Origin: Schoenoplectus triqueter
Taxonomy: Eukaryota; Streptophyta; Magnoliopsida; Poales; Cyperaceae
DNA length: 64,000 nucleotides
Assembly (NCBI GenBank): GCA_964058805.1
Contig: CAXKVV010000246.1
Coordinates: 62,001 to 126,000 of the forward strand
Direction: 5' to 3'
A program made the translations under genes and the position numbers. The notes under the pieces were generated by a model. That model searched no databases. It was not told where the DNA came from and was given only the letters and a program-made list of their open reading frames with translations. Every line of letters starts with the position of its first letter. Positions within the stretch are counted from its first letter, which is position 1. Of this stretch, positions 1-64,000 are shown piece after piece.

Positions 1-171
1 TTATTACGAATTTTAAGAGTATGTCTAAGGCTATAAATAGACTTGTATTCTGTTATATGCAAGTAATAGAGAAGAGAAAAAGTGTAAGAGAAATAGAAGA
101 TATAGTTTGAATAGAAAGATATTTCAGAATTGTTCTCTCTTCCTTCCACCGAGATATATCATATTATAACA
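1..171 (+). mobile_element. 5' LTR (3' part only) of a short Copia-like/TRIM element
   Basis: The window opens inside an LTR. A TATA box (ctataaatag) is at 31-40, the LTR ends in CA at 171, and a primer-binding site follows three bases later. The 5' part of the LTR lies outside the window. Similarity to the proposed 3' LTR at 953-1381 is limited to the TATA region and a few blocks, so pairing of the two LTRs is an inference. Confidence 0.7.
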
Positions 172-952
172 AAGTGGTATCAGAGCCAGGTTCAGTCGAT
201 CAAGAAAGACCTGTCATGGCGAAAAAAAAGAAGAAGAAAAAGAAAAAAAAGAGATGTTGAAGAAAAAAATATGGTGAGTCTCGATTTTTATTTTAAAGAA
301 AGTTAAGTGTTAAGAATATTTTCTGAGTTTATTTTAGTATATGAGTTTTTCTGTGTTGTTAGGAGCATTGAAAAAAAAATTAAATCTCCTTATTTTATTT
401 TTTATGAGAAAAGAAAAAGTGTCGGAAAAATATCATGTGTTAAAAAAGAGGAGAAAAAAAGAGTGGAGATAGTTTTAGAGGAAAAAAAAAGAAAATTTGT
501 CAATGATGAGAGTTATGTATCAAGCAGCGAATGTTACAAAAGCGTGGTGAAGTTTTTGCCAGTGGTCTTCGAAGAATCGGTGAGTGAAGCCGACATGAGC
601 AATGATTCATGATAGTCTGTGCAATGAGTGCCAGGATAAGAGAACTAGCAACATTATGAGATGTTTTGCTGGAAGTGTGTGAAGACCATGAGAAGATGTG
701 GTGTGGTGCCACATGGAAAAAAATACGGTGTGGAGCCGCGGTGTGGGTGTGAATCTCACATATACATGACCTGAAGAGTCAGACAAATTGGATGGCATAT
801 GAGATGAAACCACGATTGATTTTTTGAATTTCCTATATCAATAAATCGAGAAGAAGCCGTCAATGAGTGACGTCGCTATTCGCTGTGAGTTATAAAAAAA
901 TTCAATGATGATTGGCATGAAGGATGAAAAAGAAATTAAGTTTAATAGGGGG
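172..952 (+). mobile_element. Non-coding internal region of a short LTR element
   Basis: About 780 bases separate the primer-binding site from a purine-rich stretch (ttaataggggg, about 942-952) that resembles a polypurine tract just before the 3' LTR. The first 200 bases are A/G-rich. No gag or pol similarity is visible, and the 101-codon open frame at 307-612 has only low-complexity Lys/Glu/Ser content. The layout fits a non-autonomous TRIM/LARD-like element. Confidence 0.55.
175..190 (+). other. Primer-binding site, initiator tRNA-Met type
   Basis: The sequence tggtatcagagccagg follows the LTR end after a 3-base gap. It matches the usual plant LTR-retrotransposon primer site complementary to the 3' end of initiator tRNA-Met and fixes the element's orientation as plus. 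Confidence 0.9.
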
Positions 953-1381
953 TGTTGAAATATAAACTTAATTTTAGTATTAAAGTTAAATAAATTAGGA
1001 AATAAAGGGAGACTATTTTGCTTCAGCACTTTTGCAGAATTTTAAGGCTGATTAATGACAGCATTTGAAGGGGCAAATGGACGTGGAATTTAGTGTATGA
1101 CCTATGGATGGAAAGCTATTGAAGTCTATTCCAATGGTTCAAATATCAAGTCATTTGGAGTTCCCTACATAGAGTTATGGTGATTTTAGTGAAAGGGTAT
1201 CAGCTGAAATGGTGCTGTTTAGAATTCTGTTATTATTATATTTTTTTATTATGAATTTCTAGAGTTTTCTCAAATGTTTAGGCTATATAAAAAGTTATAT
1301 TTTGTTGTTTTGTAAGCAAGAAAGATACAAGGGTGTCTAATAGAAAGAAATCTTAGTTTATCCATCCCTTCGCTTTTAACA
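953..1381 (+). mobile_element. Putative 3' LTR of the short LTR element
   Basis: The segment starts TGTTGAAATATAA right after the polypurine-like run and ends with CA at 1381. It has a TATA-like block (ggctatataaaa, about 1281-1292) in the same relative region as the first LTR. Length is 429 bases. The end overlaps by two bases the 170-base repeat that starts at 1380, so the exact boundary is uncertain. Confidence 0.5.
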
Positions 1382-1548
1382 GAGAGGAAGAGAGAAATAA
1401 GAAGAGTAGAATAGAGAGTTTCTGCTGAGAATAGATTAAGAATAAAAGGGATTTATACTGAAATAGCTAAGAAAAGTAGTATAATTTCTGAAATAGAGGC
1501 TGGATAAGGTGCATAATGTCTGAAATAGATGTGAGTCTAATTCCGCAG
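1380..1548. repeat. 170-base direct repeat, copy 1
   Basis: Nearly identical in the same orientation to 2485-2654. The two copies bracket the captured host-gene pieces. In the minus orientation copy 2 is the leader just after the primer-binding site of the minus-strand element, so copy 1 looks like a second leader copy placed after the captured cassette. Confidence 0.85.
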
Positions 1549-1549
1549 C

Positions 1550-1740
1550 TTTTGGTTTCAGAGCAGTAGCCTTCTTTGGCTTGGCAAGAGACATCTTGGC
1601 TTTGGGCTTAGCTGCTGGTTTGGATTTGGTTTTAGCATCTACCTTGGCTTTGGATGGTGAAATCACATATTTTGTAACATTTTCCTTTAGTTTCATGCTG
1701 GTCTTTGGCTTAGTGGTTTGGCAGGTATAAATTTTGGTTT
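1550..1740 (-). pseudogene. Histone H1 C-terminal tail fragment
   Basis: Minus-strand translation gives a Lys/Ala/Pro-rich tail (for example KPAAKPKAKMSLAKPKKA) typical of the basic C-terminal domain of plant linker histone H1. The globular winged-helix domain is absent. A frame change lies near 1690 and the piece joins directly to a CutA fragment on its 5' side. It is a captured, non-functional piece inside a retroelement. Other Lys/Pro/Ala-rich proteins are possible, but the repeat pattern is most like H1. Confidence 0.7.
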
Positions 1741-1744
1741 AACA

Positions 1745-2045
1745 CAGGTTGCAAGTTTTTCCTTGACAATGCTCTCAGAAAGTTTCTTACCCGCCTCTTT
1801 ATTAGGAATGGTAACATAGACAATAATAAAAGGAACCGTGGTGGAAGAAGTATCCATTCTAGTCGAGTGAAGAGCTCCTTTCCTGAAGGCAATGGTAGAG
1901 AGAGCACCGATGTTGAGCACGCACAGAGCTCGGACAAATGGAGATCGGCGGTGCAGTAGCGAGACTGGAGAGGAAGTAGAAGCTTCGTGAGACCCAGCGG
2001 AGGAGGAGAGAGAGGTGCTAGCGAATTGCTTGCACCCCTTGAAAT
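1745..2045 (-). pseudogene. CutA (divalent-ion tolerance-like) N-terminal fragment
   Basis: The translation contains [19 protein letters not shown] followed by [11 protein letters not shown], the hallmark first strand and helix of plant plastid CutA. It is preceded by a Ser/Leu-rich, transit-peptide-like stretch. The match stops after the ATCV segment, where the frame runs into histone H1 sequence; the remaining trimer core of CutA is missing. No intron is seen within the piece, which suggests capture from mRNA. It is fused upstream to a ribosomal protein L35 piece. Confidence 0.85.
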
Positions 2046-2089
2046 CGCGCGCTTCCAGAAGCTTCCTAGCGACACTGATACAGTGGTAT

Positions 2090-2302
2090 GCTTCCTATCA
2101 ATGGGGCCCGCCAGCGCTGCCTTCTGCTTTTGAGAAATGACGGTCAAAACCCTAGCGATCGACAACCTCACCACCTTAATCTTCAATAGTTTGGTCGGGG
2201 CAACGCCAATGACTTTAGCAACGTGGAGGAGAGAGAGCTCTCCCTTGATATCGTGAGCTGGGCAAGCAACTCCTGCTTCGTCTTGCACCTCAGTTCGTGC
2301 TT
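2090..2302 (-). pseudogene. Ribosomal protein L35 (eL29/uL29 family) fragment
   Basis: Minus-strand frames give a [18 protein letters not shown] start, then [14 protein letters not shown] and [20 protein letters not shown], matching the N-terminal two-thirds of plant 60S protein L35. The frame shifts between the two parts, and the match ends near QKAAL, where CutA-derived sequence begins. The Arg/Lys-rich C-terminus is missing. Sequence upstream (2303-2484) resembles a plant 5' leader. Confidence 0.85.
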
Positions 2303-2484
2303 GTTTGTCTTAGAAGAATCGAACAGGAGATAGCCAGTTGATTCACGCCAGTTGATGCGTAAGAAATCGCCAGTTGAAGAGAGGAGAGAAGCAGCGAGAA
2401 ATTGATTTCTTTATCCTTTCTTGATCTTGATCTTGATTGAAGAAATAAAAATGTGATCAGATTGTTTCCTGATCAGTGGAGAAG

Positions 2485-2654
2485 CAGAGAGGAAGAGAGG
2501 AATAAGAAGAGTAGAATAGAGAGTTTCTGCTGGGAATAGACTAAGAATAAAAGGGATTTATACTGAAATAGCTAAGAAAAGTAGTATAATTTCTGGAATA
2601 GGAGCTGGATAAGGTGCATAATGTCTAAAATAGATATGAGCCTAATTCCAGCAG
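2485..2654. repeat. 170-base direct repeat, copy 2
   Basis: Partner of 1380-1548, with only scattered substitutions and one or two single-base indels. It lies six bases from the minus-strand primer-binding site, so it is probably the native leader of the minus-strand LTR element. Confidence 0.85.
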
Positions 2655-2659
2655 TTAAT

Positions 2660-2673
2660 CTGTTCTGATACCA
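2660..2673 (-). other. Primer-binding site of a minus-strand LTR element
   Basis: Read on the minus strand the site is TGGTATCAGAACAG, directly abutting the LTR end TTATTTCA. The first ten bases match the initiator tRNA-Met primer-site pattern. Confidence 0.85.
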
Positions 2674-2882
2674 TGAAATAATAAGAGAATGAGAGAGAGA
2701 ACAATCTTTTGATTATCTTGAAGTTAATTGATTATAATGTTTAAACCTCTATTTATAAGCTAATAATCTAATAAACTAACCATTTAATCTAACTAACTAA
2801 TTTTATTACTAAACATCTCCCACATCATATCTTTCACAATATCTCCTATACAATTCTACTAATCTCAACCTATACTCTAACA
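2674..2882 (-). mobile_element. Short LTR (209 bases) of the gene-capturing element
   Basis: On the minus strand it begins TGTTAGAGTATAGG and ends TTATTATTTCA, with a TATA box (TATAAATAG) near 2747-2756. The small size and the immediate primer-binding site fit a TRIM or short non-autonomous element. The matching second LTR was not found in the window; it may be lost or lie beyond the left edge, with the plus-strand element at 1-1381 nested in between. Confidence 0.75.
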
Positions 2883-5714
2883 GATTTTGATATATTGTTC
2901 TTGTGATCATTAAACATGCTTCGGCACACATTGTTTGCATGTCTTTTACCTGATCTGATTAATTTCAAATAGTGTTAGACTGATTTGTATTGTACGTAAT
3001 TATACGGTGACAAATCATATCAGTAGTTTGGCGTGTATGAGCTGAATATGATGACTATATATTATACAAAAGATATAATGTATTATATAAAAGCATGACA
3101 CCTAAATATATATACTACATTTTGGAGAACTCAAACAAATTGGATTAAATGTTTTGTATTGTAGTTTGGATTTAAAAGAGTTTTGAAATATTTGTAATAA
3201 TTGTTGTGGTTTTTTATTACCGTGTAAAAGAAAAGCAATTGGCGAATGCACTAAATATTGTACATCTATTTGGGGAGATTAGGAGCAAATCCATATTAAT
3301 CTGATCCAATTAGAAACATAGCAACATGTAATATATACTAAGTTCAACAAAATGATTGAAAACTGTGCACCGATAGTATGCAAGTTTTAAATGGATGAAC
3401 AGATGATACATATACTAAACCGTTGGTTTTAACAACAGATAATTTTGTAAAGTGTTTTGACCATTGCTCTTTCATGTCATTTACACTATTCAACTCAACA
3501 ACAAAGATGAAACAATCAAGTCACTTTTCAATTTACATAAGTTTTTTTTATGAAAAAAGATTTACACAAGTGAAATTAAGCATAAAAATGATCCTGTGAG
3601 AAATAAGAGTCCGCCATATTTGAAAACATGCCAATATCATTAACAGGAGTGCAAATGTAAAACAATGGAGAAATTATTAGCACAAATACATCAAATAAAC
3701 ATACAGCAATTTGCATTCACAATACTTAAGAAATCAAGGAAATCTTATGGAAGATTTGGTGGTAGGAAGTATGTTGCACAATCTATGGGTTTTATTTCAT
3801 GCATTGATTACTGCAATCTGAAAAATATGAAGCATATTTCTCAGAAAAAAAAATTTGTCCACCTGCAAAAATTTGCGTAAGTAGGTCCTCATAGATAGGA
3901 TAGTACCTGGCCATCTGGAGATGCAGCAAGGTAAAGAATCTATAGTAACTGTCATCTATCAAAGCTGCTAACTAAAAAGAAAAAAAAAAGGAACTTGAGT
4001 TATATAGAATGCTCTTTCATGGTTTCGATCTTATTCTGACAATTTGGCATATCTCAAACTCCAAGTGTTTATATCTTTGCCGCGGAAGGTACTTCTACAC
4101 CATGATTTGATTCTGAGAGTACCCATTAGTAGTAACCAGCTCATTTGCATTCTTGCATGAGCCAGATGCAGACCTAAAAATTTGCAAATGTTTCCTCATA
4201 GTATGTTTCTATGAAAAATTTGCAGTGTCATATTTCTTAATGACACCAAACTTCCTGATATTTGCAAATAACAAGAGCATAATTTGTAGTTAATCAGAAA
4301 ATCTCAGCAAAACATGACAATGCACTTACTTTACCAAGTAAACCATCAGAAAATTGCTATGTTGCCATTGAGAGTTAGTATTAAGACAACCAAATCGCTT
4401 CATATTTTACAGGGTAGCACTTTGCACAACATAATGTGCATTCAACAATTAACCAAGTAGCAAAATTAATGTGTCAGGAGAATAAAAAGAAGACGAGATG
4501 TGCTCAGAGTCAACTAAAAATCATTTGAATTTATATTAATTATTTTCTGACCTAGAACTAAACTAGTTCAGCTTTTCTGAAATTAGTGTACAAGTAAAAG
4601 TTGAAATGCTTTTCGTTTTGCAAAATAGCAATTTTTAACTCCGCGATCAATAAAATTATTGGCGAACATTTTTAAAAATGAAACAAAAAATATATATATT
4701 ATGAATAGTAACAAAAGATGGAATTGGTCAAATCTTTTTATTAGGTTTTTAACATATGAAAACTCCATAGTCAGCTTACCAAAATGACTGAGAGGTGGCT
4801 TGATTAGAAAATTTTAATATATTAAAAGTTAGTAATGCTACGAATATAAAGGTTTGAAGTCATTTCAGATAATCCCTAATTAAGTCTAAATAAAGTGTTA
4901 AATGCAGAATCATGTGCACAAGTTCTCCATAAAACCCAAGTGTTAATTATGTGGGCTCCAATTTGGATATGATGAGAATGATAGTGATTTTTGAGGAAGA
5001 AATAGTTCAATTGATTACCCTTCAAAATGCATTGTTCTGCTATAAACTTTGAAGAGAGAACCTTAAGGGCAACTCTGGTACAATGATCAATAATTTTGCC
5101 AAAGGGTTTGATCACATTATTGGAATTATCAACGTTTCACAGATGGCACTCTTTATCATATATCAATTCCCCTATTCCAATGGAATACTAGTTTTCAACA
5201 ATCTCCCGTACCAATGAAATCAAATATCACAATAAAACAAACCCAAAAGAGAAAGTGGAGCCACAGAGAAGTAAAATCACACCAAATATATTGTAAAGCA
5301 CATTGAGTGCCGTTAGAGATTTACAAAAATAAAATAAAATAAAACATCTTATAGATGAACAAACAGACACTTTGGACACTCCGTCTATACATGCACTCGA
5401 AGGTAACTATGCACCTTTAAACTCTATTTACCCTCATATTCCCATAAAAGAATAAAAAGTTATGGTAAAAAAAGGGGGGAAAAGAAGAAGCTCACAACCA
5501 AACATGTGGGCTTATGGAGGAGAAAAATATCCAAAAGATTTTGTTTATGAAATAACCCAAGCAACCAAAACTACAACATAAAAAATTATAAATTCAAACT
5601 AAAAAGATCCTATTTTAGCTGATTCAAAACCTAAGTCGTGGCTCCCATGAACCACGAATGAAGAGCGCTCAAGCATGCCCAACCTAGGAGGAGCGTAAAT
5701 TTTCAGCTCCATTT
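2883..5714. other. Intergenic and villin 3' flank
   Basis: No gene recognised. The region is AT-rich. The stretch just below 5715 should contain the villin 3' UTR (minus strand). Small open frames here show no family likeness. Confidence 0.5.
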
Positions 5715-8700
5715 TTAGAATAGCTGAACGGCTATCTTCAGCCTGTTTTGCTTCCACTTTGGTAACTTTGCAAAAGCACCCTTTGTCATGCCAAATTTCT
5801 CCTTGAACTCAGCAGCAGATAAGTAGACCTACAAGTTCGATAAAACAAGAAAAAACACTAAATTTACAACAATTTAATAACGATGTTGACATAAACAAGA
5901 AAACTAAACTCTTACTGACAGAAGCCTACAAGCCATTGAGCCTTCTCCTAAATCCACTTTGCAAACTCTCATCTTATAGCTACGCTTGCCTTTATATTCC
6001 TTTGTTATGTATTTTAAGGCAATAATTGCAACTTTTCTGTTCCTTTATTTTGTCATATATATGCACTAGAATTATCTGTCATTGAATTGTGTTATTATTA
6101 GAAAAATTATGTCTTCCTGTACCCAGCTCTCCCTCACTTGCCCCCTCCCCCTTTCCCTCTCTCCCTACCTCCATTAATCATAAATAGAAGAGGTATATTA
6201 AGAAGTGAGAAAGGCTCCATATCATTCTTGTTTTCTTTGATTCTAGTGGCAATAATAATTGTCCTCTGAGTAAAATAAGATGGTAATATTTGTACCTCAC
6301 GCTTCGTGATGTCAATATCTGTCACAGGGTCATCAGAGTTGGTTTTGAGGCGGTCATAAGGGTACACCAGCATCCCTTCTTCATCTTCTCCCCCTTCTTC
6401 CTTTGCTTCCTCTTTTATTGACAGAGACTCCACTTTGTTGGTAACCGCTTCCTTAGGCTTTCCTTCTGGGCTCATTTTTTTTTATAATATATAAAAGGAA
6501 AAAACATAAATAGCCAACTAAGGATTAACATTACTATGACTTGAAATTATACCATGTGAACCAGGAAATATTGTATCTACTTGCACAAAAAAGGAGGAAG
6601 GATGGTGTACTTTAAAAAAACACCAAAGTTAATGGAATCAGACATAAGGCATCCAGAAGTTGTACCGAGAAGAGTGGAAAAAAATTGGTTTTTGATTAAG
6701 AAATAGCAAAAAAGAGCTCAGAACAGTATATGAAGGTAAAAGCATGGACTTCCCTCCCTGCCTATTATAAATAAATGAAGGCACAAAAGGTTCCTCCAGA
6801 GTCCAGTCTCAGAGAGAGTAGGCAGACAAAGAGAGAGAATTTGTGTCACTATGGAGAACGAATACAGAAAAAATATCAACAAAATACCTTTTACTACTTT
6901 GGGTATCATGGTTGTGGTCGGCTTTTCAAAAGAAGATGTCACTGTGGCAATGGATGAAGACTTCGGGCTCGCAATCTTATCGGGTGTGATAGATTTCGGG
7001 TACAGCTTCTTGACTACTGGAGGTGGGGTTGAGAGGTTACGGGTATCAGGTTTCTCAAAGTTAGCAGCAAGGGCATTGAATGCAGGAGAGCGGCCTCGCA
7101 CTCGGACCCTCTCAGGGCTAAAAGACACACTTCTAGAACGTTGAGAGGGCTTTTCTTGCACACTAGACCTGCCACTTTGGGAAGTAGCTGGGGCCCGCCT
7201 CTTCGGTTTCTGAAAAAGTTAGCAAATGAGTGCAGTTCTTTTTTTTCTTCTTGCAGTTTACACCCTTTAATGCTAAATTAGATAGCAATTTTGTTTAGAT
7301 GTCTTACATCTACAGTTGGGGCTACACCATTTTTCAGAATAGCCAGCTTTCTCTGGAATGAATTGCCATGCATCTACAACAACAGTACAATTGGAAAGTG
7401 CAAAAGTACATCAGTTAACCTCCAGATTAAAATTAATTATTGATAAACCCCCATGTTCCCTAATGAATGGTAGGTATCTGTTAGCCTTCCACTACTTTCA
7501 CAAATTGTCAGAACAATTTCAGAAGTGTATCCAGATTATTGTAGCTTGAATGAGCACTTTTATCATATATTGTCTTTCTACAGAAATGCATGAACACAGC
7601 ACAGCAAAGTACGCAAGTACCAATGATTTAGCAGAGTCCCACTGGAAGAATCGTGTAAAGAAAGGCGGCTCGCATCCCTCAGAAATGAGGAACAATGGGG
7701 TTTCCTTTGAGATGTCCTCCATATTTAAATCAAGTTCTAGAATTTTCTGTTCAAAAATGAAAATTCACAAAATAAGAATAAAATTTCAAAAGAAGAAGAA
7801 AAACATCAATCCATGTTTCTTCCAAAAAGAAAAAGCGGACCACAGGAAACTATGTGCATAAAAATTCAGCCAAGATGAATGAAATAAGAAGGAAAAAAAG
7901 GAAAAACATCTGAGAGTAAATTTGAAACCCGATTGCTGCAAATTGACATTCAAGGAAAGTATTTTCAATTTATATAATCACTGATAAGGAATGAGGAGAA
8001 GAAATGTACCTCTCCAACCGTAAAAGCTTGAGATTTGAGTTTTGCATCGACATTTTGACCTATCCAGACGAAGACATCTGTACGACAGTCCAAAATGAAA
8101 ATGTCTTCTGTCATGAGGTCATCTTGGCTGAAGTTGTGTATCTCTCTCACCTTCAAATCCCCTTCACAACAAAAATTAATACCAAATGGATAAGTCAATA
8201 ATGAACATCACTTAACAAGGTTTTCCAGGAAAGGCAATTTCATAGGAAGGCTCCATAAATGATGCAGATCAGTCAGGTATGATCATATAATTATGCAAAA
8301 TAACATGAACATGCCTCGACAAAGATATGTTTCATGTTTATGCATTAGAAATGTTGTATATAGTATATACTACATACTACACATTAATATATACTATACA
8401 CCTACAGAACGGTGAAATATCTTTTGTATGCTTCCCTTTGATTCTTCCCCTTTCTTCCCAAGAGATGCCCAGAACTACTAACATATATTACTCCACAATG
8501 TTTTTTACCAACTGCAGAAAAGAGGGGCAATTAAAAGGCTTTGTTGTTGTTGTTGTGTTGTTAGAAAAGAGGGGCAATTAAAGGCTTTGTTGTTGTTGTT
8601 GTTGTGTTGTTAGAAAAGAGGGGCAATTAAGGTTACTTCTGTTATATATCAGGGAATAGACGACATGAATCATATTTTATGTTTTAGTGGGGCATAGTAT

Positions 8701-11700
8701 GTATCTCATTTTTTTTCAAGACAGATGTGCCTTAAGCTCACTTCTGCAGAAATGTAGTAATGGCATATTCAGTGCTAATAACTTAATAAAATTTGAATAT
8801 AAAATAAAGAACAAAACTGAAACCTTTCAAGAAGGTACAAGAAAAGAGGTGTGGATCGCCTTCTTGTTCTTTTGCAATCTTTTGGCTAGGATATTCTGCT
8901 TTGCCCCGCAGCAAACTCCAAAACTGGTCACTCTCTGTTCCTTCCTTTATTGTCTTGGTTTGAAGATTGGGCTTAAATAAAACCACAATATTTAAAAGGT
9001 CAGATTCTGTAAATAACTGAAAAAAGGAACCAAATAAAAAAAATATATATTCCACAACCATACCTTTATCACATCCAATTGTCTCTCAGCAAGCTCTTGA
9101 TCAAGGGGTGTGGCAAGACCACCTGACCATGTGAATACTGTATTTCCATCATGCAATATGTACGAATATGATGAATTAAGAGATGCTGCCACCTGATATG
9201 ATAGGTCAAGATAAGATAATTATATTCGCCCAAAATGTCTAGCAGAACTGACATGGCCAGTAACTGAATTCTCAACTATGAAATATTTCATAACACCATA
9301 CATTCATATTTGTAAATTTCAGTTTTGAAATATTTTAAAGTAGGGTGATAGACTTAAATATTAAATTAACAATAAAATAGATTAAATTTGGGTACTTACT
9401 GGGTCAACTTGTATTGCTTGCATGTTGTCAGGTCCAGATCCCTGAATCCGGAACAGTGCCAACCCTTCTTCTGAGTAGGTGTCATCAGAAATGCCATTCT
9501 CTGTGATATAATTCTTGTAGCCAGTGCTTAAACCACCCTAAAGTAATAAAAAGGTGAGAACAAATTATTGTTAAATGCAACTTTGTTGAACTATATATAT
9601 ATATATATATATAAAAGTAGAACAGACCTTAAACACAGCAAGACTCTGGAATATGGCAAAGAATTGTATTGGTTCTTTTCCTTCATAGAACCGGGCCTAC
9701 AATGTTTTTCAAATAATAAACAATGAATAACATATAGAATAGCATAACAAACAAGACATGAAGAAATCTAGGAAGAAGTCAAAAGTTAAAACCTGTACAG
9801 CTTGCGATTTTAGGGCTTCATTCATCTTCGTAGCAAGAGAAATTGCTGATGCTCTTTCATCCTGAAATGATGTGATAACTCTTCCTATTGACTAAGACAG
9901 TTAAAGGAAGAGAGAGTAAAATAGAAGAAAAAAAATCAAAAAATGTACCTCAATGCTCTTTCTTCCAAACCAAGTGCCAATTAGAATTTCATCGGTATCA
10001 TCACCTGGATATATGTATTGAAAGATGTAGCAGTCTCCACTGTAAAACTTTGTGGTGTCAGATCCTGACAAAGTTGTTTTTTCTGTGCCATTCACTCGCC
10101 ATACCTATCAATTCAGGAAAGAATAGCAACTTGCAATTTGACCATTTGGAAATCTGGTTTTGCCATGATTTTTGTTTACAATCTTTTTATATTGATTGAA
10201 GTAGATAAGAACAGATAATCACTTGTAAATTTCCAGTGCAATCAATGAAAGGTTGAGGCTCTTCTTTCGAGGGAGTAGACTTCATTAGACCCTTTACATT
10301 CAATCCTTGCTTCTTCAGAAGAGCTGAAATGCATGTCGCACAAAGAGTTTCAAACAGAATGATTTGTAGGGACTGATTTGTCAAGTTACACGTATAGCAA
10401 AACACAGAAAAGTTTAGTTTAAATTCTAAAAATTAGCCACAAATATGACAGACGAGTAAAATTTACCTGCAACTTTGCCTCTTCCTTCCTCTGATACAGC
10501 CACCTCAGTTGTTTGAGACCATTTATCAAACTTTGATTTAAACATTACCGTCTCAAACCCCTCTATTACACGTGTAAGATTTGATTTATGTCGATTTTCA
10601 TCTCGAATCAACTCCTTTTGAAAATTTTAGAAGATACAAAATTCAATCAAACCAAGGAAAAAATATTTAGTTCAGTAATGGACCAGACCAGCCCCGCCCC
10701 CAACCCAACTTTCCCATATACTGTCACCCTCCAAAACTTTTATCTTTCCCCTTAAAATTGCACCTCTCTGGTGGACCTGTTTAAGAAGGGAGCTATACAA
10801 ATACACTTACTGATATCAATCATCAATACAGGCTTCATTACGTGCATTATACAGGTTATTATGTTGTTAATGACTTTATTATACCACTCATTTATACAGT
10901 ACTACCATTATGCACATTAAATGAGTTACTATGCATATTGATAGTATCTAAGTTGAATAATAGAAGTACTATACAAAATGAGTGGCATAATAAAGTCATT
11001 AGCATGCATAATAATTCATATGATGAGCATAATTGAGCCCATATCAATGACGGTATCAACAAGCATATCTCCATAACAGTTTCCTTTTAAGAAAAATGAA
11101 GAAGAATGTTCTACAGTAAGTGGACTATTCTACTTGGGAGCATATGGTACATTTCTTGAAAGATTCATGGTCCCTACTGCCCCCAGTCCACCCCCTTATT
11201 TGCACCTAAAATTGCCAAAATGTTTGTTCTCTGTATAATGGTCGGTTTTAAAAAGTAGAATAGTTAAATTGTTGAACTGCAAGGGAATAAGTAGAATATT
11301 TAAAATGTTCTTGCCTCAGCAGCAGAAATAGCAGCTTTTCTCTCTTCAATGGAAGTGCTTCTGCCTGTCCAGACATATAACTCAGCCCCACAATCCAGTA
11401 AGTAACAGTTGTTTGTTTCTAGCAATTCTCTTGACAAAGTATCTGCACCAACTGGCTCCAATTTTCCACCCCGTATTCTAGAAGTTCAAAATAATCATTA
11501 CAACCAGGAAAAATTTTAAAGAAAAAGGGTAAACTTCAGATTCTACTTCAATCGGTTTCCATATGCTTGATCATCATGGAATGTTCAAAAGCACTTCCAT
11601 CAGAGAAGCCTTGTAAAGTCATTTCTTAAGAATACCTTTATGGTGACAAAAGTCTAAAAACTGTTCTAACTCTACTATACTTTTGACATGTGGAACTTGA

Positions 11701-14700
11701 TTAGAGAAATAATAAATGAATAAGAAAGGGAAGTTTACCCAAGCAACTTTGCAGCAGTAACCTGAACCTTTCCACTATCATCTGAAATAGTTCTTCTTGG
11801 AAGAGGTGCAAACCCACCAAAGAAGCCCCAAAATTCACCAGCATCAGCATCAGCCATGAGCTTACCATCATCTGTACTCAAATCATTAGGTAAATGATCA
11901 ACCAAAGAATGTTTGTTGCAAGTAATATTATTTTAACTGCCTGATCCTTAAACTGAATTATTGGGAATTGACATACCTACAGCTGCAACCTCGCATTTTC
12001 CATCATGGTACGTATCCTTGATGTACTGCACTACCTCAAGAGCTTTGGCTCTCTCTTGGATAGAAGAGTTGGAGCCATTGAATTGAAATATCTTTGATTT
12101 TGTGTCCAGAATGAAAATATCCTCATGATTTAGAGAAGACCGAGCAAAAGGAACCTGAAATTAGATTTAGAAAAGAAATTCAGTAAGCGGATTCATCTAC
12201 AATTGATTACATGTAAAATTCTTAAGTCTTTCCTACTTATTTTGCTTTTTAGTTTTTTCTCAGTACCTCTGAAACATGAGTTTAGGTTGAGAACCAGCAC
12301 AGATCTTAGTTGATGTTTGTGCATCTTTTTTACTTGATTATAAATTAGGTATGTCTTAAAAATACATACTTTGCACACATATTTAAAACATTCCTCACCA
12401 ACCCAGCTAAAAAGCAAAGGAAAAATCAGGTACCCATCAGTAAAGCATTAGTATCATCTATTTCCTCTTTCAAAAGCCTAACCTATCCTACAATTGTATT
12501 GAAAATCCAACATAAATTAGGAAAATGAGGGTAGCCTGGATAGTCTTTAAAGAGACTAAAAGTGGAAGGATACTATCGTCTTAAAATATTTTTAGAGGTC
12601 CTTGCTTGCTTCTTTGACATATTGTGCATGCTCTACATGCAATTTCAGTGCATGCATTAAAATTCTTCAAAAGAACAGAATATTTGAAGCAGTTATGCTT
12701 GCTTGCCTCTTTGACATGCACCACATGCTTCCCCTTGCACACATACAAACGTGTGAGATGCTCCTCAGCATTGACTTCAGTGTGCTTGAATCCTGATGCC
12801 GCCCCACCAGGCTGAGGAAGGATACAGGGCTTGAAGTAGGATAGGAATTTATCTGTTTCATTCCCTTGTACCTCCCTGTGTTGCACTGCATGCCCTCCAA
12901 GAGCAGCATCCAGCTCAATTGTTTTAAGAGCTGCAGTACCTGCCTCATCCTAATAAAGGTGATGAGAGGGAAAAAGTATAAATGCTTTCTGCATCAGGTT
13001 ATGAAACTGTCTCATACCATATTTTCATACAAAGGTCAAGTTCCACTGCAATAATGGCGGGCAGTACCAGAAACGGCCAGGTGGATCCAAACCTGGTATG
13101 TTATTACTACTTAGTAACAGAATGTACTTTTGCCAGTTTGATTCAATCTAATTATTTGTTACGGCTTTCCTTGGTTTTACCAGAACCCAACTGTGGCGAA
13201 AAATAATGATTTTTCTGACTCCACTAATTTGTGCTTATAACAATTACACTGAGTTTTTAACTGCTTTTTTTTTTGAAGTAGCAGGCGAATAGCCTACTAT
13301 GATATTTCATTAAAAAAAATAAGAAGAGTTACAAGACAAGAGAAAGAAATAGAAAGAAAGATACAGAGATGAAAGTTACAACATTGCAAAGATTGCCGGT
13401 TTGGCTACCCTTGTACTACTACCCCGTTCTTACTATAGGTAAGTCATGTCTACCCCTACCCCTTGCACAGGGGCGGATCTATATTAGGGCAAGCCCGGGC
13501 ACGTGCCTGAGCTTAATATTTGGAGGTAACTATGAGAGCATCATTTAATATCTTATGGATTCAAAAATTAGTAGTTTGAATATGATGGTGCCTAGGCTTA
13601 TCTCACATAAGTTATTCATTTTTCTGTTTTTTTGTTAGTTCAGGAAGGGGAGAGGTTTAGAGGAGGGGACAACTCTTGACTGTGGGACAATCATTTAGAT
13701 AGTTAAATCCAGTGGGCCAAGTTTTATGGGCCTTTTCTCTTATTCAATGAAATAGCATTGTCTATTTGTGCCCAGGCTTGAATCAGCCTCTGGATCCGCC
13801 ACTGCCCTTGATATAGTGCCCATTACCCCTTGCATTTAATTGTTTCTGTTAACTAGCTGCACCACAAAAATTCTGTGCTTTTACTTTAAAGATCTACTAT
13901 CTCAGTTTTAGGCCTTCAACATAAATATTTTCAGATCATAAGTATGTTAGGATAATGTACCTGACTGGTATCATTGCCAAGCCAGTAGTGAATTTCATGA
14001 CGAAGAGACCCATTCTTCATGGCCGTTGTCTATTGACAAACACAAATATAATTATGTCACAAAACAAAGATGAACAAATCCAAGGAATCAAAAACTGTCT
14101 TTTAACTTATATTGTGAACATAACTGTCCATTTTCATTAAACCCAACTGCTTATGATTTTTTTGTCCATCGCCATGACCAATGCTGGTAGACCCAGTGGC
14201 TTAAACTCATATTATGTTTCCCTATGCAACAAAACCACTATAATACTAATCCTGGCAGTATATTGCACGCTAATGTTTGTCATATAAAGGTGAGATTTTC
14301 CTTAATAGGCATTCTGCATGTGTCTATACTCCATACTAATGAATCCATCACTATCACAAGGTTTAATGTGCTTGGAACCAAGCAAGTTCCACAACAATGC
14401 ATAAGCAATGCAAAACGTAAGCAAAGCAAAATTACCTTTAATACAATATATGAATCTCCCACAAAGAATTTCCCAGAAGAATCTTTTGGAACTGGTACAG
14501 GTTTGAAGTTCTCTATGCGCCATATTTCCAATCCGCTAGAATATATATGTCAAGGTCAAAATTATATCAATCAACAATGTCTAACAGCACAATTTTATGT
14601 ATCGTTTTTGTTAGTATGTAAAGGAAACAGCGGTGTCACTAATTAATTAAAGATAAGAACAAAGGATACGCTTTTTGTCCAGCGCCTTGAAAAGCAGGGT

Positions 14701-14725
14701 CCAAATCCTTCAAAGAAACAGACAT
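5715..14725 (-). CDS. VLN4: Villin, VLN4-like, full length
   Basis: Actin-filament binding protein of the villin/gelsolin family: caps, severs and bundles F-actin in the cytoplasm. Coding exons (minus order): 14725-14670, 14535-14436, 14029-13961, 12949-12707, 12154-11977, 11871-11739, 11477-11315, 10614-10467, 10323-10223, 10104-9949, 9861-9793, 9696-9628, 9537-9400, 9192-9064, 8971-8824, 8161-8010, 7746-7621, 7373-7308, 7209-6888, 6465-6296, 5828-5715. These sum to 2850 bases, 949 residues, with phase closing throughout. The start [17 protein letters not shown] is the usual plant villin N-terminus. Six gelsolin modules occupy about residues 10-730, then a Ser/Arg/Pro-rich linker ([19 protein letters not shown]), then the headpiece (about 889-949: YPYDRLKT to [17 protein letters not shown]). 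The headpiece and QLF end resemble VLN4 more than VLN2/3. Two introns use GC donors. Introns carry MITEs and a small tandem repeat. The linker/exon join at 6888/6465 is the least certain splice. Gene symbol is by resemblance. Confidence 0.93.
8516..8632. repeat. About 48-base tandem repeat in villin intron
   Basis: Unit agaaaagaggggcaatta + aaggcttt + (gtt)n occurs two full times (8516-8562, 8563-8611) plus a partial third (8612-8632). Copies differ by one GTT and one A, as expected for replication slippage. It is inside the villin intron between 8824 and 8161. Confidence 0.9.
10855..11025. mobile_element. Short foldback MITE in villin intron
   Basis: An inverted repeat: taatgactttattata plus ccactcatt on the left is mirrored by aatgagtgg-cataataaagtcatta on the right, with outer arms ttattatg and cataataa. 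Arms are about 40-60 bases around a small AT-rich loop. It sits in the intron between exons 11477-11315 and 10614-10467. Confidence 0.7.
11313..11314 (-). other. VLN4: GC splice donor (villin intron 7)
   Basis: Exon 11477-11315 ends GCTGAG and the intron begins GCAAGAAC; the next exon at 10614 starts GAGTTGATT, preserving the family sequence AAE-ELIRD. No GT is available that keeps the frame. GC-AG introns are a known minor class with strong AG|GCAAG donors, as here. Confidence 0.85.
12600..12640 (-). repeat. Echo of a villin exon end inside the following intron
   Basis: The minus-strand sequence ATGTCAAAGAAGCAAGCAAGG lies about 95 bases downstream of the true exon end ATGTCAAAGAGGCAAGCAAGC (around 12714-12694). 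It looks like a partial local duplication of the exon end and its GC donor. Confidence 0.6.
12705..12706 (-). other. VLN4: GC splice donor (villin intron 4)
   Basis: Exon 12949-12707 ends GTCAAAGAG and the intron starts GCAAGC; the next exon at 12154 begins GTTCCTTTTGC, giving the family sequence [14 protein letters not shown]. The shortened villin at 42-46 kb has a GC donor at the same place (44211). Confidence 0.9.
13468..13804. mobile_element. hAT-like MITE in villin intron
   Basis: Ends are CAGGGGCGGATCTATA and, read inward from the right, CAGTGGCGGATCCAGA. Flanks cccttgca (13460-13467) and cccttgat (13805-13812) resemble an eroded 8-base target duplication, as expected for hAT. Length 337 bases; no coding capacity. 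Confidence 0.8.
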
Positions 14726-15407
14726 TGCTTTGATCTTTGTAGAGATGCCTTTTCCTGTTTTTGACCTCAGGAGAGACCCAAATGTGCTCTGCAGATATTG
14801 TACAAGGGGAAAAAAGAAGGAAAAAACAAAAGGCAGATCAATTCAATTTCAAACAACAAAAACAGCTGAAAATTAGGACCAACCACTTTTTGCAATGCAT
14901 GCTGATTTAAGAATATTATGACAAATGCAATTCAAAATTGCTACGATACGATAATAAAATAGAAACGAAAAGGAATTAATCAAGACAAATGTACGATATA
15001 ATATCATGTGAAACGCAAAATGACGATCCTTCCTTTGAGGCATCTGAGCTCGGATCATACAAAATTCAACAAAACAAACAAATCGATTTAACCACGAGCT
15101 CGACTATAATGACATGGTCAAGATCGTGGGGACTCAAGTCTGACAAACCAAAGATCTCCATCACAACACAGCTCATTTAAACCAACAATAATACCTTAAT
15201 CGAAGTAGAACTCGAACTAGAATTGGAAGAAGAACCCGATCTGGGACTACCCATATCGATTCTCTTCATACCAGATAGATTCTCTTTGCGCCTCAAAATT
15301 GTAAAGCAACCAGGTTTCATCCCAGTTACCCTTCTTTTTCTTTTTTCAAAATTAAGGAACTCACGTCTCACCACGACCATCGCTGAATTATTATTATTAT
15401 TGTTCAT
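14726..15407 (-). other. 5' exons of villin with in-frame N-terminal extension
   Basis: An upstream exon (15407-15195) ends in TCGATTAAG followed by a GT donor. The next exon starts at 14788 after CTGCAG and runs into the VLN4-like ATG at 14725. From an ATG at 15407, 71 + 21 codons read in frame to the conserved start with no stop; an in-frame TAG lies 12 bases before that ATG. The extra 92 residues start with Asn repeats and contain a Ser-rich run and Arg/Lys clusters. They may be a real extension or a stop-free 5' UTR. The Ser-rich part is low complexity, so coding is unproven. Confidence 0.5.
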
Positions 15408-15420
15408 GGTGATATACTAA

Positions 15421-15810
15421 CAATTAAAAAATGAAAACCATGATTTGGTCTCACCTGGTGTTTTTGAAATGGGCAAGGTGAAAAATTCTGTCGAAATTGA
15501 TGGAAAGGGAAGTAAGAGAAATGGATTGGAGGTTAAGAGAGAGAGGAGAGCGAGATGAAGAGAGAGGTGATGGCGGAGGTAGGCGCGAGAAAAGGGTGAG
15601 CTGGTTAAAATAAAAAATAATATAAGGTTATTAAGGATAAAGAGAGCATGAGGAGCGCATCAGCATCATCATGCTCACCATGGTCTATGGCTGGCTCTCT
15701 GGGAATATGGAACAAACAACACCTTTGCAAATTTACCAAAACACCCTCCATTTTCCCAAATTTATTTATACTCTCAGTCTAACAATGTGTGTCTGTAGTA
15801 TATTAAAAAC
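15421..15810 (-). promoter_or_regulatory. Villin 5' UTR/promoter region
   Basis: Sequence upstream of the first villin exon, rich in GA/CT on alternate strands (15480-15600). No clear TATA box could be chosen. The transcription start cannot be placed from sequence. Confidence 0.4.
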
Positions 15811-16385
15811 GGGTCGGGTCGGGTCGGGTCAACAAGTTTGCACGGGTCGGCGGGTTTTGACGGAACGGGTCGGCGGATTTTGACAGAACGGGTCAATGGG
15901 TTTGTACGGGTCGGCGGGTTTTGACGGAACGGGTCAACGAGTTTGCACGATTTGGCCGCGACCCATCCTAGATCTGTCAGGTCAGCGGGGTGAGTCAGGT
16001 CAGGTCCAAAGATTTTTTTTTCAAAATTCAAAAATAATCCAATAAAATCTAAATAAATTCTCAAAAATTCTGAAAAATTCAAAAATAATTATATAGGAAT
16101 ATTAAAAATATATAACTATTTATATTTTTTACCAAAAAAAATATTTTTTTCCCGTATTATTTTTTTTTATTTTTCCGGGTTTGCACGGGTTTCCGGGACG
16201 GGTCGGGGCGGGTCAAGTCAGGACGGATCCAAAACGGATCGAGTCTAGCACGGTTTTTTTTGAAATTTTTTTGTCTGCGCCCGTCGGTTCTAACGGGTCA
16301 CGGATTTGACGGGTTGGATCACAGATCGGGGCGGGTCGGGTCGCGGCCACGGATTCGGCGGGTCGGGTCTAACTCGTCCGGATTT
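15811..16385. repeat. GGGTC-rich degenerate tract 1
   Basis: Repeated gggtc/cgggtcgggt units mixed with ggcgggttttgacgg, ggtcaacgagtttgcac and similar phrases, interrupted by an AT-rich stretch (about 16010-16160). The same pentamer style recurs at 29.97, 32.0 and (reverse complement) 60.04 kb. GC content is far above the surrounding DNA. Identity of the element is unknown. Confidence 0.8.
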
Positions 16386-19300
16386 TTTTAAAACTCTAAT
16401 GCCCTGAATTCGAATTATTTCCCAAATTCATATTTTGATATCATTGATCGCTCCTTGCACTGTAGTATGTAAAAATAGAAGAATTGAAAATAATAAATAA
16501 AACAGTAAAAAAATAATTATTATCCTTACTATTTTAAAATAACAGATTTATATCTTGATATATACCACTTTTAATTATATTCTGACAACAATAACTATTA
16601 TACTGTTCATAAACCATCCAAACATATCAATGCATTTCTCCCTAATTTTTTTTTTTTTTTTGCGAGGAGCAAAATTTGGACAGTTCTAGTTCTTTAAGGA
16701 ATGTCAGGCTGTTATACAATAATAATATAATCCAAGCTCTCATGAATAAAGGTTGTTTTATTGCCTGTGCCGAGACAATTTCGACGTATTGGGAAATTGG
16801 GTTGGTTTCACAGGTGGCCCGGGAATAGGGACCACGGACAATTACCCCTTTATAGTTCTTATTTAAAATAGTATAAATATATCGATCCCCACCCCATCGG
16901 CCTCATTCGTTGTCCCCATTCTAAATTTCCCTTTTTTCGGTATGTATTGACTTAATCCACATATTTGTTCTTACACGTTTATTTTTATAGGTGTTTTTAT
17001 ATATATTTACGTGGTTAATGATTAATATAAACAAAATATGCGGTTAGAAATGATCAGTAGGACTAAGATATTGACAATTATAATTTTATTACAACACATA
17101 TAAATAAAGTGCACTGCTTTAAGAATAAATATAAATTATCATTACAAAACATGTAAATAACATAAGATGTATATATAAATAGTGTCGAAAAAAAGTTGAA
17201 GAAGCGCGTTAGTCAAGAAACTTTTTATCACCGAGTTGCTGACCCAGTACAAACCAATGCAGGTAGACTGGAATTTGCGCTAGCTCTAACTGCTAAATTC
17301 GCTGGATAAATGTAGAATATATGCTGTCAAACGTCTAGGGATATTTTATGGGGATAAATACTTGGGATCATTATCAGCCTCCTTTAAAATATTCTTACAA
17401 AAACAACACAAGCTAGTATAAAATATTGTCTGGAGCCATAAGTTGCTCCAGCCGTTTATTTATTATTTTTATATTATGTGAACCATCATGTATGAGAGAG
17501 AATGCTTTCTCTTAATACAACCGATTCTTTTTTTTCTTTTATTTTTGTGTGTGAAAGGAAATTTGTGCAGTTTAACTAATTATCATGGATAAGTGTTCGA
17601 AATTAAACCAGCACAATTTAGTAATTTCCAAATAATTTTCAAGTCGGTGCATAACAATATCCGGAGATGGATAATACGAAAAACTTTGAGCACTTTAATA
17701 TTGATTTATTTTGTGACATCGGCAATTTAAAACAATCATCCTTTTATCAATTACATATTATATTCCGTCCCTCTAATTTATTTAATTTCATTGTGTTAAC
17801 AATTTCGCAGTCAAACCTGAGCGGAGCCAAAGTTTCGAATAGGGGGCAAAACTTGAAAGTTTTTATAAGGATCAAAATTTGGAAAAAAAAACATATAAAT
17901 ATTTCTTTATTTCTTCTGAAATTATACATAAATATAAGAATATTTTGGGAAAAAATTGGTAGGGGTGATGTGTCACTTTTATCAAAATTGTTTATTTAAT
18001 AATCTTCTTAAATTAATAAATTGCTTACGTTCATACAATCAAAATTTGCAATTGTCATTATATATATCATTGATATGTTTTACAAAGACAATACCCTTCA
18101 TATAGGTTTTTGCAAGAGCAGGAGATTTTTATTTCTTTTTACCATTTTGATGTAGCTTCTTTGCACACATACTTTTTCTTAAACTATTAAACAAGAATTT
18201 GAGATTTTTAAAGCCAACGCTTGTGTTGTTATTTCGTTTTTCAAATCTTATAGCGTTAATATATTTTAGTAAATTGTAGCACACATTAAATTGGAGAAAG
18301 CAGAATGCTTGTCATTATTTAAATTAATTGGTTAGCATAATGTTTATCATATTTTGTTGGGCGGGGTTCCCTTAACAATCATTTGCTTTGTCAATCTGAC
18401 AATCAACTTCATATATTTTTTAGAAAATCTTAAAAATAGAAAAAAAAAAAAAAGACTATATAAACATATTCTTATGCTTATGGATTGATTATGTTTTAAA
18501 TTTATGCAATTTGAAAGTTTTTTTGTAATTTTCATCAAAGGGCATTAAGTTTTGATGATCTTTGATGGAATAACATATGACATCCAAATTATAGTAAATT
18601 TGAAAAATAATCAACCCATAAGCTTTAATAATATATTTATAATTTTTTCATTTTTTAAAATTTTCTATAAATTTTTAGAAATTAAATTTTGTTGTCAAAA
18701 TTGTGTTGTCAAAATAAATGATCCTCAAGGATAGTGAGCCTATTTTATTTTATAAAGTTGTATACATGGAAATCTATCACCTGCTATACTTGAAAGTATG
18801 GCACCACTGTCATGTGAGGCTGGCAGTGGGACTCACTCAATAATAACTTTTTTTTTAAGTCTAATTTGAATTGTTTAAATTAATTCAACGACCGTAGTAG
18901 AGTGTCATATTTTCTCTGTTATAAAAAATATGACAACGAATTTAAAATTCCTATATACGCAGATATCTTTTTAATGTGTTTGATTTAATAAGCAATATTA
19001 AAATTGGTAGAACAACACATTTCCGAGAGGCAACAAAAGAAGGAAATTTGACCAGAATATTATAATATCAATAAATCAGCTTTATTACTCATGGTCGTGT
19101 TCTTAGCACATATGCGGGATATGACAAGTTAAAAGCTGTGTTGAAAGAATTAAACAACCGAGACAACCTATTTCTCCACGCAAAGAAATTAGAACATATC
19201 ATCTTTTTAAGTAATTATGAATAAATTCATTAGCAAATGAAAAACATTAAAAAAAAAATCTCAAAATCAGAAATAGGGAGAAAACAACTTGATAGGTCGG

Positions 19301-19440
19301 CCACCGGCCACAAAAAAGGCACTCACAGGCCAGAAATAAGATTGAACAGTAGGTCCCAATAAAAGGGTGGAAAGAATATTTTGCAAGTGTTCTTCGCGGA
19401 AAGAATATTCTTTCTTCAAGAAATATATAATATATTAATA
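16386..19440. other. AT-rich intergenic region
   Basis: No gene recognised. It contains poly-A/T runs and short open frames without family likeness. Around 17815 the phrase ctgagcggagccaaag resembles one end of a hAT-like MITE, but no partner end was found. Confidence 0.5.
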
Positions 19441-19790
19441 TTTTAAGTTTTTCAAACATATCGTATCATCATTTTTTCATCATTAATTTTATTTAAATTT
19501 TTTTATTTTTTTAAATTCAAATATTCGTATAAAATAATTGTTTTCTCCTCATTTAAAATAAGATGTATTATATTTAAGATGAAACTTAACTCTTAAAATG
19601 ATCTAATTTTTTATATGATCCTTTATAAATTATTATATGTTAATTATATTATTATTATCATCATTATTTAATATTTTAAAATATTATATCTAAATTTTAT
19701 TAAATATATTTAAAATTTATATTATTAATTATTTTTTTGAGGACTATATTATCGAAGTAAAATTTGAATTATAGCCCCAGTATATATATT
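19441..19790. repeat. Dispersed AT-rich repeat, copy 1
   Basis: Begins ttttaagtttttcaaacat and ends near gaattatagccccagtatat. A diverged copy in the same orientation is at 22319-22692. Non-coding; class unknown. Confidence 0.7.
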
Positions 19791-20143
19791 TTTTGGAAGT
19801 TTTCTAAGGTACACAATTACACGTTACAAAATATCGTGGCAGTTGAACAATCTAAGGGCGTGTTAGATAGTAACAAAATCGTTTGGGAAACATTTATGGA
19901 AATGAGAGCTCATTAATTAAATTGTGGAAAAAAAATTGATGCGAACAAGAAAAAATGTATATAAAGAAATGTTCGGTTGTAATACGGAAATGAGTGTGGC
20001 TTTTTATTGTTTTCTATTAAGCTTGATATTAACTTTTAAATCTAATGTGCTTATATTTGTTTTTATATCGATGATAAGATAACCCAGATGGGGTGTCTTT
20101 TACAGACAATTAAAAAGATGGATAGTTTAGACTCCCGCCTTTA

Positions 20144-20144
<1 letters not shown>

Positions 20145-20181
<37 letters not shown>
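20145..20181. repeat. (TA)n microsatellite next to foldback MITE 1
   Basis: A run of alternating T and A of about 35 bases directly abutting the left end of the first foldback element. Shorter TA runs also separate elements 1/2 and 2/3. Confidence 0.9.
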
Positions 20182-20183
<2 letters not shown>

Positions 20184-20585
20184 TTAGGCTATGGTGTTTT
20201 GCAAAGCACAAAAGCGTTGTGTGCTTTGCGCTCTATTTTTAATTTTAAGTCAGAAATGATCGATTCAAACTGTTCAATCTAATCTCCATATCAAAATCTA
20301 TTAGTAAACCAAATTTTATATTTTTTGAAATTTATTTGCTATTTTTTTGGATAGGGGGGAAATCGTCATTTTTGAATGAATCAGAATTCTCAGATCAAAT
20401 CATTTTCTCCTTATCAGAAAAAATAGCAAAAAAATTCTAAAAAATATAAATTTTGGTTTACTAATAGATTTTTTATATGAAAATTAGATTGAACAGTTCG
20501 GATCGATTATTTCTGACTTGAAATTAAAAATAGAGCGCAAAGCACACAACGCCTCTGTGCTTTGCAAAGCACCATAGTCGGACTC
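20182..20585. mobile_element. Foldback MITE 1
   Basis: The left end ggctatggtgttttgcaaag is mirrored on the right as ggtgctttgcaaag with the same following sequence (gttgtgtgctttgcgctctat, then a tcagaaat phrase and actgttcaatctaat). Arms are about 150 bases with around 90% pairing, and the centre is AT-rich. No coding capacity. It lies between TA microsatellites. Confidence 0.9.
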
Positions 20586-20615
<30 letters not shown>

Positions 20616-20616
<1 letters not shown>

Positions 20617-21018
20617 GTTTGGCTACGGTGTTACGCGTAGCACGGATGACCCGTGTGCTACGGATCGTTTCTCCGTCTTCAAATTTCAAATAGTCGGTCC
20701 GACCGGTAAAAATATTTTTCATATGAAAATCTAGTTGGGGACCAAATTTTATATTTTTTAGAATTTTTTTACTATTTTTTAAGATAGCTAGAAAATCACT
20801 TGATTTAATTATTATGAGCCATTCAAAAGGATTCATTTTCTAGTTATATTAAAAAATAGTAAAAAAAATTCTAAAAAATATAAAATTTGATTTCCAACTA
20901 GATTTTCATATGAAAAATATTTTGATCGATTGGATCGACTATTTGAACTTTAAAGATGGAGAAATAGTCCGTAGCACACGGGTCATCCGTGCTACGTGTA
21001 GCACCGTAGCCAAACTCT
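20616..21018. mobile_element. Foldback MITE 2
   Basis: Left end gtttggctacggtgttacgc; right end reads inward gtttggctacggtgctacac. Shared inner phrases include gtagcacggatgacccgtg and catatgaaaatctagttgg. Arms are about 170 bases. It starts right after a TA run and ends in one (tctatatatatag). Its sequence is not that of element 1, but size, architecture and TA-flanking are the same. Confidence 0.9.
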
Positions 21019-21040
21019 ATATATATAGAGAGAGAGAGAG

Positions 21041-21440
21041 AGGTGTGCTAATGTGCTTTATAAATCACAAAATATTTCGTACTTCACGCTTATATCTTAT
21101 GTTTTAAAATTTAAATGGACAATCCAAACTGTTAAAAATGATTTTCATATTAAAATCTCTCTAGTGATCAAACTTTATATTTTTTGATTTTTTTTGCTAT
21201 TTATTTAAAGGGATAGAAAATCATTGATATTGAATGGTTTAGATGACGTCAGATCCATGAATTTTGTAGCCCTTCGAAAAAATAGTAAAAAATTCCAAAA
21301 AATATAAATTTAATCACTAAGGAGATTTTGATATGAAGATCATATTTAACGGTTTGGATCATCCATTTAAATTTTAAAACATGAGATATAACGGGAAATA
21401 CGAAATATTTTGTGTTTTATAAAGCACATTAGCACACCTC
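21041..21440. mobile_element. Foldback MITE 3
   Basis: Left end aggtgtgctaatgtgcttta; right end reads inward aggtgtgctaatgtgcttta. Arms extend about 150 bases through phrases such as cacaaaatatttcgta and atttaaatgga. It is preceded by a (GA)n run at 21028-21042 grown out of the TA run behind element 2. Confidence 0.9.
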
Positions 21441-22318
21441 TATCGATGATGATATCTTTTTAGCATAACTATGTACATTAACTTCAATCTTGAATTAAAA
21501 ATCTTACAAAAATTAACTTTAATTATGAAACTGACAAAGCATAAAATATGCTCTATATTTTCAAAACAAAATTTTAGTCACTGTTGTTAAGAAAAAAACG
21601 AAGTGAAATGAAAGGGGTCGGTCCAACGATAAAAAAAAAAAGCAACAACATAAGGATATCTTTTATGTTGATCACTAACTATTCTTTGTGTTATAATTTG
21701 TTTCCGTTGGCACAAATCACATTAGGTTCAATCAATTTCAGCATAATAGAGATTGAGAGAGCATCGAGCAAAGATCAAAGTTGGAAAAAATGAAAGTAAT
21801 GCACCAAAATGGAAAAAAAATCATATATCTAATTATTCTGATTGTGTTCGGCTCTCATCCATTAGCTACTGTTTATATTGGAAAAAAAATTCATTCTTAC
21901 AAATTTGTGTTTTTCCCATCTAAACGATAGCAACTGGAAAGCCTCCGAACAGAACCTTTCTGAGGTAAAATTCTAATTTGCTTAAAATACGAGGTGTTCC
22001 ATGGGAATTCCTATCGAGACCCGAACATGCTCTAAGAAAATAAATCAAAGCCGTAGTTCCGTTCGTTCCTATGCTAGCTGGTCTTAATAAAATTGATCTA
22101 AAAATCAAGAAGATTTAACATTGAATTATAGTCCAACGATGTCATCTTAATTATTAATAGCATCTGAGTATCTGACACTTCGCATTTTAAAAGGCCTTTA
22201 ATTAGTACTCAGTACACCTGAGGATGCATTACAATTTACAAAGACCATAAGCCGCATTTCTTTATTTTTAAATTTAAAGGTTTAATCATGAAATTCTTAA
22301 TACACAAAGAGAGTTAAT
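21441..22318. other. Intergenic region
   Basis: No gene recognised. Small open frames at 21584-21793 and 21920-22108 show no family resemblance. The pieces gtgttcgg (about 21846) and cccgaacatgctct (about 22019-22032) may be eroded ends of a small TIR element, not well enough supported to call. Confidence 0.4.
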
Positions 22319-22692
22319 TTTTTAAGTTTTTCAAGCATGTCACGTCATTAATTTTTTTCACCATTAATTTTGTTTAAATCTTTTCATTTTTTTGAATCCA
22401 AAGGTTTATATAAAATAGTTTATATCTTCTCATTTAAAATAATGTGTGTAATGTACTTAATATGAAACTTAACTACTAAAATAATATATTTATTATTATT
22501 ATTATTATTATGTATTTAATTATATTATTTACTATTATAATAATTATCATTATTATATAGCTTTTAAAAATATTATGTCTAATTTTTTTAATGTAAAATT
22601 TATTAAATATATTTAAAATTTTATATTATTAATTATTTAATTGAGAACTATATTATTGAAGTGAAATCTGAGTTATAGCGATAGTATATATA
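22319..22692. repeat. Dispersed AT-rich repeat, copy 2
   Basis: Partner of 19441-19790, same orientation; shares blocks such as taagtttttcaagcatgt, tgaaacttaactact and tatattattgaagtgaaat. The copies differ by many substitutions and by an expanded TTA stretch at about 22490-22510. Confidence 0.7.
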
Positions 22693-23740
22693 TTAAGTAG
22701 AACGGAAAACTGGTAAAAGAAAACTCGACAGGAAATTAATGTCTCACTGTAAAATTCCTTTCTACACCTGGTGTATGCTTCCTTTCCCTCAACTGCAATC
22801 CTATTTCTTTTATTTTTTGGTTTGTGTTTTATGTACCTCGTTGGAGATGCGAGTTTCGTCTTCAGAAAAACAAATAAAAAATTGATGGACCCTGTCTAAA
22901 TAGATTGATTTTGAAATTAAACGATGACATCAGTTTGACAGTCTGTCGAAGATTGGAAATGATCCAACTATTTATTTATTTTTCTATTGGGATTTGGGAG
23001 AAACTTCTACCGTTTATCTTGAAAGAATGGAGGAAAAAAAGAGAGAGAAAAGTAAGGACTAAAGAGAATTCACAGGCCCTATCATTCTTCTGTAGTTTTG
23101 GGCTAGATCCGAATTTTAAAATTTAATAAATGTTGGCAGAAAATTGAAAGTTTAGTCCTTTTTTGATAGACTTTTTTTGGATTTAATTGGTTTGGTCGTT
23201 TTTCCCATCAGTTCCTTCAAATTCTCTCGTTTTGTTATTTGGTCCATTTTATTTTTTAAAGACTAATCCTGAAATGTTCAGAAATCGGCCCGGAAAATGT
23301 GTTTAGTTTACAAGGCCGCAAACTTGAGCCCAATGTATTAAAATGTGGAGAAGTTAATGCAAGTGAGAACACATCAGAAATCCGGTCCAAACTTCAAAAT
23401 TTTACAAAAGATGAAGAACAAAGTAGCTGGCCTTTTATGTATGTTAGCCATATAATGATGTGAAATATGATTACAAATTTTGATTATTAAACTATTCATA
23501 AGCTTGAAAATTGATGATTAAACTATTCGTTGGGGAAAGGGTTAGCTAGCAGTGGCACTAGTGCTGAATATTGGAAGAATATTCAATATTTTGTTAAATG
23601 CCAACATCTATTATTTAGATTTGATAAACATAAAAGCATACAGAGATTGTATACAAATGCTTACATAAACATGTACTGTTCTCAGGAAGGACTCTACAAC
23701 AATACATGCATACAAGGGATGAAGAGACAGCTTACAAAAA
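22693..23740. other. Intergenic region and XTH 3' flank
   Basis: No gene recognised. The part just left of 23741 should hold the 3' UTR of the XTH gene on the minus strand. Confidence 0.4.
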
Positions 23741-26700
23741 TCATATACCCGCTAAACACTCAGGCGGTGGGACCGGATAGCGGGACTTATCGGAGCAATA
23801 ATCATACACCATATGATTCATACGGACCCATCGGTACAGCCGGGCTTGTACCGGGCCCAATTGCTGGTACGAAGGTGTGTCCCACCAGTTACTGGCAGTT
23901 GCGCTACAATGACTTAGCCAGTCCGAAGTTGAACAGGCCTCTATGTCAATATCTTTGTAGTAGGCATAGAATGGAGCCCTTGACCAATCAATTTTCTCCA
24001 AGCCGCCACGTGTCGCCCAATCATCAGCATTCCAAATTGTAGAATATATTCCCATTGGTTGGGAGTTGGGGTAAGCTACCCCTTTTGCCTCGTTGTTTTT
24101 GTAAACTCTAATTGGGAAAGCATCAACAAAAAACCTACAGAAAAACAAAAATAATAGTGTCAAAAAATTCTCTCTTCTTTGCACAAAAGATTCTCTCTTC
24201 TTAGTGCAATAATTGCTGCAAAGTACTGCAAAGAAAAAAAAACGATCCCTTCAAGTTGTAAAGTACAAAGGAAGAAAAGAAGAGAAAGGAAAAGAGATGA
24301 TAGTATTATTTTTCTTTTGTTCACAACTCTTTTTGTCAGAACGCTCATGCAGCAGGAACCACAATAATGCATGCAAGTCTAGTTGCTGTAAGCCAGTGAC
24401 TGGATAGACTTGAAAGAGAAAGACACACACCATTGGTGCAATAGTCAATGGATGAGCAATAATGGGGCTTGATGCGCACTTTGTACTACGCTTTAAATGG
24501 GCCATTAAGAGGTAATAATAATGTTTGCTATTGAACGCTCAAGCTTACTGTTTGTTACAAGGAAACAGAATAAAAAATATATATTATAGCTTTGAGAGAT
24601 CCACCTCCGACTTTTTGTAAAATTACCATGTCCGTTTTGACTTTGAAAGCTCTTAGATTAGTTACTTGCATTGCATTGCATCATCTTAATATTGGGCTGT
24701 TTGATTTTGTTTGTGTGTTTCAAAATTATGTTTGACAGCATTCGCTAGTTAGTTTGGAAGAGAAATAAATACGTTCTTCTTTCAATTTCTTCTTAAAAGG
24801 TATTGGGAATTGTTGATATTGTTAAAAATTTCTCATTTACAGCAATGCAATCGTAAAAATTATATTTCCAGTGATAATTTCACCTTATTGAACACAAGAA
24901 AAGGAATATAGTAAATAATCAGTAAATAGTAATGTGTACTTTTGATTGGGATATGTAGGCATCCAGTTTTGTTAGACATTTCGTATTGATTAGAATTTGT
25001 ACTTTGTACTATTCGGCTTGTCATGTTATATTATGTCTATTATAATAATACAAGAAAACATTAAAATTCACACTGGTAACTTTACTGTTGGTTTGTACAA
25101 CAATTGATGATATTGACCTCTATTGAAGTTAAATAGAAACACATTTGGCGTATCTACTATAAGTCTATAATTGATTATAGTCGGGTTGTATGATTTGACT
25201 ACTGTCGGTATTTGCCATTTCATCTCCATTTTTTTTTTGAAGTTTTTCTTAAAAATGCAACACATGAATTTTTCGGAAGGCCATCCATTCTAGTATTATT
25301 TATGTTCAAGTATATTTAATTGCGGAGTTCTGATAAAATCCGGTGCTTTAGTGCTGTATGATCGCATCCCATCTCGGTTACATTTACCCTACTTCTTTAG
25401 CATCATGTTCATTCTCTGATCCTTATGCATTCATTTGGTTGTATTCTATCCTTTCGTACAAAGTACAGGCACCCATATATCAAATCTGTACTGATGTTGG
25501 AATTTTGAAACTTTTTTTAGTTGTATGGTTCTGGTAACTTATAAAAATTACTAGAAGTTAGAAAACTATATCAAGTAAACACAAGTTTTCTTTGCTTTCT
25601 AAGACTCAAATGAAAACCAAAAACATCAGAAAAAGGTGAAAAAGAAAAAAATGAGAAGGTGGAGAGAATGATTCATTGCACTACTAATTTCACCAATCAA
25701 ATTGAGAAAGACAGTGTGAAAGGGAGTGTGGGAGTTGCATGAAAGTAAACTTACACAATGTGGTGGTGATTCCAAAGGATGGAATAGGTGTGGAAATCAG
25801 AGGAGGGGTCAAACCAGAGATTGACTCTCTGTTCTCTATCTCCTTTGCCATGAGAGTATACATTTGTCTGTACCGTGTACGGATGGCCTGACCTGTTTCC
25901 CAGAAATTCAAAATCCACTTCGTCTCTTATTTTATCTGTATCTGAATTCAACTGCATGCACAAATTTACAAGTCAATACATGCTATAGAAAAGTTCAATG
26001 CACATCTACAATTGATATGCTAAAAAATATAATTGCAATGTTGCATTCAGAGGAGAAGTTACAATGCACATGAGTTGCGGTTTATTTCTCGTGGGGATAA
26101 TGCAGAAATCATTTATATGTAGAAAACTATAAAAAATAAGCTCTTATTTCTATGAAAAGGAAGAAGAAGAGAGAAAAAATTAAAATCTTTGTAGCAATCA
26201 CGTGTCTTCTGTAGTTTGTCGTTTATATGAAACGTCAGTCATGCAGCTTTTTGACACAAAATAATCCAAAATTACTGTAAAGCTAATTAGCCCTTTCTAT
26301 TTTACTCAGTACCTTGTCTTTTCTTACAGTTTCTTGTTGTAAATTAATCAGTTTGTTATATAATTTTCTACTACATAGGTACCCATTAGCATCCCTCTTA
26401 ATTTTAAATATATTTAATAGCACCAGTAATTAAGTCAGTAAGAACTACATATATAGGGATAGATCGTTTTGCATATAAGAAATATTATTTAATTCTACAA
26501 TAAAGCTCTTTTGTCCTCCAGTACTTCACGTTTTCCAATTATAAATTCTCTCTGCTTTCAATAAACTTGAATTTGATTTCTCGTTGTTTTCGTAAGCACT
26601 AAGCAGTGTCCAATAAAAGCATTGGAAAAAGAAACAAAGGGTACAACCAATACAGTCATCTACCTTCATTTTCAAAATCTAAATGATCCTTTATTCAAAA

Positions 26701-27229
26701 TAGGAATATGGAAACGCTAGCTATTATTATGGTATCCTTGTTTTATTTCATTTGGGATCAACAATGAGCTTATTACTGCATACATAAGTTTTGAAAGGTA
26801 TAATTTGACAAAGTGTGTATCACATACATAAAATGCAGTAACAGTGCCAGCAGAGTCTCCTGCTATCAGCTTGATTTTCATGCTTACTCGTCCAAACATA
26901 AATTTGTTTTTCGAAGCAAACCCACAACCTGTATAAATATATTAGTACTTAGAAGGTGAAAACACGATGGACATATTATATATAAAATGCATATATCTTT
27001 TTTGAGAATAGTTTTGGAACAGAGAAGCAACATAGAAGCACAAACCTGAGTTTCGGTCAAGTAAGAGTTGTAAAGAGCTGCCATTGTTAAGCTCTGTGAC
27101 GTGGGACCCAGCCCAAGTGACTCTAAAGTCCCTTGCAAAATATGCCGGCTTTGCCATTGCGAGAGAAAGCATCTTACAGAAGAAAAGTAGAGAGTGAGTA
27201 AAGAAGAGATACAGCCTACTAGTGGCCAT
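23741..27229 (-). CDS. Xyloglucan endotransglucosylase/hydrolase, XTH6/7-like
   Basis: Secreted GH16 enzyme that cleaves xyloglucan and rejoins it to another chain in the wall. Exons (minus order) 27229-27046, 26928-26828, 25951-25755, 24134-23741 sum to 876 bases, 291 residues. A hydrophobic signal peptide covers about residues 1-26 (ending LSLAMA). The catalytic motif [10 protein letters not shown] is intact, with nucleophile and acid/base Glu, and is followed by the usual N-glycosylation site NRS. Downstream are [16 protein letters not shown] and [19 protein letters not shown]. The C-terminal XET_C region with its Cys residues ends [19 protein letters not shown]. Four exons and the RDE-type active-site flank resemble XTH6/7 rather than the group of the second XTH here. 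The last intron (25754-24135) is long. Confidence 0.95.
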
Positions 27230-27261
27230 TAATTTTTGCTTGATTGGTCTTTTAGATTCTA

Positions 27262-27294
27262 CGAGAGGAGAGAGAGAGAGAGAGAGAGAGAGAC
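27262..27294 (-). repeat. (CT)n tract in XTH 5' UTR
   Basis: An almost pure GA run on the plus strand, hence CT on the gene strand, lies 35-65 bases before the ATG. CT-rich leaders are common in plant genes and can act as promoter-proximal elements; here this is only inferred. Confidence 0.8.
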
Positions 27295-27332
27295 TGAGTG
27301 GTGTGAGAAATCTTTTGAAAGTTTGGTTTGCT

Positions 27333-27340
27333 TAAATAGG
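27333..27340 (-). promoter_or_regulatory. Probable TATA box of the XTH6/7-like gene
   Basis: Minus-strand CTATTTAAG lies about 105 bases before the ATG and upstream of the CT tract. Position is suitable for a core promoter; the match is to the variant TATTTAA form. Confidence 0.5.
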
Positions 27341-27342
27341 TG

Positions 27343-28450
27343 GATGGATCAGACTCAGGGGGTTTGAATGTGCATAGACTGTTTTAATTTTGTATTTTGG
27401 TTTTTTGTTTAATTCGCCTGATAATCCGAAGAGATGTATAAGTATCATGTACATGGGCATTTATTAAGTCATTGATTTAATATTACACCAAAATGTGACA
27501 AAATTTTAAATTAAATATTATTCATCATCCCTTGGAACTTTTTTGTCCTTGTCCTTGAATGCACAATATATTTTTTTATAAGAAAAATCAAACTTTCAGA
27601 TTTTATAAATATTCATTAAAAAATTCTCAGTTCGAATTTCAAACCTACAACCTTCCACTGTATAAACATTATTTTTTATCACTAAATTAAAGACTAATTC
27701 TCAGCATAATACATCAACTTTTATATTTTGTAGTAAGAATAGACCATTTGATAATCTTAATAAGTTGATAATCTTTAAAGACGATGCTTATATTGAAATC
27801 GAACATTATGAAAATGTTCTTCATGATACTTATACATGACGAAATTTGATATTAACCACACATCAAGTGAGAAATGAAATTTTCACGGCATATACTAAAC
27901 TTGGTCAATTGCATTTATACTCATCAGACGACCTTGAAAATTGGGGTGTCATTCGGATCCAAAGTAATCGAATTACATATTATCATTTACCAACCTACAT
28001 CCGAGAGAAAAGGCCCAAAAATGGTGCGGCCATGCACAAGCATATTTCATTGCCAGCTAATAATGGGTCCTATGCTTATTTGAGCACACAGTCCTTCATT
28101 GACTTAATTATCACTTCATTCAATTTAACCCATTTCAAGAGAAACAGCTGGCCCTTTTGTGCAAATATGCCAGCTAATAACGGGTCCATTCCCATCATGC
28201 CATTAATCGCCTCAGGATGTAACCCGTCTGTGTTGCCACAGAAAATCCTTGGATTCATAATAAATGGAATGATTACTGGGCCCCTTATCTATTGCGCAAT
28301 TCGCAAACTGACCCCACCTCCAGTAACCAGTGATTCACGTTGCAACGTATGACTTGACATTTGACTTGATCGACGGACAGGACATGTTATGAACTGAGGA
28401 GGTGAATTCATGTCTCATGCTAATTGCTAACTCAGTCATCACCAATTTAG
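27343..28450. other. Intergenic region upstream of XTH
   Basis: No recognised gene. A stop-free frame of 168 codons (27846-28352, plus) begins at TTG, lacks family likeness and is probably chance. The phrase gccagctaataa-gggtcc occurs twice, at about 28052 and 28169. Confidence 0.4.
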
Positions 28451-29332
28451 ATTCGGGTCCGTTTGGCATCCAATGGAATAACAAAAAGTTGGAATAGAAT
28501 AACTATTCCGATGAATTAATTTGCCAAACGAATTTTAGACTAAGTAGAAGAGTGCGGAATAGTGCTAATCCGGTATACCAACTTATAGGTGGAATACCGG
28601 ATTAGCTCTCGTCGGAATAGCGATTATTGTTTGATTATATTATATTATATTATTATATTATGATTATGATTAAGATTTAGTATTCTTATATTATTATATT
28701 ATATTTATGAGTATAATTTATTATTATATTAATATTATGATTATGATTTATTATTATTATCATTATATTATTATTATTATTAAATTATTATTATCATTAT
28801 TGTTATTATATTATCGTTACCATTAGTATTATTATATTATTTATTTATTATTATAAATATAATTTTAATATTATATTATTATTATAAATAAAAATATAAT
28901 TATTTTATTATTATATTATTATGATCAAGATTATTTATTATTATATTATTATATTATGATGATTATGATTATGATTATGATTATTTATTATTATTTTATT
29001 ATGTTGTATTAATTTATTATTATATTATTATAATTATAATTATTTTTAATTATTGTTATTTTTATGATTATATTTTTATTATTATTATTATGATTATGAT
29101 TATTATATTATAATTATATTATTAAAATTATGATTACTTATTATTATTATATTATTATAATTATGATTGTAATTATATTTAATTATTATTATATTACTAT
29201 ATTATGATTATGTTTATATTTTTATTATATTACTATTATAATATTATTATTTATTATTATTATTTTTTAATACTTTATTATTATTTTATTATGTTGTATT
29301 ATATTATTATATGTTGATTATTGTTATGATTA

Positions 29333-29378
<46 letters not shown>

Positions 29379-29900
29379 TATAATTATTTTTATGATTATT
29401 ATTATATTTTTATTATTATATTATTATGATTATGATTATGGTTATATTATTATGATTATGACTATAATTATTATTATCATGATTATGATTATGATTATTA
29501 TATTATTAAAATTATGATTATTTATTATTATATTATTATAATTATGATGGTAATTATATTTTTTATTATTATATTACTATATTATGATTATGTTTATATT
29601 TTTATTATATTACTATTATAATATTATTATTTATTATGATTATTTTTTATTACTTTATTATTATTATCTTACTATTATGATTATTATTTTACTATTATTA
29701 TTATCATCATCATTATTAGTATCATAATTATTCATATTTTAACTATTCTGAGTAACAACTGCCAAACGATATTTTCGCTCTTCCGAATAGTCAAGAATAC
29801 CACTCTTCTACCACTCTTCCAAAAAAAATACTATTCTATCACTCTTCCAAAATTACCACTCTTCCAAAGCTATTTCTTGATTTGCCAAACGGACCCGAAT
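28451..29900. mobile_element. TIR element filled with TTA-type repeats
   Basis: Perfect 18-base terminal inverted repeats: attcgggtccgtttggca at 28451-28468 and its reverse complement at 29883-29900. Subterminal parts share the phrases gccaaacga, ccactcttcc and ggaatag. The core (about 28630-29740) is almost only A and T in TTA, TTATGA and ATTATA patterns, with a pure (TTA)n run near 29336-29379. No protein is encoded. TIR ends of this kind occur in plant hAT and Harbinger-related non-autonomous elements; the flanks show no convincing target duplication, so superfamily is open. Confidence 0.85.
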
Positions 29901-29969
29901 AGAATAGATTAAATAGACTAGTGAAATTTATGTGTCTGTAACTGTGTAAGTGGGTAATGCTGATATAGG

Positions 29970-30345
29970 TGGTAATCAACGGGTCGGGTCGGGTTCGGGT
30001 TTGGGTGGATCGGGTCGGGTCGGGTAAGTTTAATCAAAAAAATTATTGGGTCACGGGTCAGGTTCGGGTCAATCAGATCCGGGTCGGGTCGAATTTTGGG
30101 TCGAACATTGTTAGGTTTTTTTGAGTTTCGGGTCAATTTGGATCGGGTCGGGTTTCGGGTTATTAGTAGCTCAGGTCATCTCGGGTTCCGAGTCATTTGG
30201 GTCCGGGCCGGGTCGGATTTCAGATCATTTGATATCGGATAATCTCGGGTTTCAGGTTATTTCGGATCGGGCCAGACCGGGTCAGATTCTTTTTTGTGAT
30301 GTTTTATTTTGGGTCGGGTCGGGTTGGATTTCGGGTCATCAAGAC
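29970..30345. repeat. GGGTC-rich degenerate tract 2
   Basis: Repeats of gggtcgggtcgggttcgggt with interspersed ggatcgggtcgggt, ttcgggtcatt and similar. It begins about 70 bases after the TTA-filled TIR element. Same style as the other GGGTC tracts. Confidence 0.85.
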
Positions 30346-30642
30346 TTTAATTTTTTTTTCAGAAATTCATTTTAGACAATGTTAGATCTAAATTATCAAT
30401 TATGTTATAATCAATTTGACTTTTCAAATAATATGGATATGATTAATTAATTTAGATCTAGTCAGATCAGTTCTAGGTCGATATACTTCATTCATTTTAT
30501 TAACAAACTGAAGACATATTACTTATGATAATTCTGATTAATATACATTATTTTTATGATAATTTTAATTAATAGACATCATTATGATTCGAAATGTAAT
30601 TTTTTTATTTCGGTATAAATTTTGAATATATATATATATATA

Positions 30643-31693
30643 TGTTACACTTAACATCTTCTTTGATTTGTCAATTTACAAAATAATCTTGAATTTTACA
30701 ATTTGTCTTGTTTGAGTTTTGTGTAGGGATTGAAATACAAAATGGATTAGTGCACGAGAACCAAGACTAATTATGAGATGCAAAAGCTTAATCAAAATTA
30801 GATTTAAGTTTAGTTAGACTCAAACTTGGTTTAATTGATTACGTTAAATGGAGTTTAAACTGCAAGAAAATAAGAAAAATAGACCAAATAGTTATAACAG
30901 TTCATGAACATTTATAATGACTCGTGAAGAGTTATAACGATTCATGAAGAGTTATAATGGTTCATGAATAGTTATAACGGTTCATGAAAAGTTATAACGG
31001 TTCATTGAAGAGTTATAACGGTTCATTGAACAGTTATAACGATTCGTGAATTATTATAACGATTCAGGCCGAAAGTTATTTCTGATCAGCTTCAGGAGGT
31101 CTATATAAAGGGGTTACTAGTTATATGCAAAGTGAAAGAGATAATTCAAGAGATTGAAACACTCAATTAGCCAAATCTTTGTACAAGTTTAATCTATCTT
31201 CTCTCTATTCTCCCAACTTGATCCTTCCTGATCTTATTGTAAACATTTTTTTGAGCTGTAGTGCTCACCTTTTTTGAGATGTAGTGTTCACTTTTTTTAG
31301 TGTGTTGTCATTCATCCTTTTTAAGTGTGTTGTTACTCTAGTTACCGATAGACTTGGCAGCCCATTGGTGTAAGGGACAAAGTTCTACAAGTGTAAAAAC
31401 CCTTTTTAATATATCGGTTCAACCTCAATTGTTAGAGGTTGAGGGTCCCGAAGACTTAGGCATTGTTAAAGCCGAACTCTGTTACATCTTGTGTTCTTAT
31501 TTTATCTTTACTTTTTTTTTCTCACATTTCTTTGATTGTTATATTCTTGTGATAATTGAATTGATTTAAATTGTATTCCGCTGCCATTACACTTGAACAT
31601 TAAGCCCCAAATCGGTTTATATATTTCTACCTTAGATTATTTACATTCTTACATTATTTTTGACTTTTCAATACCACTATCCTAGAACTTTCA
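30643..31693 (+). mobile_element. Solo LTR of a Copia-like family
   Basis: Begins TGTTACACTTAACATC and ends ATCCTAGAACTTTCA. It aligns end to end with the 3' LTR at 54229-55433: shared phrases include ctttgtttgagtttt-type, ccaagactaat, ctctctattctcccaactt, aagttctacaagtgtaaaa and caacctcaattgttagagg. A TATA box (ctatataaag) is at 31101-31110. TA-rich sequence flanks both sides. No primer site or internal region follows, so it is a solo LTR. Confidence 0.9.
30888..31065. repeat. Tandem repeats in the LTR (unit about 20-22 bases)
   Basis: About nine units of gttataacggttcatgaa-(a)ga with variants such as cgattcgtgaa. They lie upstream of the LTR TATA box, in the U3 position. The full-length relative at 54.4-54.7 kb has a sparser, diverged form (gttataatgattca). 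Confidence 0.9.
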
Positions 31694-31994
31694 AGATATA
31701 TCAATATATATATATATATATATATATATGCATGTAGGTAAATTCTTAATTAAAATTATCAAAATTACACGTACAACTATTTGTACGTGCTATATTGATA
31801 AAAATATTTGTTAATTTGTGTTAAAATAAATAGACAGTCCATCGTTGTTTATGAAAGTCATGCTTAACCCGGTCCTCCTCTAAACATGTGCTTAATTCGA
31901 TCTCCCTCAAAATATACTGACAGTCAAGTATAAATTGAATTTATAAAGAGAAGTTTAATATTTATACAGTATAATTTTAAACTAATTAGATACA

Positions 31995-32340
31995 TATATG
32001 TAGCACGAATCGAGTCGGGTTTCGGGTTGTATAATCTCGGGTCATCTCAGGTTTTGAATTGTTCAGGTTTGAATCGGGTCGGGTTTCGTGTCATTTGATC
32101 TCGGGTCATCTCGAGTTTCAGGACGTTCGGGTTCGGATCGGGTCGGATTTTAGATTGTCTGATCTCGGGTCATCCCGAGTTTTCGGGTCGTTCGGGTTCA
32201 GATCAAGTCAGGTTTCGGGTCGTTCAGATTCGGACCAGGTTAGGTTCAGATTAATTTGATTTTTCTGAAAAAATCAAATCAGATCGGGTTCAAATTCGGA
32301 CAGGTCGGGCGGGTTTCTCGGATCGGATCGGATTTTGTCA
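31995..32340. repeat. GGGTC-rich degenerate tract 3
   Basis: Runs of atcgggtcgggtttcgggt, ctcgggtcatctcgagtt and cgttcgggttcgga. Closely similar in phrasing to tract 2, so the two may descend from one family. Confidence 0.8.
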
Positions 32341-33813
32341 TCTCTAATGCAGATGAAAGGATATGTTTCAAGATTCTGATCTGATCTAAAGATGTATCAA
32401 ATGATTCGTCCGTCTTTATTGTGACGATTCTGATCGGAATAACATGATCCTACTATCCTGAAAAAAAATAACAGTATATTCGGACTCCATCAGGATATGC
32501 CAAATAAGTTGTATTTAATTAAATTAATCTTACCTTCTAATGTTCAAATTTTATAATTAATTTTACCTTCTAATATTCAAAATTTATAATTAATCTTGCC
32601 TTCTAATGTTCAAATTCTATCATTGCATACTTGCCTTGACCGTAGCAGGAGGATATGGGTACGGAGGCGCATTGGTGATCTGATTTCTCTTTTGGTGCTT
32701 TTCAATGGCACAACTGATTACTGTCTTGTAATAACAATTAACCCCAGGGCTTTCATTCAAATTCTAACAAAGTGACGCATAAAAAATTTCTATTCTCAAT
32801 AATAATGTATCCAAATCAAATACAAATTGATTATTGAAATAAATTAATAAATTAATACATTTACTATTGGACATATAGATATTTTAAATATCAAAATTCA
32901 TACCATTTAAGAATTGTATTATAAATGATGATATAAATTACGTCTATTTCATTGAATTTCACGTTTTATTCTTTTTTGTAAAAAATATAAAAAATGTTTA
33001 AAGAAATTGTCGAGCAATATCCCATTCCGGTCTTCAAACAATATCGACCAAGTACGTAGCAACACGAATCTTTTTTGCCTTTAATTTTATAATCCGGAGA
33101 TTTATTTTTTAATCTAAGAAAAATCGGAAGATAATGACCACATTGAAAAAGAAATTATAGTATGCGATCTCTTGAATTTTAAATAAATTTATAAAATATT
33201 TTTAAAATGAGTTTTTATAAACTTATTCTTAAATTTATGGTTTGAAATATTTTAAGTTTCATACAATTTAAATGTAATTTGATATTTCATCAAAATTCAT
33301 TAAATTTGAACTGTTCTAATTATCACATAATTTTTATAACCTTTATATCAAATAATACTCAAATTGTATAAACATGAAACACAATCAATCTCTAAGTTTG
33401 AAAATAAAATTATATTTTTTTTATTTTAAAGTTTTTTTTTATAAATTTATTTTCAAAACAAGTAATTTTTGAGATATCCCCTATTTTAAACGCGCTTTTC
33501 ATTTTCTGTGAATTTCTAAGGTTGTCTCCTATTTTTTTTTTCCTTTTTGAAAACTCAAAAGTGTTTCTCAATGGCAAACATGATAACCTGACAATGATGA
33601 TCGCTTCCCATTAGTGGAGTAAGTTTTCGTGGTTAGTACCACTTATGGAGGATGTCAAACAAACAAGAAAATTGGGATCGAAATTGAGCAAGCACCAAAT
33701 TAGCTGTTCAAAAAATTGAAAAAGAAGGACGAATCAACATAAATTATAGTGTTGTACGAATGAAAAATCAAAAAAGACCCCGTAAATTTAAAGATCATCT
33801 GTTTTTTTCCCTT
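32341..33813. other. AT-rich intergenic region
   Basis: No gene recognised. A local triplication of a phrase of about 40 bases (ccttctaatgttcaaattttataattaatc and variants) lies at about 32530-32620; otherwise nothing distinctive. Confidence 0.4.
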
Positions 33814-33946
33814 CAGGACCTGTTCGACATGTAAAAGAGAATGAGATTGGGATTGGAAATTGAATTAAGATGTTATTGTTCGTGTGGCGAAAATAAACTT
33901 GAATTATTTTTTCCCACGGAGGGGAATTAGATCCGAACAGATCCTG
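33814..33946. mobile_element. Small MITE with CAGGACCTGTTCG ends
   Basis: Left end caggacctgttcgac; right end reads inward caggatctgttcgga. Length 133 bases, no coding. Terminal CAG and small size suggest hAT, but no target duplication is clear. Confidence 0.6.
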
Positions 33947-33999
33947 AGCGTTTCCCTCTCCTTCGAGTAGAATGGATAGAATGGAAGTAATGTGAGCAG

Positions 34000-36505
34000 T
34001 GTTATTATTAAAAACCGGATCAAACCGGTGATTCGACCAAAAAAAATCGGAACTATATATTATGACAGTCATAGTAATAAAATTGGCGAGTTATTTGCAA
34101 ATAATTCGTAAATAATTTATTTTTTATCATAGCCTTTGTATGTTTAATATATAGTATATTTTTTTATCAAAAAATATTTTATCCACGAATTATTCAAAAA
34201 AAATATATTATATATTATTTTATATGAAATTTTATAATTTTATAGTTTTTAATATATTTTTAATATTTTATCATTATAATATATATTTTATTTATATTAT
34301 ATGAAACGAACTATTTCCAAATTATACTCGTATTTTACCCGAACGTCGAATTTTTAACCTCATCGAACGTTTCCCGAATCACGAACTTGTTGCTATGATG
34401 ATGGTTCAGTTCTTCAAAAAGATCGAACATGCTGAAGAACTGTAAAATTCCGGTTCAATTAATCGGTTTTTCGATAAGAATTGAGTGATCAATAAAACTA
34501 GTCCATTACTTATCGAATAGAACTCTCTGATTCCTGATCTTCGACGATATGCTTATATTTTTTATCCTTTCAGAGATTGTTTTCTTTCTTCCTTCTCATC
34601 CGATTGGAAGAAAATCAAGTTAAATTGAGAAATCACAGAAAATATGAGATTTATGTATCCTCAAATCACTTATATAGGTATGGTTGTACTTATTGGTCAC
34701 CTGGTAACTCAAAGATCAAAGATCAAAGAAAAAACATAAAAACCTAGAGAGGTAAGATAAAATGGGGCATCGCTGATTCAATCAAGTATAATCTGTAAGT
34801 TCTCTAGCACTAATTTCTTCTGAATTCATTAAATTTGTAATGGAGGAAGAAACAAAGTTGTTCGTTAAATCTATAAGGCGACAATCATTTTTTCCCTTTT
34901 CTCAACGAACTTGTTTATATTCCACAGGAAGGGTGAGACAGTACCAAGTCTCTCACTTTTGTATCTACTGGCAAATATAGTGCATGTCATAGAGAGACAC
35001 ATCTGACTGGTACTATGTTCATTAACGCTCTGTTCCAGAGTTTGAGGGGGAAGGGATGAGAGAGAAAGATAATGGAGGAGAGGTTAAAATTTTTAAACTA
35101 CAAAATGAGGGGTTAAAGTTTAAAAAAAATGAATAGAGAGATTCACCTCATTCATCTTCATATCCCTCCATTCACCTCTTTAAATAAAACTTAAGAGCAA
35201 AGTTAAATTTGATTCTCCCCTCCCTTTCCCTCCTCTCCTCTCTTTTCCGTTCACCTCCAATGGAGCACAACCTAAATTATCTTAATATAATCCATATCCA
35301 TAGAGAGGAGAATAAAATATTCTATTTGGTTTCACTATTATAGAAATAATACCAACGAATATCACTAAATAAGTAATTATAAATACAAGATTAGAATTTT
35401 TATACATGACACCTCAGTTTTGGAGTTCTTGCGGCTAAGCTGTTGATCTGATATAGTGTGCTTGTGTAAATTATAGTTGTCAAGCCAAATTAAGCACTTC
35501 ATGAAAAACAGTATAAATCATTAAACAATTTGAACTAGTTTAACCAATCTAATCTTACAGATATATTCAATACCTGAAAATTTTCATCCTTGCTAACAGG
35601 GAAAAGGGACTTCAGAACAATAATGGTAAAATTTTGGATGAGTTAAATTATGCAAGTAACAGTATTATTATTGTATGTCACTTTTGTAGATGAATTTTGT
35701 GAATTTGGATGAGTTAAATACTAATGATGGAATTGAAGGCCAAGAAAATTAAGTTTTTGAGAGCACAAGAGAAGACACATCAGGACGTATAAATGAGAAT
35801 GAAGATACTAATCAGGATGTTACAATCACCCAATGGCACTTTGCACCCTAAAATCAATTTCATTTCTACTTTAGTTTTATGAATAATTTAGGCTTGAACA
35901 ATGTAAAAGCTTCTTTCATTTGTCATAGAAAATTTTATTTCATATTTCCTAATATGTTAGAATGATTTTTTTTTTTCTTTATCACTTTGTTCACAAATTT
36001 ATTCAACTTTTATTTCTCAGATGGTGAGAAGTTTTTTATTTTATTTAAATTCATTCAATATAGATATGCTAATTTAAAAAATATCAAAATATGATTAATC
36101 TTGCACACATTGTATTCTTTTAATTTCTTCCCTAATTTATCGATGTTATTTTTTAATTTTGTCTTGTCTTGCGTTATCTTCATTATTAAGAAAGAAAGTC
36201 ATGATTTAATAAGCTGATGAGGAAGCATCTTGGGTAATGGGCATGGAGGAAACTATTCAGACATACCATATTAGCTATGAAATTCAAAGACTTTCTAGCA
36301 TAAGTGGTAAACTTAATGAGACCTCTAGAATTGCTATGTTCTAAATCAAACTATTTCGTTGTTGCAAAGCTGTATCTATAAATACATATAACTTATTTTA
36401 AAAAATCAATGGTTGAACCACTTAACCCGACGGTTCGACTAATGAATTATTGACCCGAAGTTTTATCAAATTTATATCTAATCCGGTTATGATAACATTG
36501 AATGT
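34000..36505. mobile_element. Composite TIR element with CCGG-type ends
   Basis: Left end gtgttattattaaaaaccgg (then atcaaaccggtgattcgacc); right end reads inward atgttatcataaccggat and, further in, gtcgaaccgtcgggttaag. Flanks aatgtgag and aatgtggg may be an eroded target duplication. A second element appears nested at about 34069-34400 (ends catagtaataa / catagcaacaa). The interior has no recognised protein. Paired ends are visible, but the 2.5-kb span makes the pairing an inference. Confidence 0.5.
35027..35275. mobile_element. Purine/pyrimidine foldback element
   Basis: A left arm rich in gagggggaagggatgagagag is mirrored by a right arm ctcccctccctttccctcct; outer ends gctctgttccagag and, read inward from the right, ttgtgctccattgg. 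About 250 bases, non-coding, MITE-like. Confidence 0.6.
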
Positions 36506-36679
36506 GGGAGTGCCATATAACATTTATTTTTCATTTTGTGATCCACACCGAGAAAATTAAAAGAGACAAAATTGTTCCTATTGGATGATTCGAACCCATG
36601 CAAAAAATCCAATAACTGGTGCGTTCCTCCTGGAGAGTTGTAAGTAGGTACGAGAGTAGGACCAGGAGGCCTGCTCTTT

Positions 36680-37090
36680 AGGGATGCAAATGAGTGGAGC
36701 CAAGTTAAATTAAACTGAGATAAATTAAATTTGAGTTAAAATGGAGCCAAGTTAGTTCAAACTTGAGTTGAAGTTGAACTTCAGACAAATTTAAATATTA
36801 TTATTTTTATATAATTATAAATAATTAGAGTTAAAATAATTAATATTTCATTAAATTTATAACAAAATTTAGAAAAAAATATTTTCACATTATTATATAA
36901 AATTATAATATAAAAATATGTATATAATTATATTAATTAATTTAACTATATTTTACTATTTTTATCTAATAAATATATTAAAATAATTAATATCGAGTTA
37001 TTTACGTATCAAACTGAATCGAGTCATTAAAAAGTAATAAAATCAAATTTGAACCAACCTGATAAAATATCAAACCAAACTGATAAAAAA
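36680..37090. repeat. gatgcaaatgag-type dispersed repeat, copy A
   Basis: Starts gggatgcaaatgagtggagc, with repeated gagttaaa/gagccaagtt phrases, an AT-rich middle and a mirrored end (tcaaatttgaaccaacc, aaactgaatt). A related sequence lies at 47195-47770. Non-coding. Confidence 0.55.
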
Positions 37091-37551
37091 ACTAAACTGA
37101 ATTCGAACAAATCACTTCACACAAACTTCTTTTGCAGCCGTAGTACTTAGAACTTAAATCACCTGCGGAGCTAAATTTTTTTTATAAATGTTATTTTTTT
37201 TAATTTGAACTGTCAAATCATTGTTCAAATTCGTATTTAGCCGTTGTGATCGCCGTATGAAAATCTCGGTACTAAACTTCTCTACAGAGAATACGATGGT
37301 TTTAAATATTTTTTTGAGTCCTTGTGATTTCTGTACGGAGATCACCTCTCAAATTCCAATACATTTTTCATAAACCTGGTTCGTGTTATATTTCTATCAC
37401 TGACGGTGGTTTTTTAAATTTCTCAACATCATGTCAGCGCTAACGGTGCAGAAGACCGGTGTATGCACCATGACATATCTGCCTTTCTCCCTCCTGTTTG
37501 ATTCTCCTCTCCTCTCTCGCACTGACCCTCTCGATCCAACGAAGGTTCGAA

Positions 37552-40034
37552 ATGGAAACCATGGAAACCCTAATGGCCTCTCTCGACTCCCATTCCTCCT
37601 CAAGCTCCGCCGCATCTGACGCGGCGCGTCTCAACGATGTCCAGTCATGGCTTTCTTCCCTCTTCGACCAAGCCAACCGCCAGGTCCCCGACCTAACCCT
37701 AACCCCTGCCTCGATCAAGCTCTTGCATTCCCTCGCCTCACTCTCTCAATACAGATCCCGTGCTGCCGCAATTGTATCTCCTGATCTGCGTCAGAAAGCG
37801 TCAGAGTATCGAGCTGAGGCTGCTCGAATCAGGGAGATTCTCTCTTCAGCTGGGCTGGGACGTGAGCATCTCTCCCCATCAGCCATGGCTACAGCCCAGG
37901 CCGTGGCAGAGGTTGCTAATTTTCTTGGAATTAGAGATACTGAGACTAGTAGGTGAGAATTTGCGAGTTTCACTTCCTGCGCCATGACTTATTGTATTTC
38001 TTCTCTTACTTGATGGTTAATTGATGCTTGAGCATTAAAATATGACCCAACCATCTACCAATTGCAAACTTTGGGTATGGTTATCTTCTGGAATGTGGTT
38101 TGTGTCTGTTGGTAAAAGTTGGGAATTATGGATAACTTAATTTCTCTGGATAGAATTTAAGCAATTCATACATTCTAATTTTTTTTCTAACTGAAAGATT
38201 AATTACATAGATTTGTAGTTCAAATGTTGAACTTTTTGGTTTAAGAAGCTAATTTAGCTACATTTTTACTTTTTGTGTAGCTTTGTTGTGGCTAATGCTA
38301 ATTTGGTGCTGAGAAAGACTGAAGTAACGGAGAAGAGAGTTAATGTTCAAAGGGAATCCAAGATGCTTTTAGAATACACTAGAAAGGCCATTGCCAAACT
38401 CGCGGAACTGAAAAAGTATGCTTCTTTTCCTACATTTCATATACTACAAAAGTTGTCATATATGTTCCTGGCTTTCTGCTCACTTTCCTTTTTAGATACC
38501 AATATTACCCTGCTTTTTGCATGATTTATCTAGAGGAGAAAGTAAAAAAGAGGGGTGGTTTGAGCATATAAAGAATGGGAAAAGAAAGGTGTATATAAAT
38601 TTTGTAATTTCTGTACTGGTATACTTGCATGCTTTTCTCACTTTGCAGGGGATATATGTTATAAAGTGAGGTACAGCTGTGTATTAGAAAAAAAAAACTG
38701 TACCTCAGCAAAAGGTGCACTTGTACTGTAATTTCTGCAAGTTAATTATTCAGGTTTGATCAAACTGTTAAAAATGCAAGCATAATTTGTTACCTTTTCT
38801 GGTTTAGACTGCTATCAAAGTTTGAAAATGAAGTGGCCTTGCACGAAGAGCAAATGTACCGATGGCAAAAGAATCTAGCAATGTTAGATGAGAAGGAGCG
38901 CCAGTACAATAGTCAACTTGCTAACTACAAGGTATTGAATTTCTTGATGTCAGTACCTGTAACAGGAGAATCTATTTTTTTTGTGCACTTTGTCAATCAC
39001 AGTCTACTACTGTCAAGGGAACATTAAACCTTTTTTGTGGTATGGGTATGAGCTGCTTGTAGGGGTTAAATTTTGTCCTTAACAGTACTAGTACTCATCA
39101 TACTTGTTATTTTGACACTCTTTTCGAGTTCACATGTTGGGTTCCTAGTTCATTTGAATTAGTTGTTGAGAAGATATTTTTGCATCCAACTTTGGTTTTA
39201 ACTGTATTAATATCAAGCCAAAGTTATGTGAACTCTTTCCCCTAATCTAACAAACTCCATCTAAACAATTTAGAGAAATAGTTAAGGGCTACAAGTCCTG
39301 CCGTATATTAATATCTGGTGCTGAAAAACGCTTCCTCAAATTATGTATTTCTAATTATTTGTTATGTATCAACAGGCACTTCTAAATCGGGCAGGTTATA
39401 CTTCAGATATAAATCATGGTGTTTTAATGCAAATGACAGAGGATAAGAAGGACTATGAGAAGAAAACTAAGCCTATTCTGGACACTCTCAGAAGCTATCA
39501 AGACTTACCTCCGGTATGCAAATATTACATATTTCCTTTTATGTACTGATACCATGCTCCAACGTAAGAGTCAGGGTGTAATGGATGTAGGTATTTGCAA
39601 ATTGATTTTGTTCATGTTAAGGGCAGTTTGGTCATATATAAGTTGAACTTTGTTTTTGCTTAGAATTAGAAAATCTGAGGTTATAGTTCTCCACTAACAC
39701 TCATTTGTCTTTCTGGCAAAGAGCTTCCTCTTACGTGAAATTTGCAAAAGTTTTCTTTCTAATACCTCCATGATAGAACAAGGTCCTTCCTTGCTAGTAG
39801 GTTTCACAAAAGAAAAGGAAACTAAATAAAAGACCATTGTCAATTTTCCTCCATAGATTATTATTGCATTTCCTTTGTGATGCATTGGTCTGACACATTA
39901 CTATTTCTTTTGTTTTTAATCAGGATAAAACCCTTGCTGCATTAGCTATAGAGGATAAGAAAAGGCAGTATGCTGCAGCTGAGAAGTATCTTGAGGATGT
40001 ATTGGGCCTGTGCCTTAATGCACCTCCGTTGTGA
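37552..40034 (+). CDS. AUG1: Augmin subunit 1 (HAUS1-like)
   Basis: Subunit of the eight-protein augmin complex that binds microtubules and recruits gamma-tubulin complexes for branching nucleation in spindle, phragmoplast and cortical arrays. Exons 37552-37952, 38281-38415, 38808-38931, 39376-39513, 39924-40034 give 909 bases, 302 residues, close to the usual length of about 300. Recognisable segments: ASEYRAEAARIREILSSAG, RKTEVTEKRVNVQRES, LLEYTRKAIAKLAELKK, TKPILDTLRSYQDLPP and DKTLAALAIEDKKRQYAAAE. Most of the chain is predicted coiled coil (heptad-like Leu/Glu/Lys). The first ATG at 37552 was chosen: a second in-frame ATG follows three codons on, and the only earlier in-frame start would be TTG. 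All donors are GT and acceptors AG. The end (CLNAPPL) is unlike Arabidopsis but short. Confidence 0.95.
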
Positions 40035-41659
40035 TATTTATGATTCGTTACATTTTGTAATTAGACCTCTTTTCTTTTGTTTATAAATATATATTGTTTT
40101 GGTTGTTCTCATTTAATGCATCAGTGCATAATCTATTTTGACACGGTGATAGTTTTCACTCACTGAGGTTCTGTATTAGTTAGTAATGGGCATGGGTACC
40201 AGAATACAGGTATGTTCTGGTACACCTGTAACCCTGCCCTTTTTCTAATACCATCTTCTTGTTGTATGCAGATGCAGGGTAAATATAGGTTTTTAATTCC
40301 GCTTTATATTTAGTAAACATAAATACATAGTTTACGGAACAGTTTCTTTTGAAAAAGTTCCATTATCAAGCATCATTGTCCCGCATTCAAAGTAGCTGCC
40401 AGTATTGACATGACAGTTGTAATTTTACTTCTATCAGCGATTTATCAATTCATAAATATTCTGCCTATAATCGTATCACGTCAGTTCGTAATTGAAAATT
40501 ATAAGAATGTGAAATAAATATTGAGTGCTACTGAAATTGTTGATTCAAGTGATCCCTCCTCTAACAATAAGATGAGATTTATTACGAGATTGTTGCTCAA
40601 TTGCAGCGAAAAAGAAAAATATCTTCTATTAGATGGGATCATGGGAAAGATCCGTGTCGGTTTTATCATGCACACGTGGAGTCCGATTATTTAGATGGAG
40701 AATCCAACGGCCAAGAAGAGCTTGCCGACAGGGAACACGTCAACGCTATATAATTGGAGTCGATACCGGATCACAGGAGCATCATGAAACACTTCCGTTT
40801 AGTGATGCCACCTAGACATTTTTTTCTTTTAATAAATGCTATCCACAATGAGATTTCATAGATAAAAGTTGCTCTCCATTGTTCAAAACAAAGGAGGTTC
40901 TCGATTTCTACTTCATTAGAGAAATGAATTTTAACTGACTTCAAAGTTAATGATTTTATGTATTATAAACCATTATAAAAGGTTCTAAATGGCATAATGA
41001 AATCAACAATTAATCCGTGAAAATTTAAATGATTTGAATCATTTGTATTTTTAGACATGGATTGTAGACTTATATTAGAAAATGCATTATCGTTTTAAAT
41101 AATTATTAGAAAAACATATCCACGATAGAATTATTGTATTGAAGTATGGCTTAATAAAACTGACTACCTTTCATAAAGAATTAAATAAACTTAAATAGCC
41201 TTTTTAAAATTCTAAACTGAAATATTATAATAAATTTATAATATGCACATTTCTCTTTTGAGTAAATAGTTTGGGAACCAATTCCTCTCTTAACATGAGT
41301 CTATTATTCTGATTGGATTCTCAGATAAAAATGTATGGATCAGATTGATTTATTTTTATATCTCCTCTCTCCCACTTCCTATCTTGATCCATCATATACG
41401 TTCATTTTTTATTTGAAGACCCCGATCAGAATAATATGGTCCTCTTATCTCTCTCAGAATAACAAGGGAATTAGAACCATAGTCGTATACATTGAAATGT
41501 TCACACAAATTTTTGCATTATGAGTTTTGAGTATGAAAGCTAAATTTCCTAAAATAATTTTTAATAATGATTAAATGAAAATTATTTAATTGATAACTAT
41601 GCTCAGAACTTTTGATGCATAATTTGAAAAAAAAATATTCATAGCCAGATTATGCTGAA
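40035..41659. other. Intergenic region with a promoter-like patch
   Basis: No gene recognised. The patch 40640-40815 is higher in GC, with a G-box-like cacacgtggag (about 40670-40680), ccaacggccaagaag (about 40706-40720), acacgtca and a ctatataat TATA-like motif (about 40745-40753). The next coding start on the plus strand is 1.5 kb away, so its role is unclear. Confidence 0.35.
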
Positions 41660-42265
41660 AAAAAAATGAGACAGGTTGAGATTTACTGTTGACTCCAGTT
41701 TGTACTGGAATGGAGTCCTCATTGATCTCGGATCTTTAAATTTCACATCATTGCGATCTTTAATCTTTTGCGGGGCTGGCCTTATCTAATTCTTTCCTCT
41801 TCTATATTGAGATTTGATTCGAGGTTGAGATCAGAGACGCGACTTGGTTTGAGCTAATTTCTTGTTTCCTCCCATCGATCGGAGTAGAGAGGTGAGACTT
41901 AGTCCTACATTTGAGTAATTTTATTCTCATTAGGATTCATCAATCTATGCGATCACAGTTTCCTCGAGCAATTTCTGTCACTTCAATTCACCGAAAGTGA
42001 AGATATGTCCCCTAAAAAAGAGAGATAAAAAATTGGCAATGTTTTTCATTAACTAATGCTTTTATTTTATTTTTTTTTGTAATTGCGAAAGGTCTTCTCT
42101 CCAATTTGAGTTTGTTTGCATATAGATGTCAACTTTTCTGTATACAACGAGAACTTACTGCTGGCAATTTGATCTCAACTCTATCCTTAGGCTGATCAAC
42201 TTCATTGTATTTAAATTATATTTTGAACTTATAATCAAATTTATTCAGGTATTAAGTCGAACAGA
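41660..42265 (+). promoter_or_regulatory. 5' leader of the short villin with a leader intron
   Basis: A GC-richer stretch ends gtagagag followed by donor gtgagac (42-kb gene, donor at 41892). The acceptor tttattcag (to 42248) leaves a 17-base leader before the ATG at 42266. This fits a 5' UTR exon of at least 200 bases plus an intron of 357 bases. The transcription start is not known. Confidence 0.6.
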
Positions 42266-45200
42266 ATGTCTACATCCGCTGGAGAATTGGATCCTGCCTT
42301 TGAAGGAGCTGGAAAGGATCCGTATCCTTTTTAAAGTTTTATCTGAAAGGAAAGTTGTGATCATGTTTACTCGAGGTTCTGATAAAATTTAGGCAATTAG
42401 TTAAAGTTTCTTATATCTCAGACTCAGTGAATCTGTTAGACCTTGACTGTTCTCAGAGGGTTGCAGATTTGGCGCATCGAGGACTTCCATCCTGTACCTG
42501 TACCAAAATCCTCATATGGAAAATTTTTCATGGGTGACTCATACATTGTACTAAAGGTAACATTGATTTGTATATAATTTTGCCTTGTGATATATATACC
42601 TTTTTTTTTCTGATTTACTGACTACTATTTTGGTTGATATCAGTTTAGTAAAATAACCTGATGCTTTAAACTATTTCCATAACTGTTCAGCAAAAAGAAA
42701 AAAAAGTTCAGTTGTACTCATAGCATCTCTAAAGTGTTTTTGTTATATTTTACGTTGCCTCCTGAAAGATGACTTTTATTTATTTTTCTTGAATAGTCAG
42801 GCATTGAAATGCCTATTTTAATAAAACAAGAAATCACCAACGATGATATGATTTATGAAGTTCCTAGATTTAGTTCTGTTCAATCAGGCTTGTATTAACT
42901 TTTCAGAAGCCAGATATCCTTCATTGAAAGCTAAACAGTTAATGCTTCTGAACTAGTGAACTTTTAGAGTACTCTTGAATTAACTTAAAGTTATGATAGG
43001 CTGGTCTAAAAGAATAACAGAACAGAAGTTCAAGAACCTGATTAAGCAAACTTCAAAAATTCAGTTACAGTATTGGGGTTTCCTCTGAAATAAAACATGC
43101 CTTGTAAAGTTGTAATGGTAATAAATGAATAAGGTTCCTATCAGGATTTGTTTCGCCAGATATCCAGTCTGTTCAAGCCTGATCCTTTGACAAATTATTC
43201 TAACTTTTAGTTGGAAGGAAGGTTATACTCTCAAGGTATAACAATGAGTAAAGTATAAATAAATTTGAAGATTTTGAGATTTGAATCTAATAATATTTTT
43301 GTCCTGCTGGCAGTCAGTATAGATCCAAACCCAATTCTTTATAAAAATTGCTCATCTGACCCAACCTTTTATGGCCCCCTTTTTTTTACCATTCATATTA
43401 TATCATATGTTTGATATCTATATAGCATTTTCCTTTCACTTTAAGCAGACTACTGCCACAAAAAGTGGTGCACTTCGGCATGACATCCACTATTGGCTTG
43501 GAAAGGACACTAGTCAGGTGTGACACTAAGTTGTACTATCTATAAATTTTTAGCTATTTTTGGTTTTGTTATTTTATCCATATTAAATTTGTTAGTGGTA
43601 AATAACATTTGAAACGGTCCACATGGATCAACTAGGCTGAAAAACATATCTGCACCCAAGTATTCAATTTCATGATGTTTATACATGAAAAAAAAATTCT
43701 CTTCTTTTTCTTTATCTTCAGTCGAAAATTGTTAACCAAGGACATCTTCTGTTAAAATCATCAAGCAAACCCCTAAAATTAATAGTGCTGATCTTTTTCC
43801 CTTTTTTTCTTTTTTGTTGTTGCACAATGTTCAAAATGGGAAGAAAATAAAAGACTTTAAGAAATGCTCTTATAATTGGCATGGTCCTTTATTAGGTTGG
43901 TTGGGACTCAAGATACCCCTAAAATGCCAATGTTACAGTTATAATGACTCCCAGTGTAACAAAACAAATGATTCAGGATGAGGCGGGGAGTGTGGCTATT
44001 CTGACAGTTGAACTTGATGAGGCACTTGGTGGCGGACCGGTGCAGTACAGAGAGGTGCAGGGCAACGAGTCTGAGAAATTCCTCTCATATTTCAAGCCAT
44101 GCATAATAACACAGCCTGGTGGCGCTGCATCAGGTTTTAAACACACCGAAGTCAATGCCCATGAGCATGTCACTCGGTTGTATCAGTGCAAGGGCAGCCA
44201 TGTCCAAGAGGCAAGTTTTAACTCGTTTTATTATTTTTTTCTGCAAAAAATGAGGCATTTTTATTATTCATGAAACATTCCATAACCAATATGGCACAAA
44301 CTGTGTGTAAACTAATTGACCGCTTTGTCCTTAATCATATTTGACACATCCTTAACCCATGAATTCTTAATTTCTCAGCTTAGATGAGTCGCTCTTATTT
44401 TATTCCTGATATTCAATTGTTCACTGTGCTGGAAACCAGCTTCTTTTTTATTAGTTTTGTTTATTCATATTGGAAATGAGTTATTTTTCTCCCTCTGAAA
44501 CAAATAATTAGGACAAACTTTAAGCCAAGCAAGCAATCACAAAATAGCCTTTTCAAGTTAACATGCTCTGAATGTACTAATAGTTAATTGTTTGCCGAGG
44601 ACACCTAGCAGCAGTTCCTTACATTTGCAAAGCTGAGCGTTTCTAGAGCAGAATTTAATTCAAGGAAGAAAAAAATAAAAAGCAACATGATTTGACCTAA
44701 TATGTTTTGTTAGGTCGACAAATAATTTTTTTTTCTTGAACAGATTGTAAACTTGAAACCTAAATACCTAATGTCAGAAGGTCCTGGGTTGGTTTTATAG
44801 TTAACTATGGTAAGAGGAAAGGACCCATTGCTTAGTAAAACTGTGAACATCTAATGCTGTATCTCTCCTCTAGAATTTTGGAACATTAGAAATGGAATGT
44901 GCTTACATCCATGTTGAAATTGAGTAATAGTTCTGGACTAGTAACTGTCTTTGAATCAGCAGTTTGTCTTTATGCCAGGTCCCAGTTGAGAAGTCCTCTC
45001 TTAACCATGGTGACATATTCATACTTGACACCCAGTCAAAGATATACCAATTTAACGGCTCTGATTCATCGATTCTGGAGAGAGGCAAGACCATGGAGGC
45101 AGTTCAACACATCAAGGACACGTACCATGATGGCTCATGTGATATTGCCACCATTGGTAAAGTGCATAAATTCCAATTGCAATATTTACAATACTGCTGG

Positions 45201-46332
45201 TACTTCAGCTGGCAATATCAATAGTTGTAAGTTTTCTTTGTTATTGTCTTTTATAGAGGACGCTGAGGTTGCTGATGATGCTGAGGCCAGTGAGTTTTGG
45301 GCATATTTTGGAGGTTTTGGTAGTATTTCAGGAAAAACAAGTCACGAGGATTCAAGAGAGGAGGGCTCAAGTGCACAGTTGTTCAGGTAGGTCTTCACTT
45401 TCTCCCTATACAAAATTCTATATTTGTCTCTACTCTCTTATCTTTGTTTAAGCGTGTTTTGGTTTTCAGTTATGCTAGAGATAGGTACTCAGATCTTGCT
45501 TGCTGCATAGGACAATTACTATGCATATATCCTGTGACTCAAAATCCTTTCAAACATCTTCCTCTTTTTATTAGGAGTCCTTTAAGAACATTTGTGAACA
45601 AAGTTCAATCTTCAATTCTCTTTACTAACAAATTTAAATTTTCATCAGAAAGCAGTCACAATGCACATTTGAGAAAACAAACATAAAAGCAAACTGAAAA
45701 ATCAAAGCAGATGAAACAGACTTTGGGTGTATGTCGTAAATTCTAATAATTACAATTGCTAATAATCAAACAGTAGGCAAAGAGATAACATTAAAATGAT
45801 AAAGTTGTCTGATTTGGTATAATAAGACGGTTGAACATGTTGTGCATAAATTATCTGTTTGGTTATTCAGTTTGAATCGGTATTAAATCCTACAATACAC
45901 CTCTTAAGCTTTACTATTTCTGATCTCCAGTGTTCAGAATGGGAAACCAGTGCCTGTTGATACAGAAAACTTAACAATAGACTTGCTGGAGACCAACAAG
46001 TGTTACTTGCTTGAGTCGGGACTTGAAATTTATGTGTGGATGGGTAAAGGCACATCTCTTTCTGACAAGAAAGGTGCAAGTATGGCTGCTGAGGTATGTC
46101 TTCGTTCCTTTGCCCTATTGATAAATGAGTGAGGCCTATGCCACCTTTATAATTTCTGTTATAAGAAATACAGATTTTAATGACATTGTGGCTTTAAACA
46201 TACCAGGAATTGCTTCGTGACCCCAAGAGAAAGAAGTCTCACGTTATTAGGATTGTAGAGGGACATGAGACTGGATTGTTCAAGTCAAAATTCACTGGCT
46301 GGGCACAAAATGAGGAACCAGAGGATGATTGA
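42266..46332 (+). CDS. Truncated villin with three gelsolin modules
   Basis: Exons 42266-42321, 42457-42556, 43449-43517, 43977-44210, 44979-45156, 45257-45386, 45931-46093, 46207-46332 sum to 1056 bases, 351 residues; coding phase is unbroken. Exon sizes 56, 100, 69, 178 and 163 equal those of the VLN4-like gene at 5.7-14.7 kb. It covers modules G1-G3 ([95 protein letters not shown]). It stops after [15 protein letters not shown]; modules G4-G6, linker and headpiece are absent. The family would predict actin severing/capping without headpiece bundling. Three codons are missing at the end of exon 4 (GSHVQE against GKHVVHVKE). Exon 4 ends at a GC donor. It may be an expressed short villin or an ageing duplicate. 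Confidence 0.9.
44211..44212 (+). other. GC splice donor (short villin intron 4)
   Basis: Exon 4 ends GTCCAAGAG and the intron begins GCAAGTTTT; the next exon at 44979 starts GTCCCAGTTGAG after TGCCAG. This is the same intron position and the same rare donor as 12705-12706 in the VLN4-like gene. Confidence 0.9.
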
Positions 46333-47194
46333 AGCAGGTTGGTCTGGTTGCGTACAGATCTGTGTTTCGTTATATCATCGTCTTGGATTGCTTTTGTGCA
46401 TTATTATTGCAAAATGTAGTACCTACCGCTGGGTATTTGAGCTTTACTAGGTTTGATTTGCTGAAGTATTTCAAGAGACCTATATCTACTGCTTATATTT
46501 TTATTCTTTTTTTTATTTCTTTTTCTTTTACATTTTATGTTTATTGCTATTGCTTTGTTCGAGGTGTAATTGTGAAAAGCCCAGACTTATGGAATTGGAA
46601 ATAAGGGCCATAATATAGAATGGACATATAATTTGTTGTGTTTCTAGTAGTTTGGTTTGGCCAGTAAACTATCTGTTCTTCTTTTATTTCGTTTAGTCTC
46701 CTATCTCAATGTAAACTATGGCCTCCCTTGTCACATAATTGTCATATGATGTCTAAAGTTCACGTGTACATTATTTTTTTAATTATTGAAAATAAATGCG
46801 TTTAGCATTTCTCAATCAGAACCATAAACCCATTTTTAACTAGATTGATAACAAAAGCTTTCTGTAAGTGCAAGGACAAGAAAGCCAGGATTGGGCCATT
46901 CACAGGCCTTTTTAGTCCAATTCCAGTCAATGACAAAAATAAGCTCGCATTTTCAAATGAATTCCTAGTTGAAAGAGGTGGAAAATGATAGGCGTGTAAT
47001 AGGAATTCGCGTCACGGTGCAGCGCGGAGTGATGACCGTTTGAGGCGCATCAAGATCTATGTTTCATCTATGTTTAACTGTCACTTTGCACTGCACGGTG
47101 CAGCGTCAGGAGATATGCACTCTTGTAATAGTGTATGGACAGATGCAGCAGTGTCAAAAGCCATATTTTTGAAATGATAGAATTGCTAATTTTG
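46333..47194 (+). other. 3' flank of the short villin
   Basis: No remains of villin modules G4-G6 or headpiece were seen downstream. The sequence just after the stop still resembles the end of the matching exon in the full gene (cagagga...gcaggt-like), so the stop arose inside that exon. A 13-base palindrome ctgcacggtgcag lies near 47091-47103, with a second cacggtgcagcg at about 47014. Confidence 0.5.
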
Positions 47195-47770
47195 CAAATG
47201 AGCCGAGTTCGAACGAGTTGGACTTAGTTCAAGTTCAGCTCATGAAAATATGAGTCAAGTTGAATTAAACTCGTGAAACGCTTGAAGCTTAAAGCCTAGC
47301 TCAATTTTAACTCATTACTATTTGAGTTAGCTCGTGAGCCAAGTACATTTGTATTGACTCGGTTTGATATTTGATTTGGTTCGTCTATAAATTATAAGGT
47401 TTGTACATCTATAAAAATAGTACAAGAGTTGATAAAAAAATGACATATGAATAAATTATGTTTTCAATGACAACTTTGCTGCAGCATTTGAACGGGTGAA
47501 GTAACAAAAAAATTATCGAGTCAGATATACGAGTTGAGTTCATGAGCGAGTAAAAGACGTCGCTAAGCTTCTAAAATAATGAGAGAGAATGAGATAGTGA
47601 TTATCGGGCTAGAGTTAAAAAAAAGTGCATATAAACTATTGTTCTTCGAGCCAAACAGAGCCGAGACACAAGCCGAGTCAGCCCCAACTCAAAACTCAAT
47701 TCATTTAACCACCGAGTCAGATTAGCTCCAGACCGAGTCAATCTTGAGCCGAGTCATGAGCCCGAGCTTT
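47195..47770. repeat. gatgcaaatgag-type dispersed repeat, copy B
   Basis: Starts tttgcaaatgagccgagttc, with many gagttgga/caagttcagctc phrases, an AT-rich middle and a mirrored end (gccgagtcagcccc, gagcccgagc, gcagccctaag). Related in design to 36680-37090. Non-coding; superfamily not determined. Confidence 0.6.
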
Positions 47771-48247
47771 TTTATGCAGCCCTAAGTTAACCTCTAATAA
47801 AATTAAACAATTCTTCAAAAAATCATTCCAGTATTTTTTTTGTATGCCCGTCCGCTGTGAAAAATTGGGCTTCCATGAAATAATGCCTTTCGTTTATTAA
47901 TTTGTAGGATTATCATTCTATTATTTCTCAATGAAAATAATAACTGCAAAAATCATTTCAGTATTAAAAAAGTACATGCCTGTATCAGATATGTGAAAGA
48001 AATGCAGAGAAATTAATTAATTAATATGACATTAACAAACCTTTTCATACTAATACAGATCCGGCTTGCAACGAGCAAGCACACAATAAATATACGGCCC
48101 CCTTCCACATCAATCTGTAAAGATATACCAACAACTATTCAAACGATTAAATTATCCTGATACATATTTCTAAATACAAAAAGAATGCAAATGGTTATTA
48201 CAGAATAGAATACAACAAATAGACGATGCTTCTTCTCAGATGCATTT

Positions 48248-49873
48248 CTATGACATAGTACATTCGGCAGGTACTCCTTCAGGGAACCTCTTGTAATCCT
48301 GGCAATAATCATAGATCTTCAAGTTGTCATTGACCCAATTCAAGTTCCATTTCTGCCCCCAATCGAGTTGTTGGTCGTACCACGCAGGAGCCCAAGAGGG
48401 GTCCCACTTGCATTTGCTGTAATCGTAGTACGGGTAGCAAGCTTCTACATCGAAACCCTTGTAGTAGGCCGTGAATGGTACCTGTGACCAGTCGGTCTTG
48501 ACACGGCCACCTTGTGTTGCCCATCCTTCGGCATCCCATATGCTGCTGTAGACCCGCATTGGCTGGTCGTGAGGGAACGGCACACCACGTGCCATGTTGT
48601 TCTTGAATACTCTCATTGGTACATTGTCTACAAAGAATCTGAAACGAGAGCATGTACAGTTGAGCTTTTGGAAACATTACTGTTCTTGAATACTCTAATA
48701 TGGGTGATTTTATTTACTACTTACACAAGATGATGAGGATTCCAGAGGAGGGTATAGTTGTGAAAATCAGCAGTAGGATCAAACCAAAGATAGAACTGCT
48801 GCTCCCTATCTCCTGTCCCCTGTGCAAATATGTTTGTGTGCAAAATGTAGGGATTCCCACTAGTGTTGCCTAAGAACTCAAAGTCTACCTCGTCGTGATG
48901 CTCGCCCATTGATGCAACCTGTAATTAATTACAATCGATGAACTGATAGTGAACATGTGATGGCCAAAGAAGATGGTAATAACAGTTTATAAGAAAAATA
49001 ATACCTCGTTATATATATCTTGTCTTCTTAATTACTTATTTGAATTTCTTAATGATTCTAAATGAAATAGTACCAAGTGGATATCAACTTTTGGTACCAT
49101 GTGGATGAGACTTGGAATTCTAGTCAAACTAATGTATTTATGTCTTCTAAGTATAAAATTCAATATATGTATAGTGTATCTCAATTCTCACTATATCTGA
49201 CCATGTGCCTTCTCGATATTGAAAAAAAAAACTCCATATCTCTCCCTGCATGTGTTTTGCATCTCTCAGAACTTAAACATGTTCAAATTAATCCAATGGT
49301 AATAGCATTTGAAGTTAAGGGTGCATTCTGATAATTGTCTTAACCAATCAAATGTAGAAAATGCCAAATCAAGGTTATTACATTATCATTTTGCAGTCAT
49401 TAGAACGGCTAAACACATGACATTTTATTCATAAGCAAAACTGGACTGTACTTTTTATTGCTTAGCTAAAATTAAACCATGAAAGGGAATTTGTAAGTTT
49501 CAAGTTATTAGGAGATAACGTTACAATAAAAGTGTTATAACATAGGTGCCAAAGAAAACAAACAATTAAGGCCATGACTTACGTAAAATGTGGTAACGGT
49601 TCCCGCCGAGTTGCCCTCTACGAGCTTTATCTGCATAGTGATCCTCCCAAACAAATATTCATGCTTTGATTGGAAGCCTGAACCGGATATCCGATCCATT
49701 GACAATGCTAAAATTTCACCCCCATTTATATATTGGACATTCTTATGTCCCCAAATTATATCAGTGGTCCAATAGAAGTTTCCAGCTGAGACAACTTTGG
49801 TTACATAGGAGAGTGCAAGTAGTGTTGATAGAAATTGAAAAGAGAGTTTAAGGTTAAAGGGAGGCAATGCCAT
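48248..49873 (-). CDS. Xyloglucan endotransglucosylase/hydrolase (second XTH)
   Basis: Secreted cell-wall GH16 enzyme acting on xyloglucan. Exons (minus order) 49873-49583, 48918-48725, 48638-48248 total 876 bases, 291 residues. The signal peptide is about residues 1-30 (ending KVVSA). The active site [11 protein letters not shown] is intact, followed by the N-glycosylation site NTS. Other family segments are [27 protein letters not shown] and [20 protein letters not shown]. The XET_C end is [18 protein letters not shown]. The three-exon structure and the HDE-type motif place it in the large group I/II XTHs, distinct from the XTH at 23.7-27.2 kb. The Tyr/Trp-rich segment between the XET_C cysteines ([20 protein letters not shown]) is longer than in many relatives. 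Confidence 0.95.
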
Positions 49874-49973
49874 GGTTTCTTTTGTTCTATGTGAGAGAAC
49901 TTGAATAGGGTTTGAGAGGTTTGGGTTTTGGCTTGGTACAAATTTGGATGAGGAAAATGCAGGGGGAGTAGGG

Positions 49974-49981
49974 TTTATATA
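49974..49981 (-). promoter_or_regulatory. TATA box of the second XTH
   Basis: Minus-strand TATATAAA lies about 100 bases before the ATG at 49873, a fitting distance for a plant core promoter with a short leader. Confidence 0.7.
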
Positions 49982-50162
49982 TTTTTGGGGAGGAGTGATA
50001 GAAGGAAATTTGACCGTTACTCATAGGGCATTTGGTTGGCACTGCATGAGATAGGGAAATATTATATTTTGTGCTACGAGTTGACGCGTTCATAGCGGAT
50101 CAGGCAATTTTAAAGAGAATTATTATTTGTAGACAGGTATGGCCCATACTTTGGTGCTTAGG

Positions 50163-50555
50163 CAGAGACGGATTTAAGATTTTGATTAGGGGTAATTATC
50201 GGATTATATTAAGGTTCAAATTCATTAACTAATTGAGTACTAAATAAAAAAATTAATAATTTAATATATATACTTAACTAATAATTTTTTATTAAATAAT
50301 AACATTTTATATATTAAAATAATAATAAAATAAAGCTCAAAGTAATAGATAATCAAGTTGATGAAGAAAGTTTCCGTCTAAGGAACTTTATATTTTGATA
50401 TCTTTGCATAATTATTTCATTATGCACGGTATTAAATATTTTTTTCTCAATAAAAATAACCAGACAATTCAGAGGGGGAGGCAAATTACCGAAAAGCACT
50501 ATTTTTCAAAATTCTGTGGGGGCACGTGCCCCCCTGGATAACCCCCAGGGCTTCA
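50163..50555. mobile_element. hAT-like MITE, copy 1 (right end eroded)
   Basis: Starts cagagacggatttaag and is very similar to 50696-51093 through most of its length (shared blocks ttgattaggggtaattat, gatgaagaaagttt-type, cattatgcac, ggcacgtgccccc). The right end lacks the gttcgcccctg terminus. Confidence 0.75.
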
Positions 50556-50695
50556 ATAATTATCACTTTTAATGTTTAAAAATAGAATATGTAATTCTCA
50601 TGTACACGTTCTTATTGGAGTGCCTATGGAAAATTATCTTGGCAACAATAACAAAATGTTGTTTTTTTAAGATACGAAGTACTACTACTAATTAA

Positions 50696-51093
50696 CATGG
50701 GCGGATCCACGATTTTGGTTAGGGGTAATTATTAAATTGTAATGGTTTAGTGGTTAAAATCCATTAATTAATCGGGTACTAAATAAAAAAATTAGTAATT
50801 TAATATATATACTTAACTAATAATTTTTTTATTAAAATAATAACATTTTATACATTAAAATAACAATAAAATAAAACTCAAAGTAATAGATAATCAAGTT
50901 GATGAAAAAAGTTTTCATCTAAAGAACTTTATATTTTGATATCATTGCATAATAATTTCATTATGCACAGTATTAAAAAAATATTTCTCAATAAAAATAA
51001 CCAGACAATCTAGAGGGGCAAATTACCGAAAATCACTATTTTTCAAAATCCAGGGAGGCACGTGCCCCCTGGATACACCTAGGTTCGCCCCTG
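50696..51093. mobile_element. hAT-like MITE, copy 2
   Basis: Ends catgggcggatccacg and gttcgcccctg, flanked by ctaattaa (50688-50695) and ctaattat (51094-51101), a 7-of-8 match to an 8-base target duplication as produced by hAT transposases. 398 bases, non-coding. It lies 140 bases from copy 1. Confidence 0.85.
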
Positions 51094-51102
51094 CTAATTA
51101 TT

Positions 51103-51104
<2 letters not shown>

Positions 51105-51151
<47 letters not shown>
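51105..51151. repeat. (AAT)n microsatellite
   Basis: A pure AAT run of about 15 units immediately right of the hAT-like MITE. Confidence 0.95.
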
Positions 51152-51239
51152 TACCTATATTATAGTCTATTTAACAATAATATCACCACCACCAACAACA
51201 ATAATAATAAAATTACAAAATTTTATTTCACTAAATGAG

Positions 51240-51789
51240 TCAAATCCTAGTTTAAGCTCAATCTAACTTCTCTCTATTCTCCCAACTTGATCCTTCGTGA
51301 TCTTCTTATAATCTATTTCTTAAGCTATTGTGCTCACTTTTCTTGAGCTATAGTGCTCACCTTTTTTGAGTGTGTTCTCACTCACTTTTTGTTTTGAATG
51401 TGTTGCCACTCACATTTTTTAGTGTATTGTCACTTTTATTATCGATAGGCTTGACATCCCATTTTTGTGTAAGGGACCAAGTTCTACAAGTGTAAAACTA
51501 TTTTTTAGTGTTTCGGCTCAACCTCAATTGTTAGAGGTTGAGAGTCCTAGAGACGTATGCATTTTAAATCAAACTCTATTACATCTTGTGTTCTTGTTTG
51601 ATCTTTTCTTTTCTTTTCTCTCATTTCTTTGATTGCTATATTCTTATGATAATTGAATCGAATTGAATTATTTTCCACTGCCATTACACTTGAACACTAA
51701 GCCCCAAATCGATTTATATATTTCTATCTTATGTTCTTTACAATCTTGCACTATTTTGACCTCAAATACCATCTTTCCTAGGGCTATCA
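51240..51789 (+). mobile_element. 5' LTR of a Copia element, truncated at its 5' side
   Basis: Aligns with the last 540 or so bases of the 3' LTR at 54229-55433, from the phrase ttctctctattctcccaact to the end cctagggctatca. The U3 part is missing; the region to the left is the AAT run and AC-rich low-complexity DNA. Confidence 0.9.
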
Positions 51790-51792
51790 AAG

Positions 51793-51802
51793 TGGTATCA
51801 GA
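51793..51802 (+). other. Primer-binding site of the Copia element
   Basis: tggtatcaga begins three bases after the LTR end CA, the initiator tRNA-Met type site. The following bases (tcagaag) are less conserved. Confidence 0.85.
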
Positions 51803-51925
51803 TCAGAAGCTCAGTTTTAATTGCTTTATTTATGGTATTATTGGTACAAGATGATTTTTTTGATGCATGTAAAAGAACCCTCAACTCTAGGTCTTAATTG
51901 TAAAAATTTTAATTTTTGAAAGAAA

Positions 51926-53900
51926 TGTATGGTGAACTACCTCAACATACTAGATATTTGAGATGCTGTCCAATATGGTTATGTACCACTTTATGATTCT
52001 AGTAATCTCACATTGACACAAAATGTCAAAGAACTAAAATCTCAAAATGATTATGCTGTCAATGCTATTTTAAATTCGGTTAGTGAAATAATTACTATAT
52101 TATTTGGTACTACCGAAATTAGTAGTGAAATATGGGAGACCCTTGTCTATGAGAATATGAAAATTAATGGGTCTAGAGTCTGAATTTGAAAATTTTTATA
52201 TACAAAAAGGAGAGTCAATTGAGAATATCTATTCAAGATTAATGTATATTCTAAATGAATTTGATGAAGTTAGAGAATACTTGTCTAATTTTAAGATTGT
52301 AGGCAAGATTTTTAGGATAATGATGAGAAGACCAAGATGAGAGAGCATGATAAACACTCTAGAAGCAATGTAAGACATTCTTGATGAATTCACACATAAA
52401 GAAGTGTTCACTCATCTTCTATGCTTTGAAGAGAAGTTACGATAAAATAGAGAGCTCACACCAAAACTCAAAGAAACCGCACTTCAAGCTCAAAAGTCTA
52501 CATCACACTACTATTCGAGCAACACATCATCTAGCTCATCTTCTATGAACGATCAAATCATCACAAAGATATTTGAAATAATGCTCAATCTAGAGATGGA
52601 GCACAATAAAGAGTGACATGAGAAAAAAATGACGTGCATATACTTCTCATACCATAAGGAACGTCACACAACACACAATTGTTCTTTGATCTCCCCACAT
52701 AAGAATAAACAAAACTTTGAGAGAATTGATACTATACTAGCCACAAGTAATCATGTTGAGAAAGAAGGATGAAAAAATACACTCAATCTTGCCCTAATTG
52801 CGAAAGCAGATGAGAGCTCACCCGTGGTAGATGTTGATGAGATTGTAGCAAGAAATAACATCATCGACTTGTGCACATTGGAGATCCTATACAACATTGT
52901 CATATCCAATAATATGAAGATGAACTTATTTGCACTTAAGGTATAATTTTCTCAATAATTTTAATTGTACAAACAAGTAGTACCTTACATTATATCCACT
53001 TGGGATGTTAGTGATGATGATTTTATTGAGAATGATGAATTTTGTGTTGAAAATGCAAATAATTTGGATGATGAGACTGAAATTGAATCTTTTTTATCTA
53101 ATTTAGAGAGTTCTATTTGTGATTCATCTTCTCAAAAAGAGATAATTGAAAGACTTAAAAATAAAATTTCAGAGTTTGAGTTAAAGGTTAAATCTTATGA
53201 GTCTAAATTGTAAAATCTGGAAAAGAATTATCAAATGTATTTAGGTAAAGTTACAACATGAAAAATGAAAGTACAAACTTTAGAAACTGAAAATAGGGCA
53301 CTAAAGTCTTCATATACTTCAACAAGTATCACTTCAATGGATTTAGACAAATTTATAAGTAAAAGGCCTAGCAAAAGTCAGGTCTTGGATATAAAAATCT
53401 CCTAAAACTTTAAATTGTCCTAAATCTAAAGGAAAACAAGGTCAATGATTGAATGCAAAAATTGTGAAACCTAGTAATGCTAAATCTTTCAATAAGAAAC
53501 ACAATTATGCATTTCAATATAATCCATTTGATAAAAAGATTAACAAATGACAAAAAAATTCAAAGCAACAATGTTATATTTTTCAATCCTAGTTGGTTAA
53601 ATAAATTATATTAAAGGACTCGATGGATAGTTTTATGAGTTTAAAAATTAAAATAATTTTCAAATCAAAACTCAAAAATACGAGCATAAACGAGTTATTT
53701 CTCAAAAATATAAAAATATTTCTAGAGAAAAATCCAAAATTCAAGCTCAAGAATTAAAAGAAAATTATCAAAATATTTTAGTTAAAGGTAATAAGAAGTC
53801 TCTAACATGTGTATTTTATAATTATTATTATCATATTGATCATATCTCACTTGATTGTAAATTTAGAAAGGAAAATAACATCATAAATATTATTTGGGTC
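51926..53900 (+). pseudogene. Decayed Copia gag (UBN2-like) region
   Basis: Translated pieces resemble plant Copia gag: DAVQYGYVPLYD (with a stop where the usual Trp stands just before), EIWETLVYEN, NFYIQKGESIENIYSR, FDEVREYLSNF and then a CCHC-like knuckle region (YYYHIDHISLDCKFRKEN, about 53820-53880). Stops and shifts break it into several frames; the longest clean piece is 52965-53213. No protease, integrase or reverse transcriptase follows, so the element was dependent on others in trans. Confidence 0.8.
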
Positions 53901-54215
53901 CTAAGAATAAAAATTAGATACATCAATGCTTAATTTTCCCTTCAAACAATATATGTCACATACGTAGGGGGTTTAGCTAATTTTTTTAATGAATTATATT
54001 TTTGTTTTGTTTTATTTTTGAAAGTATTTTAAATTTTTTATCTTATACATGGTGAATACATTAAGGGGGAGCGATTAATTTAGGGGGAGCTAAATTAAAA
54101 TAAATTCTTTATTCACACCCTTTTGCCCTATTTTCAAAAAAGGAGAGAAGTTTTTGGGTGAAATTCACATATCTTATGTTATATCTATGCACCCATGCAT
54201 GTTTTATAAATTGAT

Positions 54216-54227
54216 AAAAGGGGGAGA
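54216..54227 (+). other. Polypurine tract
   Basis: aaaagggggaga just before the 3' LTR start TGTTAAAC at 54229. Two similar runs (taagggggagc, ttagggggagc) lie about 150 bases upstream. Confidence 0.85.
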
Positions 54228-54228
54228 T

Positions 54229-55433
54229 TGTTAAACTAAATATCTTCTTTGATTTATCGATTTACAAAATAACCTTGAATTTTATAATTTGCTTTGTTTG
54301 AGTTTTATGCAGGGATTAAAATATAAATGAATTAATGCACAAAAACCAAGACTAATGATGGGATAAAATAGCTTAATCAAGACTGCATTAGGCTTAAATT
54401 TAGTTATACTCAAACTGAGTTTAATTGGTTAAGATAAATTGAGCTTAAACAACAAAGAAAAATGTTTCTGCCTAGTGAATCGTTATAACGGTTCATCTCA
54501 ATATTAAAAAATATTCTAAGATAGAAAAGTTTTCATAGAAGATAGAGCGTATTGTTATGTAACGATTCAGTAATCATTACAATGATTTATGAAACGTATA
54601 ATGATTCAGTGAATCATTATAATGTTTCAGCTCAATCAGATCCAACGTCTATTCTTTCTAAGTCGTTATAATGATTCCCAAATCGTTATAATGGTTCAGG
54701 CCGAAAATAGTTTTTCAGTTATTTCAGAAGATCTATTTTAAAAGGATCACCTCTCTCACTGATAATTATCTGATCTATCTAGCTAAATCATTCTTCTAGA
54801 GATCTTATTAGCCAAATACAAAGTGAGAGAGATAAGTCAAGAGATAGAAACACTCAATAAACCAAATCCTTGTTTAAGATCAATCTAGCTTCTCTCTATT
54901 CTCCCAACTTGATCTTTCTTAATCTTCTTGTAATCTGTTTTCTTGAGCTATTGTGCTCACTTTTTTTGAGTTGTAGTGCTTACATTTTTTGAGTGTGTTG
55001 TCACTCACTTCTTGTTTTGAGTGTATTGTCACTCACTTCTTGTTTTGAGTGTATTGTTACTCATATTTTTTAGTGTGTTGTCACTCTTATTACCGATAAG
55101 TTTGGCGGCTCATTTTTATATAAGGAACCAAGTTCTACAAGTGTAAAACTATTTTTTAATATTTTGGTTCAACCTCAATTGTTAGAGGCTGGGAATTTCA
55201 GAAACGTAGGCATTTTAAGTCGAACTCCGTTACATCTTGTGTTCTTGTTTGATCTTTTTTTCTCTCATTTCTTAGATTGCTATATTATTGTGAGAATTGA
55301 ATTGAATTGAATTGTCTTCCGCTACCATTACATTTAAACACTAAGTCTCAAATCGGTTTATACATTTGTACCTTAGGTTCTTTATAATCTTACACTATTT
55401 TGAACTCAAATACCATCTTTCCTAGGGCTATCA
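54229..55433 (+). mobile_element. 3' LTR of the Copia element (1205 bases)
   Basis: Begins TGTTAAACTAAATATC and ends CCTAGGGCTATCA. It shares its whole length with the solo LTR at 30643-31693 and its end with the 5' LTR at 51240-51789. It contains spaced gttataatgattca repeats (about 54480-54700). Confidence 0.9.
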
Positions 55434-57146
55434 TCCATATCTGACAATTTTCTGAATTTGTATCCATATTTAAAAAATATTCATATACCGATCCAAATAA
55501 TATCTGATCCATTAACACACTTAAAATTGCCCGAAGTTATATTGTAGCGTTAATTAGGGATACATATCGGGAAAAAAAAAATCTAATTTTCGTTTGTGAG
55601 AATTATATGATAAGTTATATATTCTCTTGCTTTTCCAAAAAAGAATATCCGAGTTTTCCCTTTTTCTTCTGTTCATTTTTGAAATTAAAAAGACAAAATT
55701 TCATGAACTAGTGTTACACCAAGTCCACATAAAGATTTCGATGCGCAGATCCGCAACCAAGGGGCCAGATAATACAAAGGTATGATCTCTCATTTGTAAG
55801 GAACAAGAGAACCTTTTTGTTCTAAAGGAAATGCAAGGAAGCAGAGTTGGAATGCAAGAAGCAATAGATTAGCTTAAATGATAAAGCCATGTGCCAAGAA
55901 AGAGATATAGTCAAGCAATGGATCAAACTATCACAATCACCACTTTTCCACGTGCTAACATGCATGGATTAATTAGCCTTTCTTTAAGGTAGAATTTTGA
56001 TGAATTATATCTTTTTCACTTTTTAATAGGGAAATATTCTTTATTAATATGGATCAGCTTTGAAATTGGACAGTCAATTAACGGTAACTTTTAAACGTTT
56101 ATTTAATAATTAAAATGTGTGTTTAACTAGACCGAAATTCCAATAATTGTGAACAATATATTGAAAATAATATAATTTTAAGAAAAAAATAATATTCGAA
56201 CATAATTAATTAGTTATAATGCTGTACCTAATTTCAGTGCAAAGGTGTCTCTATATGTACACACACAAAATTGCAATGTATGCACAAACTTAACTGACGA
56301 AAACAAATAATAAGCTACGCTAGCTACAATCATAACAATTTAGTATCATAAAATTTGAGAGCTTGACTCTCATTTTTTTTCTAAAAAAAATAATATTTGA
56401 GAAAAAATAATATCCGCATCAAGAATTTCTCTAGCTAGTTTGCATGATTTTTTTTTAAAAAAAATCTATGAGTTACGAAGGAAAGCATGCATATAGCGGC
56501 GAACTTGAATACTACTGATTAAACAATTAATTAATGATTATACATTACAGACAAATTCCCACAGGATAATAGGAGAATGTGCACCTCCTCATGCATGTGA
56601 TCGATAACATGTCAGATAACCTTCTAAAGACGTAATTTCATGAACTCGTACTTGTTTTTCGCAGAGTGAAACGTCAATTGGCAGAAAAATATTGCACTGA
56701 TGGTCGTGAAGTGCTCAAATATTGAATATGACATTGAACACTTGACTAATTAAAGCCAGCTAGCTTCAGTGTTAATTTTCTCATGTCAGGCTTCCTGAAC
56801 CGTACAACGGTATTCTCGTGTAAATGCAATAATTACGTCTAATTAATTTGAATATTGACCTCGAGATAATACCACTGATGACCTGGCATACGTGTAATTA
56901 AGATATTTCTCATGAGGGTTACTTCAATGTTCACAATAGTTATTTTGACAATAAATTTGTAATTAAAGAATAAAATAAATGTTTAATTGTGAAAAGCAAA
57001 TTATAAATATTATTGAACATATAAATAACCTAACAACTTAATTCGTGCAATGATGCATATCAATATTGTTTACTTCAAATTTCTTGATGTATACGAGGAT
57101 AGCCAAGTCATATATTTTTTTTAGAAACTAAATAATATAAATCATG

Positions 57147-57186
<40 letters not shown>

Positions 57187-59172
57187 CAAAATAAGCATAT
57201 ATACTTATTGTTTGATTTCAAATGTAAACTTCATTTTTGTCCGAATTACTAATTTCTCTTCTTTTTTTTCTCATGTATTATCTCGATTGATAATTATTGC
57301 ACAAAAAAAGAACCAGAACTTCTAGAGTGCTATATAAATAATATTTTTTAAAATAAATGCTCCTTCTTGGATCGAACAGGAACCATTCTAAATCCGGACA
57401 ACATCCATAATTTATAAATAAGCTACGGTTACCTATTTTTACGTGGAACCAAAAATATTTAATATTAGATGTGGTATTTAATCTGATTTGAAAATAATAA
57501 GTATGTGACTGTCAATTTGAAAATCGATCTCATTTTAGAATATGAATTTAAATATAACAATATCCATACTACCCAAGCTGATAGCACCACTACAGATATC
57601 ATGATGAGTGCAAATATATACTATATATAAAATTTTAAATTAATATATATTTGACACTTTATGGCATGTTTCTAATTAAATAGTGCATTTCTATTGGTTG
57701 GCAAGCAGGAGAATAATGTTTTCAAGACTTGTCAAATCATTTACCTCAGTAAATATATATATGCCAAAAAAATACCAAAATGCAAATATCAATAACGAAA
57801 GGCATCTCGTGCATCCACAAAATGATATAATTATTCTTTTTTTTTACCTAAAAACGACGTCATCACTGAAAATTGGTAATTACTTTTTATTTTTGTAATT
57901 TTACCTAAAACCGACGCCAATGGTAGTAGAAATATAAGGATAAAAAACAAAAAATAAAAAGATGCGCGCAGTACATTGAAAAAGTCTACTTCAATGTAGA
58001 AAACAAAATCGTTAATTCCCCACTCAAATATTGATTTTCAAAGAGAGACGCCAGATGCCCAGATGCTAATCTAAGTAACATACATACACCGCATAGAATC
58101 TAGCAACATGATCCAGCTGGTAGTTGAAATTTGGTAAGTTTTTTTTTTTATTATTTATCTATATCTAGTGGCCGTACATTACTCCGGTGCAATTAAGGGA
58201 TTGTTCCACGTCTTGTGCACGTTTAGATTGTATATTAATTAAAGAGAAATATGCATGGCTCCTAATAAACCAATCAGAATTTCAGAAATTAATAGTATGT
58301 GGTGAACCCACTGTATAATATACAACAGTTAATTAGCTTTTACTGATTAAGCAGAATAAATTGAGTGTGGTTGCATTCCTAGAACATTTTTTAAGCCCTT
58401 TTCGATTCTTATTTCGAAATCTAGCACACAACAATTGATTTACGCGTGACATATAAAATTAAGTAATTTATTACTGTTTATATACATTTTTTTTCTGGGT
58501 ATATTATTATGAATCATAACAATTTTAAACCATTCAATTTTGTACATCGGATTTTAGGATATTTTGGTATGACCAGATAAGATGGGTTGATTAGTGAAAA
58601 TCAAGATTGTTGATTAATAAATGGACAGAACTTATTTCGATCCATAACAAAATTTGCCTTTTTTTTACCTTTAATGTCCATTGAAGTACAAATAAATATC
58701 AATATGTTTTCCCTATATCTATGTATATATTAATATATATATGAAAAACGTTAGCATAGAAATATTTGTACTTCTACGAAAATACAGATTATTCAATAAT
58801 ATGAAAAACTGTTAGATAATATGATGAGAGAGATCGTGGGTTCCTGTTAATTACCTTGTATTCATACAGATACAGCAGAGTGTTTTGTTGTATTATTCCT
58901 TTTTCTGTCCAAAAAAAAGTCTATATCTCACTTGTTTTATTTTAAATATGGAATATTGTTTTTTAAAAATATGGACTATATCTGGTCATAATCATTGGTA
59001 GGTCAAGGAAAATTAATGTTTTATTTAATTTGATTCCATAATTTATCTTTTGCACAGATCTCTTGAGAAGTCGCCATTTTTTATTTCAAAAAGTCCATGA
59101 AGACTCCAATGTAATAGCATATAGGTCGAACATTTTTTTCCTGTTTAATTAATTACTGCACCATTTGATAGT
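55434..59172. other. AT-rich intergenic region
   Basis: No gene recognised over 3.7 kb. A (TA)n run is at about 57150-57182. Occasional GC-richer patches near 57850-58080 show no open frame of note. Confidence 0.5.
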
Positions 59173-59308
59173 CAGTGACGGAGGGAGAAATATATATTTT
59201 ATACTAATTTTAGAAATTATCAATCGAATTATACATATTTATAAGATAAATTTAGAAAATTTAATGGTGTCATTTGTACTCATAATTATATATGTGGCTC
59301 TGCCGCTG
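59173..59308. mobile_element. Small hAT-like MITE
   Basis: Left end cagtgacggaggga; right end reads inward cagcggcagagcca. Flanks ttgatagt and ttgttaat agree at 6 of 8 positions. 136 bases, AT-rich core. Confidence 0.55.
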
Positions 59309-60039
59309 TTGTTAATGCATTGTAAATATTTTGCAGTTTGTATATTTTGTATATTTTTGGAATAAATAGACACGCTAAACTGATTCCTAAACTTTTGGAG
59401 ATTTCAAAATATTTGCAAATTTTACATATTATTTCCGAATTAATTTGAAATATCAGCAATTTGTACCCAATCTATTTTTTCCGTGTAAAATTTTAAACTT
59501 TTACATAATTTTGTTTATACCATAAGAAAAGAAGAGATGTCCACTTTATTACAACATTTTTTTGTGACGCAGTATGACAACAGCTTTTTTTTATGAAAAG
59601 TAAGACAACATTTTTATTACATTAATAATTTATTTAATTGTGTGATTTCAAATTATAAAAGTGAACAATTGATAATATTCAATAATTTAAAGAAATCGCA
59701 TGCATCAAATTTTATTGCATTTATAGTGTGGACATTGGTGCTGTGCACACAGCGTACTTGTCATTACAAAACATAGAACTACGTACACGTTCGAAATTAA
59801 TGATAACCGCATCGTACGTCAAATCTGTGGATTGTTAATTACAACAGATTAAACTACTATTACTATTCGAGATTCACCTACAAGTTCGAAATTAATTGTT
59901 TATTCATATATTAAACAATTTTGTTTATACCAACAATGCTATTACAAGTTCACCTAAAGGGCTAGAAGGCTACAAGTAGTTTTATATTTGGAACTTTTCA
60001 CTTACAATAAATCTTGTCGGATGGATAGTGTATTCCATT
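59309..60039. other. AT-rich intergenic region
   Basis: No gene or clear repeat structure seen. Confidence 0.4.
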
Positions 60040-60600
60040 AACCAAATTCGGGACCACGATCCGATCCGATCTGTCTCGATTCGAAGTCAAAACTCAGTAA
60101 ATTTGAGGACTGGTCAACTCATGGACCAATTAAGATTACGGCCAAAGGTTCCTAATAAAGCACGATCTTAATCCGGCCCACCTTAAGACTGACCCGACTC
60201 GCCTAATTCATCTAACATGATCCAAAAATCTGCCTTATATGTCCCTACGTTAAAATTCAAATAAAAGGCCCTCTAACATGTTAAATCCAAAAAATACATT
60301 TTTTTAATTTTGAAAAAAAAGGATAAAAATTCTCACTTAAAAATTATTATTATTATTTTTAATTTTTTAAAATTTATTTAAAATTATTTGAGTTAGTTTG
60401 AACCTTTATAAAATTAAAAAAAATATATTGATGGTCCCTAAGAACTAATGTGATCCATCTGATTCATAATTCTAAAACAGATCGCGACCCAACTCCTCTG
60501 AAAAAAAACCATCATAACCTGACTTATTTAACCCGTCAACCCATCTCCAATCCGTTGGACCATTCCCGACCCGATTGGCCCATATGAAATACACTAACCA
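60040..60600. repeat. GGGTC-type tract 4 (reverse orientation, decayed)
   Basis: Phrases such as gacccgactcgcc, gcgacccaactcc, acccgtcaacccat and cccgacccgattggccc are reverse complements of the GGGTC wording, with an AT-rich centre (about 60290-60430). More decayed than tracts 1-3. Confidence 0.65.
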
Positions 60601-62179
60601 TGGATTAGACCAACTATACTCTATACAAGAGATCTAATTTATAATGTAGCGGGCCGAAAGTTTACGTGGAGAGAAGACAAAATAAATTATTGTCAACGAA
60701 CTGTTTTGGAAAAAGAACTGTTTCCTTTAAGAATAAATTTATATTGAATTCATTACAAGCTGCCATCATCCGATACAGATGGAAATTGAAATATGTGTAG
60801 GTGGACATTCAGGAACGGAATATAAAAATTACATTTTTATGATATAAGGTTGATATTGAAAAATGAACATCAATGAATTTAGTAACTGCCTTGGTAAAAA
60901 CTTTTCTCAAAAATATTTATCTTGGTAAAACACTAATGAAATTTCTCAAACTAGGGTTATCCATATATTATTTTAAAAATATTTATTTCAGCCTTGATTA
61001 AAATTATAAGGAGAACTGCCCTTTTGTTTTATCATTTATTTAAAAAAATTCTTCCATTTTTTTCCTAAACAATGGTAATAATACAGCGACGTCAGCAGAG
61101 ACCTTTCAATGGGCTTTTACACATATTACCCAGCATGAGCCCAGATCTCATGCCAGGCATTAACATAACAAATATGAAAGCCCAAAATATATTCTTTGTT
61201 CTAACATGTGACCGCCTATGAGCTATGACCTTTCATGAGAAAGGTCCCTTGTACTCAAAACTGCTATGGAAGTTTAGAACCCAAATAGAGATGCATATTG
61301 CATCATGCATGTTACTTTTTCTCAATTTTCAATTTGGGCCTTTAAGAAACAAATGTATGATTCTTCTGTCTACATAACCTCCATTTCCTGAGCTCTTATC
61401 CTACATTGATTAACCAATAGTTTGCTTGTTAATTGTAGTTTTGTACCAAACAAAATAGCCACACGCCTCTATTTGTAGTTTTGTACCACACAAAGGTCCG
61501 TAGTACGTTATGGATCAAATATCATCCAAAATCGTCACAAAGGTATAATATATGAAAGTTTTTAAAATTCAAGGTAAAACATATTCATGTCCTTCTATCT
61601 TCCATGATAATACTAAATTAAGCCTTTCCTTCATTCCTTGTCATTACATTAACATCCCAGACATAATAATATGTATGCTTGTGGATGCAAGTCCATATTT
61701 TTTTGCAGTGATTAAAATCTTAACTATTTAATATAAGAGTACTGTTATGATCATGAAATAATAATCCATCCTATTTTCGGATAATGGAATATTATTTTAT
61801 TGTCTGGAGAAGGAATAAACCAATATTAATTATAACAATATAATGCCATGAATCAACTCCTTGAACATTTGTTTTTAACACTTGTGAATATTTGTTTTTA
61901 ACACTATTTTCAGACAACGAATGAATTAATGTATATTGAAAAAAAAATTCCAAACCTTTCCTAATTACTCATGAACCTAACTAATTTTATGGTGCATTTG
62001 AGTTTTTTCCAATTGTTAATTCATATGGAACTGTTTGGGTTGACTAACTACATGGAAAAAAATTATCTGTTTCGGTAAAAAAAAAAATTCCAATAGTAGT
62101 TGTAGTATTTTAAATGTTTATGATATTGATGTTCCCATTTGAGTTACTTTTTATTTAGTTGCCTCTATTTTTTTGTAAA
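60601..62179. other. Intergenic region
   Basis: No gene recognised. The phrase tttgtagttttgtacca-acaaa occurs twice at about 61435 and 61470, a small local duplication. Confidence 0.4.
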
Positions 62180-62709
62180 CCCATTTTCTTCCGGAACAAG
62201 ATGGAAAATGATCTGCTAACTCTTCTTCCACTTCCTTTCAATTTTTAGGGATAGTGTTTAGTACCATAATATTAGAAGAAGAGTGTATTAATTCTTTAAT
62301 TAGCATATTCAACTGTTTGATCTCCTCGGCCAGCATCTCATCTTCACTGTCAGAGTTACTCTCAAGTCAACTACATGCTCACCTCCTTCACCTGCTTGAA
62401 CTTACTTGACAAGAATTCCAAATACGTAACAACCAACATTACTAATTTATAGAGGATAGATGGGTCCTCGAGTATCATAAGATACCACTCCAGACGCACG
62501 ATGGAAGTATAAAATACTTTAGTAGGAAGTCCTGGTGAGTAATCCACTAAATGTTCTAGTACGAGTGCATCCAGTTCCGAGTGGTCATCTTAGTATGGGC
62601 CTAAGAGAAGCCCTTTTTTAATCTTCTATTTAAGCCATTTCTAATTCTGTATTAAATATAAGTACTTTTTCAATTAAATGATAATAATGATGATGATACA
62701 ATTAATTTC

Positions 62710-62750
<41 letters not shown>

Positions 62751-63334
62751 TTAATATAATAATAACTAATTTAATTATTACAATACTTGTATTATAATAT
62801 TCTCAATAAAAAATTTATAATTATTATAGTAATTAAATTAATGTAATGGAAATAATAATTGTTTCTATTATTAACAAAAAATATTATATATTAGTATTGT
62901 TGAAATTAAAATTATCGTTGTAGTTATTATAACAACAACAAATTATTTATAGTTATTATTACTTTAACAATAATGATATGATTATTGATTTTATACCATT
63001 ATTATTGCAACAATTAAATTAATTATTATTATAATGACAATAATAATCTAATTATTACTAATGTTAGTATAGCTATTATTTTTTTATTATAATTATATAT
63101 GTTATTATCATTATAGTCATCATTAAATTATATAATTATCATTAAAAAATAATAAAGATTGAAAAACAAAAGAAAATGAATGGCTTTCTTGTAATATAAA
63201 GTGAAAGAAAATTAATTAAATGGTGAAAGATCTCTTCTTCTGCCTCTTGAATGGGAGAAAATCTTCCAAATTTATTACTTTTCTTCCACCTTCTTCCATT
63301 ACTCTTTGAAAATTTTCTGCCGGAAGAAAATGGG
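62180..63334. mobile_element. TIR-like element with TTA/AAT-rich core
   Basis: Left cccattttcttccgg (62180-62194) is matched in reverse complement at 63320-63334. The core (about 62690-63130) is mainly ATA/AAT/TTA repeats including a pure (AAT)n run. The right flank gtgccaaacacc resembles the outermost end of such elements, which suggests the true left terminus has eroded. No coding. Confidence 0.5.
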
Positions 63335-63560
63335 AGTGCCAAACACCTAAACTAATATGTGCAAATGGAAAGTGCTCTACGTGAGGAAATGGAGAGATTG
63401 TGGTTAATAACAGATACTAAATGTAAACACTCTACTAAAGCAATTTTGGGTTCTCACGGCATTAATTAGTATAAATCTGCTTAATATAGGCTCACCCATT
63501 TATAGATGTATACATCTGTTTAATATAGGCTCTTTTGGATTATACACTCCTTATCAGGCC

Positions 63561-63932
63561 CAGAGGTGGATGTACCATGTACCAGGGGTCAGTTGACGTC
63601 TCTTGGATTTTAAAAAATATTATTTTTAGGTTAAAGTTTTGTTAATCTGACCCTCTTGGGTCGTCTGATTATTTTTTATTGAAGAAAATATATTTAATAT
63701 TGTTAATAATGAAAGAATTATGCAAAAAATTTAAAATATGAAGTTTCATATAAATTTTTTTTATCACTGTGATTATTTATTATTTTAATTTTAATTTTTT
63801 ATTATTTTTAATATATAAATGATATTATTTTAATATTTTTATTTAATATCCGATTAGTTAATGAATTAAACCTGATAAGTTACTAAATCCGATCACTGAC
63901 CCCGATCAAAATTCTACATCCACCCGCCCTAG
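63561..63932. mobile_element. hAT-like MITE with exact 8-base target duplication
   Basis: Flanked by identical atcaggcc at 63553-63560 and 63933-63940. Ends cagaggtggatgta and, read inward from the right, ctagggcgggtggatgtag. 372 bases, AT-rich core, no coding. Confidence 0.85.
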
Positions 63933-64000
63933 ATCAGGCCATCATATATTATAGTTGTAATGTTGTATATCATTTGTTTACAAAGCATTGCATTGCTTGC

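Follow-up and report, generated by a model that had tools for sequence, protein, structure and literature searches.

A non-autonomous LTR retrotransposon of Schoenoplectus triqueter carrying pieces of four host genes in a tandemly duplicated cassette

A complete non-autonomous LTR retrotransposon was identified on the minus strand of contig C241 of the Schoenoplectus triqueter assembly (C241:60104-64882, 4,779 bp). Its 5' part lies in the window, that is, the whole stretch of 64,000 nucleotides that was analysed (C241:62001-126000), while genome searches ran over the 82.1-Mb assembly. Read on the minus strand, the element consists of a 209-bp 5' LTR, a primer-binding site (PBS), a leader, a cargo of host-gene pieces, a polypurine tract (PPT) and a 211-bp 3' LTR, and it is flanked on both sides by the target duplication AAATC (Table 1). 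The two LTRs show 18 mismatches over 199 aligned positions and two gaps, and their sequence is matched at many loci of the searched assembly. The PBS, TGGTATCAGAAC, is presumably of the initiator tRNA-Met type, and the purine-rich GAGAGGGGA (PPT) stands before the 3' LTR. A preliminary description of this DNA had correctly placed a small LTR (2882-2674) and a PBS (2673-2662) beside the gene pieces. The span that it assigned to the element (1380-2882) is only the 5' part, the 3' LTR lying outside the window, and the stretch that it read as an LTR (1380-1544) is instead a second copy of the leader, at the start of a tandem duplicate.

Table 1. Features of the element and of the insert nested in it (positions are those of the window unless a contig is named)
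Feature	Position	Strand	Basis or remark
Target-site duplication, 5' side	2883..2887	-	AAATC; same 5 bp after 3' LTR, C241:60099-60103
5' LTR, 209 bp, TGTTAGAG...TTTCA	2674..2882	-	Direct repeat of 3' LTR
Primer-binding site TGGTATCAGAAC	2662..2673	-	Read directly after 5' LTR
Leader R, first copy of duplicated unit	2485..2649	-	95% direct repeat of 1380-1544
Rest of leader or insert, ~180 bp	2301..2484	-	No match outside the two units
RPL35 piece, parts of two exons, intron absent	2121..2300	-	C638 exons; PDB 3e-15
J-domain/AT-hook gene piece, from just after start codon	2022..2120	-	C1137 L031:2362-2460, 81%
CutA piece, transit-peptide-like region and N-terminal part of mature protein	1741..2021	-	Rice CutA, Pfam
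Histone H1 piece, lysine-rich tail, one exon	1546..1738	-	C800 L032:3133-3326, 93%
Leader R, second copy, start of tandem duplicate unit	1382..1544	-	Unit resumes at C241:61705 past nested insert
Nested small LTR element	1..1381, part outside window	+	LTR pair 89%; ends and duplication read
Nested element, PBS	175-187	+	
Nested element, LTR, one of pair	953-1381	+	LTR pair 89% identical
Nested element, target duplication GAGAG (CTCTC on minus strand)	1382-1386		
3' LTR, 211 bp	C241:60104-60314, outside window	-	Direct repeat of 5' LTR

The paired LTRs, the PBS after the 5' LTR, the PPT before the 3' LTR and the 5-bp duplication are the marks of an LTR retrotransposon. TRIM elements have short LTRs of about 100-250 bp, a range into which both LTRs fall. 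Their internal region is also very short (about 100-300 bp), and the internal region here, at about 2.7 kb without the nested insert (by subtraction), lies outside that range. The proposal that the element is "very short" does not hold, since it measures about 3.1 kb even once the nested insert is subtracted (4,779 - 1,676 - 5). It lacks gag-pol: the sole frame of at least 170 aa between stops in L034 is a 199-aa cargo frame, and the 192-aa ORF inside it matches only Ribosomal_L29 in Pfam. Leader R is conserved in the family, relatives matching to about element position 400, while the genome search and the family relatives gave no match to window 2301..2484 beyond the two units. The predicted RNA fold of the leader is unremarkable (z -0.42), and no Rfam family reached its threshold in the element region.

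Four donors are represented in the cargo, all in sense orientation and in the order RPL35, a J-domain/AT-hook gene, CutA and histone H1 from leader to tail. The RPL35, CutA and H1 pieces had been described as lying head to tail on one strand, and they do so over about 755 bp (window 2300-1546, minus strand); the J-domain gene between RPL35 and CutA had been missed. The RPL35 piece (Pfam Ribosomal_L29, 1.5e-7; plant 60S L35 in the PDB, 3e-15) aligns to two exons of the RPL35 gene on C638 (L030:1943-2065 and 2166-2222), with identities of 76% and 89%, and the 100 bp between these exons are missing from it. By its sequence, at least this piece is derived from spliced RNA. Differences from the C638 gene fall at 25 of 60 third codon positions and at 10 of 119 first and second positions. 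Since the exon identities are this low and the differences lie mainly at third positions, the donor was probably another, functional RPL35 paralogue and not the C638 gene itself.

The J piece (99 bp, 81% identity, E=3.4e-18) begins just past the start codon of a gene on C1137 and corresponds to part of an uninterrupted 534-aa frame there. The parent ORF matches AT_hook (5.5e-5) and, below the cut-off of that family, DnaJ (0.001), and its protein is 76% identical to that of Carex rostrata, 66% to that of Rhynchospora pubera and 44% to that of Juncus effusus. Inside the RPL35 reading frame, the J piece is read in a frame that differs from that of its own gene. It differs from its parent at 7, 2 and 10 sites by codon position, which would place it between the pattern of a functional paralogue and that of drift after capture. 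The CutA piece (Pfam, 5.3e-5; P0001 against rice CutA 2zom, 1e-11) opens with a transit-peptide-like stretch and goes on to cover residues 1-39 of the rice CutA structure; family and protein searches of the 82.1-Mb assembly found no CutA gene outside element copies. The H1 piece is 93% identical over 194 bp to one open exon of a gene on C800, whose ORF is a linker histone (Linker_histone, 6.2e-16). Its differences (5, 7 and 1 by codon position) are distributed as drift after capture would lead one to expect.

The joins between donor pieces are abrupt, as had been stated. The RPL35-J join reads GCAGCGC, a 7-nt match that is also present in the J gene; this sequence fits QKQKAAL as found in a plant RPL35 and differs from the C638 gene. 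Microhomology at this join, the only one at which it is visible, may therefore apply to an RPL35 donor that is not among the genes found. The claim that the pieces are free of introns stands for RPL35, the one donor in which splicing can be checked (one intron, one of four donors) and in which the parental intron was not kept. Against the possibility that one contiguous host gene encodes all parts speak the parents found for RPL35, J and H1, which lie on three separate contigs (C638, C1137 and C800; contigs are not chromosomes). From the contig sizes seen and the conserved genes not found, the 82.1 Mb are probably only part of the genome, so that failure to find a parental gene does not point to its loss.

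Leader and cassette are tandemly duplicated (94% identical), with a nested LTR element between the two units. At a spacing of 1,105 bp, the leader copies show 9 differences over 170 positions, and an alignment of the units shows 47 over 933. All joins among the four donors recur in both units, and the captures therefore preceded the duplication; unit 2 reaches further into H1 before the tail. Changes between the units are spread over the codon positions (RPL35 4, 4, 2; CutA 5, 6, 4; H1 2, 3, 2), frames are shifted by indels, and unit 2 carries a stop in its RPL35 piece. Because the changes are even over codon positions and 39 of the 47 are transitions, no coding constraint is apparent on the cassette from these comparisons. 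The nested element (1,676 bp, C241:61706-63381) is oriented opposite to its host element; its LTRs measure about 430-470 bp and are 89% identical, with differences at 27 of about 347 positions.

Within the 82.1-Mb assembly the cassette was found at this one locus only. Outside it, the RPL35-J-CutA joins occur in P0066, a 165-aa protein with the source 'jgi' on two contigs that are probably metagenomic, as they are short (the longest being 4,046 bp). Across the RPL35-J join, P0066 matches the element at 91% identity over 94 residues, and its CutA part is 90% identical over 61 residues to unit 1 and 96% over 72 residues to unit 2. The fusion thus exists in other data, whether at the same or at another locus, and other copies of it, one of the points raised by the preliminary description, are met outside the assembly and not within it. 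In another family member, a 104-aa cargo frame (L047:2473-2784) matches the JGI protein P0065, also on short contigs, at 99% identity over 66% of the frame; from this match, JGI metagenomes probably contain DNA of the host or of a close species.

The element belongs to a family, many loci sharing its LTR or tail, as the idea of a retroelement would have it. A search with the tail returned at least 41 matches at 40 or more loci, this element included, of which at least two are short (46 and 102 bp). Sixteen family loci were fetched, again counting this element, and cargo was read in ten (L041-L046 were left out). The LTR was present in all nine relatives examined, the leader in eight (not L039) and the tail in eight (only its last part in L049). 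Their middles are mostly different: the exceptions are a stretch of about 170 bp common to L035 and L048 and stretches of 54-63 bp common to two further pairs. The 5' end of L040 is cut by a contig end, and the eight other two-LTR copies have a total length of 1.26-2.3 kb. Among 15 copies, target duplications are a perfect 5 bp in nine, match at four of five bases in three and have unresolved edges in three. LTR pairs of these copies are 86-100% identical, and some copies are recent, since identity reaches 100%. A 1.26-kb copy (L039:1561-2823) has a shortened 5' LTR directly followed by cargo, with no leader match; the family match ends inside the LTR, where the cargo starts, the structure that a faulty template switch would produce.

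Recognisable host-gene cargo was found in six of the ten copies examined first, this element among the six. The others carry TFIIF-alpha (L035; 1.2e-4, below the Pfam cut-off), NDUFB7 (L036; 9.9e-12), HSBP1 and ABCE1 (L037; 1.3e-13 and 1.9e-9), NDUFS7 and a snurportin-like gene (L038; 5e-13, and 84% to C310, the latter named from what its parent on C310 matches at 0.011) and a glutaredoxin-like gene (L039; 4.9e-8). A PDB search did not recover the TFIIF-alpha match, and a protein search of the assembly for it gave only element copies; likewise, a DNA search of the assembly for parents of the L035, L036 and L037 cargos returned only other family loci. No host genes were recognised in L040, L047, L048 and L049, L047 having one homologue without a name. 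In a strand control on the nine relatives (Pfam, E<=0.01), 4 of 62 sense ORFs had matches against 1 of 36 antisense ORFs, counts that are not clearly different; the sense matches ranged from 1.2e-4 to 1.3e-13 and the best antisense match was 0.0045.

A second set of nine loci, found by sequence shared with the first copies and so biased, was read in sense frames only. PGDH (6e-11) and NDUFB7 (6.6e-9) were identified in L052, and a 68-bp NDUFB7 piece that is 97-99% identical to L036 in L053 and L054. L061 carries a bromodomain (3.3e-5) and, below its cut-off, Myb (9.8e-5); L060 is related to it by eye, two of its frames giving no match. A stretch in L067 and L069 is 78-80% identical to the snurportin-like piece of L038, and no host gene was recognised in L051 and L062. 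The cargo reading excluded L055-L058, L063, L064, L071, L072 and, beyond its DNA match, L068. Pfam matches above 0.01 (LRR 0.073, copia gag 0.012, PHD 0.022 and others) were not counted as donors. Over all examined copies there are 13 named donors, all in sense orientation, with the second set read in that orientation only. The NDUFB7 piece is 97-99% identical in L036, L052, L053 and L054, and the cargo beside it differs among L036, L052 and the pair L053/L054. L047 and L062 share 1,066 bp at 98% despite different LTR regions; exchange between elements is supported by such copies, which share cargo under different LTRs.

The best reading, and a highly probable one, is that of a non-autonomous LTR retrotransposon whose cargo arose by serial template switching onto host mRNAs, in agreement with the capture proposed in the preliminary description. 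It is supported by intron loss, sense donors, abrupt joins and the complete set of LTRs, PBS, PPT and target duplication. Proteins of an autonomous partner would have packaged the element RNA together with host mRNAs. The reverse transcriptase, moving 3' to 5', may have quit the element RNA near the tail, copied host mRNAs and then re-entered the element RNA in the leader. The four donor pieces would have been brought together over successive rounds or by several jumps within a single round. The tandem cassette could have come from a jump between two co-packaged copies or from unequal exchange after insertion, and another small LTR element would later have inserted between the two units. Against this reading stand the demonstration of splicing for one donor in four, the lack of a CutA gene and of an autonomous partner among the sequences found, and the four of ten copies without recognised host cargo. 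The partner was not recognised in a domain scan of a few frames of at least 170 aa (up to three per fetched locus). A 242-aa open frame beside the NDUFB7 piece of L053 (L053:1551-2276, minus strand) has a weak copia gag match (0.012, below the cut-off) and is a possible lead to an element supplying the packaging.

Read-through transduction, in which neighbouring genes co-transcribed with the element were copied, is a recognised route for Bs1 and TRIMs according to the accessible text of a review (PMC13317346), but the three parental genes found sit on three different contigs and the cargo lies between leader and tail, not beyond a terminus; we consider it improbable here. Capture at the DNA level in the manner of Pack-MULEs or Helitrons, with LTRs framing the cargo later, is less probable still: multi-gene chimeras are common in such elements (the same review), yet the RPL35 intron is missing and the LTRs, PBS, PPT and 5-bp duplications are those of an ordinary LTR element. 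Equally remote is an assembly artefact, which a fragmented assembly and repeats might favour, as the RPL35-J-CutA joins recur on the other contigs that encode P0066 and both local units share their joins. It is very unlikely that the fusion has become a working chimeric gene (RPL35-CutA-H1) that selection maintains. A single frame does stay open in P0066 from RPL35 across J into CutA, and the CutA-H1 join is likewise in frame over a few codons, but the evenly spread and mostly transitional unit differences, the frame-shifting indels and the stop in unit 2 speak against it; the fused product is most likely neutral cargo, without sign of a coding function here.

Unequal exchange after insertion, in place of reverse transcription, as the source of the tandem duplication is a variant of the template-switching explanation, and we put its chances somewhat below even. 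Divergence is lower between the units than between the two LTRs (56/1119, 5.0%, against 18/199, 9.0%; Fisher p=0.03), which favours it, but the nested insert must postdate the duplication and its LTRs nevertheless differ more than the units do (p=0.06). Divergence thus varies from one sequence to another and does not order these events.

Multi-gene capture by LTR elements is already known, from a three-gene TRIM (PMC4717578) and from maize Bs1 (PMC13317346), and these precedents qualify the earlier suggestion that a capture of three donors is rare. According to the accessible part of the report by Gao et al. (2016, PMC4717578), the soybean TRIM GmaRetroS15 holds exon pieces of three host genes without introns, and it and the gene-carrying TRIMs of soybean and Medicago resemble the present element in being small LTR elements with 5-bp duplications and intronless exon pieces. 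The sedge family differs from what is described there in its four donors in one copy, its tandem cassette, its different donors in the same slot across copies and its greater total length (1.26-4.8 kb, compared with 1.17-1.45 kb for the gene-carrying TRIMs). Bs1, as outlined in the accessible text of the review (PMC13317346), likewise combines pieces from three host genes in an LTR element; it gave a transcribed and translated chimeric gene, whereas no coding constraint was seen here. In rice and sorghum, host genes also lie inside LTR elements, and the accessible text of that work, a genome-wide list, describes no shared leader-tail slot with exchangeable multi-donor cargo (PMC3726574). Pack-MULEs and gene-carrying Helitrons resemble the family in their many copies with chimeric host-gene pieces (PMC13317346), but these are DNA elements that can capture introns too, whereas at least the RPL35 piece here comes from spliced RNA. 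What is new is the combination of four donors, a tandem cassette and a recurrent cargo slot; such an extent within one family was not met in the searched literature, as far as its text was accessible. No such family in sedges came up in the open-access literature searched, a search that addressed Cyperaceae only narrowly and left most subscription papers outside.

We tentatively suggest, at close to an even chance, that this is a dedicated gene-shuffling LTR family of sedges, in which leader and tail would be recurrent landing sites of the reverse transcriptase and the middle an exchangeable slot, whose content is renewed from host mRNAs and moves between LTR subfamilies. If so, each lineage would acquire a multi-gene chimera of its own, and an open fused frame like P0066 would arise occasionally. 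What is known of gene capture by LTR elements comes mostly from isolated cases and from lists compiled genome-wide. A family that combines constant ends with some recent copies and with host-gene cargo that varies among many of its copies would let template-switch sites and mRNA packaging be read, and it would also show the rate of cargo gain and exchange and the frequency of fused frames.

Some further features were observed among family members. L049 and L052-L054 have an extra 3' region with a repeated unit of about 80 bp before the 3' LTR, forming a second LTR subfamily. L052 (on C766; LTRs 98.6% identical) lies between exon-like stretches of a host gene and is apparently intronic, as judged by eye. 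At C156:1717-10080, the LTR-leader and tail matches are nearly 8 kb apart, and a gypsy-like antisense frame seen by eye between them is probably a nested insertion. At L045:1-2870, a long array of tandem repeats of about 180 bp adjoins a family member.
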